From Geitlerinema sp. BBD 1991-9 (GTDB lineage Bacteria; Cyanobacteriota; Cyanobacteriia; Cyanobacteriales; Geitlerinemataceae), in NCBI GenBank assembly GCA_001657325.1, contig LWRO01000008.1, forward strand, positions 1 through 64,000: a stretch of DNA of 64,000 bases. Direction: 5' to 3'. Positions 1-64,000 of this stretch are shown in pieces (positions within the stretch are counted from its first letter, which is position 1; the number at the start of each line of letters is the position of its first letter). The notes below the pieces were generated by a model. That model saw only the letters and a program-made list of their open reading frames with translations, had not been told where the DNA came from and did not search any database. A program made the translations under genes and the position numbers.

Positions 1-184
1 TAATCGATCGCAGTGGGTGCAGAAACCTCACACCTTCGATCGACTTAGTACGGACACCAGCATTTACAGTGAGCAGTGAGCAGTGAGCAGTTACCGCGAT
101 TTCCAAATCGAATTTGGCTCGTTTGGCGAAATTGTAATCGATTGCAGTGGGTGCAGAAACCTCACACCTTCGATCGACTTAGTA
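1..184. repeat. 50-bp direct repeat, two copies
   Basis: Positions 1-50 and 135-184 are the same 50-bp sequence with one mismatch (C versus T at the ninth base). The 84 bp between them holds a heptamer tandem repeat. No coding potential is visible. The first copy starts at base 1, so it may be part of a longer repeat that begins outside the window. Confidence 0.85.
67..92. repeat. Heptameric tandem repeat (STRR type)
   Basis: CAGTGAG is repeated three times and followed by a partial fourth unit. The same heptamer appears in reverse complement at 3921-3947. Short heptameric tandem repeats of this kind are typical of filamentous cyanobacterial intergenic DNA. Confidence 0.85.
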
Positions 185-359
185 TTGAAAAAATGTAAAA
201 GTCAACGACAATTATGATTTTTAATTACTCGATCGATGCTAAGATCTCTAAAATAAATTTGAATCGAAAATCTAAAATTTTATTTGTTGATTTTGCAATG
301 TTTTAAACATTCAAAAAACGATAAACCTCGGCACAAAAATCCTACAAATTTTAACGAAA

Positions 360-536
360 ATGCCAGATTCTTTAATGCAAAAAGTTTTGCATTATGCGAC
401 CTATCTTGAAGAAAAACATTCAGAAAAAGTTGGACAAGCTAAGTCTTCATAGAAAAAGCGTCGATCGAGAATTTTAAAAGGGACTTTTGTACTTCCGCTA
501 CCCGATGATTTTGACGAACCTTTAGTGACTGAATAA
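360..536 (+). pseudogene. Broken antitoxin-like gene (DUF2281-like)
   Basis: Reading from the ATG at 360 gives 30 residues ending in a TAG at 450-452. The same frame continues without a break for another 27 residues to a TAA at 534-536. The second part contains ILKGTFVLPLPDDFDEPL, which resembles the C-terminal DDFDEPL signature of short cyanobacterial DUF2281/VapB-like antitoxins. The first part (PDSLMQKVLHYATYLEEKH) resembles their N-terminal helix. The frame is also open upstream (ILQILTK before the ATG), so the original start is probably lost. No toxin gene is adjacent. I read it as a decayed antitoxin with an in-frame stop. The family assignment rests on motif resemblance only. Confidence 0.45.
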
Positions 537-545
537 ACAGATCGA

Positions 546-663
546 CTAGAGCGCCAGTACAGAAGTAATGGTAGGGTGTGTTACGCGGACGAAAAATGGG
601 TTGAAAATCCAGTTAATGAGATTTCCGCGTAACGCACCCAGCACTTTTGTCCCGCGGCTCTAG
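546..663. mobile_element. CTAGAGC-family palindromic element, copy 1 (118 bp)
   Basis: The element runs from CTAGAGCGCCAGTACA to the complementary GGCTCTAG end. It contains an inner inverted repeat (GGGTGTGTTACGCGGA against TCCGCGTAACGCACCC). A second 118-bp copy lies at 63332-63449 and a rearranged one at 36277-36376. It encodes no protein. Ends of the form C-TA-GAGC would fit a TA-targeting (Tc1/IS630-type) MITE, which is an inference. Confidence 0.75.
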
Positions 664-720
664 AACCCCGGCATATTGAAAATACCAGAGTTCTAAGGAA
701 TTAAGCGCCCAAATTACACG

Positions 721-3255
721 CTAGACGTTGGCTTTCGTCCAAGCCGCTTTCGCTTGCACGTACTCCTCTAACTCCACCTTAACGGGGGAAACGTGCCAAA
801 TATCCTGACAGTATTCGCGGATCGATCGATCGCTGGAAAACTTACCCATACGAGCCGTATTGAGAATTGACATCCGCGTCCAATTCTCTCGATCTCGATA
901 GGCAGTTGCAACGCGATCTTGACACTCGATATACGACTGATAATCCGCAAACAGCAAATATTCGTCGTGATATAGCAGCGAATCCACCAACGGTTTAAAC
1001 AAATTCGGATCGCCGTGAGAAAAATACCCCGAAGAAAGCTGCTCGATCGACTCCCGAAGCGCATCGTTTCCCTGGAGATAATCCCAAGGATTGTAACCGC
1101 GCCCCTTGAGTTCGGCCACTTCCTGCGCCGTCAAACCAAACAAGAAGAAATTCTCCTCGCCAACCTCCTCGCGAATTTCAATATTCGCACCGTCCAACGT
1201 GCCGATTGTCAGCGCCCCGTTGAGGGAGAATTTCATATTTCCCGTTCCCGACGCTTCCTTACCCGCTAGCGAAATTTGTTCCGACAAATCCGCCGCCGGG
1301 TAAATCCGTTGGCTGTTGGTGACGTTGTAATCGGGCATAAACACCACTTTCAACCGTCCGCCCACGTCAGGATCGTTATTGACAACATCCCCAACCGACG
1401 TAATTAATTTAATCACCAACTTGGCCATAAAATAGCCCGGAGCCGCTTTCCCGCCGAAGATAAACGTGCGTGGGGTCATCTCAGTGCTGGGCGAATGTTT
1501 GATGCGGTTGTAGAGCGTGATGATATGTAAAACGTTGAGGTGTTGGCGCTTGTACTCGTGAATGCGCTTGCACTGAATGTCAAACAGCGATTCGGGATTG
1601 ACCAACACGCCACATTCTTTATGAATGCGTGCCGCGAGATCTTTCTTCACGTCCTGTTTCACCTGTCGCCACGCCCAACGAAATTCAGCATCTTCAGCGA
1701 ACGGTTCGAGTTGGCGCAAGTCGTCGAGGTTTGTCAGCCAGTTTTTGCCGATTTTCAGCGTAATCAAGTTCGATAGGCGGGGGTTGCTCAACAACACCCA
1801 GCGACGAGGCGTAACCCCGTTGGTTTTGTTGCTAATTTTTTCCGGCCAGAGTTCGTAAAAGTCTTTGAGAACGTCCTGTTTGAGCAGTTCGGTGTGTAGC
1901 GCAGCAACGCCGTTAATGGCGTGAGACCCCACACAAGCCAAATGCGCCATCCGCACGAACTTCTCGCCACTGTCGTCGATGAGAGACATCCGCGATTGGT
2001 GTGCGGGATCGCCCATGTACTTCATCCGTACTGTGTCGAGGAAGCGCTGGTTGATTTCGTAGATAATTTCGAGGTGGCGTGGGAGTAAGCTACCAAACAG
2101 ACCCACCGACCATTTTTCGAGGGCTTCCGGTAGCAGCGTGTGGTTGGTGTAGGCGAAGGTTTTTTGGGTAATTTCCCAAGCTCGCTCCCAAGTCAGGTGA
2201 TGCTCGTCTACGAGCAGGTGCATCAGTTCGGCAACCCCGACAGCGGGGTGCGTGTCGTTGAGTTGAACGGTAAATTTTTCGTGGAACGTGTCGAGGCTGC
2301 GGCCGGTAGACAGGTGCAGTCTCAACATATCTTGTAAAGAACAAGAAACGAAGAAATACTGCTGTTCGAGCCGCAACTGTTTGCCCTGAAGGGGTTCGTC
2401 GTTGGGATAGAGAACTTTCGTCAGGTTCTCGGAAACGATTTTGGTATCGACGGCTCCGTAGTAATTCCCGATGTTGAAGGCTTGGAAGTCAAACGATTCC
2501 GGAGATTCGGCTTTCCACAGACGCAGGGTATTGGCCGTGTTGACGCGGTAGCCGAGGATGGGAGTGTCGTAGGGAATGCCTTTGACAACTCGATCGGGAA
2601 CCCAACGCGCGCGATAGTTACCGGCCTCGTCGGTATAGCCTTCGGTGTGGCCGCCGAGTTTGACCATGACTGACGCTTCGGGACGGGCAATTTCCCAGGG
2701 GTTGCCATACTGCAACCATTTATCCGTGATTTCGACTTGCCAACCGTCGCGGATGATTTGGTCGAAAATGCCGAATTCGTAGCGGATGCCGTAGCCGATC
2801 GCCGGAATTTCCAAGGTGGCAAGGGAATCCATGTAACAGGCGGCCAGGCGACCGAGTCCGCCATTGCCGAGTCCGGGTTCTTCCTCTTGGTCGATGAGGG
2901 CTTGTAGGTCGAGGCCGAGTTCTTCAACAGCTTGGCGAACTCGATCGTAAATTCCGAGGTTGAGGAGATTATTCGCTAAGTGGGGACCGAGCAGAAATTC
3001 GGCGGACAGGTAGCAAACGATGCGAACGTCTGGTTTGAAGTAGTTTTGGATGCTGTTGAGCCAGCGACGGAGGAGTCGATCGCGCACGGTGTAGGACAAC
3101 GCCATGTAAAAGTCGTTGGTGGTGGCGATTTCGGGAAATTTGCCTTGGATATAGAAGAGGTTATCGGCAAAGGCTCGTTTGAGGGTTTCAATATTGAGTC
3201 CTGTTCGATCGTCTTCGATTTGAATTTGTGGGGAGGGTTGGGAATTCGTTGTCAT
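721..3255 (-). CDS. glgP: Glycogen phosphorylase
   Basis: GlgP removes glucose units from glycogen as glucose-1-phosphate in the cytosol and needs pyridoxal phosphate. The 844-aa protein has the usual family length. It carries the substrate-site signature EEPGLGNGGLGRLAACYMDS at about 125-144 and the PLP-lysine signature EASGTGNMKFSLNGALTIG at 667-685, with Lys675 as the expected Schiff-base lysine. The ATG at 3255 gives a complete N-terminus (MTTNSQPSPQ). The gene lies downstream of the DUF1269 gene and phosphoketolase on the same strand, but a strong terminator separates it from the DUF1269 gene, so it probably has its own promoter in the short gap. Functionally it pairs with the debranching enzyme at 6906-8984. 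Confidence 0.97.
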   Translation of the reverse strand: MTTNSQPSPQIQIEDDRTGLNIETLKRAFADNLFYIQGKFPEIATTNDFYMALSYTVRDRLLRRWLNSIQNYFKPDVRIVCYLSAEFLLGPHLANNLLNLGIYDRVRQAVEELGLDLQALIDQEEEPGLGNGGLGRLAACYMDSLATLEIPAIGYGIRYEFGIFDQIIRDGWQVEITDKWLQYGNPWEIARPEASVMVKLGGHTEGYTDEAGNYRARWVPDRVVKGIPYDTPILGYRVNTANTLRLWKAESPESFDFQAFNIGNYYGAVDTKIVSENLTKVLYPNDEPLQGKQLRLEQQYFFVSCSLQDMLRLHLSTGRSLDTFHEKFTVQLNDTHPAVGVAELMHLLVDEHHLTWERAWEITQKTFAYTNHTLLPEALEKWSVGLFGSLLPRHLEIIYEINQRFLDTVRMKYMGDPAHQSRMSLIDDSGEKFVRMAHLACVGSHAINGVAALHTELLKQDVLKDFYELWPEKISNKTNGVTPRRWVLLSNPRLSNLITLKIGKNWLTNLDDLRQLEPFAEDAEFRWAWRQVKQDVKKDLAARIHKECGVLVNPESLFDIQCKRIHEYKRQHLNVLHIITLYNRIKHSPSTEMTPRTFIFGGKAAPGYFMAKLVIKLITSVGDVVNNDPDVGGRLKVVFMPDYNVTNSQRIYPAADLSEQISLAGKEASGTGNMKFSLNGALTIGTLDGANIEIREEVGEENFFLFGLTAQEVAELKGRGYNPWDYLQGNDALRESIEQLSSGYFSHGDPNLFKPLVDSLLYHDEYLLFADYQSYIECQDRVATAYRDRENWTRMSILNTARMGKFSSDRSIREYCQDIWHVSPVKVELEEYVQAKAAWTKANV

Positions 3256-3308
3256 GGCAATTAATAGAAAAATAACAGCAGGGATACGACAAATACAAGA
3301 AAATTGCT

Positions 3309-3340
3309 AAAAAAAAAGCGGGAGGCTAGGCCTCCCGCTT
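3309..3340 (-). terminator. Rho-independent terminator of the DUF1269 gene
   Basis: On the minus strand an 11-bp perfect stem (AAGCGGGAGGC with its complement, 3-nt loop) is followed by a run of T residues. It begins a few bases after the stop codon of the DUF1269 gene. Confidence 0.9.
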
Positions 3341-3343
3341 TGT

Positions 3344-3859
3344 CTATTCAGCACTCGGATTTTCGAGTGAAACGCCTCGATTCGTGAGGACTTCTTGAAG
3401 TTGGGCTTCTTCGTCTTTAGTCAGCGAGGTTCGCAAAACGGTTCCGCCATACGGCGCGACTTTTTCGAGAACTTTGTCGGGGGTCACTTCTCGAACTAGG
3501 ACGAACAACGCCGAAGTTCCCGGTTGAAGGGTTTCACCGAGGTTTTTCATAAAGTCGTCGTCTACGCCAATATCGCTAATCGCACCACTAATCGCACCGG
3601 TGGCAGCCCCGACAGCAGCACCGAAGAGGGGACTGAGAAATAGCGTACCGACGAGCAAGCCCCAGAATCCGCCGCTGGTGGCACCGGCTGCGGTTAGGTT
3701 GACGGCCTGGTTGAGTTTGACTTTGCCTTTGCTATCTTTGATGACGATGGCTGCGTCTTCGAGTTCGATGAGATGCTCGGTTTGCAATTTCAACAGCGCC
3801 AGACGCACTTCTTCAGCCTTATATTCGTCATCGTAAGCAACTGCGATGAGTGTACTCAT
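3344..3859 (-). CDS. DUF1269 family protein
   Basis: This 171-aa protein starts MSTLIAVAYDDEYKAEEVR and has the charged N-terminal segment (about 1-50) of DUF1269 proteins. A central glycine-rich hydrophobic stretch (about 60-95: SGGFWGLLVGTLFLSPLFGAAVG with GATSGG/GAISGA) resembles a glycine-zipper membrane segment. The C-terminal half is soluble and acidic. The molecular role of the family is unknown. The protein is probably membrane associated. It is followed by its own terminator. It lies between glgP and phosphoketolase, but nothing in the sequence ties it to carbon metabolism. Confidence 0.85.
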   Translation of the reverse strand: MSTLIAVAYDDEYKAEEVRLALLKLQTEHLIELEDAAIVIKDSKGKVKLNQAVNLTAAGATSGGFWGLLVGTLFLSPLFGAAVGAATGAISGAISDIGVDDDFMKNLGETLQPGTSALFVLVREVTPDKVLEKVAPYGGTVLRTSLTKDEEAQLQEVLTNRGVSLENPSAE

Positions 3860-3920
3860 GGGTTGATTTCCTCAAGGGGGACAAGGGAGACAAGGAGAAA
3901 CTGTTAACTGTTTCCCCTGT

Positions 3921-3947
3921 TCACTGCTCACTGCTCACTGCTCACTG
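3921..3947. repeat. Heptameric tandem repeat (STRR type)
   Basis: TCACTGC is repeated three times plus a partial unit. It is the reverse complement of the unit at 67-92. It sits between the DUF1269 and phosphoketolase genes. Confidence 0.85.
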
Positions 3948-3968
3948 TAAAGGCCTCCTACCTCATCT

Positions 3969-6377
3969 CTAATACGGCCACTTCCAGTGAACGATCTCGT
4001 CTTTGTCGATGCCGATCTCGAAGGCGTAGTTCAGGTTTTCGATGATTTGGTTGGTCATGCGTTCCTTCACGTAGGCGGCGGCGGAACCGAGTTGGGGAAC
4101 TCGATCGATGACATCGATGACGAGATTGAATCGATCGACCTGGTTGCGAATGGCCAACTCTAACGGCGTGTTGATGTTGCCTTCTTCCTTGTAACCGCGC
4201 ACGTGAATTCGCTCTTGGTTGGTGCGGCGGTAGGTGAGTTTGTGAATCAACCAGGGGTAGCCGTGGAAGTTGAAGATGACGGGTTTGTCTGGCGTAAAGA
4301 GGGTGTTGAAATCTCGATCGGATAAACCGTGGGGGTGTTCGCTCTCCGGTTGCAGCTTGAACAAGTCCACCACGTTGATAAACCGCACTTTCAACTCGGG
4401 GAATTCTTCCCGCAGAATCGCCGTCGCTGCTAGAGATTCCATCGTGGGAATGTCACCACAGCAAGCCATCACCACGTCGGGGAAATCCGGTTCTTTCCCG
4501 CAGTCGTCGTTACTCGCCCATTCCCAGATGCCGATACCTTTAGTGCAGTGGGAGATCGCCTCCTCCATGCTCAGATACTGGAGGTGATTTTGTTTGTCTG
4601 CCACGATGACGTTGACGTAATCGGTACTCCGCAAGCAGTGATTCGTCACGGATAACAAGCAGTTGGCATCTGGCGGGAGATAAATCCGCGTGACTTCAGC
4701 GCTCTTGTTCGTCACTAAGTCGATAAAGCCAGGGTCTTGGTGGCTGAAGCCGTTGTGATCTTGCCGCCACACCAAGGACGATAGCAGGATATTTAACGAT
4801 GAAACAGGCGCGCGCCAGGGAACATCGTGTTTGCAGATGTCCAACCATTTAGCGTGTTGGTTGAACATAGAATCAATGACATGAGCGAAGGCTTCGTAAG
4901 TGTGGAACAAGCCGTGTCGTCCAGTGAGCAGATAGCCTTCGAGCCAACCTTCGAGGGTGTGTTCGCTGAGCATTTCCATGACCCGCCCATCGGGAGACAG
5001 GAGGCTCCCGTCGGCATCTTCGGGTAGGATCTCCGCCATCCAAGCTTTTTGGGTGACTTCGTAGATGGCACTCAGACGGTTAGAAGCGGTTTCGTCGGGT
5101 CCGAACACCCGGAAGTTCGTCATGTTATTCCGCATGACATCTCGCAGAAACTGACCCATAATGCGGGTGTTTTCCACTTCAACCTGTCCCGGTGTTTGCA
5201 CGTCAACGGCATAGTCGCGGAAGTCGGGCAACCGCAGCTCTTTCCGTACTAAACCGCCGTTGGTGACGGGGTTGGCACTCATGCGGCGATGGCCTTCGGG
5301 GGCTAAGGCTTTGAGTTCGGGAATCAGCGTTCCGTTTTCGTCGAAGAGTTCTTCGGGTTTGTAACTCTTCATCCAATCTTCAAGGAGTTTCAGGTTCTCG
5401 GGGTTTTTATGAACGTCTGCCATGGGAACCTGGTGCGCCCGCCAAAATCCTTCGACTTTGTGGCCGTTGACTTCTCCTGGCCCCGTCCAGCCTTTGGGGG
5501 TGCGGAAGACTATCATCGGCCAGCGAGGACGGGTGGGCGTGCCACTTTGACGGGCTTCTTGCTGGATGCGGCGAATTTCGAGGACGCACTCTTCTAAGGT
5601 CGCCGCCATGGTTTGGTGCATGACCTCGGGATCGCTGCCTTCGACGAAGTAGGGGGTGTAGCCGTAGCCTCGGAAAAGTGCGTCGAGTTCTTCGTGGGAA
5701 ATCCGCGAGAGAAGCGTCGGGTTGGCGATTTTATAACCGTTGAGGTGCAGGATGGGAAGCACTGCGCCGTCGCGGATGGGGTTGAGGTATTTATTGGAGT
5801 GCCACGCGGTAGCCAGGGGCCCGGTTTCGGCTTCACCGTCTCCGACAACGGCGGTAACGATGAGGTCGGGACTGTCATAAGCGGCTCCGAAGGCGTGGGA
5901 TAGGCTGTAGCCGAGTTCGCCGCCTTCGTGGACGGAACCGGGGGTTTCGGGGGTGACGTGGCTGCCGATGTGTCCGGGGAAGGAAAATTGTTTGAAGAAT
6001 TTCTGCATCCCCTCCTCGTCTTCGCTTTTGTCGGGATAGATTTCGGAGTAGGTGCTTTCGAGGTAGGCGGGCCCGAGAACACCCGGTGCGCCGTGGCCGG
6101 GGCCTGCGATGTAGATGGTGCTGAGGTCGTATTTTTTAATGAGGCGGTTGAGGTGGATGTAGATAAAGCTCAAACCTGGACTCGATCCCCAGTGGCCGAG
6201 GAGACGCTTTTTAACGTGTTCGGCTTGGAGGGGTTCTTTGAGGAGGGGATTGTCTTTGAGATAAATCATGCCGACAGCCAGGTAGTTGGCTGCACGCCAG
6301 TAGGCATGAATTTTTTGGAGTTCTTCAGGGGTGAGAGGTGTTGCGCTTTCGGGAGGTTTGATGGGTGTTGCAGTCAT
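3969..6377 (-). CDS. xfp: Phosphoketolase (xylulose-5-P / fructose-6-P)
   Basis: The enzyme cleaves xylulose-5-phosphate and/or fructose-6-phosphate with inorganic phosphate to acetyl-phosphate plus glyceraldehyde-3-phosphate or erythrose-4-phosphate, using thiamine diphosphate. The 802-aa protein matches the family length. It shows the signature GPGHG (92-96) and the ThDP motif [14 protein letters not shown] (179-192). Another start 66 bp upstream is possible, but the ATG at 6377 gives the normal N-terminus [15 protein letters not shown], whereas the extension ([15 protein letters not shown]) looks non-homologous. The 528-bp gap upstream is shared with the divergent glgX. Its product acetyl-phosphate is the substrate of AckA at 12038-13255. 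Confidence 0.96.
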
Positions 6378-6905
6378 AACTCTCTTCAACTCTCTAGTGA
6401 TGTCTCGTATCGATCGACTCAATTCGATCGACCCATAGAACAAAGCGTCGATCGACTGTTTTTTTCTCGATCGATTTCATACAATCAGATGCTTTATAAT
6501 TCGATGACGATGGCTGAGATCTGTGAAATCGTTGTCTGAATTTTACGCGATCGAATCTATTCAGAACTTTAGGAAAACGTTAATTTTTACAAAAAGGAAG
6601 TACGCTAATCGTTTGCTCTATTCGGTCAATGCACGGGAATTCAAAGCAGTCCAGAGGAAATCCAAACTGTTTTCACGATTTTTTCACACGATTTGCGCGG
6701 GATCGAAACCGTAAATTTTATCGATCTAGTGTTACTTTATGTTGCGCGTTTTTTAATCCTTTAGTTTAACCAAAATTTAACGAAGATTCAAAATCATCGA
6801 TATTTGGTTTGCCCGTATAATAGCGATGTTTCTAAAAAACAGCAATAGCAACGAACCACGTCTATAAGTTGCATTGTCAGACCCGTTGGAGTCGAACGAG
6901 ATGCG
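6378..6905. promoter_or_regulatory. Divergent promoter region between xfp and glgX
   Basis: This gap separates two divergently transcribed carbon-metabolism genes and holds no credible gene. A consensus -10 box TATAAT is at 6816-6821, 84 bp before the glgX start. No good -35 box sits at 17 bp. The region is AT-rich, and no operator was recognised. Confidence 0.45.
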
Positions 6906-8984
6906 ATGAATTCAAAGGTTTTGCCCGGTCACAGTTTTCCGCTGGGAGCGACTGTGTCACCCCACGGAACCAACTTCGCCGTGTTTTCCAAATATGCGGA
7001 AGCGGTGACGCTGTTGCTGTTCGATCGAGCGGACGATCCCAAGCCGTCGCGGATGATTCCCCTAGACCCGCAACGTCACAAAACCTCCCACTACTGGCAC
7101 GCTTTCGTTTCCGGTATCGGTTCCGGGCAACTTTACGGCTATCGCGTCCTCGGTTCCAACCGTCCCGAACAGGGTCTGCGTTTCGACAGTGCCAAGGTTC
7201 TCCTCGATCCCTACGCCAAAGCCGTCGTTACCGATACCTACGATCGAGCGGCGGCCATCCGACCGGGGGATAATTGTCCCACCGCCCTCAAAGGTGTCGT
7301 CGTCGATACGAGTCGCTACGATTGGGAAGGCGATCGATCGCCCAAAACACCTTACGCCAGCACGGTCATCTACGAACTGCACGTCGGTGGCTTTACCCGT
7401 CATCCGAGTTCTGGCATCGCGCCCGAAAAGCGGGGGACGTTTGCGGGTTTGGTCGAAAAAATTCCCTATCTTCAAGAATTGGGCGTGACTGCAGTCGAAC
7501 TGCTTCCCGTCCAGCAATTCGACGAAGCCGACGCACCCGACGAGTTTACAAACTATTGGGGATACAGCCCGATTGCCTTTTTTGCCCCTCACAGCGGTTA
7601 TAGTTCCCGTAAAGATGCTCTCGGTTCGATCGACGAGTTTCGCGACATGGTGAAAGCCTTGCATCAAGCGGGAATCGAGGTCATTCTCGATGTCGTGTTC
7701 AACCACACCGCCGAGGGAAACGAATACGGGCCGACCCTGTCCTACCGAGGACTCGCCAACGAAACCTACTACATCCTCGACGACAACCGTGCCAAGTACC
7801 GCAATTACAGCGGGTGCGGCAATACGTTTAAAAGCCATCACGCTGTCGTCGGTCGTTTGATTCTTGAATGCTTGCGCTATTGGGTGTCTGAAATGCACGT
7901 CGATGGCTTTCGCTTCGATTTGGCTTCCGTTCTCGCCCGAGATCACCACGGAAAACCCTTGAAAGACCCACCGATTTTGTGGGCGATCGAATCCGATCCC
8001 ATCCTCGCCGGGACGAAATTGATCGCGGAAGCTTGGGACGCGGCCGGATTGTACCAGGTGGGATCGTTCATTGGCGATCGATTTGCCGAATGGAACGGGC
8101 CGTTTCGCGATGACGTGCGGCGTTTTGTGAAAAGCGATCGAAACACCGTTCCCAAGTTGGCAGCCAGACTGTTAGGCAGTCCCGACATTTACAAACAACC
8201 CGTTCGCGAAGCGTCTCCAAAGGAGAATCGCGACCTCAACCGCAGTATTAATTTCATTACCTGCCACGACGGTTTTACCCTCAACGATTTAGTGTCCTAC
8301 AACCACAAGCACAACCTCGCCAACGGTGAAGATAACTGCGACGGGTCGAACGACAACTACAGTTGGAACGGCGGAATTGAAGGAGAAACTGACGATCCCA
8401 CCATTCTGGCGTTACGTCTCAAACAAGCTAAAAACTTGATGACTGTTTTGTTGATGTCCCAGGGAACGCCCATGTTATTGATGGGGGATGAAGTGCGTCG
8501 ATCGCAAGGGGGGAACAACAACGCTTACTGTCAAGATAACGAGTTGAGTTGGTTCGATTGGCGATTGGTCGATCGAAATGCCGATATGTTGCGGTTTACG
8601 CGGGAACTGGTTCGTTTTATTCAAACCCGCCAAATTTTTCAGGTCGAAGATTTTTTATCGATCGGAACGGATTCAATCCATCCGAGTTTACGCTGGCATG
8701 GCGTTTGTTTGGGAGAACCCGATTGGAGTGGCGACTCGCACACCCTCGCCTTTAGTTTGCGTTATCCCAAAGCCGATGAATTTCTCTACATCGCGTTCAA
8801 TATGTATTGGAAACCTCTCGATTTCGAGTTGCCGTCGTTACGCAATGTTCAACAGTGGCATCGCATCGTCGATACCGCGTTAGCGTTTCCCAACGACGTG
8901 TCACCGGTGGAAACCGCATCTCCTGTGGAGGGAAATTATTATGCTTTAGCCGATCGATCGAGTGTCGTTCTTTATGCCAAATAA
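6906..8984 (+). CDS. glgX: Glycogen debranching enzyme (isoamylase type, GH13)
   Basis: GlgX hydrolyses alpha-1,6 branch points of phosphorylase-trimmed glycogen. The 692-aa protein has an N-terminal carbohydrate-binding module (about 8-130, starting GHSFPLGATV) followed by the GH13 barrel. All four GH13 regions are visible: DVVFNH (262-267), DGFRFD with nucleophile Asp338, EAWD with acid/base Glu375, and CHDGF with Asp455. The ATG at 6906 is preceded by an out-of-frame ATG at 6901. The position of the carbohydrate-binding domain supports this start. It lies divergent from phosphoketolase and upstream of pyruvate kinase, fitting a glycogen-breakdown role. Confidence 0.95.
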   Translation: MNSKVLPGHSFPLGATVSPHGTNFAVFSKYAEAVTLLLFDRADDPKPSRMIPLDPQRHKTSHYWHAFVSGIGSGQLYGYRVLGSNRPEQGLRFDSAKVLLDPYAKAVVTDTYDRAAAIRPGDNCPTALKGVVVDTSRYDWEGDRSPKTPYASTVIYELHVGGFTRHPSSGIAPEKRGTFAGLVEKIPYLQELGVTAVELLPVQQFDEADAPDEFTNYWGYSPIAFFAPHSGYSSRKDALGSIDEFRDMVKALHQAGIEVILDVVFNHTAEGNEYGPTLSYRGLANETYYILDDNRAKYRNYSGCGNTFKSHHAVVGRLILECLRYWVSEMHVDGFRFDLASVLARDHHGKPLKDPPILWAIESDPILAGTKLIAEAWDAAGLYQVGSFIGDRFAEWNGPFRDDVRRFVKSDRNTVPKLAARLLGSPDIYKQPVREASPKENRDLNRSINFITCHDGFTLNDLVSYNHKHNLANGEDNCDGSNDNYSWNGGIEGETDDPTILALRLKQAKNLMTVLLMSQGTPMLLMGDEVRRSQGGNNNAYCQDNELSWFDWRLVDRNADMLRFTRELVRFIQTRQIFQVEDFLSIGTDSIHPSLRWHGVCLGEPDWSGDSHTLAFSLRYPKADEFLYIAFNMYWKPLDFELPSLRNVQQWHRIVDTALAFPNDVSPVETASPVEGNYYALADRSSVVLYAK

Positions 8985-9139
8985 CCGAAATTCGACTTTT
9001 CCCACTGTTTAAGCTTTACAGCCAACCCTGAGTTGTGAAGGTCGTTTTTAGAAAACAGTGAGGTATCGAATCGATTGCAGGGCGCTCTCCATCTCCTCAC
9101 CTCCTCATCCCCTCACCTTATACCCAAGGTAGAACAACC

Positions 9140-10552
9140 ATGAACCGGACAAAAATTGTAGCGACGTTAGGACCGGCGAGTAATTCCCCTGAAATCATCA
9201 AAAAAATGGTCGAAGCGGGAATGAGTGTCGCGCGATTGAATTTCTCTCATGGCAGCTACGACGATCACGCAAAAACGATCGAAAATCTTAGAAAAATTTC
9301 TCGCGAACTCGACACGCCGATTACAATTTTACAGGATTTACAAGGCCCGAAAATCCGTATCGGACAACTTCCCAACGGTGGAATTCCCATTCAAGAAGGG
9401 GAATCGTTGACCTTGCTTCCCCTGGTAGAATATCGAGAAGAACCGAACACCGCCGGAATCGATTATCCCTATTTAGCGGAAGAAGCCAAACCCGGCGCGC
9501 AAATTCTCCTCGACGACGGTTTACTCGAATTGCAAATCGACTCCATTCAAGAAAACACCGTGTGCTGTACGGTGGTCGAAGGAGGAATTCTCAAAAGCCG
9601 TAAAGGGGTCAACGTTCCCAGTTTAGATTTACGTTTACCGTCTATGACGGAAAAAGACAAACAGGATCTCGAATTTGGTTTGTCTCAAGGGGTCGATTGG
9701 GTATCGCTGAGCTTTGTTCGGACTGCTGACGACATCCGCACGCTCAAAGACTTTATCGCAAAACATACCGAAAACACCGTTCCCGTCATTGCCAAAATCG
9801 AAAAACCGCAAGCGATCGAGCATCTCAAAGAGATTATCGCCGAGTGTAATGGTTTGATGGTGGCACGGGGGGATCTCGGGGTCGAGATGAGTCCGGAAAA
9901 AGTACCGATGTTACAAAAGCGCATCGTTCGATCGTGCAATATGCGCGGAATTCCAGTCATTACCGCCACGCAAATGCTCGACAGTATGATTCGCGAACCC
10001 CGTCCGACTCGTGCAGAAGCCAGTGACGTCGCCAACGCCATTCTCGACGGAACGGATGCGGTGATGTTGTCGGGAGAGTCAGCGGTGGGTAAGTATCCGG
10101 TGAAAGCCGTGAAAATGATGGCTAAAATTGCGGCTCAGGTGGAACCGGATGCAGAGTTTGAAAATTATCCCCCTCCAGAAACGGACGAAACCCACGCTTT
10201 GACGGAAGCACTCAACACGATCGATCGAATTCTCGATTTAAAGTGTATTGCGGCGTTTACGAGTTCTGGGTATACGGCGCGGATTGCCTCGAAAGAACGT
10301 CCGAAGGCGTTAGTCGTGGCGTTTACGACGCATCGCCGGGTGTATCACCGTTTGAATTTAATTTGGGGAGTCAAACCGATCTTGATTGAAGACGACGGAA
10401 ACAGTTTTGAAGAGTTAGTGGCTCACGCAGAAACAGATTTACAGGAACGGGGACTTGTACAACCCGGCGATCAAATTTTAATCGTCGGTGGAATTCCAAC
10501 GAAACACTCCCACGGAACAAATTTTCTCAAACTTCACCGGATTCACAGTTAA
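9140..10552 (+). CDS. pyk: Pyruvate kinase
   Basis: The enzyme converts phosphoenolpyruvate and ADP to pyruvate and ATP, the last step of glycolysis. The 470-aa protein begins [20 protein letters not shown] and keeps [10 protein letters not shown], the active-site stretch [11 protein letters not shown] with its catalytic lysine, [10 protein letters not shown], and [10 protein letters not shown]. At 470 aa it is the short bacterial form without the extra C-terminal PEP-utiliser domain. The stop codon lies inside a heptamer tandem repeat, so the last two codons and the stop are built from repeat DNA. It probably lies in the same transcription direction as the next three genes. Confidence 0.97.
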
Positions 10553-10593
10553 CAGTTAACAGTCACCAGTCACCAGTCACCAGTCACCAGTGA
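10546..10593. repeat. Heptameric tandem repeat overlapping the pyk stop codon
   Basis: Two CAGTTAA units are followed by four CAGTCAC units and a partial CAGTGA unit. The first unit supplies the serine codon and TAA of pyruvate kinase. Confidence 0.85.
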
Positions 10594-10641
10594 AGACAGT
10601 TTTCAGTTTCTCTCTTTATTCTACTTTTTTCCGAATTGACG

Positions 10642-11274
10642 ATGAAACTTTTCTTTATTCGACACGGCGAAACAACGTACAGTAAAATCGGCGGTTACTG
10701 TGGCGATCTCGATCCGGAGTTAACTGATGATGGATCGAAAATGGCGCAGCAGTTTGCTGAAGCTTATGGCGATCTCGATTGGAAAGCTGCGTATGTCAGT
10801 CCGATGAAACGGACGATTGCAACATCGAAGTTTTTATGCGATCGAGCGCGTCTCACAGCAGAAGTTCGCGATGGAATCAAAGAACTGTCTTATGGTGACT
10901 GGGAAGGAAAAACACCAGCAGACGTGAACCGCGAATTTCACGACGATTATATTCGTTGGTTGACCGATCCCGGTTGGAACGCGCCCACAGGTGGTGAGAA
11001 AGCGATCGAATTGGCTCGTCGATCGTCGGAAGTCATTCGCGAAATTCAGGAACACCACGAGGATGGAAATGTATTAGTGGTGTCGCATAAAGCCACTATT
11101 CGCGTGATGATTTGTCATTTACTCGGTATCGATGTCGGACGGTTTCGCGATCGAATTGCCATGCCAGTTGGCGGTGTCAGCATTGTTGAATTTCGCGAAC
11201 ACGGGCCGTTAATTCACGCTCTCGCCGATCGATCTTATCTCGATCCCGAATTGCGAACTCGACCGGGTACGTGA
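10642..11274 (+). CDS. Histidine phosphatase / phosphoglycerate-mutase-like protein
   Basis: This 210-aa member of the histidine phosphatase superfamily has the catalytic N-terminal RHGETTYS motif, a conserved ELSYGDWEG segment and the second catalytic histidine in VVSHKATIRVMICHLLG. Such proteins are phosphoglycerate mutases or, more often in cyanobacteria, broad phosphatases acting on sugar phosphates or other small substrates. The sequence alone does not decide between them. The ATG at 10642 (MKLFFIRHGE) is preferred over a TTG two codons upstream. It follows pyk by 89 bp of mostly tandem-repeat DNA. Confidence 0.85.
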   Translation: MKLFFIRHGETTYSKIGGYCGDLDPELTDDGSKMAQQFAEAYGDLDWKAAYVSPMKRTIATSKFLCDRARLTAEVRDGIKELSYGDWEGKTPADVNREFHDDYIRWLTDPGWNAPTGGEKAIELARRSSEVIREIQEHHEDGNVLVVSHKATIRVMICHLLGIDVGRFRDRIAMPVGGVSIVEFREHGPLIHALADRSYLDPELRTRPGT

Positions 11275-11418
11275 GATTCAGCAATCAGTTCACCGCGAAC
11301 AGTTACCCGTGGGAAAGGTGGGAAGATGAGGGGGTAGGGTGGCGATATTGTTGTTCGTCTCGGCAGCTTGTAATATGCAGTAATACAATAGAGTTGCCTT
11401 GCTGTTGTGTCATTTCTT

Positions 11419-11961
11419 ATGCTCAGTCGTAATCGTCTCGTTAAAGTGAGCAAATCCTTAAGTTACTACCTCCGCCACCACCCTGAAGAATTGGGATTGA
11501 CGCTAGAAGTTGGGGGATGGGTTTCTGTCGAAAAGTTATTGGCTGTCTATCCTTTTTCTCTCTCTCGAGAGGAATTACAAGAAGTCGTCGATTTCAATGA
11601 CAAGCAGCGTTTTTCGTTTGACGAAACTGGACATAAAATTCGGGCGAATCAAGGTCATAGCATCACAGTTGATTTACAGCTCACGCCAACTCGCCCCCCG
11701 GCTGTTTTATATCACGGAACCGCAGCTCAGTGGGTTGAGTCGATTCTCGATCGCGGATTGCAAAAAATGTCGCGACATCACGTCCATTTATCTAAAGATC
11801 GATCGACAGCTTACCAAGTCGGTCAACGACATGGAAAACCGATTGTTTTTCAAGTCAATGCAGCGATGATGTACGATCGAGATTTTACTTTTTATCAATC
11901 GAAAAATGGAGTTTGGTTAGTCGATGCAGTGCCACCTGAGTATTTAACCCAACTCAGTTGA
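11419..11961 (+). CDS. kptA: RNA 2'-phosphotransferase (KptA/Tpt1 family)
   Basis: KptA/Tpt1 enzymes remove an internal RNA 2'-phosphate by transferring it to NAD+, giving ADP-ribose 1'',2''-cyclic phosphate and nicotinamide. The 180-aa protein has the full family layout: SKSLSYYLRHHPEELGL at the N-terminus, a winged-helix-like first half ending near EVVDFNDKQRFSF, then the NAD+-binding half with YHGTA, SRHHVHLSKD and VFQVNAAMMYDRDFTFYQSKNGVWL. The ATG at 11419 is chosen over a GTG four codons upstream because homologues start with L/SR..L..VSKSLS. Eukaryotic Tpt1 acts in tRNA splicing. The bacterial role is not settled. Confidence 0.93.
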   Translation: MLSRNRLVKVSKSLSYYLRHHPEELGLTLEVGGWVSVEKLLAVYPFSLSREELQEVVDFNDKQRFSFDETGHKIRANQGHSITVDLQLTPTRPPAVLYHGTAAQWVESILDRGLQKMSRHHVHLSKDRSTAYQVGQRHGKPIVFQVNAAMMYDRDFTFYQSKNGVWLVDAVPPEYLTQLS

Positions 11962-12037
11962 ACAGATCGATCGAATCGGGTTTTGCCGATCTCGATCGAG
12001 ATAAAAATTATAAGCTATCAATCTTCAAGTCTTAGCC

Positions 12038-13255
12038 ATGAAAATCCTCGTACTCAATGCTGGATCGAGTTCTCAAAAAAGTTGTCTGTACGACGTACCA
12101 GACGATCGATTTCCGAAAGATCCAGAGAAACCTATTTGGGAAGCAACTATCGATTGGGGAATTGGGACAGATTACGGAGTTCTGACCGTAAAAGCCAATG
12201 GTTACAAACAGGAATTTAAGCTGTCAGCCGATTCGCGAAGTCACGGCTTAGAGGAGATGTTAAATACGTTAATTGAAAACGACACGAAAGTCTTAGAAAG
12301 TTTAACTGAAATTGCCATCGTCGGACATCGTGTCGTCCATGGAGGCACGAAGTATTCTCAAGCTACGTTTGTGACACCAGACGTGAAGGAGACGATCGAG
12401 GATTTAATTCCTCTGGCCCCCAATCACAATCCAGCACATTTAGAAGAGATTATTTCCGTCGAAAATGTGTTAGGAGACGTGCCACAAGTTGCAGTTTTCG
12501 ACACGGCATTTCACAGTCAAATGCCGAAAGCAGTGGCAGCGTATCCGATACCTTATGAATGGCTCGGACGTGGCGTTCGCCGATACGGTTTTCACGGCAT
12601 TAGTCACAGTTATTGTGCCAGACGTGCGGCGGAAATTCTCGAAGAACCAGTGGAATCTCTGCGGATAATAACCTGTCATTTGGGACACGGCTGTTCTCTA
12701 GCAGCCGTTCGTGACGGTGTGAGTGTGAATACAACGATGGGATTTACGCCGTTGGAAGGGTTGATGATGGGAAGTCGAAGTGGTTCGATCGATCCAGCAA
12801 TTCCGATGTATTTGATGCGCGAGGAAGGATTTGATTTTAACGGAGTCGATCGAATGTTGAATAAGGAATCGGGATTGAAGGGAATTTTTGGTGAATCGGG
12901 GGATATGCGATCGATTTTGGCGGCGATCTCTGAGGGAAGCGATCGTGCGAAATTGGCGTTTGAGATGTACGTGTCTCGGTTACAAAGTTCGATCGCGTCG
13001 ATGCTTCCCCAGTTGGGGAGGTTAGACGTGTTGGTGTTTACTGCGGGTGTCGGAGAGAATTCGGTGGACGTTCGATCGGCGACTTGTGCGGGTTTTGAGT
13101 TTTTGGGATTGAAACTCGATCCTCGAAAAAACGCCATGTCTCCCAAAGATGCAGATATTGCGGCGGTGGATTCGACGGTTCGGGTGTTGGTGATTCGGAC
13201 TCAAGAAGATTGGTCGATCGCGGGAGAATGTTGGAAGTTGGCGAAGGAGAAGTGA
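12038..13255 (+). CDS. ackA: Acetate kinase
   Basis: AckA interconverts acetyl-phosphate plus ADP and acetate plus ATP. The 405-aa protein carries the family motifs VLNAGSSSQKSCLYDV at the N-terminus, GHRVVHGGTKYS, VFDTAFHSQMP, ITCHLGHGCSLAAV and MGFTPLEGLMMGSRSGSIDP. No phosphotransacetylase gene is nearby. With phosphoketolase in the same block, acetyl-phosphate can be supplied without one. It is the last gene of the plus-strand carbon block and converges on the predicted minus-strand transcript of the CRISPR array. Confidence 0.97.
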   Translation: MKILVLNAGSSSQKSCLYDVPDDRFPKDPEKPIWEATIDWGIGTDYGVLTVKANGYKQEFKLSADSRSHGLEEMLNTLIENDTKVLESLTEIAIVGHRVVHGGTKYSQATFVTPDVKETIEDLIPLAPNHNPAHLEEIISVENVLGDVPQVAVFDTAFHSQMPKAVAAYPIPYEWLGRGVRRYGFHGISHSYCARRAAEILEEPVESLRIITCHLGHGCSLAAVRDGVSVNTTMGFTPLEGLMMGSRSGSIDPAIPMYLMREEGFDFNGVDRMLNKESGLKGIFGESGDMRSILAAISEGSDRAKLAFEMYVSRLQSSIASMLPQLGRLDVLVFTAGVGENSVDVRSATCAGFEFLGLKLDPRKNAMSPKDADIAAVDSTVRVLVIRTQEDWSIAGECWKLAKEK

Positions 13256-13576
13256 AGAAATCGATGGTTATTTCACGCCAAGCGATTGAGCAATCTCGAA
13301 GCAATTCATTTTAAGGTTAGGGGAACGGTACAGACTGTGATGTCTGAAACCATGCCATGTTCTGGATGGAGTCATGACTCCGTCTACAGTACAATGTAGA
13401 GTTTTGCTGACCTGAAACTCGGGTTATTTTCGCAATTTGGCGTTGAACTGACCTCGAAACAACACGCCTAAGAACAACGCGCCTAAGATCGATCTAACTT
13501 TCCTCAGTTTCACGCACCGTTTTTTGGGCAGTACGAACCATGTATCGCCTTAAAACGGTCATACCGAGTGCAGACG
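13256..13576. other. Intergenic region between ackA and the CRISPR array
   Basis: No gene is seen. It contains the perfect 14-bp palindrome GGAGTCATGACTCC at about 13360 and a 15-bp tandem duplication (AACAACACGCCTAAG and AACAACGCGCCTAAG) at about 13458-13488. No terminator with a T-run for ackA was found. This is the leader-distal flank of the array. Confidence 0.6.
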
Positions 13577-13612
13577 GTCTAAATCCGATAAGGGATTTTA
13601 TCGAATTTAGAC
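13577..13612. repeat. Degenerate leader-distal CRISPR repeat, near-palindromic
   Basis: Bases 13598-13612 match the normal 3' part of the repeat with one change (TTATCGAATTTAGAC). The 5' half does not begin GTTTCAATCCC. Instead it is GTCTAAATCCGATAA, the exact reverse complement of the normal repeat 3' end. The result is a 15-bp stem with one mismatch around the loop GGGATT. Confidence 0.9.
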
Positions 13613-16600
13613 TCTCCTGCACCACAGTAGGGGTGGAACACTGTTGAGCGTTTCAATCCCTAAAAGGGATTTTATCGGATTTAGACTCTGCGATGTCCGC
13701 CCACGGCATTCGCGTAGGAATCTCGTTTCAATCCCTAAAAGGGATTTTATCGGATTTAGACGCGGACTTTGTGAAGATCTCGATAAAGAGATTCTTCGAA
13801 AAAGTTTCAATCCCTAAAAGGGATTTTATCGGATTTAGACATCGAGCGCATACCGTCGAGCTGCTCGCCCTCTTCGTTTCAATCCCTAAAAGGGATTTTA
13901 TCGGATTTAGACGGGGGATTTCAGGCAAGAGATGTTTTCAAATTCTTGGTTTAGTTTCAATCCCTAAAAGGGATTTTATCGGATTTAGACAAGAAGTGCT
14001 CGCTCAAGAGAGCGATATAGCGCTGTTTCAATCCCTAAAAGGGATTTTATCGGATTTAGACTTTCTACATTGGGAGCGATCCAGAAAACCCAGTTTCAAT
14101 CCCTAAAAGGGATTTTATCGGATTTAGACCCTCATACCTTAGCTGGAAATCGTTAGTCACCGCCGTCCGAGTTTCAATCCCTAAAAGGGATTTTATCGGA
14201 TTTAGACCCAACGCCCCGGAAACCGTACGCGGTGCGATCGGTTTCAATCCCTAAAAGGGATTTTATCGGATTTAGACTTCACTTTAGGGGAAGAGGGTTT
14301 AACATCACCTAGATTGTTTCAATCCCTAAAAGGGATTTTATCGGATTTAGACCTGTCGGCGGTTTTCGGGGATGCCGTTTTTAAGAGTTTCAATCCCTAA
14401 AAGGGATTTTATCGGATTTAGACTGACCAATTTAACGCCCTCGAGAGTGAAGCGTTGTTTCAATCCCTAAAAGGGATTTTATCGGATTTAGACCACCGCC
14501 CGGCGGGGCGCAAACACAGCAACTCCTTCGTTTCAATCCCTAAAAGGGATTTTATCGGATTTAGACGGTAACAAATCAGGGCGGTGTCGAGGCGGGATTC
14601 AAGTTTCAATCCCTAAAAGGGATTTTATCGGATTTAGACAAGATCGACCCCCCGACGATGAGGAGTCCGCCGATCGCACCGTTTCAATCCCTAAAAGGGA
14701 TTTTATCGGATTTAGACGTTCGCCCCTGGCACTTGTTGCGATCGGGCTGTTCTCAAAGTTTCAATCCCTAAAAGGGATTTTATCGGATTTAGACGCCTTA
14801 TCGAACGCGGTTTCGATCGGCGGAAGCGTTGCCGTTTCAATCCCTAAAAGGGATTTTATCGGATTTAGACTTGATGATGGCATCTATTCGGAGAAAGCTG
14901 AAAGGTTTCAATCCCTAAAAGGGATTTTATCGGATTTAGACTGGCGATCGCTCCCACCGAGTCAATTAGGACAGTTTCAATCCCTAAAAGGGATTTTATC
15001 GGATTTAGACCTGTAACAGTGTAAAGTCCGTTGAAGCCATAAAAAGTTTCAATCCCTAAAAGGGATTTTATCGGATTTAGACTTAAGGGATTTCGGAGAG
15101 CAATTGTTTGCTACTACGTCGTTTCAATCCCTAAAAGGGATTTTATCGGATTTAGACGTCGGGTGTTGTTGACTCCGATTCAATAACATTGGTTTCAATC
15201 CCTAAAAGGGATTTTATCGGATTTAGACCTACCTTCCTCAAGATTAGAGTCTTCATTTTCCATGTTTCAATCCCTAAAAGGGATTTTATCGGATTTAGAC
15301 AAGATTTATGGAGAAGGGTATAGAATCTTGATTAGTTTCAATCCCTAAAAGGGATTTTATCGGATTTAGACAGTTTCAGGGCAAATTAATATTAATATTC
15401 TACATGTTTCAATCCCTAAAAGGGATTTTATCGGATTTAGACACTGAATAAAGCTAAAGCTAGTATCAAAGAGGCAGAGTTTCAATCCCTAAAAGGGATT
15501 TTATCGGATTTAGACAATTTCTCTTCTGATAAACCTTGTCTAGATCCATACTCCAAGTTTCAATCCCTAAAAGGGATTTTATCGGATTTAGACAGTGGAA
15601 AAGCAAGTTCCGGGGACAATGGATCTCGGTTTCAATCCCTAAAAGGGATTTTATCGGATTTAGACGATCCGGTTATAGCTTTTTTAGCCTGTTTAGCATC
15701 GGTTTCAATCCCTAAAAGGGATTTTATCGGATTTAGACCTACGACTACCTCTGTTAAAGCGTCGATATCATCATCATTGTTTCAATCCCTAAAAGGGATT
15801 TTATCGGATTTAGACGAGGGGTTTCCGAAAATCGAATTTCTAGGGTTTGAAGTTTCAATCCCTAAAAGGGATTTTATCGGATTTAGACATATTTGGCAAA
15901 AGGGCAACAATGTAATCGATTTAGTTTCAATCCCTAAAAGGGATTTTATCGGATTTAGACAATGGGTGAATTTTCCCATTTTAGAGATGCAATCTAAGTT
16001 TCAATCCCTAAAAGGGATTTTATCGGATTTAGACCTAGGGCTTTGCAAAAGCCCTCATTCTCTTGTAGGTAGTTTCAATCCCTAAAAGGGATTTTATCGG
16101 ATTTAGACTTTATTCGGCTTCCTTCGTAGGAAATGTAGTTTGCCCCGTTTCAATCCCTAAAAGGGATTTTATCGGATTTAGACGATTTGTAAAGCTAGTT
16201 GTCCCGAAATTAGTGCCAGTTTCAATCCCTAAAAGGGATTTTATCGGATTTAGACGAATTTTAAAGGTAGTAGGCTCCAATGAAATCACGTTTCAATCCC
16301 TAAAAGGGATTTTATCGGATTTAGACAAATCCCCTCTTGAGAAGCATAATTTAGAATTTTGTTTCAATCCCTAAAAGGGATTTTATCGGATTTAGACGAG
16401 GTAGCACAGCCAGGCGAGCGGCGTCGAGTTGGGATGCCGTGTTTCAATCCCTAAAAGGGATTTTATCGGATTTAGACGCTTCCCAACTGTCGATCGTCAA
16501 ACTCGAACAGTTGGTTTCAATCCCTAAAAGGGATTTTATCGGATTTAGACCTCTAGCAAAGATACTACTCCACTCGAGAAGGAAGTGTTTCAATCCCTAA

Positions 16601-19307
16601 AAGGGATTTTATCGGATTTAGACTCCTCAAAGGATTCCCCCTCCACTTCTTTCCTAGGTTTCAATCCCTAAAAGGGATTTTATCGGATTTAGACGTAATT
16701 CTTGCTCAATTGCGGGTTGGAGCAATCGGTTTCAATCCCTAAAAGGGATTTTATCGGATTTAGACTCTTCTATTAGGCAGCCGTGATCCTTTCCGCAGAT
16801 AGGTTTCAATCCCTAAAAGGGATTTTATCGGATTTAGACTATCTGAAATTGAGCAAGGTATTTCCAGACTTAGAGCTAGTTTCAATCCCTAAAAGGGATT
16901 TTATCGGATTTAGACTAGAGGCACTAGAGGCTGAAAAAGCATTAGATAATCGTTTCAATCCCTAAAAGGGATTTTATCGGATTTAGACTCCTCCGCGATC
17001 AATTGAGCAATTTCCCCATTCGAGTTTCAATCCCTAAAAGGGATTTTATCGGATTTAGACCGTAGTTGTTTGGGGGAAAGAGTCCTACCAGTGGAGTTTC
17101 AATCCCTAAAAGGGATTTTATCGGATTTAGACCTTCGAAGAGTATCCCCCTTTCTTAAGGGATACCCTTTTGGGTTTCAATCCCTAAAAGGGATTTTATC
17201 GGATTTAGACTCAAATGTTACTTTAAGTGCAATTCCAACATATGGGTTTCAATCCCTAAAAGGGATTTTATCGGATTTAGACCTGGTGTACCCTCTGATA
17301 CACCAGGAAGTGGGAGCCTCTTCCTAGGTTTCAATCCCTAAAAGGGATTTTATCGGATTTAGACTTATTGCCCTGTCTATAGACATTAGGTACTACGCTG
17401 TTTCAATCCCTAAAAGGGATTTTATCGGATTTAGACCTAGAGAATTGAGAAATTTTACGACATTTCCTTCTCTGTTTCAATCCCTAAAAGGGATTTTATC
17501 GGATTTAGACTACCCCCTTTGATTCGGAAAGACTCATTGTCTTTCGTTTCAATCCCTAAAAGGGATTTTATCGGATTTAGACATAGTTATATTGGTAGCT
17601 GTAGTCACTTATGCCATGTTTCAATCCCTAAAAGGGATTTTATCGGATTTAGACCGTACCCAATACTAGTAATAATATGGCTAGGCAAAGTTTCAATCCC
17701 TAAAAGGGATTTTATCGGATTTAGACCTAATTTTTTGTCCTCTTCCGGCCAACTTGGTGGTGTAAGTTTCAATCCCTAAAAGGGATTTTATCGGATTTAG
17801 ACTTCGCCAGAATAAAAATGATGATTACGGTCGTATCCTGTTTCAATCCCTAAAAGGGATTTTATCGGATTTAGACTCGTCAATGTAGACGACATTACCT
17901 CCGTATTAGAGTTTCAATCCCTAAAAGGGATTTTATCGGATTTAGACTCTATGGGTGTTGGCGCAAATGGTGCTTTAATTTTCTCCGTTTCAATCCCTAA
18001 AAGGGATTTTATCGGATTTAGACTAGATTCTTGCCTAGTCAGTACACAAATATAGTCTACGGTTTCAATCCCTAAAAGGGATTTTATCGGATTTAGACGA
18101 TTTGTGATTATATGTGATGTCCTCTTATAGAAGTTTCAATCCCTAAAAGGGATTTTATCGGATTTAGACACCTTAGATAAGTTAGGATCTTCTCAGTTCC
18201 CTCGTTTCAATCCCTAAAAGGGATTTTATCGGATTTAGACTGTCGAACACCTTATCTTCTCCCTCCCCGCCGTTGCGGTTTCAATCCCTAAAAGGGATTT
18301 TATCGGATTTAGACGATATAAGTCTGACTGTCTACCCAGTAGACACAGCAGTTTCAATCCCTAAAAGGGATTTTATCGGATTTAGACTTGAAGCAGTGGA
18401 AATGGACGTGTACACGGCTAGTTTCAATCCCTAAAAGGGATTTTATCGGATTTAGACTTTATGGATCATCTATATATCCTGGAAGGCAATCATGTTTCAA
18501 TCCCTAAAAGGGATTTTATCGGATTTAGACGTCCATCTATTTGCGGCTATAAAGGAGGTGCGGACGAGTTTCAATCCCTAAAAGGGATTTTATCGGATTT
18601 AGACTCGAGGTGGTATTTGAAGGTAGATACAGGTACTCCATGTTTCAATCCCTAAAAGGGATTTTATCGGATTTAGACTCTCCTCTTGATAAGAGGGAGA
18701 ATGGAGTCATTCTGTTTCAATCCCTAAAAGGGATTTTATCGGATTTAGACAGCCCCTTAAAATAATGTTTTTTAATAAAATCATGATGTCAGTTTCAATC
18801 CCTAAAAGGGATTTTATCGGATTTAGACTAGGATCTGTCTCAATCTCTTTTGTAGACTCCACTAGTTTCAATCCCTAAAAGGGATTTTATCGGATTTAGA
18901 CGCAACAGCCACGGGTAGGCTTGCACGTCCGTTTAACAAGTTTCAATCCCTAAAAGGGATTTTATCGGATTTAGACCAGGAAATAAGTCCGAATTAGAAT
19001 TGATACAGGAGCGTTTCAATCCCTAAAAGGGATTTTATCGGATTTAGACGACCTACTGATGTTTTGGCAACAGAGGATGGCACGATGTTTCAATCCCTAA
19101 AAGGGATTTTATCGGATTTAGACGCACCATACTTAGATCGTATTCAAATCTTTGGGTACTTGGTTTCAATCCCTAAAAGGGATTTTATCGGATTTAGACA
19201 GTGTAGATTACACTGAAAATGGTGCAAATACCGCCAGTTTCAATCCCTAAAAGGGATTTTATCGGATTTAGACTTTGTACTTGAAATTCAAACCTTTTTC
19301 CTCACTG

Positions 19308-19335
19308 GTTTCAATCCCTAAAAGGGGATTTAGAC
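19308..19335 (-). repeat. CRISPR repeat with 9-nt internal deletion, copy 1
   Basis: The repeat lacks ATTTTATCG, giving a GGGGATTTAGAC end. The deletion lies between two GGATTT direct repeats of the normal unit, so simple slippage explains it. The spacer before it, 19274-19307, recurs at 21037-21070. Confidence 0.95.
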
Positions 19336-21070
19336 TTGATAAGAAGAAGAAGTCGGATCCTGTGATTGAAGTTTCAATCCCTAAAAGGGATTTTATCGGA
19401 TTTAGACCGGTTTTACTACGGATAAGCTGATAGGAGAGTTTAGTTTCAATCCCTAAAAGGGATTTTATCGGATTTAGACCACGGGGTGAAATACCCCGAT
19501 GAGATGTAGTTTGAATGGTTTCAATCCCTAAAAGGGATTTTATCGGATTTAGACTCGTATGAACTACGGAGCAACGAGGATGTCTACGAATGGTTTCAAT
19601 CCCTAAAAGGGATTTTATCGGATTTAGACTTTAGGATCAATCCTTGTATTAGATAATACATTTTTTGTTTCAATCCCTAAAAGGGATTTTATCGGATTTA
19701 GACTCGGGGGTAACGACTTTTTTGCAACGAGTGACGCCGTAGGTTTCAATCCCTAAAAGGGATTTTATCGGATTTAGACCCTATAGAAATTTAATTTCTG
19801 TTTAACATGGATGTGTTTCAATCCCTAAAAGGGATTTTATCGGATTTAGACAGGGAGGGTAATATTTTATATGAGAGGTTGGGCTGTGTTTCAATCCCTA
19901 AAAGGGATTTTATCGGATTTAGACTTCATTTGGGTAGCTAAATTCTTTTGTAAGCTCTTTAGTTTCAATCCCTAAAAGGGATTTTATCGGATTTAGACAA
20001 ACCCCTTTATCAACGTGCAAATAATAATGTTTTGTTTCAATCCCTAAAAGGGATTTTATCGGATTTAGACATAATAGTAAAGATAGGTGATAGTTCCCCT
20101 AATGGAGTTTCAATCCCTAAAAGGGATTTTATCGGATTTAGACTCGGAAACTGGAGAATTATCTTAGCCTTTATAACTCTGTTTCAATCCCTAAAAGGGA
20201 TTTTATCGGATTTAGACGGGATTCTTTAATGATTCCGGACATTACCAGAAAGTTTCAATCCCTAAAAGGGATTTTATCGGATTTAGACGGTAATATCTAA
20301 ATTAGAATTGATTAATTCCTCTAGTTTCAATCCCTAAAAGGGATTTTATCGGATTTAGACTGTTGCCGCTTGGTGGCTGGGGCGTAAGAGCGGACAGTTT
20401 CAATCCCTAAAAGGGATTTTATCGGATTTAGACACTGCGACGCCAAACCGGCCGCCACGTCAGACTCGGTTTCAATCCCTAAAAGGGATTTTATCGGATT
20501 TAGACCGAGGTTTGCGCCGCAGTGCGAGATCTACGAAAGCTGCAACCTGTTTCAATCCCTAAAAGGGATTTTATCGGATTTAGACACGCCACAAATCCGG
20601 CGTTCGTCCGAGCAACGATTTTTGAAGTTTCAATCCCTAAAAGGGATTTTATCGGATTTAGACCCCTACGCTGTTACAACAATGCGGTGGAGGAGATGGT
20701 TTCAATCCCTAAAAGGGATTTTATCGGATTTAGACCCTAAAGTGTAGTTAGTATTATAAAAGCGTTTCGACGTTTCAATCCCTAAAAGGGATTTTATCGG
20801 ATTTAGACGCGGTGTTTGGCAGTCGCCACGAACGATCGCCCGTCTGCTAATTCGTTTCAATCCCTAAAAGGGATTTTATCGGATTTAGACAACAGATGAG
20901 GCTTTTAATCAAAGAGAACTACCATGTTTCAATCCCTAAAAGGGATTTTATCGGATTTAGACGAGCTGAATTCTTTGGATTTGAATGTGGCATTAAGGAG
21001 TTTCAATCCCTAAAAGGGATTTTATCGGATTTAGACTTTGTACTTGAAATTCAAACCTTTTTCCTCACTG

Positions 21071-21098
21071 GTTTCAATCCCTAAAAGGGGATTTAGAC
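21071..21098 (-). repeat. CRISPR repeat with 9-nt internal deletion, copy 2
   Basis: It is identical to the shortened repeat at 19308-19335 and follows an identical 34-nt spacer. Neighbouring spacers on both sides differ between the two places. Confidence 0.95.
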
Positions 21099-24000
21099 GC
21101 GGCGCGGGCGGAAGTGAATCTATCTGCGTTCCAAGTTTCAATCCCTAAAAGGGATTTTATCGGATTTAGACGGGGCGTCTGCGGGAATTTCGCCCTACCC
21201 GCACTGAAGAAGTTTCAATCCCTAAAAGGGATTTTATCGGATTTAGACAGCAGAGATAATCTCGTGGGCATTACAGATGGACAAAGTTTCAATCCCTAAA
21301 AGGGATTTTATCGGATTTAGACTCGATCTCGAGGATGATAGCGGCGACGAAGCCGTTTCAATCCCTAAAAGGGATTTTATCGGATTTAGACCACAATTGT
21401 TTTTGTCAGAGTAGTCCCCGAATTGATGTTTCAATCCCTAAAAGGGATTTTATCGGATTTAGACTTTCTGTTACTAAGATTGCCCTTCAGCAACGGGGAG
21501 TTTCAATCCCTAAAAGGGATTTTATCGGATTTAGACAATTCTTTTTCCAATATTATCATTTTGATACTGCTGTTGTTTCAATCCCTAAAAGGGATTTTAT
21601 CGGATTTAGACTAAAGTTAAGTTCTCTTTTTTCTTACCAATACTGAGTTTCAATCCCTAAAAGGGATTTTATCGGATTTAGACCTGATATAGAAACAGCT
21701 AGACGGCAACTGTTACTAATAATCACTAGATCGTTTCAATCCCTAAAAGGGATTTTATCGGATTTAGACGCGATTCCGATGTCTCCGAGTCGCTCGAAGA
21801 ACTGTTTCAATCCCTAAAAGGGATTTTATCGGATTTAGACGTTCTTCAATTTAATTTCTGTTTTACAGGGATTAGTTTCAATCCCTAAAAGGGATTTTAT
21901 CGGATTTAGACGGGTGTTGGCGCAAACGGTGCTTTAATTTTCTCCGTTTCAATCCCTAAAAGGGATTTTATCGGATTTAGACTCAAAAAAAATATTTACC
22001 TCTACAACGATTTGAGGTTTCAATCCCTAAAAGGGATTTTATCGGATTTAGACAAAAAATTTCGTGGGTGCGATTCAGTCCGCGTATGGTTTCAATCCCT
22101 AAAAGGGATTTTATCGGATTTAGACTAGATTCAGCCAGCACTTTATCCTGGCTACGTTGACGCGTATGGTTTCAATCCCTAAAAGGGATTTTATCGGATT
22201 TAGACTTATTTTTTTCGTCTAGCTTACTTAGCGTACCTAGTTTCAATCCCTAAAAGGGATTTTATCGGATTTAGACAAGACAAAATAGTTGAATTACAGT
22301 CCCTTTTGGCATCTCGTTTCAATCCCTAAAAGGGATTTTATCGGATTTAGACCCTTCTTCGGCGTAAACCACTGTCCCCGAATGCGTCGCGTTTCAATCC
22401 CTAAAAGGGATTTTATCGGATTTAGACATGAAGAGTACGCTGAAACTCTTCGGTACGTCTTCGTTTCAATCCCTAAAAGGGATTTTATCGGATTTAGACG
22501 AGGGAATAGAGCGACTTGGGAAGAGGTTGCTCAAGTACGTCTTCGTTTCAATCCCTAAAAGGGATTTTATCGGATTTAGACGACATTTGTTCCTTGGTGA
22601 AGCTTTCCTTCCGCTTGGTTTCAATCCCTAAAAGGGATTTTATCGGATTTAGACTCGTATGAACTACGGAGTGGGGTGGACGTCTACCAGTGGTTTCAAT
22701 CCCTAAAAGGGATTTTATCGGATTTAGACTTTAGATAAGGATCTACGTCCCGTTAAACCAGAAGTTTCAATCCCTAAAAGGGATTTTATCGGATTTAGAC
22801 GTTCTATCACATTTAGAGGCAAACTCTGACTGTGTTAGTTTCAATCCCTAAAAGGGATTTTATCGGATTTAGACGGGAGCGACCTACAAGCTGGGATGTG
22901 TTACTATTACCAGTTTCAATCCCTAAAAGGGATTTTATCGGATTTAGACAGTATGAACTAGGCGTTTCCCTTCCTGGTTGTAGATCTTCAGATCTACGTT
23001 TCAATCCCTAAAAGGGATTTTATCGGATTTAGACATCTCTCTACTTTACTCGGGTTAAATTGTTCCGCTATGTTTCAATCCCTAAAAGGGATTTTATCGG
23101 ATTTAGACGAGAAGGGTTTGGGTCGTTAAAGGTATATTGTAGATACAGGTTTCAATCCCTAAAAGGGATTTTATCGGATTTAGACCAGGCACTTTCTTTT
23201 CCCTCCGTGTTATTATAAAGTTTCAATCCCTAAAAGGGATTTTATCGGATTTAGACCCTAAAACCCTTGTCCCGTTTAATTCCTGTAAGTTTCAATCCCT
23301 AAAAGGGATTTTATCGGATTTAGACTTGAATGCTGTGCCTTTTTGGCGACGCTCAAGGGTTTCAATCCCTAAAAGGGATTTTATCGGATTTAGACTTAAA
23401 AAAGGAGGATACTCTGAGAAGTATGGATTTGTTTCAATCCCTAAAAGGGATTTTATCGGATTTAGACATATTTTATATGAGAGGTTGGGCTGCAACTATA
23501 GGTTTCAATCCCTAAAAGGGATTTTATCGGATTTAGACGGTATATAAGTCTCTATGGTCATGTTAGAGGCCTCTATAAGGTTTCAATCCCTAAAAGGGAT
23601 TTTATCGGATTTAGACCTGAGGGCGTAAATTCTTCTTGACCATTTAAACCTGTTTCAATCCCTAAAAGGGATTTTATCGGATTTAGACAAGGGTAGTGAC
23701 GAGTCCGTTAAGATTAAAGATCTTGTTTCAATCCCTAAAAGGGATTTTATCGGATTTAGACTTTGATTCCCGAAGCGATCGCGAACCATCAACAGTTTCA
23801 ATCCCTAAAAGGGATTTTATCGGATTTAGACTTCATCTCAGCACCCCTCGTCCACAGCAACATGCGTTTCAATCCCTAAAAGGGATTTTATCGGATTTAG
23901 ACTTTAAGGTAGTTCTACCTTGGGGAAATGACAATATGCTGTTTCAATCCCTAAAAGGGATTTTATCGGATTTAGACTCAAATCCGGTCTGTGGCTCGTC

Positions 24001-25724
24001 CAGCGTGATGATGGTTTCAATCCCTAAAAGGGATTTTATCGGATTTAGACATAATTTACTTAACAGATTTAGTACTTTTTTCTGTTTCAATCCCTAAAAG
24101 GGATTTTATCGGATTTAGACATTTTATTTGCATAGTTGAAGGCTGGAATAAAGAGTTTCAATCCCTAAAAGGGATTTTATCGGATTTAGACGAGGATCGC
24201 TTGGGCGATCGTCACCGAGGCCGGGTTTCAATCCCTAAAAGGGATTTTATCGGATTTAGACTTGAGTTTGGTGAACAGACGATTGACCCGTCATTGTTTC
24301 AATCCCTAAAAGGGATTTTATCGGATTTAGACGAAATAATATAGTTATCATGTTATCACATAAAAATGTTTCAATCCCTAAAAGGGATTTTATCGGATTT
24401 AGACTCTCCTTCTCTAATTCAATTAAAATCATCTCAGCTAGGTTTCAATCCCTAAAAGGGATTTTATCGGATTTAGACTGGTCGCGATGCTCGTAGTCGA
24501 CTGCGATCGCGTTTCAATCCCTAAAAGGGATTTTATCGGATTTAGACGAGCCGCTATCTAAGGGATGAAAGAGGTATAAGCCCTGTTTCAATCCCTAAAA
24601 GGGATTTTATCGGATTTAGACCCGTCATCCAGTGGATCGCATCTAATCTCGATTGGTTTCAATCCCTAAAAGGGATTTTATCGGATTTAGACTATAAAAA
24701 CTACATGATCCGTGAAGCACACTATAAAGGTTTCAATCCCTAAAAGGGATTTTATCGGATTTAGACCACTAATTTAATCATTGACATATTTAATAGTTCC
24801 ATCGTTTCAATCCCTAAAAGGGATTTTATCGGATTTAGACCAGGCAAATTACTAAGGGATAAAGGTTTAATATTGGTTTCAATCCCTAAAAGGGATTTTA
24901 TCGGATTTAGACAAAATCATTTATATAGGTGATATCCTTTACATCACCGTTTCAATCCCTAAAAGGGATTTTATCGGATTTAGACGATCGGGGCTGTTGA
25001 CTCTGCCAACAAATGATCCGTTCGTTTCAATCCCTAAAAGGGATTTTATCGGATTTAGACAGGGCTAAAAGATTGCGACGATATCGATCTTCTACGTTTC
25101 AATCCCTAAAAGGGATTTTATCGGATTTAGACTCGCGGACGATCCCTATCGATGTTTGACTGTTGAAGGTTTTTATGTTTCAATCCCTAAAAGGGATTTT
25201 ATCGGATTTAGACCAGATCCCGATGGCGTAATTGCATCTTATCTAGATCCGGTTTCAATCCCTAAAAGGGATTTTATCGGATTTAGACTGGATAGTAGGC
25301 TCGAAATCCGTGTACTATGGCTTCCGTTTCAATCCCTAAAAGGGATTTTATCGGATTTAGACATGAAGATGTTATCACCCCAGGTGAACAGGAACCTGGT
25401 TTCAATCCCTAAAAGGGATTTTATCGGATTTAGACAGGATTTTAAGTCCTCCCTATTAAATAATGTCAATGTTTCAATCCCTAAAAGGGATTTTATCGGA
25501 TTTAGACCGGTGGAGTGCTACTATATCGGGGTATAAAGCGCCCACGTTTCAATCCCTAAAAGGGATTTTATCGGATTTAGACCCTCAATCTTTGGTGCTT
25601 CTCAATTAAGCTTCGAGTTTCAATCCCTAAAAGGGATTTTATCGGATTTAGACAGTTATTCACTCACTTCAATGACACAAAGGAAAGGTTTCAATCCCTA
25701 AAAGGGATTTTATCGGATTTAGAC

Positions 25725-26077
25725 CGCCCAGCTCTGAAAGCTTGTCTCTATGAAGTTTTCAAGGTGCAGTTGCGCGGATCTCCTTGACAATAGCATCGAT
25801 CGAGCAAAAAACACAAATCTCACTCACTCGATAAATCTCGCAAACCCTTGCCCTACAAGCTTTTCAGGATTTGCGCGGATCGCCATTCAAGCGAGATCGC
25901 CTCAAATCGAGACACTATCAGCTATCCAGCCCATTTTTGGCCAACGCTCGCTCGAACACCCACCCTTCCGCGCAAAATGCAACACCACTCCAGCGATCGA
26001 CGAGCAAACGTGACGGAAAACGAGATCGATCCCCAGCCAAAAACCAAGCATCGGACTCGATTTTTCCCCCTCGAAGC
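25725..26077 (-). promoter_or_regulatory. Predicted CRISPR leader
   Basis: This 353-bp gene-free stretch lies between the last perfect repeat and the stop of the Csx3-AAA gene. It contains two related segments about 100 bp apart, 25753-25783 and 25857-25884, each with AAG(T/C)TTTCA followed by TTGCGCGGATC. Repeat polarity predicts transcription leftwards into the array from here. No clear -35/-10 pair was identified. Confidence 0.7.
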
Positions 26078-26992
26078 TCAACCGCCAGCCACGCGCACGA
26101 TCGAATCGAGTAAAACCTGGGGGACGACGGCTTCTCGCTCTCGTTCCCACGGCCCGACGATCGATTCCAAATACGGCGACGTTCTCAACACCTCACAGCA
26201 AGTTTCTCGAACGCTGTGAATCACCGCCAGCGGCTGTAAGTCGCGACATAAACCCTGCCACGCTTCAACTTTATCGGGATGGTTGCTAATAATAATGTAA
26301 TGACTACACGATCGAACCACGGGCAATTTCACCTCGTCAGGAACGCCTCCCACATCGACCAACGTTAAATCGGTCACTTGACGAATATTCTGAGTGTCCG
26401 TGGCCCGTTCTTGAAAATAGGCGTTCAGCACGTCATCCGCATTCGGCAAATCGGGAATTTTATACTTGTTCTTTTGTTTCAACCGAGCCACGACATCTCG
26501 ATGTGGACTTTCATAGATGTAGTTGCCTTCACCATCCCAGTTGGCCCGATGTAAGTAAACTTGCAAATCCGGACGCGATCGCATTACCGCCACCCGCAAC
26601 GCATTCGACAACACGCTTTTACCGCTGTTGGGAGGCCCGCCTATCAAAATAGCAGTCCCCGGATCGCGATTGAGGAAAATCGGAAAACTATCTCCTGGCG
26701 CAATCGATCGATCTCGACTGCGAACGACAACGACAGATTTCGATCGAAGATCGAAAAACCCCACCCAAGGCGCATCGGACAACCGACACAAGGCGTGATT
26801 GTAAAACCAGTTGGGAGCGTTGCCATATAGAACCACCCCCCGACTCAAATCGAGATCGTCGGGAATCTGCCACGACAGCATCGCTTCAGGCGATATCAAC
26901 GCTTTCAACGGCCGCGTATCGATCGCAATCGCTTGATAATCGCGACTACTGCCTTTCAGGTGAATCACCTGGGATCGAACATCCGGTTCCAT
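26078..26992 (-). CDS. csx3: Csx3-AAA fusion (CRISPR ancillary ring-nuclease-like protein)
   Basis: The 304-aa protein joins a Csx3-like domain (about 1-98) to a P-loop ATPase-like domain. The first part has VVLYGNAPNWFYNHAL and WVGFFDLRSKSVVVVRSR, matching the Csx3 pattern with Asp81 and Arg83. The second part has Walker A GGPPNSGKS (118-126, Lys125) and a possible Walker B LTLVDVGG (Asp213). Csx3/Crn3 enzymes degrade the cyclic tetra-adenylate made by type III CRISPR complexes, and fusions to AAA-type domains are known in cyanobacteria. The role of the ATPase part is unclear. It is 3 bp from the stand-alone csx3, so both are surely one operon. The operon points towards the CRISPR leader. 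Confidence 0.85.
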   Translation of the reverse strand: MEPDVRSQVIHLKGSSRDYQAIAIDTRPLKALISPEAMLSWQIPDDLDLSRGVVLYGNAPNWFYNHALCRLSDAPWVGFFDLRSKSVVVVRSRDRSIAPGDSFPIFLNRDPGTAILIGGPPNSGKSVLSNALRVAVMRSRPDLQVYLHRANWDGEGNYIYESPHRDVVARLKQKNKYKIPDLPNADDVLNAYFQERATDTQNIRQVTDLTLVDVGGVPDEVKLPVVRSCSHYIIISNHPDKVEAWQGLCRDLQPLAVIHSVRETCCEVLRTSPYLESIVGPWEREREAVVPQVLLDSIVRVAGG

Positions 26993-26995
26993 CGA

Positions 26996-27334
26996 TTACC
27001 CCTTTCCCAATTCCGGCAACTCAACATCGAGAACTTGACTGACTTTGACCTGATGAGTGTGACTGGAAACCACCACAACCCCCAATCGGGGATCGTAGCA
27101 ACCCACCCAAGCCGCCGGGTGGCACTCGTGAATCAAGTAGCCGTACAGCCAAATGGGGGCTTTCCCTTCAATGGCAATTCCCTGTTTCCAATCGATTCCC
27201 TGGGGAAGCTGTAGCCCTTTCAAATCAGCTGGTGTAATAATGCCGTCTTCAGTGGCGATGCGGACGTGCAAGTGTTGGTACGGCACATTATCGCGGCTTT
27301 GGTGAGAAACGAGTCGCAGTTGAATCGCAGTCAT
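26996..27334 (-). CDS. csx3: Csx3 (Crn3) ring nuclease, stand-alone
   Basis: This 112-aa protein has normal Csx3 length and the core IAIEGKAPIWLYGYLIHECH followed by WVGCYDPRLGVVVVSSHTH. Asp81, Arg83, His69 and the later histidines of SSHTH are candidate active-site residues. Stand-alone Csx3 works as a tetramer that cleaves cyclic tetra-adenylate, switching off type III signalling. The frame is open 74 codons further upstream, but the ATG at 27334 fits homologue length, and the extension would overlap the start of the divergent regulator gene. The gap to that regulator is 80 bp, so the two promoters are intertwined. Confidence 0.88.
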   Translation of the reverse strand: MTAIQLRLVSHQSRDNVPYQHLHVRIATEDGIITPADLKGLQLPQGIDWKQGIAIEGKAPIWLYGYLIHECHPAAWVGCYDPRLGVVVVSSHTHQVKVSQVLDVELPELGKG

Positions 27335-27414
27335 GGCGGTCTTCAAAAATCGATCGCTTGTATTGTACGCTGTGGGTGGAAGTGGCGACTTCCAACCCGA
27401 AACGCTCAGCGGTG

Positions 27415-28755
27415 ATGTCGGAGTTAACGTTTCAATTTCCCCCCCATCCGTCTCTATTGCAGGGATTAACGCGGGGTGCTTTGGCTCAACACCTGCTTCG
27501 ATCGATCCGCCTGTGGGTCGAATTGTCTTGGCTGTACAGTCCCCAAAGTGCCTCACTACCCAACGGATTTACGTATGCTCAGTGGCGAGATGCCTTTTTC
27601 CACCACACTCATCCGAAAGGGGAAGCGATTCCACCGTTACACGATCGAGCCTGCGCCTGTGCGAAAACGGCCGCCGATTGGCTACAACCTTGGCTGAACG
27701 AGGATTGGCAACAGATACTGTGTCGTCAGGCGGGATTGGATGACAAACAGGTGTCAGTCGCGTTACAACGGCGGTTGTTTGGCGTGACGCGGCGATCGAT
27801 GGCCGACGATTTTCGCTTGCTCGTCGAGTTAGGTTGGTTACAGCGGTGCGGTCGAACCTTCGATCGCGTGTCGGTGTTTCCCGTTGTAGACATTCGAGCG
27901 GAAGCCGAAGCTGAAATCCAAGCGGAACGAGACGACACGCCCTTGGCGTTTGTCAATCTCGATTTGGGTACGCTCGCCCAACAGTTCGCAACGCCGATCG
28001 CCGGAGTGCAGCGGTTTTTCTTCGAGGTCGACTACATCGTGCGAGATCGCAATATCGATCGCGTCGAAGACTGGCAAGTGCAACTCCAACAACTCTGGAG
28101 TCGTACTGTTATCCCTCCCGTGCGACTTCACTACAACAGCGCAAAATTGGGGGCGTCGGTGCGCTGTGTCGTTTATCCCGTCTGCTGTTATTACGTACGT
28201 CGGGCGATTTATTTGTGCGGTTTCGGACAAACGCCAAGCGGTGACGGACAGTGGTATAACTTTCGACTCGATCGCGTGCGGGATTTACAGTCGATCGAGT
28301 GGGACGACGAATCCGTTCCTCTCTTTTTGCAACAAGCATATCGCAAGAAAAACTTACCCACCCCCCAAGACATTCGGCAGCAGATGGAAGCAGCATGGGG
28401 GTTCGATTTTTATTTGAAAACCGCCGTGATGGTGCTGCGGTTCGATCGAGCGTTTCACGACAGCTACGTGGCGGGAACCTTCCGTCACGAAACCTTTGAG
28501 CCAGTCAGTTATACCGAAGTCGGAAAGCTCGTTCGCCACTGTGCCGAACCGCCTTATCGCGAGCGGTTGTTGGCGGTACTCCAAGCTCGATCGTCTGAAG
28601 ATGCCTATTACCGCTCGATCGTGCGTCAGGGCGATACAAACGTGCGGATGCGGTTGCGAGCTTGGCGGCCGTTCGGAGAAGTATTGTTACCTTGGGGAAT
28701 GCGCCAGGAGATGGCAACAGAGGTGAAACAGGAGTACGATTTGTATGATTTGTGA
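27415..28755 (+). CDS. WYL-domain CRISPR-associated regulator (TIGR03985-like)
   Basis: The 446-aa protein resembles the cyanobacterial TIGR03985 family found in CRISPR loci. The N-terminal part (about 5-150) is helical with a winged-helix-like segment around RRSMADDFRLLVELGWLQRCG. The middle (about 230-300) has the WYL pattern: PPVRLHYNSAKL, YPVCCYYVRRAIYLCGFGQ, then WYNFRLDRVRDLQSIEW. WYL proteins are usually transcription regulators that sense nucleic-acid or nucleotide ligands. The ATG at 27415 (MSELTFQFPPHP) is preferred over one 19 codons upstream, which would overlap the promoter of csx3. Divergent placement suggests it regulates csx3 and perhaps the array. The ligand is unknown. Confidence 0.75.
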   Translation: MSELTFQFPPHPSLLQGLTRGALAQHLLRSIRLWVELSWLYSPQSASLPNGFTYAQWRDAFFHHTHPKGEAIPPLHDRACACAKTAADWLQPWLNEDWQQILCRQAGLDDKQVSVALQRRLFGVTRRSMADDFRLLVELGWLQRCGRTFDRVSVFPVVDIRAEAEAEIQAERDDTPLAFVNLDLGTLAQQFATPIAGVQRFFFEVDYIVRDRNIDRVEDWQVQLQQLWSRTVIPPVRLHYNSAKLGASVRCVVYPVCCYYVRRAIYLCGFGQTPSGDGQWYNFRLDRVRDLQSIEWDDESVPLFLQQAYRKKNLPTPQDIRQQMEAAWGFDFYLKTAVMVLRFDRAFHDSYVAGTFRHETFEPVSYTEVGKLVRHCAEPPYRERLLAVLQARSSEDAYYRSIVRQGDTNVRMRLRAWRPFGEVLLPWGMRQEMATEVKQEYDLYDL

Positions 28756-29505
28756 CAGTTTGATGCCTCTGTTACAAAATCAATCGTATTTTTTCTAACT
28801 TGTAGACGGTGCTAACAAACACCTCTTGAGTCCCTCTCTGGCAACATTTGAGAAGCTTCAGAAGGAATCGATTGAAGAATTTTCAATTGTGAGTTAGTAT
28901 TGTTATACTTATTATTATACAAGCATTTTTTCCAAAGGAGTGTTAATCTGGAAGAGCGGCTAAAATCGGCGAGTTTTAGTCCCTCGAGTACCGATCGTAT
29001 AACCGTTGAAAAAAGCCGGATAGCTTATAATTTCTCGCTTTTCAGCCATTTTTCAAATTCTTCAGCCTTTTCGTTATATAACTGTATTCATTTTTAATGA
29101 TGTCTACATAGCGAAAGGGCATTCAGTCGCTTCCTAACCTCTCGATCTAGAGACGGTTTGTCCTGGAAGCGAGTTGGCTTTCGCCATGGGCGCATCTTAC
29201 TTTTTTAAGCTAACCTTTGTTACCTTCTAGGGGTAAACTTAGAAGAATATAACTGAAATCCAAACCTTCTCATTAACTTTATCACTGATTGCCCATCAGT
29301 CGATTTACCGTGAATCGGGAACTTCTCGTATTCCCATCCATTTCAATCAATCCCAAGAAAGTTCCGCACTCAATACAAAACCCAGACTAAATTGACAGAT
29401 TTCCCAGGGGACGATCGAATTCGACCGAATCCCAGCTGGGTTCGATTTCGCTTCGTCTATCCTCCATCTCAATATATTTTGGCTCAACAACAACACTAGG
29501 TTCCA
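28756..29505. other. 750-bp intergenic region after the CRISPR regulator
   Basis: No convincing gene is seen. The only notable content is the stem structure at 29111-29184. An AT-rich patch at about 28890-28925 could hold a promoter. No cas gene or remnant was recognised. Confidence 0.55.
29111..29184. ncRNA. Candidate structured RNA or palindromic element (74 nt)
   Basis: Three stacked stems fold the whole segment. The outer is GCGAAAG (29111-29117) with CTTTCGC (29178-29184). The middle is TCGCTTCC (29127-29134) with GGAAGCGA (29165-29172). The inner is AACCTCTC (29136-29143) with GAGA-C-GGTT (29150-29158) around GATCTA. A T6 run follows at about 29201. It has the length of a tRNA but lacks a T-arm consensus, so it is not one. 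It could be a small RNA, a 5'-leader element of the methyltransferase gene, or a relic of a mobile element. Confidence 0.4.
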
Positions 29506-30363
29506 ATGAAGATGGTGCAAGAACCCAAAGATACCTTCAGAAGCTTTTCTCAAATCGAAAAACATTATCGAATCGAAAAAGAACTCGCACAACGATTAAA
29601 GAATTCCACGCTGGTAGAGCGAAAATATTTGTACACGCAACTCTACGACGAACTCTATCAAAAAGTCACCGATCATTCTCAAATTACACGAGCTTCATCA
29701 CCGGAAATTAGACAGTGGATTGTCAATCAAAGAATGTCCTTGCTCAAAAGATTTCTCAATCCTAAAACGACTTACCTAGAGTTAGGCCCGGGAGATTGTA
29801 ACTTGGCTTGTGAAGTGGCCAAAACAGTTTCCAAAGTTTACGCTGTCGATGTTTCATCAGAAATCGTCAAACACTTACAGTTTCCAAAAAACCTTGAATT
29901 TATTCTGTCCGACGGTTGCAGTGTTCCCGTCCCTGAAAATAGCGTCGATGTCGCGTACAGCCATCAGTTAATGGAACACTTGCACCCAGAAGACGCAATC
30001 GCGCAACTCGAAAATATTTATAAAGCTTTAGCTCCCAATGGCATCTATATTTGCATCACGCCCAATCGATTGTCTGGCCCCCACGATATCTCCAAACACT
30101 TTGACAAAATTGCGACGGGATTTCATTTAAAAGAATACATTCTCAGCGAACTTCGCGATATCTTTGTCGAGTCCGGATTTCGCAAAGTATTTTGGATCAA
30201 AAACAAGAACAACGTCTACCTTAAAATACCGTTAAACCCACTCAATCTTTCCCTTTTGAAAACGGTTGAGACGCTTTTAAAGTATTCTCCCTATCCCATC
30301 CGAAAATCAGTTGCCAATACACCGTTCCTCTTTCGAGGCATGACCGTAATTGGCGTGAAGTAG
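29506..30363 (+). CDS. Class I SAM-dependent methyltransferase
   Basis: This 285-aa protein has a helical N-terminus (1-80) and a Rossmann methyltransferase core. Motif I is YLELGPGDC (90-98), followed by the acidic end of strand 2 (VYAVDVSSEIV), a DGCSVPVPENSVDVAYSHQLMEHLHPED segment typical of Methyltransf_11/25 domains, and LAPNGIYICITPNRLSGPHD. The substrate is unknown. Proteins of this type often sit in cell-surface glycan clusters, but no such genes are nearby. A second in-frame ATG lies two codons downstream. It ends 14 bp before a large palindrome that may act as a terminator for both convergent genes. Confidence 0.88.
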   Translation: MKMVQEPKDTFRSFSQIEKHYRIEKELAQRLKNSTLVERKYLYTQLYDELYQKVTDHSQITRASSPEIRQWIVNQRMSLLKRFLNPKTTYLELGPGDCNLACEVAKTVSKVYAVDVSSEIVKHLQFPKNLEFILSDGCSVPVPENSVDVAYSHQLMEHLHPEDAIAQLENIYKALAPNGIYICITPNRLSGPHDISKHFDKIATGFHLKEYILSELRDIFVESGFRKVFWIKNKNNVYLKIPLNPLNLSLLKTVETLLKYSPYPIRKSVANTPFLFRGMTVIGVK

Positions 30364-30377
30364 CCTACAGATTTTAA

Positions 30378-30466
30378 GGGTGCATCTCAATTTCGTGGTA
30401 ACCCCTCCGCCTTAGCCAGGGGAGGTGCCGAAGGCGGAGGGGTTACCACGAAATTGAGATGCACCC
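30378..30466. mobile_element. GGGTGCATCTCA-family palindrome, perfect 36-bp arms
   Basis: The two 36-bp arms (30378-30413 and 30431-30466) are exact reverse complements separated by a 17-nt loop. The ends GGGTGCATCTCA/TGAGATGCACCC are shared with elements at 44047, 48101 and 56829. It lies between convergent genes and would form an extremely stable hairpin in RNA from either strand. Confidence 0.85.
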
Positions 30467-30491
30467 GACCGAAACCTTTGACACGCAACCC

Positions 30492-33245
30492 TCACAAACG
30501 TTGCCGGCCGTAAATTAACAACGTCTCGATCGAGCGCAATCGCTGTTGCCAAGTCGTCACTTGATAGGAGTTGTCCAGTCGTTGCAAGCGCAACCAATCC
30601 CCAAACTCCGCTTGATAGCGCTGCAATCGATCGAGGGCGATCGACAAATTCGCCTCCGTCGGTTCCGCCGCCAGTCGATCGAGCGCCTTCGACAGTTGAG
30701 CGTCGCGATGTTGCCACACTTCCAACGCCTCGTTATCGATCCAAAGTCGCCCCTCCGCCAACGCCACTCGCCACTCCGCCTGTAACGTTCTATAACGCGC
30801 CGATGCCGCTTTCAGAGGATGGCGATAGGGAATCGGTTGTTGGAGGCTGTTGCGCTGCGTGTTGCTGAGAATGCCGTGTAAATCGTCATCGAGCATTTCA
30901 GCAGCAAAGAGAGCGTAACCGTTGGTGGCTCGATCGCGAATGAACTGCATCTGATCGATGGCGACAATGTCGGGGAGATCGTGCAGCTTCACCGCTGGGA
31001 TGAGGGGAACCCCTTTCGGAACGTTTTCGAGCAGCGGTTCCACAAGGCGTTGAAGGCGGTTCGTATCCTTAGCATAGGTCATCAGCACGATGGCATCGAC
31101 GATGCCTTTTTCGATCCAAGCTTCCCAATCCTGTTGGAGCTTGTGGGTGCGATCGTGTCTCGATTGTGGGAAAACCGCCACCGACAGAATCGCATCGGGA
31201 TCGCGTTCCTCCACAAATCGATCGACTTCCTCCACAAACGACGTAACCTGTTCGACACGAAAATCCGTCCAACGCTGCCACAAATCCACCTGACGGGGCG
31301 ACAAATTGAGGGGATCGACCCCGACGAGTTCCCAAAAACGCTGTCGTCCAGCTTCACCGTAACCGTAAGTGCGCTCGGCGCTGGGATCTTGGAACGGGTA
31401 GCGGATATAGTCCAGTTGAATGCCGTCAACATCGTAATTGAGCAAAATTTCGTCGATGACGCGCAATAGATACCACCGCGCCTCGAGATTGGCAGGATCG
31501 AGGAACGTTTTACGAGAACCGGAATGTCGAATTTGCCCTCGATCGTCTCGGTTCGCCCATTCCGGGTGCGCCTCGAGAACGGGGCCGAGAAATTCCGCTG
31601 ATTGACCTAACAGGAGATTGTGGCGTTCGTTTCCCACTGCAAACGCCCAGACCCAGGCGTGTAGTTCCATCCCCCGTTCCCGCGCCAGTTCCACCGCCGC
31701 CGCCAGGGGGTCCCAACCTTCCGTGAGGGGATTTTGCGCGGGGGCAATTTGGGTCGGGTAGATGGGATAGCCGGCGTTGACCGTTTCAAAGAACACCGTA
31801 TTGATGCCCGCTTCGGCAAATCGATCGAACATCGGTGCTAAACCGTCCTTCGACCCCGCCCGCACGATCGAACCGCGATCGAGCCAAATAGCCCGGACTT
31901 CCGGTTGCGCCCGAGGTCGATCGTTCGGGTAACTATTCCAAAGTTGTTGACGCGCCGCCAACCAACGCGATCTCGCTTCCCCGTAGTTCTGGCGTTCCAA
32001 CCAATCGGGAAACTGCCGCAATACCGATTTCGCCGTGTCCACCGCATCGCTTTGCGAGGCCAGCGTCGCATCAGCCGTCTCGCGGAGTCGATAGGAGAAC
32101 GTAACGCCGTCCGTCTGTTCCACGGCTCGGGCCGCCAGCAACGCACTTTCAACCCGACCGATGAGCTGTGTCAGTTCCTTTTGCATCGACAAGGCAATGA
32201 CATCGTCGATGGGGGCGTTCCCCGGTTCGACTTGCAAACCTGGAGGCGCAGTTTGAGAAGCCGGATCGCTGAGTTCTGGGGGAGCAGGCGTTCGTGCTGT
32301 TTCGCCGGACAGCCTTGGCGGTGTCGCACTGCTCGATCGAGGCGTTGGCGTTGGGTTAGGCGTTGGAATTGGTGTTGGTCTCGGTATCGATCGAGGCGTT
32401 GGTGTCGGTCTCGGCGGAACGCTCGCTTGCGGAACTGGCGAGGGTTTGGGTGTTGTCGCGATCGAGGAATCGATCGTCAGTCGATCGATCGCCCCTTCCA
32501 ACCACGCTCGATCGAACTCCACCGTACTCTCGTCTCCCACGCCCCAGCGCCAGCCGAAAAAGGTCGCAGTCGGTGACACGACGACCGCCGCCCCGCGTCC
32601 CGAAATACGCCAGTTCGCCGCCACGCGAGCGCGGCCGTCCGCAACGTGGAGAATCCCGCCCGGTCGCTGCGGACGAGTGCGATCGGTCGGCATCCACGGT
32701 TCGCGGCTACAGGTTGCGATTTCCTCTTCCGCAGTACAAGCATCGTCGAACAGTTGCATAGACGTCGGTTGCGGTAGAGCGATCGACCAACTCGCGCCCA
32801 ACAGTTCTTCGAGTTGTCGTTGAACCCGCCGGGAAGATTCCACCGCCAGGGGGCCGCTCACCACCAGACGACCGCCACGCTGTACCCAAGCCGTTAACAG
32901 ATCGGCCTGTCGTCGGCTGAGAGCTTCCTGATCGGGAATAAACAGAATCCTCGCCGTTCCAAAATCAGCGATCGATCGAACGTTTTGCCAATCGATAACG
33001 CGATAATCGAGGTCGGACGCCTCTAAGCGTTGCTCGATACCCGGCCAGATATCGGCGTTATCGACACTACGGAGAACCCCCAATTGTTCGTCGGCCGCCG
33101 TTGCCATTTCCCAACCCAGAGCAAGAGGCAAGAGGTAAAGGGCAAGTGGTAAGCGGAAATTTCGGCGTTTCGATCGATCTTCACGGTGTTGGGACGAGCG
33201 ATTGCGCCCTCGATCCTGCTTTTTTCGACGAACAAACCAGAGCAT
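30492..33245 (-). CDS. GHL10-type glycoside hydrolase, secreted or membrane anchored
   Basis: The protein is 917 aa from the ATG at 33245, which has a GAGAG ribosome-binding site. The open frame 26 codons further looks spurious. A hydrophobic segment (LPLALYLLPLALGW, about 31-45) follows a basic N-terminus and should be a signal or anchor. The first domain (about 50-260) resembles the substrate-independent part seen in cyanobacterial homologues. A proline/threonine-rich linker (about 265-330) follows. The glycosidase-like domain (about 455-790) has EVRAIWLDRGS, INTVFFETVNAGYPIYPT, LHAWVWAF, DGIQLDYIRYP and DAIVLMTYAKD, typical of GHL10 (DUF187-like) barrels. The substrate is probably a glycan outside the cytoplasm, not determinable here. 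Confidence 0.85.
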   Translation of the reverse strand: MLWFVRRKKQDRGRNRSSQHREDRSKRRNFRLPLALYLLPLALGWEMATAADEQLGVLRSVDNADIWPGIEQRLEASDLDYRVIDWQNVRSIADFGTARILFIPDQEALSRRQADLLTAWVQRGGRLVVSGPLAVESSRRVQRQLEELLGASWSIALPQPTSMQLFDDACTAEEEIATCSREPWMPTDRTRPQRPGGILHVADGRARVAANWRISGRGAAVVVSPTATFFGWRWGVGDESTVEFDRAWLEGAIDRLTIDSSIATTPKPSPVPQASVPPRPTPTPRSIPRPTPIPTPNPTPTPRSSSATPPRLSGETARTPAPPELSDPASQTAPPGLQVEPGNAPIDDVIALSMQKELTQLIGRVESALLAARAVEQTDGVTFSYRLRETADATLASQSDAVDTAKSVLRQFPDWLERQNYGEARSRWLAARQQLWNSYPNDRPRAQPEVRAIWLDRGSIVRAGSKDGLAPMFDRFAEAGINTVFFETVNAGYPIYPTQIAPAQNPLTEGWDPLAAAVELARERGMELHAWVWAFAVGNERHNLLLGQSAEFLGPVLEAHPEWANRDDRGQIRHSGSRKTFLDPANLEARWYLLRVIDEILLNYDVDGIQLDYIRYPFQDPSAERTYGYGEAGRQRFWELVGVDPLNLSPRQVDLWQRWTDFRVEQVTSFVEEVDRFVEERDPDAILSVAVFPQSRHDRTHKLQQDWEAWIEKGIVDAIVLMTYAKDTNRLQRLVEPLLENVPKGVPLIPAVKLHDLPDIVAIDQMQFIRDRATNGYALFAAEMLDDDLHGILSNTQRNSLQQPIPYRHPLKAASARYRTLQAEWRVALAEGRLWIDNEALEVWQHRDAQLSKALDRLAAEPTEANLSIALDRLQRYQAEFGDWLRLQRLDNSYQVTTWQQRLRSIETLLIYGRQRL

Positions 33246-33376
33246 TTTTTCTCTCAATTTGTAAGGATTGAATACTTTGCTGTTTTGACGAAAACAGCAC
33301 GAAGGAATTAGGAAACGAGGCACAGGAGAGTTTTTCCTCCCATCTAGGCTCGATTCCCATTTGCCTCTTGTCTCGC

Positions 33377-33407
33377 ATCGTAAATCGTAAATCGTAAATC
33401 GTAAATC
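33377..33407. repeat. Heptameric tandem repeat (ATCGTAA)4
   Basis: ATCGTAA is repeated four times plus ATC, in the gap between the helicase and glycosidase genes. Confidence 0.9.
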
Positions 33408-33420
33408 CCCACACGCTCCA

Positions 33421-36072
33421 TCAATCTATTTCCTCGTTCACCGGGAATCGATCGATCCGATTGCTCGCCTCTCGTGCTGTCGTTCGCAGCACGTCGTTCA
33501 AATGTGGAACGTGGGGGATCTGAGATAAAACATCGAGCGTTCGTCGCAAAATCCGGACAATATCGCCCTCATCTAAACTCGTATTACTACAGAGTTCCGG
33601 CCACTCTACCCCACGCGCCCACTGTTCCACCAAAGCGATCGCGTCCCGTTCCAACCACACGGGAAGTGCGGCTTGATAGCGCCGTTGAACTTGAAACAAT
33701 TGGCGACGCAGTCCGCGCAACCCAGCTAAGGCCTCATCCACTTCCGGCGAAACCTCGTAATTCGTCCAAGTATCCGGCCGGGAAATTTCTGTAACCAACG
33801 ACGCACAAGCTGCCGCGAATTGTTCCGGCTCGAGTCGATCGAGTTCCCCACAAGACAGTGCTAATCCCAACCATAACTCGTTATCTCCGCGAATGGCGGC
33901 AGTCAACTCGCCGAGTTGCGTCGGTTTGAGGCTGTCTTCGTCCAAACAGTCGAAGGCGATCAGAATATCGATGAGATCGAGAAATGCTTCCCAGTGACGA
34001 GCGAGACTGTGTTGAATTTTTGTATTTCGATCGCTCAGTTCCCGCTGCAATTTCGCCACCCGCTTCGCCCGTTCGATCAGCGTCCCCGGATTTCCCAACT
34101 GTCGAAGGGGATGTCGTTTCAACTGTGCGTCGATTTCCGCCACCCGTTCTTCCCACTCCAGCACCTCTGGCGCGACCTCCAACGGGGGGAGCGACGGAAT
34201 TCTCGCCACGATCGCCGCTGTCATCTCGTCCCCTTGTCGGCTTTGTCCCGGTTTCAGCGGCATCTCTGACGGAGGGTTGAGGGTATCGACCGCTTCTAAA
34301 CGGGGAAATTCCCCGTGCAAACTGACCACATCCTTCGTTGACACCACATACCATCGATCGTTCGCCCCCAAACACACCAAATAGGGGGCTTGTCCCGAAC
34401 CCGGAACCTTCGTTACCAGAACCGCCGACAGGGGATCGGCAACGGGGACATTTTTTCCTTTCAACCGCAGGATCGTCCCAGCGACTGCGAACTGTAACGC
34501 CATGACGAGGGATTTGTGTTGAACGTCTCCCGCCTGCTGCTTGAGGGTTTTCAGGATGCGTCGCTCTTCCTTCAGACGCTGGTGCAGCTTTTCGTAATCC
34601 TGCAACCATTGCGGATCGATCGTCTCGAGTTTCGACTGTGCCAGGGACAGTTCCGCTTCCAAATCCTCGATCGCCTGCTGCTGGGGGCGTAAACTCAACG
34701 ATGCGAGATATTGTCCGAAACTCCGTTCGACCAGTTCTTTTGCTTCGTCGATCGTGTGCGTTTGGAGCAGGTTTAACACCATGCCATAGGTCGGCGTGAA
34801 CTGACTGACGAGGGGATCGGCGGTCGAGGTAGCGAGGTGAGCGGCCTCGACCGCTCCTTCAAACGGTGTTTCCAGGGTCACTACGTAGCCCTGTTCGTCC
34901 ATCCCCCGACGACCCGCCCGTCCGGCCATTTGCAAAAATTCCGAAGCGGTCAGCAAGCGATGGCCGAGATCGGTGCGTTTCGAGAGACTCGAAATAACCG
35001 TGGTTCGGGCGGGCATATTGATGCCCGCAGCCAAAGTTTCTGTGGCGAACACGACCTTAATTAATCCCCGCTGAAACAAATTTTCGACAAAGCCCTTCCA
35101 AGCCGGGAGGATACCCGCGTGGTGAGCGGCGATTCCGCGATAGAGGGGTTCGACTTGTCCGGCTCGACCCGCATCGGGGTTGTGAGCGAGAAATTCGTCG
35201 ATGGCGAGTTTGAGTTGTTGGGCTTCCGCTGCATTGACTAAGCTGATATCTCCCAGGTCTGAAACGGCTCGATCGCACCCACGGCGACTGAAGATAAAGT
35301 AAATGGCGGGGAGCATATCGCGCTGTTGCAGTTGAGAGACCACGTAGCCGACGGCTAGGCTGTCGCGGCGTTTTCCCCGACGGTTTTTCGGGGTGCGGTT
35401 GCGGGGCTTCAGACGGGGATTGAGGCGTTGCTTCCGTTTGTCGAGGAGGGGAAAAACGCCTTTACGATTACAAAAGAGAAATTGCAGGGGAACCGGGCGA
35501 AACTCGGAGTAAATCAATTCCGTCGGCCCGTGAACGCTGTCGATCCAATCGGTGAGTTGGTCGCTGTTGGCGACTGTAGCGGACAATCCCACCAGTTGAA
35601 TTTCTAAGGGACAGTAAATAATCGATTCTTCCCAGACTGTACCCCGCTGTCGATCGTTCATGTAGTGGCACTCGTCGAGAATCACCGTTTCGACCCCTTG
35701 CACGGAGGTTCCCACTTCGCCGATGGGGGTTCCGTAGAGCATATTGCGGAAAATTTCCGTCGTCATCACCAACACGGATGCGTTGCGGTTGAGTGAAATA
35801 TCTCCGGTGAGCAAGCCGACGTTTTCGGGGCCGAACAGTTTTTGAAAGTCCCGTAACTTCTGGTTGGACAGGGCTTTGAGGGGAGTCGTGTAAAAGACGC
35901 GGCGTTGGTTGACGAGGGCGCGGTAGATGGCGTATTCGCCGATGAGCGTTTTACCGGAACCCGTAGGCGCACAGACGATGGCTGATTTCCCTGCATTTAA
36001 GGCTTCAATGGCTTGGTGTTGAAAGTCATCGAGTTGAAAGGGAAACAGCGTATTGAGATCGAGTGCGGACAT
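33421..36072 (-). CDS. Ski2/Mtr4-like DEAD/DEAH-box RNA helicase
   Basis: The 883-aa protein has all the core motifs of the Ski2-like superfamily 2 helicases: APTGSGKT (35-42), DECHY (133-137), SAT (164-166), TETLAAGINMPARTT (345-359) and QMAGRAGRRG (382-391). The C-terminal third (about 690-883) fits the DSHCT domain of this group. Plant ISE2 is a chloroplast relative involved in RNA metabolism, and a role in RNA turnover or ribosome-related processing is likely here. The gene is on the same strand as the downstream glycosidase but separated by a repeat-containing gap, so a common operon is not assured. Confidence 0.93.
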   Translation of the reverse strand: MSALDLNTLFPFQLDDFQHQAIEALNAGKSAIVCAPTGSGKTLIGEYAIYRALVNQRRVFYTTPLKALSNQKLRDFQKLFGPENVGLLTGDISLNRNASVLVMTTEIFRNMLYGTPIGEVGTSVQGVETVILDECHYMNDRQRGTVWEESIIYCPLEIQLVGLSATVANSDQLTDWIDSVHGPTELIYSEFRPVPLQFLFCNRKGVFPLLDKRKQRLNPRLKPRNRTPKNRRGKRRDSLAVGYVVSQLQQRDMLPAIYFIFSRRGCDRAVSDLGDISLVNAAEAQQLKLAIDEFLAHNPDAGRAGQVEPLYRGIAAHHAGILPAWKGFVENLFQRGLIKVVFATETLAAGINMPARTTVISSLSKRTDLGHRLLTASEFLQMAGRAGRRGMDEQGYVVTLETPFEGAVEAAHLATSTADPLVSQFTPTYGMVLNLLQTHTIDEAKELVERSFGQYLASLSLRPQQQAIEDLEAELSLAQSKLETIDPQWLQDYEKLHQRLKEERRILKTLKQQAGDVQHKSLVMALQFAVAGTILRLKGKNVPVADPLSAVLVTKVPGSGQAPYLVCLGANDRWYVVSTKDVVSLHGEFPRLEAVDTLNPPSEMPLKPGQSRQGDEMTAAIVARIPSLPPLEVAPEVLEWEERVAEIDAQLKRHPLRQLGNPGTLIERAKRVAKLQRELSDRNTKIQHSLARHWEAFLDLIDILIAFDCLDEDSLKPTQLGELTAAIRGDNELWLGLALSCGELDRLEPEQFAAACASLVTEISRPDTWTNYEVSPEVDEALAGLRGLRRQLFQVQRRYQAALPVWLERDAIALVEQWARGVEWPELCSNTSLDEGDIVRILRRTLDVLSQIPHVPHLNDVLRTTAREASNRIDRFPVNEEID

Positions 36073-36247
36073 AGTTCGGAAAATCGGTTGGGCAGGGTCG
36101 CGAAGCGCTCTTCATCTCATCATAGTGGAGGATTCAGTATTTTTCGGCGAAGGATGGCTCGTTACGACCTCGGCAAAGGTGGCTGAATCGATCGACGTTG
36201 AAATTCACTCACTCCTACAGTACGCGGCACAGCAAGGCCCCAGCCTC

Positions 36248-36403
36248 CTAGAGGAATCGGGGTTTGAGGATGTATGAGTAATGGTAGGGTGTGTTGCGCG
36301 GACGAAAAATGGGTTTGAAATCCCGTTCATGAGATTTCCGCGTAACGCACCCAGCACTTTTGTACCGCTGCTCTAGAGAAATCGGGGTTTGAGGATGTAT
36401 GAG
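36248..36403. mobile_element. CTAGAGC-family element, copy 2, with duplicated flank
   Basis: Bases 36277-36376 match the body and right end of the 118-bp elements at 546 and 63332. The left 20 bp are replaced by a segment (about 36251-36278) that recurs right after the right end (about 36375-36402): GAATCGGGGTTTGAGGATGT versus AAATCGGGGTTTGAGGATGT. Confidence 0.75.
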
Positions 36404-36536
36404 TGGTGTCTGAGAATGGCAGTCAGTTACTCATCCACCAGATTTTCTCCATTTTCTGGGGTTGGCGGCTGGGGTAAATGTAGATATTGATTCTTGATTT
36501 TTTTCAAATCGTTTAATGCAGACAAGAAAAAATTTT

Positions 36537-36640
36537 GGGTCTGTTGGAATTGCGGTGGTATTTGATTGCCTATGATACCAAGACCCTTGTCGGGGTGTCA
36601 TGGCAATGCGCCCCGCCCCGACGCCAACGGTTTCGGAACT
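36537..36640. repeat. Dispersed repeat, copy 1 (second copy 44285-44380)
   Basis: Both copies share a framework of the form TTG(G/A)AATTGCG(G/C)TGGT, then GATACC, then TTGTCGGG and a complementary CCC(C)GAC/CCCTGACAA arm. The copies have diverged but align over about 95 bp. Confidence 0.6.
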
Positions 36641-36757
36641 TCATCAACTCGGCTTATCACCCTAACTCCAACAGATCCACTATTCTTTTAATTTAATTGG
36701 GTCTTCTGAGTTTGAGGTGACAAGCTGATTTTATACCCGTTCAAAACCCTTTCTGTA

Positions 36758-36785
36758 GTAGGGGCGAACGGCCGTTCGCCCCTAC
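36758..36785. repeat. Perfect 28-bp palindrome
   Basis: The centre is GAACGGCCGTTC, and complementarity extends outwards to GTAGGGGC/GCCCCTAC without a mismatch. It has no coding potential. A related but less perfect palindrome lies inside the repeat at 44335-44365. Confidence 0.85.
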
Positions 36786-36873
36786 CCAAATCTTGTATTC
36801 AGTTCAACAAATTACACCGTAATCTCAGGAGACCCTTTAATCAAATTTTAAAGATTATTTTTAAAATTTAAGT

Positions 36874-36970
36874 ATACAGCATTTCTCAACCTGATGAGGT
36901 ACAGATTCATGGTTGAAGTCCTTACGTAGCAAGAGCCAGGTGTACTTCACTTTCCAGGGAAACGCTGTAT
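36874..36970. mobile_element. Small inverted-repeat element (ATACAGC ends)
   Basis: The left end ATACAGCATTTCTC and the right end GGGAAACGCTGTAT are imperfect inverted repeats about 97 bp apart. A second inner pair (TGAGGTACA / TGTACTTCA) supports a MITE or insertion-sequence remnant. Only one copy is in the window. Confidence 0.45.
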
Positions 36971-37013
36971 CAAACTTCATGGAAACTTTCATGGCATTTG
37001 AGGATCGACACAC

Positions 37014-37067
37014 AAAAAAGCGAGCGAGTTTATATCTCTCTAAAAACCGATATAAACTCGCTCGCTT
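37014..37067 (-). terminator. Strong hairpin terminator of the 176-aa gene
   Basis: On the minus strand a 19-bp perfect stem (37018-37036 with 37049-37067; arms begin AAGCGAGCGAG) is followed by T6. It lies about 90 bp after the stop codon of the hypothetical gene. Confidence 0.85.
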
Positions 37068-37153
37068 GAGAGAAGAAAGCAAATTTTTAAGAATCGAAGA
37101 TCGGATCGAAAGATCCTTTTACATCGACCTTCTATTCTTCAGAAACGATTCTT

Positions 37154-37684
37154 CTAATCCCACGAATATCCAACAAAGAAAATATCAGAAGGTTCGTCTC
37201 GATCGTAAAGAATGATATGGCGACATTCTCCTCGACCTATGGATTCTAACAAAACATACCATTGCTCCCAAACTTCTCTCATTTCTTCTGACCAAGAACC
37301 GACATCTTTTTCATCAATTAAAGCTTCGATCGTTTCTCGTGTTGGTTTGTCCGTATTAAAGACTTCAATCACCTCATCAGAAGACAAGCCATAAGAGGCA
37401 GACTGTCTTATGGAATCACTAATCTTTTCGATGTCAAGAATAGAACCTGTACCGTCTTCAGTACTATCATCACAAGCAGCTTCGATCGAAGGATGTTTTG
37501 CTCCGGGGGCAACTGAGTCCTCAGTTGGAGGAAACTTAAACATAAACATATACCATGCCGGATCGTGCATATTCATCGCCGGATCGTATCTACCCGCTTC
37601 AAACTCCTGCTGGCGCAGCTGTTGTAACGCAAGGTTAATATCCGGTTGATACTTGGTAAAGTAAAAATATGGGTGACCGCCCAT
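37154..37684 (-). CDS. Uncharacterised 176-aa protein
   Basis: I do not recognise the family. The protein begins MGGHPYFYFTKYQPDINLALQQLRQQEFEAGRYDP, an aromatic and then helical segment that looks conserved. The middle (about 60-95) is acidic and low in order. The C-terminal half is acidic and helical with WSEEMREVWEQWYVLLESIGRGECRHIILY, followed by DEPSDIFFVGYSWD. There is no signal peptide or membrane segment. It is a single gene between groEL and repeat-rich DNA, with its own strong terminator, so it is transcribed alone. An immunity or stress-response role would be only a guess. Confidence 0.7.
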   Translation of the reverse strand: MGGHPYFYFTKYQPDINLALQQLRQQEFEAGRYDPAMNMHDPAWYMFMFKFPPTEDSVAPGAKHPSIEAACDDSTEDGTGSILDIEKISDSIRQSASYGLSSDEVIEVFNTDKPTRETIEALIDEKDVGSWSEEMREVWEQWYVLLESIGRGECRHIILYDRDEPSDIFFVGYSWD

Positions 37685-37844
37685 CGGTTTCTCCTGAATT
37701 CACTCAATAATACAGGTTCAGTCTGACTCGTTCTCAAACAATAGCCGCATTATAGCAAGTCTCTTAAAAATTTAGGAACATCCCGATCGAACATTAAACC
37801 CCCCGCGCAATCTCTGCACGAGGGGTTTATGTTTAAAAGCAAGT

Positions 37845-37869
37845 TTGGGGTGGAAACTTCCCACCCCAA
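37845..37869 (-). terminator. Probable terminator after groEL
   Basis: Directly downstream of the groEL stop, TTGGGGTGG (37845-37853) pairs with CCACCCCAA (37861-37869). A second CCCC/GGGG hairpin lies at about 37794-37830. The T-run is weak. Confidence 0.5.
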
Positions 37870-37881
37870 CCAGAGGCGATC

Positions 37882-39516
37882 TTAGTAATCGAAGTCGCCA
37901 CCCATGCCAGCACCCGCGCCAGCAGCACCTTCTTTCGGTTCGGGTTTGTCAACCACAATGCACTCAGTCGTCAACACCATACCCGCGATCGAAGCCGCGT
38001 TTTGAGTTGCCGAACGAGTTACTTTTGCCGGATCGACAATACCCGCTTCAAACATATTCACGAACTCGCCGTTAGCCGCGTTGTAACCTACGTCGAATTC
38101 TTTTTCTTTCACGCGCTCGGCGATCACCGCACCGTTTTGTCCGGCGTTTTCAGCAATCCGTTTCAGCGGAGCCGTCAACGCACGAGCGACGATGAGCGCA
38201 CCGGTCAACTCTTCGTTTGCCAAGTTGCCGAGCGCCCATTCCTCAACTTGCGGGGCCAAGTGAGCCACCGTCGTACCGCCACCGGGGACGATACCTTCTT
38301 CAACCGCAGCTTTCGTCGCGTTGATCGCATCTTCGAGGCGCAGCTTGCGATCCTTCATTTCAGTTTCCGTCGCAGCACCGACTTTAACCACTGCAACGCC
38401 ACCGGACAGTTTCGCCAGACGCTCTTGCAGTTTTTCTTTGTCGTAGGAAGAATCGCTTTCTTCCATTTGACGGCGGATTTGTTCGCAACGCGCTTTCACG
38501 CCCGCTTCGTTACCTTCAGCAACGATGGTGGTGTTGTCTTTGGTGATGGTGATGCGGCGAGCAGATCCGAGCATATCGAGCTTGGTGCTTTCCAGCTTCA
38601 GACCGGCATCTTCGGTAATCACTTGACCGCCCGTCAGCACGGCGATATCTTCCAACATCGCTTTACGACGATCTCCGAAACCGGGAGCTTTCACCGCAGC
38701 CACGTTCAGTACGCCGCGCAGGCGGTTGACCACCAGGGTCGCCAGAGCTTCTTTCTCAATGTCTTCCGAGATAATCAGAAGAGGCTTGCCCGAACGAGCG
38801 ACCTGTTCGAGAACGGGAACGAGGTCTTGAACCAAGCTAATTTTCTTGTCCGTCAGCAGGATGAACGGTTCGTCGAGAATCGCTTCCATGCGCTCGGTGT
38901 CCGTGGCGAAGTAGGGTGAGATGTAGCCCTTGTCGAAGCGCATCCCTTCGGTGATTTCCAGTTCGGTGGTCATGGATTTCCCTTCTTCGAGGGAGATGAC
39001 ACCTTCTTTACCCACCTTGTCCATCGCTTCGGCGATCATGCGGCCGACTTCTTCGTCGTTACCCGCAGAGATCGTACCGACTTGAGAAATGGCTGTGGAA
39101 TCTTCCACAGGACGGGCGTGCTCTTTGATTTTCTCGACGAGGTATGCCGTGGCTCGATCGATCCCCCGTTTGAGGGCGATGGGGTTGGCACCGGCTGCCA
39201 CGTTCCGCAAACCTTCTTTGACCATGGCGTGAGCCAGAACTGTAGCGGTGGTGGTTCCGTCTCCAGCCGCATCGTTGGTTTTAGAAGCCGCCTGACGAAT
39301 CAGCGCAACCCCCGTGTTTTCGATGTTGTCTTCGAGTTCGATTTCTTTGGCGATGGTGATCCCGTCGTTAACGATTTGGGGCGCACCGAATTTTTTCTCG
39401 AGGACGACGTTGCGGCCTTTAGGACCGAGGGTAACCGCCACGGATTCCGCCAGGATATCCATACCTTTTTCCAAGGCGCGACGGGCGTTTTCGTTGTAAA
39501 TAATGCGTTTTGCCAT
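37882..39516 (-). CDS. groEL: Chaperonin GroEL
   Basis: GroEL is the 60-kDa chaperonin that folds proteins with GroES and ATP. The 544-aa protein starts [20 protein letters not shown] and has [28 protein letters not shown] and [16 protein letters not shown], all standard. The C-terminus ends in a short glycine-rich tail ([11 protein letters not shown]) in place of a classical GGM repeat tail, though still Gly/Met bearing. It lies 69 bp downstream of groES in the same operon, under the CIRCE operator at 40112-40138. Confidence 0.98.
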
Positions 39517-39585
39517 AGTCTTCCTACTTCGTCAGTCTCACAATACGTGTCGGATATGAGGGGGAGGGGAAATTACGGGACAGCT

Positions 39586-39897
39586 CTACTGAACGATCGC
39601 CAGGATGTCTTTTTCAGACAGCAGAACGTACTCTTCGCCGCCGACTTTGATATCGGTGCCAGCGTATTTGGAGTAGAGAACTTTATCTCCAACTTTGACT
39701 TCCATTTCTTGACGAGAACCGTCATCGTTGCGTTTGCCAGGGCCGACTTGCACGACTTCGCCCACTTGGGGTTTTTCTTTGGCCGCGTCCGGCAGGAGGA
39801 TACCACCAGCGGTTTTTTCCTCCGAGGCACTCACCTTCACAAAGACGCGATCGGCCAGCGGTTTGACGGTGGAAACACTCAGAGATACGGCTGCCAT
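39586..39897 (-). CDS. groES: Co-chaperonin GroES
   Basis: This 103-aa protein has [12 protein letters not shown], the mobile loop [14 protein letters not shown] and the C-terminal [15 protein letters not shown], as expected of GroES. The open frame extends 40 codons upstream, but the ATG at 39897 gives the normal family length. The extension crosses the leader between CIRCE and the gene. It is the first gene of the groES-groEL operon. Confidence 0.97.
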
Positions 39898-40111
39898 AGA
39901 GAATTCTCCAAATTTTACAGATACGTTACACTTTGTTGGGAAATATCGAAGCAGGCGGCACGTTCGTGCGTCCGAGACCAGCCCATCTCCACGTGCTGGT
40001 TCGCGCCTCGATCGCACCGACGATCGGCTTCGTCACAGCGACGACTCCCCTCTCCAAAACCTTGGGAGCTAGGGCATCGTGCCGGAAGTCGAAAGACTCG
40101 CCTCGGGCGAA

Positions 40112-40138
40112 TTAGCACTCTCAACTTCTGAGTGCTAA
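40112..40138. promoter_or_regulatory. CIRCE operator of groES-groEL
   Basis: TTAGCACTC, nine bases, then GAGTGCTAA: a perfect match to the CIRCE consensus bound by the heat-shock repressor HrcA. It lies 215 bp upstream of groES. HrcA itself is not encoded in the window. Confidence 0.95.
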
Positions 40139-40234
40139 TTTAGCGGAGCGAATTTGCCCGAGGCAACTCGTTGGGCTGTACGGGTTTCCGAACTAGAATG
40201 GGCGATAGTGCTGTCTCAGAGGTCTGGTTGCCCG

Positions 40235-40768
40235 ATGACCGAACCGAGAATTGAAAATCCTGCGATCCCTAGCGATCTCGCGGCCACGCCCGAAAACCCT
40301 ACAGAGGTTTCTGCCCTCACCACGTGTGTCGAAAACCTCGATTTACCCCGTATCGATCGACACATTTTCCTCTGCGCCGACCAAACGAAACCGAAATGCT
40401 GTTCGACGGAAGCCGGTTTGGAAGCGTGGGACTATCTCAAACGACGCTTGAAAGAACTACAGCTCGATCGAACCACCGAGGATCGACCCACTTGTATTTT
40501 CCGGACGAAGGCCAATTGTTTGCGAGTCTGTATGCAAGGCCCGATCCTCGTCGTTTACCCCGATGGCGTTTGGTATCGCGCGGCAACGCCTCCGGTTATC
40601 GAGCGGATCGTTCGAGAACATTTATTAGGCGGCCGCGTGGTGGAAGAGTACGCTTTTTTACGGCATCCGCTGACCGGCGAGATCGAACCGAGCGAATCGA
40701 ACATAGCGTCTCCTGTAGAAAATACTGAGATTCCGATCGTGCAATCGGCAACACCGTCCCAAAGCTGA
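40235..40768 (+). CDS. Thioredoxin-like 2Fe-2S ferredoxin domain protein
   Basis: This 177-aa protein has a disordered N-terminus of about 40 residues, then a thioredoxin-like ferredoxin fold. Candidate cluster ligands are Cys47, Cys55 or Cys56, Cys95 and Cys99 (ADQTKPKCC and NCLRVC). The downstream VVYPDGVWYRAATPPVIERIVREHLLGG is typical of the family. The ATG at 40235 is chosen because the 27 residues before it do not look like protein and overlap the groES promoter side. The redox partner is unknown. Confidence 0.85.
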   Translation: MTEPRIENPAIPSDLAATPENPTEVSALTTCVENLDLPRIDRHIFLCADQTKPKCCSTEAGLEAWDYLKRRLKELQLDRTTEDRPTCIFRTKANCLRVCMQGPILVVYPDGVWYRAATPPVIERIVREHLLGGRVVEEYAFLRHPLTGEIEPSESNIASPVENTEIPIVQSATPSQS

Positions 40769-40919
40769 GTTATCATGGATGACAGTCATCAGTGTTCGCG
40801 TGACAAACCAACGCGATTTCTAGACACCGGCACGATCGTTTCTCGTTTTGTCGTTTCCGAACTATACGGTCAGAAATACTGATATCTTTATAACTTTTCC
40901 CAGACATTGATAGCCAGCT

Positions 40920-41558
40920 ATGAAGACGAGCAGCAACAAACGCTTACTCCTTATTGATGACGACCCGAATTTAATTTTATTGGTGAAGGATTTCCTGGAA
41001 TTTCGCGGCTATGAGGTCGTCGCCGCTGAAAACGGTCGTGAAGCCCTGGAAATTATTGAAGACAAGCTGCCCGATCTCATTGTTTGCGATGTGATGATGC
41101 CAGAAATGGATGGCTATGCATTTGTGCGTCACGTTCGCGACAATCCCCGCACGACTTGGATTCCTGTCATTTTTCTCTCAGCAAAAGGGCAAAGTCAGGA
41201 TCGGATTAAGGGTTTGAACACAGGGGCAGACGTGTACATGGTCAAACCCTTTGAACCCGACGAACTCGTCGCTCAAGTGGAATCGTCCCTCAAACAAGCG
41301 TCGCGACTGCTCGCTCGCAAACTGGCGGGAAGCGACAACGCCCCTCCCCTGAAAGTGCGCTCTGGCGTCGAACTGACACCCACAGAACTGAAGGTCGTTC
41401 AGTGGGTCGCGCGAGGGATGGCAAACCGAGAAATTGCGCTAGAGATGAACGTCAGCCAGCGAACGATCGAAAGTCACGTGTCGAATATGTTGGGTAAAAC
41501 GGGACTGCACAACCGCACCGAACTGGCTCGTTGGGCGATCGAAACCAACATGGTCTAA
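40920..41558 (+). CDS. LuxR/NarL-type response regulator (Ycf29-like)
   Basis: The 212-aa protein has a receiver domain (1-125) with the acidic pair DDD (13-15), phosphoacceptor Asp57 in VCDVMMPEMDG and Lys109 in VKPF, followed by a LuxR-type helix-turn-helix (about 150-205: LTPTELKVVQWVARGMANREIALEMNVSQRTIESHVSNMLGK, read in parts). The layout and length match the Ycf29 group found in cyanobacteria and red-algal plastids. No histidine kinase is adjacent, so the input is unknown. The assignment to Ycf29 specifically is tentative. Confidence 0.88.
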   Translation: MKTSSNKRLLLIDDDPNLILLVKDFLEFRGYEVVAAENGREALEIIEDKLPDLIVCDVMMPEMDGYAFVRHVRDNPRTTWIPVIFLSAKGQSQDRIKGLNTGADVYMVKPFEPDELVAQVESSLKQASRLLARKLAGSDNAPPLKVRSGVELTPTELKVVQWVARGMANREIALEMNVSQRTIESHVSNMLGKTGLHNRTELARWAIETNMV

Positions 41559-41778
41559 CCCGAACGGTGCGTTCTCGTTCTTCGTTTCGGGTACAGTTGA
41601 ACGAGACCGTACCGTCGTATTATATTCGTCAAAATGTTAAGCTTTACGATCGAACGGTTCGACCGGCTTAATCGTTTAACCACAAGAGCTAGGGAATGCG
41701 TTTCTTCGATCGCGCGGTTGCCTGACGAAGGCGGAAACCCTAGCGTAAATTTTACGCATAAACCAGGTATACATTTTT

Positions 41779-42300
41779 ATGATCTATGACACCGATCGCC
41801 TTTCCATTTTTGTCGATGGGAACAATATGTTCTACGCGCAACAAAAAAATGGATGGTTTTTCGATCCGCGCCGCGTTCTCGAATATTTCAAAACCGAATA
41901 TCCTGGAACTACGCTCGTTAACGCTTTCTGGTACACCGGTCTTAAAGATCCTCAAGACCAACGTGGATTTCGCGATGCCCTGATTAGTCTCGGTTACACC
42001 GTCCGCACGAAAATCCTCAAAGAATACTACGACGACAGTTCCGGCCGCTATTCCCAAAAAGCCAATCTCGACATAGAAATTGTTATAGATATGTTTAACA
42101 CCGTCGAGCAATACAACCGAGTCGTGTTGTTTAGTGGCGATGGAGATTTCGAGCGGGCGATCGAGCTTCTTCGATCGAAAAACACCCATATTACCGTGGT
42201 CTCGACTGAAGGCATGATCGCGCGAGAACTGCGAAACGCCACCGATCGCTATATCGACCTCAACGATATCCGCGACAAAATTGAAAAAATGGACTACTAG
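41779..42300 (+). CDS. NYN-domain protein (LabA-like)
   Basis: This 173-aa protein has the NYN (PIN-like) nuclease fold. Acidic residues are in LSIFVDGNNMFYAQ (Asp13), KANLDIEIVIDMF and FSGDGDFERAI, as in the LabA/DUF88 family. LabA proteins in Synechococcus affect circadian output, and other members are RNases. Whether this one is a true LabA orthologue cannot be decided. It precedes leuA by 78 bp on the same strand. Confidence 0.85.
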   Translation: MIYDTDRLSIFVDGNNMFYAQQKNGWFFDPRRVLEYFKTEYPGTTLVNAFWYTGLKDPQDQRGFRDALISLGYTVRTKILKEYYDDSSGRYSQKANLDIEIVIDMFNTVEQYNRVVLFSGDGDFERAIELLRSKNTHITVVSTEGMIARELRNATDRYIDLNDIRDKIEKMDY

Positions 42301-42378
42301 GTCTCGACGTTTCATTCAAGTCCACACTTTGACCGGCAAAGGTTTTCATTCTCATTTCTCGACAAGGAGAAACCCCCG

Positions 42379-44013
42379 ATGAGCCAACCTCTCGATAGTG
42401 CAACGCACCGCTTGCACGACCGAATTATCATCTTCGATACCACCTTGCGCGATGGCGAACAGTCTCCTGGCGCAACGCTCAACAAAGACGAAAAACTGAC
42501 GATCGCCCGACAGCTCGCTCGTCTCGGCGTCGATGTCATCGAAGCTGGATTTCCCTATGCTAGTCCGGGCGACTTCGAGGCCGTTCAAACTATCGCCGAG
42601 CAAGTGGGAACCCCTGACGGGCCAACAATTTGCGGTTTAGCCCGCGCCACTCAATCCGACATTAAAGCGGCGGGTGAAGCGCTCGCCCCCGCCGCCCACA
42701 AGCGAATTCATACCTTCATCGCCACCTCCGACATTCACCTCGAATACAAACTTCGCAAAAGCAGAGATGAAGTCTTGGCCATCGCCCCCGAAATGGTGGC
42801 CTACGCCAAAACTTTCACCAACGACGTGGAGTTTTCCCCCGAAGATGCCGGCCGTAGCGACCCGGAATTTATGTATCGCGTCCTCGAAGCCGTCATTGAG
42901 GCGGGCGCAACCACCGTCAACATCCCTGACACCGTCGGTTACACGACCCCCGCAGAATTCGGTGCGTTAATTCGCGGTATCACAGAAAACGTCCGCAACA
43001 TCGACAAGGCCATTATCTCCGTCCACGGTCACAACGACTTAGGCTTAGCAGTCGCGAACTTCCTCGAAGCGGTTAAAAACGGTGCGCGTCAACTTGAATG
43101 TACGATCAACGGCATCGGCGAACGAGCAGGTAATGCGGCTTTAGAAGAGTTAGTCATGGCGTTGCACGTGCGGCGACAGTACTTCAACCCCTTCTTAGGA
43201 CGACCGGCGGAGTCTGAGGAACCCCTCACTGCCATCAACACTCGCGAAATTTACAAAACCTCTCGTTTGGTTTCGAGCCTTACGGGGATGTTCGTTCAAC
43301 CCAACAAAGCCATTGTCGGCGCCAACGCCTTCGCCCACGAATCGGGAATTCACCAAGATGGCGTACTCAAGCACAAGCTCACTTACGAGATTATGGACGC
43401 ACAGTCCATCGGCTTGAACGACAATCAAATTGTATTGGGCAAACATTCCGGTCGTCACGCTTTCCAAACGCGATTGAAAGAATTGGGCTTTGAATTGTCG
43501 GAAAACGAGTTAAATAAAGCCTTTTTAAATTTCAAAAAGTTTGCCGATCGAAAAAAAGAAATTACCGATTGGGATTTAGAATCGATCGTCAACGACCAAA
43601 TCCAACAACCGCCCGAACTCTATAAATTAGAGTTGGTGCAAGTCTCTTGTGGCGATCGATTGCGTCCGACGGCAACGGTGATGCTTCGCACGCCCAACGG
43701 TGAAGAGCGCACCGATCTGGCGTTGGGAACGGGGCCGGTCGATGCCGTTTACAAAGCCATTCATCAAATTATCGACTTACCCAACGAACTCATCGAGTAC
43801 ACGGTGCAATCCGTCACTGCAGGAATTGACGCTCTCGGCGAAGTCACCGTGCGTTTGCGCCACGAAGGCCATGTCTTTTCCGGCCATGCGGCGAATACTG
43901 ATGTTATCGTTGCCTCGGCACACGCTTACGTCAATGCGTTAAACCGCCTCTACGGTGCGATGCAGAGTTCGTCGTTCTCAACTCAAGAACCTCCAGTGAC
44001 GAGTCGGATTTAA
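42379..44013 (+). CDS. leuA: 2-isopropylmalate synthase
   Basis: LeuA condenses 2-oxoisovalerate and acetyl-CoA, the first step of leucine synthesis. The 544-aa protein has the metal and substrate motif [16 protein letters not shown] at 19-34, the histidine motif [11 protein letters not shown] near 215, and a C-terminal regulatory domain (about 395-520) where leucine feedback binds in the family. An AAGGAGAAA ribosome-binding site precedes the ATG at 42379. An isolated gene: leuB, leuC and leuD are not in the window. Confidence 0.97.
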
Positions 44014-44046
44014 GCCAAGCACTCGATCGAGAAATCCCCCTCTTTT

Positions 44047-44146
44047 GGGTGTATCTCAATTTCGTAAAATGACCCCTCCACCTTCGGCACCTCCCCTGAG
44101 TCAGGGGAGGATGGGTGGGGTTCCGATCTCAACAGTGAGATGCACC
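44047..44146. mobile_element. GGGTGCATCTCA-family element with tandemly repeated right end
   Basis: The element starts GGGTGTATCTCAATTTCG and ends AACAGTGAGATGCACC. The last 38 bp (44109-44146) recur exactly at 44192-44229, so a second right end sits 46 bp downstream without a matching left end. Confidence 0.75.
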
Positions 44147-44284
44147 TTTAGAGGCTGTCGCCCCGAGGATGCAATAGCCCTCCAGTGGGACGGATGGGTG
44201 GGGTTCCGATCTCAACAGTGAGATGCACCCCCTCTTTTTGGCAAAGAAAGAGGGGGATTTTAGGAGATTTGAAAGGGGGATTTT

Positions 44285-44380
44285 AGGTTCTCTTGAAATT
44301 GCGCTGGTGTTGAGTTGCTTACGATACCCATATCGTTGTCGGGTCGAACGCCGTTCGCCCTGACAACAAGGGTTTTGGAG
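44285..44380. repeat. Dispersed repeat, copy 2 (first copy 36537-36640)
   Basis: It aligns with the repeat at 36537-36640 and contains a near-palindrome TTGTCGGGTCGAACG / CGTTCGCCCTGACAA at 44335-44365. Confidence 0.6.
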
Positions 44381-44510
44381 TACGATCGAACCCCAAACAG
44401 ATAGCATTCGATCGCAGCGAACTGAGAAAGCTTTGCCGGAATTGACCCGGTTGAAAACGGTGGTCGTCCGTATGTTGTGGTAGATCGACAAAACTACGGA
44501 ATATCAATCG

Positions 44511-45584
44511 ATGAATGTGACCCAAAGCTCGCTATTTCCGAATACGACATCTCAGCCCTCATCTTCAACACCCGATAGTCCGAGTCTCGCCGTTAAAGAA
44601 AAACTCCAATCTACCATCGGCGTTCGAGGAGAGTTTCACCTTCCCTGTATGCCAACCCTGCTCGAACAGTACGTCAAACTGGTGCGTGGCTTGTTGAAAG
44701 TCTTGGGACAAAACCCTACACCAGAAGAAATACAAGCTTTAGAAAAGCGACTGGCGCAGAAGCTAACCGAAGGATTCGAGCAGTCCCCCCATGCCTATTT
44801 AACGCTTACGTATCAATTAGCGCGTCCCGAATTAGGATTGACTGGAGGAATTGCCTTTAAAACCGTAACAAATGTAGAGCCGACGGAAGCGTTCCCATCG
44901 TTTTCCGTCGCGAAAACCTCGCGGTTCGGTCGTTATCCCGACGCAAAAGCCATGTCGATCGCGGCAGAATTGGGCGACGCTGCTCGAGTTTCCGTGTTGG
45001 ATATCGGTGCGGGAATCGGACGCAACAGTTTACCCTTAGCCAAACGCGGCCATCCCGTCGATGCAATTGCGTCGAATCCCGAAGCGGCCAAACAACTGAC
45101 AGAATTAGCTCAGTCGCGAGGGTTAGCGGTGAAGGTGTTGGAGAGCGATACCCTCGATCGATCTCAGTTACCGGCTCGATATCAGTTATCGATCGCTCCA
45201 GAAGTCTTACCTCACCTTCGTAACCGGCCAGGACTTCGACGATTTTTCCAACAAACTGCTGCAATCTTACAACCGGGCGGTATCCTTCTCGCAGCGGCAT
45301 TTCTCGCCAAAGGCGATTACCAACCCGATGAAAAAGTTCGAGAACTCTCAGCAGCATTGGGATGTTACGTATTGACGCGAGACGAGCTGAACGAGGCCGT
45401 CCAACCGTTACCGCTTCAGTGGGTATTTGACGAATCCGTCGTCACCTACGAATCCCGAAACTTACCCGATGAAGCCTGGCCGCCGTCCGATAACTTCCTC
45501 AACTGGGCAACGGGACGAGAATTATTTCCGACACTGACGAATCCTCCAATCGAGTTGCGCTGGTTGCGATTCCAGCGAGTGTAG
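44511..45584 (+). CDS. SAM-dependent methyltransferase
   Basis: The 357-aa protein has an N-terminal extension of about 155 residues with no recognised domain, then a methyltransferase core with motif I LDIGAGIGRNS (163-173), IASNPEAAKQL for strand 2, and QPGGILLAAAFLAKGDYQPDEK later. The core resembles TehB/Methyltransf_12-like enzymes. The substrate is unknown. A good intrinsic terminator follows the stop codon, so the gene is transcribed alone. Confidence 0.85.
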   Translation: MNVTQSSLFPNTTSQPSSSTPDSPSLAVKEKLQSTIGVRGEFHLPCMPTLLEQYVKLVRGLLKVLGQNPTPEEIQALEKRLAQKLTEGFEQSPHAYLTLTYQLARPELGLTGGIAFKTVTNVEPTEAFPSFSVAKTSRFGRYPDAKAMSIAAELGDAARVSVLDIGAGIGRNSLPLAKRGHPVDAIASNPEAAKQLTELAQSRGLAVKVLESDTLDRSQLPARYQLSIAPEVLPHLRNRPGLRRFFQQTAAILQPGGILLAAAFLAKGDYQPDEKVRELSAALGCYVLTRDELNEAVQPLPLQWVFDESVVTYESRNLPDEAWPPSDNFLNWATGRELFPTLTNPPIELRWLRFQRV

Positions 45585-45603
45585 TCTCAAAACAATGGGA
45601 GAG

Positions 45604-45633
45604 ACCGCCTCTCGATCGTAGAGGCGGCTTTTT
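45604..45633 (+). terminator. Terminator of the methyltransferase gene
   Basis: CCGCCTCT (45605-45612) pairs with AGAGGCGG (45620-45627) and is followed by CTTTTT. Confidence 0.9.
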
Positions 45634-45640
45634 CATCACA

Positions 45641-45666
45641 AAAAAAACACCCCAGTTCGAGGTGTT
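45641..45666 (-). terminator. Terminator of the RTX gene
   Basis: On the minus strand AACACCTC pairs with GGGTGTT and is followed by a T-run of about seven. Two terminators thus lie back to back between convergent genes. Confidence 0.75.
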
Positions 45667-45730
45667 GTGGAGAGAGTGTTGGTGTCATGCAGATCGATCG
45701 AAATCAATACTGCATGGAGAGTGATGAAAA

Positions 45731-47671
45731 TTAGAGAATGTCAACGTTTGCTGTCGGGAAGGAGCCTAAACCGTTACCCGTCAGTGTCGCGGTGACAAAT
45801 TCATTAGAACCGCCGTCGAAGAACGACGGAACTTGGATAGTTTTGGTCAATTCCCCGACTCCGAAGCTTAATTGACCGCTGACCGGTACGAAATCAGACG
45901 TGCTGCCTACTGGAGCGGCACCATCGGGATCGGCCGTTGCAGCTGAACCCGTTGCAGCAGCAACGCTATAGTCAACCGTTTCAGCAGTAGAGACGTTGGA
46001 GCGGAAAACGGTTAACTCGAAGAAGGGACCGTTCGGACCGTCACCCGTTCCTGCGCCGAGTCCAGTAACAGCTCCAGAACCAACGCTATACGCATCAGTA
46101 CCGAACGAGAACCCTGCACCGGTTGCCGCACCCGCTTGGTTGTTGATGAGCAAGTTGGCAGAATCGAGAACCTGACCCGAGCCGTTTTGCAGGGTCAAGC
46201 TGACATTCTCAATATCGGGTTCAGTCACTGCCGTACCATCGTTGACGATCGTGACATCTACCGTCGCAAACTGTTGACCGTCTGCAAACGTGACAGTCTG
46301 GTTGTCAATCCGGATGAAATCGTCTGGACTTGTTGCGGTTGCGTCGAACGCATTGAAGTTGATGGTATCTTCACCCACTGTGATACTGCGCTCGATCGTA
46401 ATGGGTGTTGTGAAGGTTCCCAGGGCAGTTCCACCTTGCGATTCGCTGACACCGTAAACGTTGGTCGAGGCACCATCAACGGAATCGAGAACGAATTCGT
46501 ACTCAGCACCCCCTACGGCTCCATCACTACCGGCTGAGTCGTTAATCGTCAACACTGCAGCTGACTGACTGCCGAGAACAGCACCGTTGGTGGGGTTGAA
46601 CAGCGACAGCGAAACCGTCTTCCCGTCGTCAGCAATGTTCGTCGTACCGGGATCAGCTGGGAGCAGGACTTCAAAGGTTTTTTCGGTCTCGCCAGCGGCG
46701 AAGGTCAATAACCCGTCGGTCGTCTCGAAGAAGTCGATCCCCCCGGCCAGAGCCGGATTGGTGACACCAGGCGTCACTTTGTAACCCACCGAAACCGGAT
46801 CTTGGGAACCGTCGGTGCGAGTGACGGTAATCAAAGTCTTGCCGGGGTTTGCGGCGTCGGTTCCTTCCACCCCCGTGTAAGCAACAGCACTGAACTGTAA
46901 CGCACCTTGGGGGCCGGGGTCGGTCGTTGCACCAGTAAAATCGGTCACATCGAGATCGGAGACCCCTTCGACCACTGCCAGGAACTGGTTGGTGGTGAGG
47001 TCTTGAATGTTGGAGTTGCCGTCACTATCGACTTGAATGCTGAGGTCTGTGAATTGCAGACCGTCCAGCATGAAATTATCCTCGCCTTTGACGAAGTCGC
47101 TGATGCGGTCGGCATCGCTGAGGCTCGCGCCACCAGTCGTCAGGCCGGAGTTGCGTTTCGACATGACGAAGGTGTCTTTGCCGTCGCCTCCTTCGAGGGT
47201 GTCTGCCCCGAGGTCGCCGAAGAGCATATCGTCACCAGCATCCCCGAACACGGAGTCGTTATCTTGTCCGCCGAAGATACTGTCGTTGCCTTCTCCGCCA
47301 TAGAGAGCATCATCTCCCTTATTCCCAGCCATGATGTCGTCGCCAGCACCGCCGTAAGCCGTGTCGTTACCGAGGTCGGCGAAGAGAAAATCTTCACCAT
47401 CGTCGCCGTACATCAGGTCGTTGCCTTGACCGCCGAAAATGGAGTCGAGTCCTGCTTCACCGCGTAGGGTATCGTCACCGGCGTTTCCGAATAGCTGGTC
47501 GTTACCAACTGCACCGATGACGCTGTCGTTACCACCACTGGCAGCAACGGCATCGTCACCCTCGCGGGCATCGATAATGTCGTCCCCGGATAAATCCGGA
47601 AGGAGTTCTCCTTGGATGTTACCACCTGGAATAATAAGATCTGGAACTAATGTTCCTATAATGTCGGCCAT
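45731..47671 (-). CDS. RTX / Calx-beta calcium-binding protein
   Basis: The 646-aa protein has an N-terminal block of RTX nonapeptides (about 30-175, for example GGQGNDLMYGDDGEDFLFAD), which bind calcium and form a parallel beta roll. A linker follows, then tandem Calx-beta-like domains (about 240-640) with the pattern V.ED.I.FNAFDATATSPDDF and FADGQQ.ATVDVTI. Such proteins leave the cell by type I secretion, but no transporter is in the window. Unusually, the RTX block is N-terminal and not near the C-terminal secretion signal. The start at 47671 has a GGAGG site. The 21 codons upstream are dropped. Confidence 0.88.
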   Translation of the reverse strand: MADIIGTLVPDLIIPGGNIQGELLPDLSGDDIIDAREGDDAVAASGGNDSVIGAVGNDQLFGNAGDDTLRGEAGLDSIFGGQGNDLMYGDDGEDFLFADLGNDTAYGGAGDDIMAGNKGDDALYGGEGNDSIFGGQDNDSVFGDAGDDMLFGDLGADTLEGGDGKDTFVMSKRNSGLTTGGASLSDADRISDFVKGEDNFMLDGLQFTDLSIQVDSDGNSNIQDLTTNQFLAVVEGVSDLDVTDFTGATTDPGPQGALQFSAVAYTGVEGTDAANPGKTLITVTRTDGSQDPVSVGYKVTPGVTNPALAGGIDFFETTDGLLTFAAGETEKTFEVLLPADPGTTNIADDGKTVSLSLFNPTNGAVLGSQSAAVLTINDSAGSDGAVGGAEYEFVLDSVDGASTNVYGVSESQGGTALGTFTTPITIERSITVGEDTINFNAFDATATSPDDFIRIDNQTVTFADGQQFATVDVTIVNDGTAVTEPDIENVSLTLQNGSGQVLDSANLLINNQAGAATGAGFSFGTDAYSVGSGAVTGLGAGTGDGPNGPFFELTVFRSNVSTAETVDYSVAAATGSAATADPDGAAPVGSTSDFVPVSGQLSFGVGELTKTIQVPSFFDGGSNEFVTATLTGNGLGSFPTANVDIL

Positions 47672-48280
47672 GGTTCCTCCACAGGTTGAAGTGTTGTTTG
47701 TGGTAGACAACACCCGTGGAAATTCACTCTGCATCTCAAAGGGGTCTGCGGAAGTTTCACGCGATCGAGTGACCGTTTCTAAGCGTGCAGAACGAGTAAA
47801 AGCTTGGCTGAAATTTTGGGAAGATAGCGGTTGGCTTCAATCGAGACTTCAATTTATTTGACCTTTTAAACTCCTTGAATGTTCCCCCATTTCAATTGGG
47901 CATTCAGATAGACTTTTCTTCGATCGACTTTCAGTCTGTGTCGTTACGTTCCGGAAAATTTGAAAAACTTTTAGTGAAGTTCTAGAAAATAGTATTTGGG
48001 CTGATTTGTTATCCGTAAAAATACCGATCTATCTCAAAAAAATAAAGAATAATTTAAGATTGCCAATCGTCATCAATAACTGAGATCGACAGTCGGGACA
48101 GGGTGCATCTCAAGACTGTAAAAATAGTAAAAATAGTTATCGGTGCGTCACGCGGGCGACAAAATTCGTCTCGAATTCAGCCGAATTTTGTCGCTCGCTA
48201 ACACACCCTAAGCCTCATGTTATGAAAAAAATGAGATGCACCCGTCGGGGCAAGCAACTACACGTTTCGATGCCAATATT
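47672..48280. other. Intergenic region upstream of the RTX gene
   Basis: No gene is seen. It contains the element at 48101-48243 and otherwise AT-rich sequence that probably includes the RTX gene promoter. Confidence 0.6.
48101..48243. mobile_element. GGGTGCATCTCA-family element, 143 bp
   Basis: Perfect 12-bp terminal inverted repeats GGGTGCATCTCA and TGAGATGCACCC bound an interior unlike that of the other copies. The interior has its own dyad, GCGACAAAATTCG with CGAATTTTGTCGC. It encodes no protein. Confidence 0.8.
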
Positions 48281-50197
48281 CTACATCGCGCTGGCTTGTA
48301 ACAAACTATGTTGAATTTGGAACGCTTTACCTAAACTCGCCATGGCTTCTTGATGTTGGTTCAACAGGGATAAAAGCTGTCCTCGACTATACCAAGCCTC
48401 GTATTGCTCGGGTTTGAGCTTGATCGCCCGTTCGTAAGCTGTTAGTGCTTCTTCGTAGCGTCTTAATCCTTGTAACGCGCTACCGCTACCATACCAAGCT
48501 TCGTAATAATCTGGAACGAGTTCGATCGCTGTATCGTAAGATTGCAGTGCGTCTTCGTAGCGCTGGAATTTTTCGAGCAATATCCCTCGGTTGTACCAAG
48601 CAGCACTATGACTGGGTTTGAGTTGCGTTACTTTTTCATACGACGAAACAGCCGCCTTATACCACTGGAGCTTGACGAGAATTGCTGCGCGGTTGTACCA
48701 TACTTCGTAACGGCTTGAGTCTATTTTTGTAGCTTTCTCGTAAGCTGCCAGCGATTCTTCGTACTGTTCGACTTTACTGAGAACGTTGCCGAGATTGTAC
48801 CAAGATTCAAATTTATTGGAATCGATTTCAACCGCTTTGCGATAGGCAACGATCGCATCTTCATATCGCTGCATTTTACTCAACATCGCACCGCGATTGT
48901 GCCAAATTTCTTGGCTGTTCGGTCGTAATTCTAACGCTCGATCGTAGCTGGCTAAAGCCTCTTTGTATCGTTGAACTTTCCCCAAGGCATTCGCTCGGTT
49001 GTACCACGCTTCGTATTTTTGAGGATCGAGTTGTAAGGCTCGTTCGTAGCTGGCGATCGATTCAGGATACTGCTGTAATCGGCCGAGGGCGTTCCCCCGA
49101 CCAAACCAGGCTTCGACCCGATCGCTCTGTCGATCGATCGCATGGTTAAAACTATCAACCGCATCAGCGTAGCGTTTCACCTGATAGAGCGCGTTCCCCC
49201 GACGATACCACGCATCGGCATCGTTGGGATTTAAGGCGATCGTGCGTTCGTAGGCAACAATCGCATCGTCATATCGCCGCTCCTCAACCAACGTATCCGC
49301 ATACCCCAACCACATTTCGATCGAGTCCGGTTTGGCTTTTAACCCTTGCTCGTAAGCCACAATCGCATCGGGGAATTTCTTCTGGCGTTTAGCGGTTTCC
49401 GCAAGCTGCCGCCACCGATCGTGAGGGGGTGACTTCGGAGATTCGATCGAATTGCCTTTCAAGTCATTTTTAGAGGGTTGGTTCGCTTTGACCGCTTCCA
49501 AACGCTTCGTCACAGCCAGAATTTTCTGACGCAATTCCGGCTTAATCGATTCTAAAATCACTTTCGGCGTGATCTTCGCGATCTCCGCCATCGTGCGATC
49601 CTTCATCTCGTGTGCGTCCAACACGCACTGCTGCAACTGATGCACGCATTCATCGCGAATTCGCTCCACCTGGTGGATTTCGTCGATTTGCACCTCAATT
49701 TCCTGAGTGAGATGCTCGACTTCCATCTGTACGTCGTGGCGAGCGTCCGTTACCTGTCGTTCTAAGTCAGCGAGCAATCGCTCCGTTCGCAAACTCGAGG
49801 CTTGAAGCTGCGTTTCGAGATCGCTTAACTGCTTGAGTTTCCGGCGAACTTCCGCCACGAGGCGCTCGACTACCCGATGACGCACGATACCGAAAATGGC
49901 AATCGCCGCGAGGGGAGACAGTGCCAAACTCATCAGTAACGCTTGATAGACGGTCACGTATCGATCGAACAGATCGACGGTAACCGACGGCGCAGGGAAA
50001 GACGGTAACGCCGAGTTCGCCAACAAGACTTCAGGTTGGCTGATAGAAGGCGACTCATCCAACGAGATCGATCCGTCCCGATCCGTTGGGTTCGCCAGGG
50101 GGGGGAGACCGATCTCGTCCGGCATCATTGGAGGGTTGGAGTGAACTTCCGGTGATGCTAACGCAGCGAGGGCGAGAACAACAGTGGGCGTACCCAT
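48281..50197 (-). CDS. Membrane-anchored TPR protein with coiled coil
   Basis: The 638-aa protein starts with a probable signal or hydrophobic segment (about 4-16), followed by a polar linker. A transmembrane helix is at about 84-104 (ALLMSLALSPLAAIAIFGIV). A long charged coiled coil (about 108-215) follows, then 11 tetratricopeptide repeats (about 270-630) in the pattern Y..A...Y..A..L.P....AW. The TPRs would form a superhelix that binds partner proteins, probably in the cytoplasm. The function is unknown. The repeats are similar enough in DNA to allow recombination, so copy number may vary between strains. Confidence 0.9.
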   Translation of the reverse strand: MGTPTVVLALAALASPEVHSNPPMMPDEIGLPPLANPTDRDGSISLDESPSISQPEVLLANSALPSFPAPSVTVDLFDRYVTVYQALLMSLALSPLAAIAIFGIVRHRVVERLVAEVRRKLKQLSDLETQLQASSLRTERLLADLERQVTDARHDVQMEVEHLTQEIEVQIDEIHQVERIRDECVHQLQQCVLDAHEMKDRTMAEIAKITPKVILESIKPELRQKILAVTKRLEAVKANQPSKNDLKGNSIESPKSPPHDRWRQLAETAKRQKKFPDAIVAYEQGLKAKPDSIEMWLGYADTLVEERRYDDAIVAYERTIALNPNDADAWYRRGNALYQVKRYADAVDSFNHAIDRQSDRVEAWFGRGNALGRLQQYPESIASYERALQLDPQKYEAWYNRANALGKVQRYKEALASYDRALELRPNSQEIWHNRGAMLSKMQRYEDAIVAYRKAVEIDSNKFESWYNLGNVLSKVEQYEESLAAYEKATKIDSSRYEVWYNRAAILVKLQWYKAAVSSYEKVTQLKPSHSAAWYNRGILLEKFQRYEDALQSYDTAIELVPDYYEAWYGSGSALQGLRRYEEALTAYERAIKLKPEQYEAWYSRGQLLSLLNQHQEAMASLGKAFQIQHSLLQASAM

Positions 50198-50305
50198 AGG
50201 TGTACCGTTCAGACAAAGTAACTAATCCCTTTTACAGCATTAGCCCTTGCCATCCGGACAAGCCAACATCAGCCGATTGGCGATTGGCGATCGAGCGCCA
50301 GCGAT

Positions 50306-51208
50306 TTACGATTTACAGTTGGGATCGTTTCTGTCCGTGGAATCGAATTTTTCGTATTGAAGGACGATCGAACATAAATTCTCAGCCAGAACGTCCGGTC
50401 GTTCGACCATCGATAAATGACCGCATTCCTCTAATTCGATCACGTTATTCCCGCAACATTCAAACAGCCGATGGAAGCTGGCGAGATGTCGCACGTACTG
50501 CGGTTCCATAATCGTGTCTTTTGCCCCAGCCACGAAATAAACAGGCTGGTGAATTTGAGACACGATTTGAGGAAGTCGATGGACTTCGTCCTCGGTCGTC
50601 GAATCGAGAAGCGCCCCCCGCGCAGCATCGGGATGAGCAGACACGAAATCGAGGACTCGCTGTCGTCCCCACGATCGATCGAGGGGTTTCGCCACAGCCG
50701 CCCGTGCGAACAGCCAATCGATCAACGGAAACTGCGTCAGCCACTGGGGACGCAAGCGCACGATCTGCTCTCCCGCCCGTCGAAATCGCTCGAATTCTTC
50801 TTTTAAATAAATGCCACCGCCTGCGTTCACGCAAACGACCCCGCGCACCCGTTCGGGAAACTGATAAGCCGTCCACAACGCCACCGTTCCCCCCAGGGAA
50901 TGGCCGACGAGCCACACCTCGGATAATTCGAGTCGATCGAGTAAAATTTCTAAATCTTTCGCGTAGGCAGCAGGCGTATAGCGATAGTGAGAATGTAGCA
51001 CGAGATCGCCGTTCGGTTGCGATTCCCCAAACCCGCGCAAATCGTAACGCAAACACTGAAATTCACCAGCTAACCGATCGACGAGCGGTTGCCAGTACTG
51101 ACGGCTGAGCAGCCAGCCGTGCAAAAACACTAAAACTGAACGGGTGTTGGGGGTGGGTTCGCTCAGATCGTAGGCGTGTTCGACCCCTCGAATGTCGATG
51201 CTGGCCAT
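50306..51208 (-). CDS. Alpha/beta-fold hydrolase
   Basis: This 300-aa protein has the oxyanion-hole motif FLHGWLLSRQYW (about 28-39), RYDLRGFGES (54-63), the nucleophile elbow GHSLGG (102-107, Ser104) and a late catalytic histidine in ECGHLSMVERP. The closest general group is the haloalkane dehalogenase/epoxide hydrolase/lipase-like hydrolases. The substrate cannot be inferred. No signal peptide is seen, so it is cytosolic. The 3' end lies about 110 bp from the divergent start of the TPR gene. Confidence 0.9.
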   Translation of the reverse strand: MASIDIRGVEHAYDLSEPTPNTRSVLVFLHGWLLSRQYWQPLVDRLAGEFQCLRYDLRGFGESQPNGDLVLHSHYRYTPAAYAKDLEILLDRLELSEVWLVGHSLGGTVALWTAYQFPERVRGVVCVNAGGGIYLKEEFERFRRAGEQIVRLRPQWLTQFPLIDWLFARAAVAKPLDRSWGRQRVLDFVSAHPDAARGALLDSTTEDEVHRLPQIVSQIHQPVYFVAGAKDTIMEPQYVRHLASFHRLFECCGNNVIELEECGHLSMVERPDVLAENLCSIVLQYEKFDSTDRNDPNCKS

Positions 51209-51339
51209 ACCTTATATATTAGCCTCGATCGAGGTCGGATTTTCCACCCTCGGAGATTCAATCGATCGTCTCAAAGTCTCTGACTCGCGCGACCTCATTC
51301 GATCGTCGATTACCCATTGCCCCTCCAATCGTCAATTCT

Positions 51340-52143
51340 CTAAGCCTTTCCCAACAAGCGCTGACGCACGCTTTCCGCAATCTGATTCCCCAAATAATCC
51401 GGAATCGCGCATTCGTTCGGTCCGAGCAAATAGAGAATCAATCGGGTGCGTCCCCGCCAAACCAACAAATTCGCGTTGACGACTAACAAATCCTCTTGCC
51501 AAATCGCATACATGACCTTATAGAACAGTCCCGGTTGGTTATCCGCTTCGATCAGCAACGCTGGCAAATGAAACACCGGGTCGACGTAAAACTCTGTCTC
51601 CACGTCCTCCAACCCCGCATCGAGGTTGAACTCCACCGCCAACATCTCTTCCACCTCGAAGTGACCCGCCAACGCCTCGCGAACGGCCCGCGCCACGTTC
51701 TCCGCCGTTTTTTCCGTGAGCGCCTTTCCTCCCCGCGAAACCACCAATTTAATAAACACGAGCATCGGCGGGGCGATCTGACCGTACAAACTCAAACTGT
51801 GAATCGTAAGTCCGTAAGCCGCTAACACCCCAAAAATATCGCTCAGGAGAAACGACTGGTTGCGATACGCAAAGTGTAGAGCACTTTTTTGACCCTCCGG
51901 CCGCAGTTCGATCACCGCTTGGCGTGTTTTATAGAGGTGATACGCTAACTTGAGGTTTTGCAGTTGGATCTCGCTGCTGACAAACTGCTCGTAAAACTGG
52001 GGAAACGCTCGGTTAAAGCGCTTCAAGAGATCGAGGGTAGATGATTTCAATCCCGGAGCCATAGCGATTGTGAAATTAATTGCCAGGTCGTCGTTCGGAG
52101 GGGCCTCCCAGAAAGAGAGCGCAGGCTTGTCAGATGCAACCAC
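51340..52143 (-). CDS. ACT-domain-like protein
   Basis: The 267-aa protein shows two ACT-like stretches: FAYRNQSFLLSDIFGVLAAYGLTIHSLSLYG at about 91-121 (read in parts) and LLIEADNQPGLFYKVMYAIW followed by VVNANLLVWRGRTRLILYLLG at about 197-240. ACT domains bind amino acids or other small ligands, as in the C-terminus of GlnD. The N-terminal 70 residues have no recognised domain. No enzymatic domain is visible, so a regulatory role is inferred. It lies 131 bp upstream of the hydrolase gene on the same strand. Confidence 0.65.
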   Translation of the reverse strand: MVASDKPALSFWEAPPNDDLAINFTIAMAPGLKSSTLDLLKRFNRAFPQFYEQFVSSEIQLQNLKLAYHLYKTRQAVIELRPEGQKSALHFAYRNQSFLLSDIFGVLAAYGLTIHSLSLYGQIAPPMLVFIKLVVSRGGKALTEKTAENVARAVREALAGHFEVEEMLAVEFNLDAGLEDVETEFYVDPVFHLPALLIEADNQPGLFYKVMYAIWQEDLLVVNANLLVWRGRTRLILYLLGPNECAIPDYLGNQIAESVRQRLLGKA

Positions 52144-52540
52144 GATCGATACTGAAGGAACGCTATTCTACTTTAGGCGATTGTTTCAGACATGAGAGGG
52201 TTCGACACGACGACTCGATTGTTCGGTGCGTCCTCGAGTGCAAAACCCCACGATAGCGATTTCCAAGCGGACTCCGCCAACGCGACGGATTGACTAGACG
52301 TTATCGTTTCAAACGATCGAGATCGATCGGATACCTTTGCGCTCCCCCAAGTTCGGGAATTCCCACCTCCCGAGATCGAGGCTTCCTATTTCCGAAAGCG
52401 TTCCGGTTCGATCGGTCGTATCGTTTTCATCCTCCCGAGTCGCACGGGTTGGTTTTCAGCTTCCCGTCCTAATCTATAATGAGGTTCGGGGCTCTCGTGG
52501 TCTCGTTTGCGACCGTCTACTCAACCATTACCACGCCTGC
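52144..52540. promoter_or_regulatory. Divergent intergenic region with a -10 box
   Basis: The gap lies between the divergent ACT-domain and GNAT genes. TATAAT at 52475-52480 lies about 60 bp before the GNAT start. A -35 box is not clear. No gene was recognised in it. Confidence 0.4.
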
Positions 52541-53068
52541 ATGGGTTTTTGGAAAAGCATTTTTAGCAGTTCCGATCCGGCTCAAACGCCGAAAGGGATT
52601 TCCCTAGAAGAGTACGCCGCCCCCGGAACGATCGAACGGTTTGGGACTCAGAGCCGGATCTGCTTCAGTACCGATCGCAATATCGATCTGTACGATCTCG
52701 AAGAACTGTGTGATTCGGTGGGTTGGGCCCGCCGTCCCTTACGCAAAGTTCGCAAAGCCCTCGAAAACAGTTTCCTCGTTGTCTCGATGTGGGAAGTCCG
52801 GGGGGCGAGGCGGCGACTCGTCGGTTTTGCACGGGCGACCTCAGATTGTGCCTTCAACGCCACCGTGTGGGACGTAGCCATTCATCCTGAATTTCAGGGG
52901 AAAGGGTTGGGCAAAGCACTGATGAATTATTTAATTAGCAAGCTCCGTCGCGAAGATATCAGCAATATTACACTGTTTGCCGATCCGCACGTGGTCGATT
53001 TCTACCGAGGCTTGGGCTTCATGGCCGATCCCGAAGGCATTAAAGGGATGTTTTGGTATCCGAATTAG
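52541..53068 (+). CDS. GNAT N-acetyltransferase (Ycf52/NSI-like)
   Basis: This 175-aa protein begins [17 protein letters not shown] and contains a GNAT domain in its second half, with the acetyl-CoA-binding motif [21 protein letters not shown] and [16 protein letters not shown]. Layout and ending ([10 protein letters not shown]) fit the cyanobacterial and plastid Ycf52/NSI group, whose plant members acetylate plastid proteins. The long frame upstream of 52541 is not supported. Its last 29 bases overlap the 3' end of the nuclease gene on the other strand. Confidence 0.85.
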
Positions 53069-53585
53069 CGCGTTGGCGGCGAAACTCACCGGGAGTTTGC
53101 CGCATGGGAGTTTCGGGATTCCAAATGCCTAAACCGAGCAGGCGAGCGCGAGCGCTCGCGTGTTGTAGCTGTGTCTCGTACTTGACGTTCGGCGGCCGAG
53201 AAACGGCTAATCCATAGCCCCGTTCGACAATTTGCGCGTTGACGAGGGTTCCGTCGAACCAGAGATAGGCGAGTTTTCGATCGAATCGATCGACCGTCTC
53301 TCGATCGAACTCCACCCCCACCACTTTTCCTTCGATTGCATCCTCTAGCATCTGCTTCGCCTCCACGCCCCAGGGCGATTGCTGCAAATCTGGCGCGTCC
53401 AATCCGATGAGGCGGATCGTTTCCAAGCGTCCGTCCAGTTCCACCTCAACCGTCTGCCCGCTCGCCACCCGAACGACGCGACCCCGTTCCCCCATTAACG
53501 TTGCTGACATTTGGCAACCCGTCAAGATAATCGCACACGAGATCGCCCAAATTTTCAGCCACCCACCACGCTTCACGTTCGCCAT
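53040..53585 (-). CDS. Staphylococcal-nuclease-like lipoprotein
   Basis: The 181-aa protein has a lipoprotein signal peptide ending in LTGC (Cys24) and an SNase (thermonuclease) domain at about 34-155. Catalytic-type residues are Arg58 and Asp63 in [10 protein letters not shown], Glu75 in PWGVEAKQ, and a later Asp-rich calcium site ([14 protein letters not shown]). It should act on DNA or RNA outside the cytoplasmic membrane, for nutrient scavenging or protection. The C-terminus overlaps the GNAT gene tail by 29 bp. Confidence 0.9.
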
Positions 53586-53719
53586 CTCATTACCCCATCA
53601 TCATCGATCGCAACCTAAATAAGTAGAAATTCTTATCCGTTATGCCGCCATTCCCTACCACCTGGCAATGTACTATAGAAAACGTATTGGTAAAAAATCT
53701 TCATATTTTATCCGTCAGT

Positions 53720-54838
53720 ATGGAATCAGGAATTGACCTTCAAGGCAGTGTCATCCAAGTCCTAACAGACTTCGGACTTCCCCCCGAAGTCTCGAAAGTC
53801 ATTTGGATGCCACTCCCCATGGTGCTGATGCTCGTGGTTGCAACGGTCGGTGTACTCGTCTCCGTGTGGCTAGAACGGAAAATCTCTGCAGCGGTTCAGC
53901 AACGCATCGGCCCGGAATACGCCGGCCCCCTCGGCACCCTGCAACCTCTCGCCGACGGCTTGAAACTCATCTTCAAGGAAGATGTCGTCCCCAACAAAGC
54001 CGATCCCTGGCTGTTTACCCTCGGCCCCGCCGTTGTCGTGATTCCCGTGTTTCTGTCCTATCTCATCGTGCCGTTCGGACAGAACCTCGTCATTACCGAC
54101 TTGAGCATCGGTGCGTTCCTGTGGATTGCCCTGTCGAGTATCGCCCCCATCGGACTGCTGATGTCGGGTTACTCCTCCAACAACAAATACGCTTTGCTTG
54201 GGGGACTGCGGGCTGCCGCACAATCGATCAGCTATGAAATTCCCCTCGCCCTGGCTGTCTTGGCCATCGTCATGATGTCGAACAGTCTCAGTACCATCGA
54301 CATCGTTCAGCAACAATCTGAATACGGCATTCTGAGTTGGAACGTCTGGCGGCAACCAGTCGGGTTCGTCATTTTTTGGATCGCAGCCTTAGCGGAAACC
54401 GAGCGTTTGCCCTTTGACTTACCTGAAGCAGAAGAAGAGCTCGTCGCCGGGTATCAAACGGAATATGCCGGCATGAAATTCGCGCTGTTTTACCTCGGCT
54501 CTTACGTCAACCTCGTGTTAAGCGCCCTGCTGGTTTCCGTGTTTTACCTGGGTGGATGGACGTTCCCCGTTCCTATCGCGACAATGGCGAGTTGGTTAGG
54601 GGTGAGTGAAATGTCCCCCTGGGTACAGGTGATTGCGGCATCTCTCGGCATCACGATGGTTCTACTGAAAACCTACGCACTCGTCTTCTTGGCGATCTTG
54701 CTGCGCTGGACGGTACCTCGGGTTCGTATCGACCAACTCCTCAATCTCGGTTGGAAGTTTTTACTTCCCGTTGCCCTGGCTAACCTGTTAATTACAGCAG
54801 GGTTGAAACTGGCTTTCCCTGTGGCCTTCGGTGGGTAG
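53720..54838 (+). CDS. ndhA: NAD(P)H-quinone oxidoreductase subunit 1
   Basis: NdhA (NuoH type) is the membrane subunit of NDH-1 that helps form the plastoquinone site and couples to the peripheral arm. In cyanobacteria NDH-1 serves respiration and cyclic electron flow. The 372-aa protein is multi-spanning and has the conserved loops [19 protein letters not shown] and [21 protein letters not shown]. The ATG at 53720 gives [10 protein letters not shown], the usual start. The longer frame from 53642 is not supported. First gene of the ndhA-ndhI-ndhG-ndhE operon. Confidence 0.97.
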
Positions 54839-54909
54839 AGAAGTTTGCCTGTAGTTGTCACACCGAGCCATTCAATCTCGTTTGACAACCCTTAAAAACG
54901 GAGAACACC

Positions 54910-55539
54910 ATGCTTAAGTTCCTCAAACAAGTTGGCGACTACGCCAAAGAGTCGTTTCAAGCTGCGAAATATATCGGTCAAGGGCTGTCGGTGACGTTCG
55001 ACCATATGCGCCGCCGTCCCGTCACCGTTCAATACCCCTACGAGAAGATAATTCCGTCAGAACGCTATCGCGGGCGAATCCACTTTGAATTCGACAAGTG
55101 TATTTCTTGTGAAGTCTGCGTTCGGGTTTGCCCGATCAACTTACCCGTTGTCGATTGGGAGTTCAACAAAGCTCAGAAGAAAAAACAACTGAAGCACTAC
55201 AGCATCGATTTTGGGGTGTGCATTTTCTGTGGCAACTGCGTGGAATACTGCCCGACCAACTGTCTGTCGATGACGGAAGAATACGAGCTGAGTGCCTACG
55301 ACCGTCACGAGTTGAACTACGATAGCGTCGCGCTCGGGCGACTGCCGGAAAAAGTAACGCTCGATCCGATGGTTGCGCCGATGCGCGAGTTCGCATACTT
55401 GCCAAAAGGCGAGATCGACCCGCACGATCTACCGAAAGGCTCGCAACGTGCCGGTCAACGGCCAGAGCAGATTCTGGAGCAATTAAAACAGGAACAAGCC
55501 GATCGAGACGCTTCAGCATCGAATGCCGAGCAAAATTAG
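54910..55539 (+). CDS. ndhI: NAD(P)H-quinone oxidoreductase subunit I
   Basis: NdhI carries two 4Fe-4S clusters (N6a and N6b) in the arm that passes electrons to quinone. The 209-aa protein has both motifs, [12 protein letters not shown] and [12 protein letters not shown], with the family N-terminus [21 protein letters not shown]. The C-terminal tail is longer and more charged than the conserved core, as is common in cyanobacteria. Gap to ndhA 71 bp. Confidence 0.97.
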
Positions 55540-55608
55540 TGTATTGGCGTGGCGCTCTCGCCCGCATGACTCGATCGTTCAAAAGAAATAAGGGATAAGG
55601 AAAAAGTC

Positions 55609-56226
55609 GTGAATTTAGCCGAAGGCGTTCAACTCGTTTCGTTTGGAGTTTTGGCAGCGGCGACGATCTTGACAGCTTTAGGTGTAGTCCTGCTGGAAAA
55701 CATCGTCTACTCTGCCTTTTTACTCGGTGGCGTATTCATCAGCATGGCGGGAATGTACTTGCTGCTGAATGCCGATTTCGTTGCTGCCGCCCAGGTTTTG
55801 GTTTACGTCGGCGCGGTGAACGTGTTGATTTTGTTCGCCATTATGCTGGTGAACAAACAAGAGGTTTTCAAGCCGATGAAAAATGCGTGGTTCCGTAAGG
55901 GTGCGACCGCCATTGTTTGTGTCGGACTGTTTGCTTTGCTGGCGACGATGGTACGATCGACATCTTGGCAGGTGTTAGACAGCATCGCTCCCATTCAAGA
56001 TACGACGCTGGTTTTGGGCGAGCATTTCTTTAGCGATTTTCTGCTTCCGTTCGAGTTGGCATCGGTATTACTGCTGATTGCTATGGTGGGTGCGATTATT
56101 CTCGCCCGTCGCGAGTTTATTCCCGAAGTGGAAACGGAACGGGAAGTCGTGTTTAAGCTGCCGGAACGCCCTCGCGAACCCGTTAGCATCGTTGGTGAAT
56201 CTTCTTCCGCTTCAGATGAGTCTTAA
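55609..56226 (+). CDS. ndhG: NAD(P)H-quinone oxidoreductase subunit 6
   Basis: NdhG (NuoJ type) is a five-helix membrane subunit of NDH-1. The 205-aa protein starts with GTG ([20 protein letters not shown]), which matches the family start, and keeps [29 protein letters not shown] (read in two parts) and a C-terminal REFIPE. The last 35 residues are a polar tail. Gap to ndhI 69 bp. Confidence 0.95.
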
Positions 56227-56276
56227 GAGACAACATATCGAGCGTTGTTTTCGCAATTTGTAGATCGAGAAAATCG

Positions 56277-56585
56277 ATGGAACTGCAACTTCAATATTAT
56301 TTACTCCTGGCTGCTGCCCTGTTTTGTATTGGCATCTACGGTTTGATTAACAGCCGTAACGCCGTGCGCGTGTTGATGTCGATCGAACTGTTGCTGAATG
56401 CTGTCAACCTCAATTTGATGGCGTTTAGTAACTATCTCGACGAAGCTGTGAAAGGGCAGGTTTTTTCTGTTTTTGTCATTACGGTCGCTGCCGCTGAAGC
56501 TGCGGTGGGACTCGCGATCGTCCTGGCAATTTACCGAAACCGCGACACCATTGATATGGAACGGTTCAATCTGTTGAAGTGGTAG
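56277..56585 (+). CDS. ndhE: NAD(P)H-quinone oxidoreductase subunit 4L
   Basis: NdhE (NuoK type) is a three-helix proton-channel subunit. The 102-aa protein has the normal length and the conserved glutamates in [13 protein letters not shown] and [17 protein letters not shown]. It is the last gene of the operon and is followed by an intrinsic terminator. Confidence 0.97.
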
Positions 56586-56611
56586 TCGGATATCGCTCGT
56601 CAATGCAATTC

Positions 56612-56645
56612 AAGGGGCGATCGAAAAGATTTGCCCCTTTTTTTT
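56612..56645 (+). terminator. Terminator of the ndhAIGE operon
   Basis: AAGGGGC (56612-56618) pairs with GCCCCTT (56633-56639), and the stem runs into a T-run of eight to nine. Confidence 0.9.
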
Positions 56646-56828
56646 AGTGAACGGCGAGCTGTAAATCGCAAACCCCAACTTCAACCGATGAGACCGTCGG
56701 AATTTCGCCTCGTTCCGGCCTAGCTAGATGACAACCCCATCAGATCTCGCCCCATCAGATCTCGATCGTCTTGCAAAAACGGTCGTGCTGTTCGCGTTCC
56801 AGAAACAGAACACTATCACCCGTGCGAT

Positions 56829-56986
56829 GGGTGCATCTCAATTGCGTAGAAAGACCCCTCCGCACCTCGACGGCTCGACTGAGCGCTCGCCGAACGTCTG
56901 AGCGCTCGCCACCCCTCCGCCTTCGGCACCTCCCCTTAGCCAGGGGAGGATGGGAGGGGTTGCGATCGCAAAAGTGAAATGCACCC
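56829..56986. mobile_element. GGGTGCATCTCA-family element, 158 bp
   Basis: The left end is GGGTGCATCTCAATTGCG and the right end AAAGTGAAATGCACCC. The interior has ACCCCTCCGCCTTCGGCACC-type sequence shared with the copies at 30378 and 44047, plus a duplicated GAGCGCTCGCC segment. No coding sequence. Confidence 0.75.
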
Positions 56987-57028
56987 CGTGCGATCTCGGA
57001 TAAAGTCTGATGTCGCATTTTTGAAGAT

Positions 57029-57098
57029 TCCGTGAAGATACGGACTGATTTCGGCGTTTGTTGTGTACCTCTTTTTATAGATTCAGTAAAGATACTGA
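57029..57098. promoter_or_regulatory. Pair of dyad sites upstream of the giant PA14 gene
   Basis: Two sites 54 bp apart share the frame GATTCNGTNAAGATACNGA. Each is an inverted repeat: TCCGT-N6-ACGGA (57029-57044) and TCAGT-N6-ACTGA (57083-57098). The base change in one arm is matched in the other, so symmetry is kept. They lie about 235-300 bp before the start at 57332 and may be operator sites. The rest of the gap 56987-57331 has no recognised feature. Confidence 0.5.
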
Positions 57099-57331
57099 GT
57101 AGCGGTGGCGCGAGATGCTGTCTGACCGCGAAACTATAAATGCTCAGTATAAAAAAATACGCTTAAGAAGCTTAAGCAAACTCCTATAGCCCCACCCTCT
57201 AGGGCAAAAGTCTTTCATCGATCGAGTTTTGATGAAGAACGGTAGCGTTCGATCGAATGCAGTCGTGGTGCGTCGTTGCCTCAATACAAACTGAAGTAAA
57301 AACCCCGTAGTTGCATCTTTCCCCAAGAACC

Positions 57332-60300
57332 ATGAGTAACGGCATCGGTCTCACTGGATATTATTACGAACACGACGGCAAGGTTCCCGACTTTGCCAAC
57401 CTCGTTCTCACCCGTGTCGATTCCACCATCGATTTCAACTGGGATAACGACGCTCCCGACCCCGCAGTAGACGACGATACCTTCGCCGTGCGTTGGTTGG
57501 GACAGATCGAGGCTGAGCATACCGAAACTTATACGTTCTACACCACCACCAGCGACGGAGTCCGTTTGTGGGTCGACGGACAACTCCTCATCGATGATTG
57601 GGACATTCAAGCCCCCAGCACCAACAGCGCCACCATTACCTTAGAAGCGGGTCAGCGATACGATATCCGCATCGACTACTACGAATATCTCGGTCGAGCG
57701 ATTTCTCAACTGGAATGGTCGAGTGCCTCTCAATCTCGGGAAATTGTCCCCAGCAGTCAACTCTATCCCGATTCCGCTTCCGCTGATGCTGGGACGCTCG
57801 AATTCACGGCTTCCAGCTTCAGCTACGACGAAGACGGAACGCCTATCGCCGCTGTGACGGTCAGCCGGACTGGCGGCAATAGTGGAGATGTTTCTGTTAC
57901 CCTCGACCTCAGCGACATCACGGCCGCGAGTCCCGACGACTACGACAGCACACCAATTACCGTTAATTTTGCCGATGGGGACGATGCTGACAAGGTCGTT
58001 GCGATTCCATTCGTCGATGACGACCTCGTCGAAATTGACGAAACCCTGCAAGTTGCTCTGGTTAACCCCACAGGCAGCGCCTCGATCGGGACTCAGAACA
58101 CGGCCACCGTCACCATTGTCGATAATGACGTTGCGCCTCCTCCCTCGACACCCCCAGGCACTGGCACGGGGTTGACGGGATACTACTACGAACACGGCGG
58201 TAAAGTTCCTGACTTTGCCAATTTAGTTCTGACGCGCACCGACTCCACGATCGATTTCAACTGGGATAATGGCGCTCCCGACCCCGCTGTAGACGACGAT
58301 ACCTTTGCCGTGCGTTGGTTGGGGGAGATCGAGGCCGAACAGTCGGAAACCTATACGTTCTACACCACCACCAGCGACGGCGTACGTCTGTGGGTGGACG
58401 GACAACTCCTCATCGACGATTGGGATATTCAAGGGCCCACCACCAACAGCGCCACCATCACCTTAGATGCCGGTCAGCGATACGATATCCGCATTGACTA
58501 CTACGAATATCTCGGTCGAGCTGTTTCTCAACTGGAATGGTCGAGCGCCTCTCAAGCTCGTGAAATCGTCCCCAGTAACCAGCTTTACGTCGATCCCAAC
58601 TTACCGCGAGGGACGCTGGCATTTACGGCTCCGGAATTTAGTCTCCGCGAAGATGGAACGGCAGTTCTCGATGTAACAGTCAGTCGGACGGGAGGCAGTT
58701 CTGGCGCGGTCGGTGCAACGATCGATCTCGCTGACGGAACGGCGATCGCTCCCGGTGACTACGACAACACGGCGATCTCGATCAGTTTTGCCGATGGAGA
58801 CACGGCCGATAAGGTGATTTCGATTCCCATCGTCGATGACGATCTCGTTGAAGGCGAGGAAACGATCGACCTCACGCTCGGCAATCCAACAGGAGGTGTT
58901 TCGATCGGCGCTCAAAACACCGCCACGGTTAACATTATCGATAACGATACGACGCCGGGGAACGGAACGGGATTGACGGGATACTATTACGAACACGCCG
59001 GTCAATTGCCCGATTTTTCCAACTTAGTTCTGACGCGCATCGACCCGACGATCGATTTCAATTGGGACAACGACGCGCCCCATCCTGCGGTGGACGACGA
59101 CACGTTTGCTATACGCTGGCAGGGACAAATCGCACCGCTGCACTCGGAAACCTATACGTTCTATACCACCACCAGTGACGGCGTGCGTCTGTGGGTCGAC
59201 GGACAACTCCTCATCGACGATTGGGATATTCAAGGGCCCACCACCAACAGTGCCACCATTACCTTAAATGCCGGACAACAATACGACATCCGCATCGACT
59301 ACTACGAATATCTCGGTCGAGCTGTTTCTCAACTGGAATGGTCGAGCGCCTCTCAAGCTCGTGAAATCGTCCCCAGTAGCCAACTCTATCCTTTGGCTTC
59401 CAATCCCGGCACGTTAGAATTCAGCGACGCGACCTTTAGCGTGCAAGAGGATGGAACGGCGATCGCGGCTGTTACCGTCGCGCGTAAGGGCGGTATTGAA
59501 GGTGCAGTCGGTGCCACCATCAACCTCAGCGATGTCACCGCCATCAGTCCCGACGACTACGACAACACGCCGATTTCGGTCAGCTTCGACGACGGAGACA
59601 ATACGCCAAAAACGATTGTGATTCCGCTGGTGGACGACACCCTCATTGAAGGGGACGAAACACTGAACCTCAGCCTCGACGCAGCGACGGGGGGCGCGTC
59701 GCTCGGCACGCAAGACACTGCTGTTCTCTCGATCGTGGATAACGATTTTGTCTCGGCTCAGGGAACGGGGTTAACGGGTCAATATTTCAGCGGAACGAAT
59801 TTCGATACGTTAGTGACAACGCGCACTGATGCCACCGTTAACTTTAACTGGGGTCAAGGTGCGGCAACAGGTGGTCTATCTTCAGATTTTTATTCGATTC
59901 GCTGGACCGGTGAAGTCGAGCCGCGTTTTACAGAAACGTACACCTTTCACACGATCTCCGACGACGGGGTGAGGCTGTGGGTCGACGACCAGTTAATTAT
60001 CGACCAATGGCAGCTACAAGGGGCGACGGAACACACGGGAACGCTCGATCTCGAAGCCGGCCGACACTACGACATCAAACTCGAATATTTTGAAAATAAA
60101 GGCGGTGCCAGCGCTCAGTTACTGTGGTCGAGTCCGTCGCAAAACCAAGAAGTGATTCCCCAAAGTCAGTTGTATCCGTATCCGACGGTAACGGTGAGCG
60201 ATGCACTCGTTACTGAAGGCGATTCGGGGACGACGAATTTAGTCTTTACGGTCGAACTGTCTTCCGCCAGTGACGATGTCGTATCGATCGATTACGCAAC

Positions 60301-62713
60301 CGCAGATGGAACAGCAACGGCGGGGATCGATTATACGGCCACTTCGGGAACCTTAACCTTCGATGCGGGAACCACCCAACAGACGATCTCGATTCCGGTG
60401 CAAGGTGACGGAGACATCGAAGACGACGAAACCTTATCGTTAGCTCTGAGCAATCCCACGAAAACCGTGCTGTCCGACACGACTGTTCTGGGAACCATCC
60501 TCAACGACGATTTCGATACGCCGGGATTTAATTTACCCAGCGGCGCGAATATTGCCAACGTGCGGGATTACGGCGCGAAAGGAGACGGCGTAACCGACGA
60601 TACAGCGGCAATTCTGGCGGCGATGGCGGATAATCGTGCCGTATACTTCCCCGATGGGACGTATTTAGTCAGCGAAACGTTGCGCTGGAGCGACGATCGA
60701 CGCTTGTTGATTCAAGGGGAAAGTCGCGACAATACGATTATCAAACTCGAGGACAACATCGAAAGTTTCGGCAACACGGCAACGCCCCAACCCGTTATCG
60801 AATTGTTCGGCGGTGGCAGTACCGGTCAAGCGTTCCAAAACTCGATTTTCGATATTACCGTCGATGTCGGTTCGGGGAACGCCGGCGCGATCGGGGTTGC
60901 GTTCCAAAACAACAACCAGGGTGGTTTGCGAGACGTGACGATTCGATCGAGCGATCCGAATTTCGCCGGTCACACGGGATTGGCGCTAACCACGCCCTGG
61001 CCCGGCCCCGCGCTCGTGAAAAACGTCAGTATCGAAGGGTTTGACGTGGGGGTTGCCACCGACCACAACGAGTACAGCAACGTCTTCGAGAACCTGTCAC
61101 TGTCAAACCAAAATGTGGCTGGATTCCTCAACGAAGGCAATATTTCGACGTTCCGAGGTTTGACGAGCGATAATAGCGTTCCGGCGATTCGCAACACGGA
61201 TGGACGGGGCATCGTCACCGTCATTGACAGTACCTTGAACGGGGGATCTGCGGGAAATTCTGCCATCGAGATGCAAGCGGGAAGCCTCTACGCCCGCAAC
61301 GTCAGTACGTCAGGGTACGATTCAGCCCTCGACAATAACGGTGTTGTCGTTCCGGGGAACAGCATCGACGAATACGTCTCGCAGAAAATCCACAGCGCCT
61401 TCCCCTCGGGTCAAGTGTCGTTGAACCTTCCCATCGAAGATACGCCAGAAGTTTTTTACGACGACGTGGCGAACTGGATTAGCGTTACCGACTTCGGTGC
61501 CGTTCCCAACGACGGACTCGACGATACCAGCGCCATTCAAGCGGCGTTGGATGCAGGCGGCGCGACGGTGTACTTCCCGCAAGGCAATTACAACATTAGC
61601 GATACGCTCACCGTGGGGAACGGGGTACAGACGATTACCGGATTGTCGTATCAAACGAGTCTGACGATCGACGATCCGCTGAAAAGCCAAAACCTCCCGG
61701 TCTTCCGCATTGAAAATACGACGAATACCGTCTCGATCGAGCGTTTTTCCGGCTCTGCGGGGGGGGGCAGCTTCTACTGGTTCGACCAAGCAACGACGCA
61801 ACCGCTGGTGTTGCGGAATATCCTGACGAGTTCGGGAACTGCTTATCAAAACAGCGTCACGGGCGGCAAACTGTTTATCGAGGACGTGACGATTGCGGGT
61901 TGGGAATTCAACCAACAGCAAGTTTGGGCGCGTCAACTCAATCCTGAAATTGCAGATACGAACATCATCAACAACGGTTCGGACTTGTGGATTTTGGGAT
62001 TGAAAACCGAGAAAGAAGGCATTGTCCTCGAAAATATCAACGGCGGACGCACGGAAGTCCTCGGCGGTTTGATTTATCCGTCCGGTGGCGGCGATCGAAT
62101 TCCGGTCGATCGACCGGCGTTTATCAACAACGAATCTCAACTTACCATCGCGGGGGTTGGCGAATCGCGTTATGGCGTGGGCAGTTACGAGATTCTTGTT
62201 GAGGATACGCAAAACGGTGTAACGGAGCAGATTCTCAACACGACGGCGTTCACGCAGCGGGGGAACGGTTTCTTAATTCCGCTCTATGCGGGTTCTAACG
62301 AAGGGGCGGAAACCCTCAGCGGCGACGGAACGGCGAATAGTTTCAACGGCGGCGCGGGTTCGGACACGATTACGGGGAACGGTGGCGCGGATACGTTCGT
62401 TTACGCCAAACCCCAAGACGGTGCGGACGTGCTGACGGATTTCGACAGCGACGACACGCTGCAAGTCTCGGCGTCTGGTTTGGGTGGCGGCTTGCAAGCG
62501 GGCGTGTCGTTGAGTGCGACGGCTTCAGATACTGGTGTTTTCATCAGTGGAGCCGATCCCACGCCGCTCAGCAGCGATCCGACGTTCCTCTACGATACGG
62601 CAACGGGCGCGGTGAGTTTCGATATCGACGGAACCGCCGCAGGCGCACCCGTGACGCTGGCGATTCTGGAGGGTACACCAACGCTCGTCTCGAGTCAGAT
62701 CGCCATCGTGTAA
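57332..62713 (+). CDS. Giant PA14 / Calx-beta / pectate-lyase-like / RTX protein
   Basis: The 1793-aa protein alternates four PA14-like domains (about 1-145, 278-420, 545-690, 810-950; TYTFYTTTSDGVRLWVDGQL core) with four Calx-beta domains (about 150-270, 425-540, 695-805, 955-1060). A Pectate_lyase_3-like beta-helix pair follows (about 1068-1640), with VRDYGAKGDGVTDDTAAI and a second start TDFGAVPNDGLDDTSAIQAA. The end (about 1655-1793) has RTX repeats (GGAGSDTITGNGGADTFVYA) and a tail typical of type I secretion. PA14 domains bind glycans and Calx-beta domains bind calcium, so a cell-surface or exported polysaccharide-active or adhesive protein is likely. PA14 copies 1-3 are nearly identical, copy 4 divergent. 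The ATG at 57332 is preferred over a TTG at 57311. Confidence 0.9.
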   Translation: MSNGIGLTGYYYEHDGKVPDFANLVLTRVDSTIDFNWDNDAPDPAVDDDTFAVRWLGQIEAEHTETYTFYTTTSDGVRLWVDGQLLIDDWDIQAPSTNSATITLEAGQRYDIRIDYYEYLGRAISQLEWSSASQSREIVPSSQLYPDSASADAGTLEFTASSFSYDEDGTPIAAVTVSRTGGNSGDVSVTLDLSDITAASPDDYDSTPITVNFADGDDADKVVAIPFVDDDLVEIDETLQVALVNPTGSASIGTQNTATVTIVDNDVAPPPSTPPGTGTGLTGYYYEHGGKVPDFANLVLTRTDSTIDFNWDNGAPDPAVDDDTFAVRWLGEIEAEQSETYTFYTTTSDGVRLWVDGQLLIDDWDIQGPTTNSATITLDAGQRYDIRIDYYEYLGRAVSQLEWSSASQAREIVPSNQLYVDPNLPRGTLAFTAPEFSLREDGTAVLDVTVSRTGGSSGAVGATIDLADGTAIAPGDYDNTAISISFADGDTADKVISIPIVDDDLVEGEETIDLTLGNPTGGVSIGAQNTATVNIIDNDTTPGNGTGLTGYYYEHAGQLPDFSNLVLTRIDPTIDFNWDNDAPHPAVDDDTFAIRWQGQIAPLHSETYTFYTTTSDGVRLWVDGQLLIDDWDIQGPTTNSATITLNAGQQYDIRIDYYEYLGRAVSQLEWSSASQAREIVPSSQLYPLASNPGTLEFSDATFSVQEDGTAIAAVTVARKGGIEGAVGATINLSDVTAISPDDYDNTPISVSFDDGDNTPKTIVIPLVDDTLIEGDETLNLSLDAATGGASLGTQDTAVLSIVDNDFVSAQGTGLTGQYFSGTNFDTLVTTRTDATVNFNWGQGAATGGLSSDFYSIRWTGEVEPRFTETYTFHTISDDGVRLWVDDQLIIDQWQLQGATEHTGTLDLEAGRHYDIKLEYFENKGGASAQLLWSSPSQNQEVIPQSQLYPYPTVTVSDALVTEGDSGTTNLVFTVELSSASDDVVSIDYATADGTATAGIDYTATSGTLTFDAGTTQQTISIPVQGDGDIEDDETLSLALSNPTKTVLSDTTVLGTILNDDFDTPGFNLPSGANIANVRDYGAKGDGVTDDTAAILAAMADNRAVYFPDGTYLVSETLRWSDDRRLLIQGESRDNTIIKLEDNIESFGNTATPQPVIELFGGGSTGQAFQNSIFDITVDVGSGNAGAIGVAFQNNNQGGLRDVTIRSSDPNFAGHTGLALTTPWPGPALVKNVSIEGFDVGVATDHNEYSNVFENLSLSNQNVAGFLNEGNISTFRGLTSDNSVPAIRNTDGRGIVTVIDSTLNGGSAGNSAIEMQAGSLYARNVSTSGYDSALDNNGVVVPGNSIDEYVSQKIHSAFPSGQVSLNLPIEDTPEVFYDDVANWISVTDFGAVPNDGLDDTSAIQAALDAGGATVYFPQGNYNISDTLTVGNGVQTITGLSYQTSLTIDDPLKSQNLPVFRIENTTNTVSIERFSGSAGGGSFYWFDQATTQPLVLRNILTSSGTAYQNSVTGGKLFIEDVTIAGWEFNQQQVWARQLNPEIADTNIINNGSDLWILGLKTEKEGIVLENINGGRTEVLGGLIYPSGGGDRIPVDRPAFINNESQLTIAGVGESRYGVGSYEILVEDTQNGVTEQILNTTAFTQRGNGFLIPLYAGSNEGAETLSGDGTANSFNGGAGSDTITGNGGADTFVYAKPQDGADVLTDFDSDDTLQVSASGLGGGLQAGVSLSATASDTGVFISGADPTPLSSDPTFLYDTATGAVSFDIDGTAAGAPVTLAILEGTPTLVSSQIAIV

Positions 62714-62766
62714 CAGATGAGGTGGTGAAGCGGTGAAGCGAAAAAACAGTTGGAAGGCTTCCCGCT

Positions 62767-63225
62767 TCACTCGTCCTTGAAAAAATCTTCCCATTTGGTA
62801 ATTTGCTCGTCCAAGCCTTGCTCGATGATGAGACAGTTGCGATTGTCGCGACATCGTTCGTAGACGACTCGATCGGACAGCCGGCGGAGGAGAAACCACC
62901 CGTATCCGCCCTGACGCAACGTACCAGGTTTGGGTTCTTCGAGGGTTTCGGGATCGAAGGGTTCGCCGTAATCCCAGATGCGAATTTCCAAGCGATCGTC
63001 GTAGAGTAAGAGCGCCAGATCGATCGGTGTATCGAGGGGGCGGCCTCGGTGGGCGTGGCGAACGGCGTTACTGAACCCCTCTGCAATCGCGAGTTTCAGA
63101 CAATAGCGTCGATCTTCCGACCACACCGACAGCGGCTTCTGTTGGCAGCAAAAGTCCTCGAACCACCTCTGAATCTGTGTTAGAACGCTCAGATCGCTCT
63201 GAACCCTCAGATGGCGTTGCCTCAT
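62767..63225 (-). CDS. Anti-sigma-factor-type ATP-binding protein (RsbW-like)
   Basis: This 152-aa protein has a GHKL/HATPase_c domain without a histidine-kinase dimerisation region. The N box is AIAEGFSNAVRHAH (Glu49, Asn53, His57), the G1 box IWDYGEPFDP and the G2 box QGGYGWFLLRRLSD. Such small proteins are anti-sigma factors or serine kinases in partner-switch systems. The partner anti-sigma antagonist and phosphatase are not nearby. It is convergent with the giant PA14 gene, 53 bp away. Confidence 0.88.
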   Translation of the reverse strand: MRQRHLRVQSDLSVLTQIQRWFEDFCCQQKPLSVWSEDRRYCLKLAIAEGFSNAVRHAHRGRPLDTPIDLALLLYDDRLEIRIWDYGEPFDPETLEEPKPGTLRQGGYGWFLLRRLSDRVVYERCRDNRNCLIIEQGLDEQITKWEDFFKDE

Positions 63226-63566
63226 GCCTGTCTTCGATCGATCTCCTTATCTATGAGAATTGTAACGGGAGTATCTGGGCAACGGCTTCACTCAATTCCA
63301 ACACTCATATCGAGGTCGAGGCGGCGTTCGCCTAGAGCGCCAGTACAGAAGTAATGGTAGGGTGTGTTGCGCGGACGAAAAATGGGTTAAAAATCCAGTT
63401 CATGAGATTTCCGCATAACGCACCAAGCACTTTTGTACCGCTGCTCTAGCAGCATCCGATCCGATCCGGCTGAAGGACAACCAATTTCGACTATAATTTT
63501 AGGTGCTGTCTGTTCCTACAGCAAACTGAATTTTTAGGGTTTGAAAAGCCTTTTTTGAGATCGGTA
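63226..63566. other. Intergenic region before the ABC-F gene
   Basis: No gene is seen. It contains the third CTAGAGC-family element (63332-63449). The rest probably carries promoters for the divergent genes. Confidence 0.6.
63332..63449. mobile_element. CTAGAGC-family element, copy 3 (118 bp)
   Basis: Same length as the copy at 546-663 with a few substitutions. It begins CTAGAGCGCCAGTACA and ends TGTACCGCTGCTCTAG, so the ends form imperfect inverted repeats of about 25 bp. Confidence 0.8.
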
Positions 63567-64000
63567 ATGAGCATTATAACGCTACAATCTGTAAAAAAAG
63601 ACTTCGGTATTAAAGAAATTTTACACGATGCAACTTTCAGTCTCGATGTGGGAGAAAAAGTCGGACTCATCGGTACGAACGGCTCGGGAAAATCGACGTT
63701 ACTGAAAATTGTTGCGGGTAGCGAGCCGTTCGATAGTGGAGAGCGCTTTCTCAACCGCAACTATCGCACGATCTACCTCCCCCAACAACCCGATCTCGAT
63801 GAAAGACGAACGGTATTAGAGCAGGTTTTCGCTGATTGTGGCGAGAAAATGTCGGTCGTGCGGCAATATGAAGAATTATCGCATCAAGTGGCAGGAGCGA
63901 CCGGCGCAGAACTCGATCGAATTTTGTCGAAACTCAACTCCGTCACCGAACAAATGGACGCGATCGGGGCGTGGGATTTGGAAACGGAAGCGAAGATTAT
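63567..64000 (+). CDS. ABC-F family ATPase, 5' part only
   Basis: The gene starts at ATG 63567 (MSIITLQSVKKDFGIKEILH) and runs off the window after 144 codons. Walker A GTNGSGKST is at 36-44. The Q-loop region YLPQQPDLDERRTVLEQVF follows. No membrane segment is present, and the run LDRILSKLNSVTEQMDAIGAWDLE (read in parts) is typical of ABC-F proteins, which act on ribosomes as translation factors or antibiotic-protection proteins. Which subgroup it belongs to cannot be told from this part. Confidence 0.88.
   Translation, partial: MSIITLQSVKKDFGIKEILHDATFSLDVGEKVGLIGTNGSGKSTLLKIVAGSEPFDSGERFLNRNYRTIYLPQQPDLDERRTVLEQVFADCGEKMSVVRQYEELSHQVAGATGAELDRILSKLNSVTEQMDAIGAWDLETEAKI

What the first reader, a model, noticed from the sequence alone, without database searches (positions are those of the whole stretch)
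22054..22544. Two CRISPR spacers that carry the first 8 or 10 nt of the next older spacer: footprint of mis-placed integrase cuts
Spacer 22126-22168 is 43 nt and ends (plus strand) in the same CGCGTATG as its leader-distal neighbour 22054-22088 (35 nt). Spacer 22500-22544 is 45 nt and ends in the same GTACGTCTTC as its neighbour 22428-22462 (35 nt). In both cases the longer spacer is the leader-proximal one, the shared bases abut the leader-side repeat, and the excess over 35 nt equals the shared length exactly (8 and 10). That is what results if the spacer-side nick falls 8 or 10 nt inside the older spacer, so repeat plus those bases are duplicated. A shared 8-mer end has a chance of about 1 in 65,000 per neighbour pair, a 10-mer about 1 in a million. 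It also independently confirms leader polarity. Seven other spacers of 43 nt or more do not show this.
Basis: partly seen in the sequence, partly recalled or inferred. Interest (0 to 1): 0.85.

Follow-up and report, generated by a model that had tools for sequence, protein, structure and literature searches.

The report
CRISPR spacers inserted one turn off
Two over-long CRISPR spacers in this cyanobacterium carry the first 8 or 10 letters of their older neighbour, most likely because the spacer-inserting enzyme made its second cut about one DNA helix turn too far; the same slip recurs in many cyanobacteria, so CRISPR arrays keep a readable record of the enzyme's natural errors.

Summary
The window holds a 164-repeat type I-D array with its leader on the right; elsewhere in the genome the same leader adjoins a complete I-D operon with cas1, cas2 and cas4. 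Spacers 22126-22168 (43 nt) and 22500-22544 (45 nt) are 35 nt of new sequence plus the first 8 or 10 nt of the next older spacer.

In 5,663 neighbour pairs from 228 related arrays, 13 pairs share 7-28 leader-side nt and leave a remainder of 33-36 nt. Two weak look-alikes occur among about 42,000 non-neighbour pairs, and none with the longer spacer on the distal side. A fourteenth lies in array C80 of this genome. Nine of 14 overshoot by 10-11 nt, about one helical turn.

A viral ribonucleotide reductase gene matches the 45-nt spacer 22/22 up to the predicted 35-nt boundary and 3/10 beyond it.

Related slips: three insertions with both cuts moved 10 or 20-23 nt, and one repeat cut 9 nt short whose altered end was copied by all later acquisitions.

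Aberrant second-site cuts are known from mutant type II-A repeats; I found no report of such scars in natural arrays.

The parts
13576..25724 (-). Type I-D CRISPR array, 164 repeats of 37 nt (crRNA sense on the minus strand, repeat GTCTAAATCCGATAAAATCCCTTTTAGGGATTGAAAC)
25725..25884 (-). Leader, conserved beside arrays C58 and C80 of the same genome and in relatives
13576..13612 (-). Degenerate terminal repeat (oldest end)
22054..22088 (-). Older spacer A, 35 nt, starts CATACGCG in crRNA sense
22081..22088 (-). 8 nt of older spacer A that were duplicated (original copy)
22089..22125 (-). Repeat between older spacer A and chimeric spacer A
22126..22160 (-). Newly inserted 35 nt of chimeric spacer A
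   Evidence: no protospacer found
22161..22168 (-). Second copy of the 8 nt of older spacer A, abutting the leader-side repeat
22169..22205 (-). Leader-side repeat of chimeric spacer A
22428..22462 (-). Older spacer B, 35 nt, starts GAAGACGTAC in crRNA sense
22453..22462 (-). 10 nt of older spacer B that were duplicated (original copy)
22463..22499 (-). Repeat between older spacer B and chimeric spacer B
22500..22534 (-). Newly inserted 35 nt of chimeric spacer B; homologous to a viral class II ribonucleotide reductase gene
22535..22544 (-). Second copy of the 10 nt of older spacer B; no homology to the viral gene (3/10)
22545..22581 (-). Leader-side repeat of chimeric spacer B

Best explanation
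These are scars of mis-placed second-site integration by the type I-D Cas1-Cas2(-Cas4) integrase. Normally the non-PAM end of a roughly 35-nt prespacer joins the leader-repeat border and the PAM end joins the other strand 37 nt further on, at the repeat-spacer border, so that gap repair duplicates only the repeat. In these two events the first joint was correct, but the second fell 45 or 47 nt from the leader border, so repair duplicated the repeat plus the first 8 or 10 nt of the older spacer. Across 14 cases the overshoot is 7-12 nt in 13 (nine at 10-11) and 28 in one, which fits an integrase that meets the same face of the DNA one helical turn later. Shown: the structure, its recurrence, polarity, adjacency, equal excess, and for one spacer the protospacer boundary. 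Inferred: the enzyme, the order of the joints, the helical-turn cause, and that such spacers are inactive because their seed bases come from another target.
For: Exact equal-excess signature in the window. 13 such neighbour pairs in 5,663 against 2 weak ones in about 42,000 non-neighbour pairs, 13 to 0 in the predicted direction, and one more in C80. All remainders are 33-36 nt, mean 34.8, SD 0.8, although ordinary spacers average 36.0 with SD 2.7; 35 nt is the commonest length in type I-D acquisition experiments (PMC10212523). Viral homology of the 45-nt spacer is 22/22 up to the boundary and 3/10 beyond; viral relatives code R-V-V where the spacer reads V-R-L. Overshoots cluster at 10-11 nt (9 of 13 within 7-13; P about 0.003 against uniform); the idea was noted after six cases and six of the eight found later fell at 10-11. 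Whole-site shifts of 10 and 20-23 nt and a 9-nt undershoot are errors of similar step. The same leader adjoins I-D cas1, cas2 and cas4 in C58. Joints 8 nt into the spacer with partial spacer duplication were seen experimentally in type II-A with mutated repeats (PMC6895254).
Against: Only one protospacer homologue was found, with 28/35 identity, and it is not the source virus; its flank at the boundary (CCT) is not a GTN PAM. The 43-nt spacer has no match. No strain with the empty site was found. Displacements of 7, 8 and 28 do not fit a strict one-turn rule. Two neighbour pairs share distal ends instead (G2C4 array position 13749; L316 position 1564) and are unexplained.
Confidence: 0.92

Rival explanations
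1. The long spacers are ordinary long prespacers whose ends match the neighbour by chance or because both spacers come from related sequence.
For: Spacers of 43 nt or more do occur without any sharing (177 spacers of 43 nt or more in the set). Some spacers in these arrays do come from homologous targets and share leader-side ends.
Against: Expected 0.008 pairs with 10 or more shared letters, against nine class-consistent cases at 10-11; sharing is confined to immediate neighbours; the longer spacer is always leader-proximal; homologous pairs have scattered mismatches and normal lengths; viral homology stops at the boundary.
Confidence: 0.02
2. Replication slippage or recombination between repeats made the chimeras, without the integrase.
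For: Array copying by recombination does happen here: one spacer with a 28-nt repeat occurs twice (19274 and 21037), whole blocks are duplicated in G007, and in L151 16 nt of a spacer were copied into the next repeat.
Against: Slippage gives whole-unit copies or losses. It does not insert 33-36 nt of unrelated sequence exactly between the duplicated end and the next repeat, always on the leader side. No microhomology lies at the junctions, except in C80, where the new sequence happens to start with TGTGCTAT.
Confidence: 0.04
3. The second joint is mis-placed, but because of local sequence (a G/C or repeat-end-like motif in the older spacer), not because of DNA helical phase.
For: G or C is the last duplicated base in 13 of 14 (P = 0.00025); weak resemblance to TTGAAAC before the cut (P = 0.044). 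In type II-A the aberrant site is a guanine 8 nt into the spacer (PMC6895254).
Against: Sequence choice alone does not predict the peak at 10-11 (P about 0.003 against uniform 7-13) nor whole-site shifts of 10 and 20-23 nt at a nearly constant 37-40 nt spacing. Both causes may act together.
Confidence: 0.3

Closest known systems
Aberrant second-site integration in Streptococcus thermophilus type II-A (Kim et al. 2019, PMC6895254)
   Same: Second joint inside the first spacer, about 8 nt past the repeat-spacer border, giving partial duplication of the spacer; first joint correct; cut distance set by a ruler.
   Different: There it needed mutated repeats and was not seen with wild type. Here it is in natural arrays of another subtype, with a peak at 10-11 nt. 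The type II-A ruler is anchored inside the repeat, while C80 and L302 suggest a distance kept from the leader-side cut.
Type I-D adaptation of Synechocystis (Cas1, Cas2, Cas4; reviewed in PMC10212523)
   Same: Same adaptation genes, leader-first model, 35-nt modal spacer, variable spacer length.
   Different: The review's adaptation section describes one-nucleotide slipping in PAM cleavage, not mis-placed second joints with spacer duplication.
Ectopic spacer acquisition in S. thermophilus CRISPR1/CRISPR3 (PMC5338259, PMC7999890; titles and abstracts only read)
   Same: Integration at a wrong place in the array.
   Different: There the new spacer sits within the array rather than at the leader end; here the event is at the leader end with a shifted cut.

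Membership tests
Type I-D CRISPR array | Shares its leader with an array beside a type I-D cas operon (Cas10d, Csc1, Csc2, Cas6d, Cas4, Cas1, Cas2) | tested here: met
   Leader 80% identical in C58; operon genes identified
Type I-D CRISPR array | Own cas genes next to the array | tested here: not met
   No cas1 in the window; nearest genes beyond the leader are csx3-like. The array is presumably served in trans
Type I-D CRISPR array | Modal spacer length 35 nt | tested here: met
   35 nt commonest in this array and in 5,879 related spacers
Type I-D CRISPR array | GTN PAM at the leader-side end | tested here: inconclusive
   The only viral homologue is not the source; its flank is CCT
Second-site mis-integration scar | Leader-side end of the older spacer duplicated, excess length equal to the duplicated length | tested here: met
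   Window pairs 8+35 and 10+35
Second-site mis-integration scar | Only neighbours, and the longer spacer leader-proximal | tested here: met
   13 against 2 weak non-neighbour pairs; direction 13 to 0
Second-site mis-integration scar | Protospacer homology stops at the 35-nt boundary | tested here: met
   Spacer 22500-22544 only: 22/22 then 3/10
Second-site mis-integration scar | Dependence on Cas1-Cas2 | not testable with these tools
   Needs an integration assay

The most novel reading that the evidence does not exclude
The type I-D integrase of cyanobacteria keeps about 37 nt from the leader-side cut by DNA geometry rather than by reading the repeat end, so its natural errors come in steps of about one helical turn (second cut +10/11, or both cuts +10 or +20). 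When a short cut trims the repeat, 37 nt are measured again and the array's repeat is rewritten for all later spacers, as in C80, where 9 nt of a spacer became the repeat end in 13 later acquisitions. CRISPR arrays would then be a fossil record of integrase geometry.
Probability: 0.5. Interest if true: 0.8.

Novelty: new variant of a known kind. Interest (0 to 1): 0.64.

Why it matters
What sets the second cut of spacer integration has been studied mainly with mutated repeats in a few model systems. Natural arrays turn out to hold thousands of finished reactions, so precision (about 1 detectable overshoot in 400 acquisitions here), geometry and the anchor of the ruler can be read from genomes for any subtype. 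The scars also prove leader polarity, explain some over-long spacers, and mean that the first bases of such spacers should be trimmed before protospacer searches. In a type I system such a spacer should be a dud, since its seed comes from another target.

Tried and rejected
Chance and same-source spacers were rejected by the controls at distances 2-10. First wide scans gave hundreds of false sharings from wrong repeat boundaries and from the palindromic repeat core; fixed by anchoring on the GAAAC end with a fixed 37-nt repeat. Three pairs that looked like exceptions (L179; L059 at 2930; G2C4 at 24507; shared 20, 10, 23 with normal lengths) turned out to have a shortened repeat between them and to be whole-site shifts. 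L302 is not such a shift but a repeat that lost its first 10 nt, followed by 37-nt duplications. L271 (14 shared, normal lengths) looks like homologous protospacers; L131 (7 shared, remainder 27) and L125 (6 shared) are within chance. Phage and plasmid record searches gave chance-level matches or none. Viral 17- to 18-mer matches for L306, L225 and older spacer B were chance-level. No empty site was found. Generality outside this repeat family was not tested. One later search returned short loci from the same genomes; I did not use them.

Full report
WHAT IS THERE. The window is the start of contig C89 of a 5.98-Mb draft genome; its CRISPR relatives are all cyanobacteria. From 13576 to 25724 it carries 164 repeats of 37 nt, all identical except the degenerate last one, plus two 28-nt shortened copies. 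In crRNA sense (minus strand) the repeat ends in ATTGAAAC. The 160 bp to the right of the array are conserved beside two other arrays of the same genome (C80, C58; 80-82% identity) and in relatives. In C58 this leader lies next to cas2, cas1, cas4 and a full type I-D effector set. The right side is therefore the leader, and newer spacers lie to the right. The window itself has no cas1, so the array is presumably served in trans.

THE OBSERVATION. In crRNA sense the newer spacers are CATACGCG + 35 nt and GAAGACGTAC + 35 nt; their older neighbours start with the same CATACGCG and GAAGACGTAC and diverge at the next base.

IS IT A RULE? I collected 228 related arrays (5,663 distinct neighbour pairs) from this genome, its relatives and named cyanobacteria and asked for shared leader-side ends. 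Background sharing falls off as expected by chance (0.47 pairs with at least 7 letters, 0.008 with at least 10). Thirteen neighbour pairs share 7-28 letters and leave a remainder of 33-36 nt. Among about 42,000 pairs two to ten places apart there are two, both with only 7 shared letters. In all thirteen the longer spacer is the leader-proximal one; the reverse was never seen. A fourteenth case is in the C80 array of the same genome. The displacements are 7, 8, 8, 10 (four times), 11 (five times), 12 and 28; the remainders are 33, 34 (three times), 35 (eight times) and 36 (twice). I had noted the 35-nt rule and the one-helical-turn idea after the first six cases. Of the eight found afterwards, six fell at 10-11 and all had remainders of 33-36. 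The cases come from many genomes, some on long contigs or finished chromosomes (for example Calothrix NIES-4101, L126), so assembly error is not a general explanation.

PROTOSPACER TEST. The 35-nt part of 22500-22544 matches three related viral contigs in a gene that Pfam recognises as a B12-dependent ribonucleotide reductase. The match is 22 of 22 on the boundary side, 28 of 35 overall, and 3 of 10 over the duplicated bases. In protein terms the spacer reads TWEEVAQ and then V-R-L, where seven of eight viral relatives read R-V-V. Homology thus ends where the model says. A 22-letter exact match has an expectation of roughly 0.01 in a collection of this size (my estimate), and the conserved reading frame adds weight, but the source virus itself was not found. 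No match was found for 22126-22168.

OTHER SLIPS OF THE SAME MACHINE. Three insertions duplicated the end of the repeat plus the start of the spacer: 17+20 nt (L179), 27+10 nt (L059) and 17+23 nt (array C4 of G002), with inserts of 34, 37 and 32 nt. Here both cuts moved by 10 or 20-23 nt while their distance stayed at 37, 37 and 40. In C80 one repeat lost its last 9 nt, which is what a second cut 9 nt too short would leave; the spacer beside it is then a normal 34 nt. The first acquisition after that overshot by 12, and 13 later ones each took exactly 37 nt again, so that all the newer repeats end in the same 9 nt of that old spacer. In L302 the leader-proximal repeat lacks its first 10 nt, and the next acquisitions took 27 nt of repeat plus 10 nt of spacer, again 37. 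Together these point to a distance kept from the leader-side cut, insensitive to loss of either repeat end. In type II-A the ruler is anchored inside the repeat (PMC6895254), so this would be a difference, but it rests on two natural cases.

MECHANISM. In type I-D the non-PAM end is proposed to join the leader border first and the PAM end the repeat-spacer border second, and acquired spacers are most often 35 nt (PMC10212523). That geometry places the duplicated bases between the leader-side repeat and the PAM end of the new spacer, as seen. In these arrays spacers against the same or related targets coincide at the leader-side end and vary at the other, which supports the PAM end being on the leader side. 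The last duplicated base is G or C in 13 of 14 against 45% in controls, so local sequence probably helps select the site within the favoured turn. A crRNA from such a spacer would carry 8-10 foreign seed bases and a displaced PAM, so I infer that it is inactive.

WHAT IS KNOWN. Kim et al. (2019) saw joints 8 nt inside the spacer, with partial duplication of the spacer, when the type II-A repeat was mutated, and not with the wild-type repeat. I found no report of such scars in natural arrays, or of a 10-11-nt peak, in the papers searchable here. Subscription journals were not searchable, including papers I recall on type I-E and I-B rulers. I therefore call it a new variant of a known kind of error.

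LIMITS. There is no experiment and no empty site; there is a single protospacer homologue; one repeat family was studied. The rate (14 in about 5,700) is a lower bound, because scars with fewer than 7 shared letters cannot be told from chance.

Noticed in passing
L070 (G000:C80) 6286-7385: The 15 leader-proximal repeats of array C80 end in ATTTATTAT instead of GATTGAAAC; 9 nt of one old spacer became the repeat end in all later units, which should destroy the crRNA handle and part of the repeat hairpin for about 14 spacers.
   Followed up: partly
window 19274-19370 and 21037-21134: The same spacer (TTTGTACTTGAAATTCAAACC...) followed by the same 28-nt repeat with a 9-nt internal deletion occurs twice, with different flanking spacers: block copying by recombination.
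   Followed up: no
window 22950-22997 and 17283-17327: Two other over-long spacers (48 and 45 nt) carry strong hairpins: GTAGATCT-TC-AGATCTAC at an end, and CTGGTGTA...TACACCAG at the other.
   Followed up: no
window 26078-27556: Two csx3-like genes (one Csx3-AAA, one Csx3) lie just beyond the leader.
   Followed up: no
window 13576-13612; L070 13590; G0C58 stitched array end: The terminal repeats of the three arrays are alike and nearly palindromic, and C89 and C80 share the sequence beyond them, suggesting array duplication from one ancestor.
   Followed up: no
G000 contigs C58, C7, C90, C97: Six cas1-like genes in one genome, two of them in long open frames (560 and 797 aa) that may be reverse transcriptase-Cas1 fusions.
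   Followed up: no
G2C4 array (L075) 13749-13845; L316 from 1564: Two neighbour pairs share 10 and 14 nt at the distal end instead; in the first the older spacer is only 25 nt. Not explained by the model.
   Followed up: partly
L151 from 2837 (+): 16 nt of a spacer start (GCGCAACACCTTTAAA) were copied into the following repeat after TTGAAAC, which occurs at both repeat ends: looks like template switching.
   Followed up: no
window spacers 21912/17948, 22655/19555, 21841/19780; C58 spacers 2/4 and 26/30: Spacers against the same or related targets coincide at the leader-side end and differ in length at the distal end, for example 35 versus 40 nt.
   Followed up: partly
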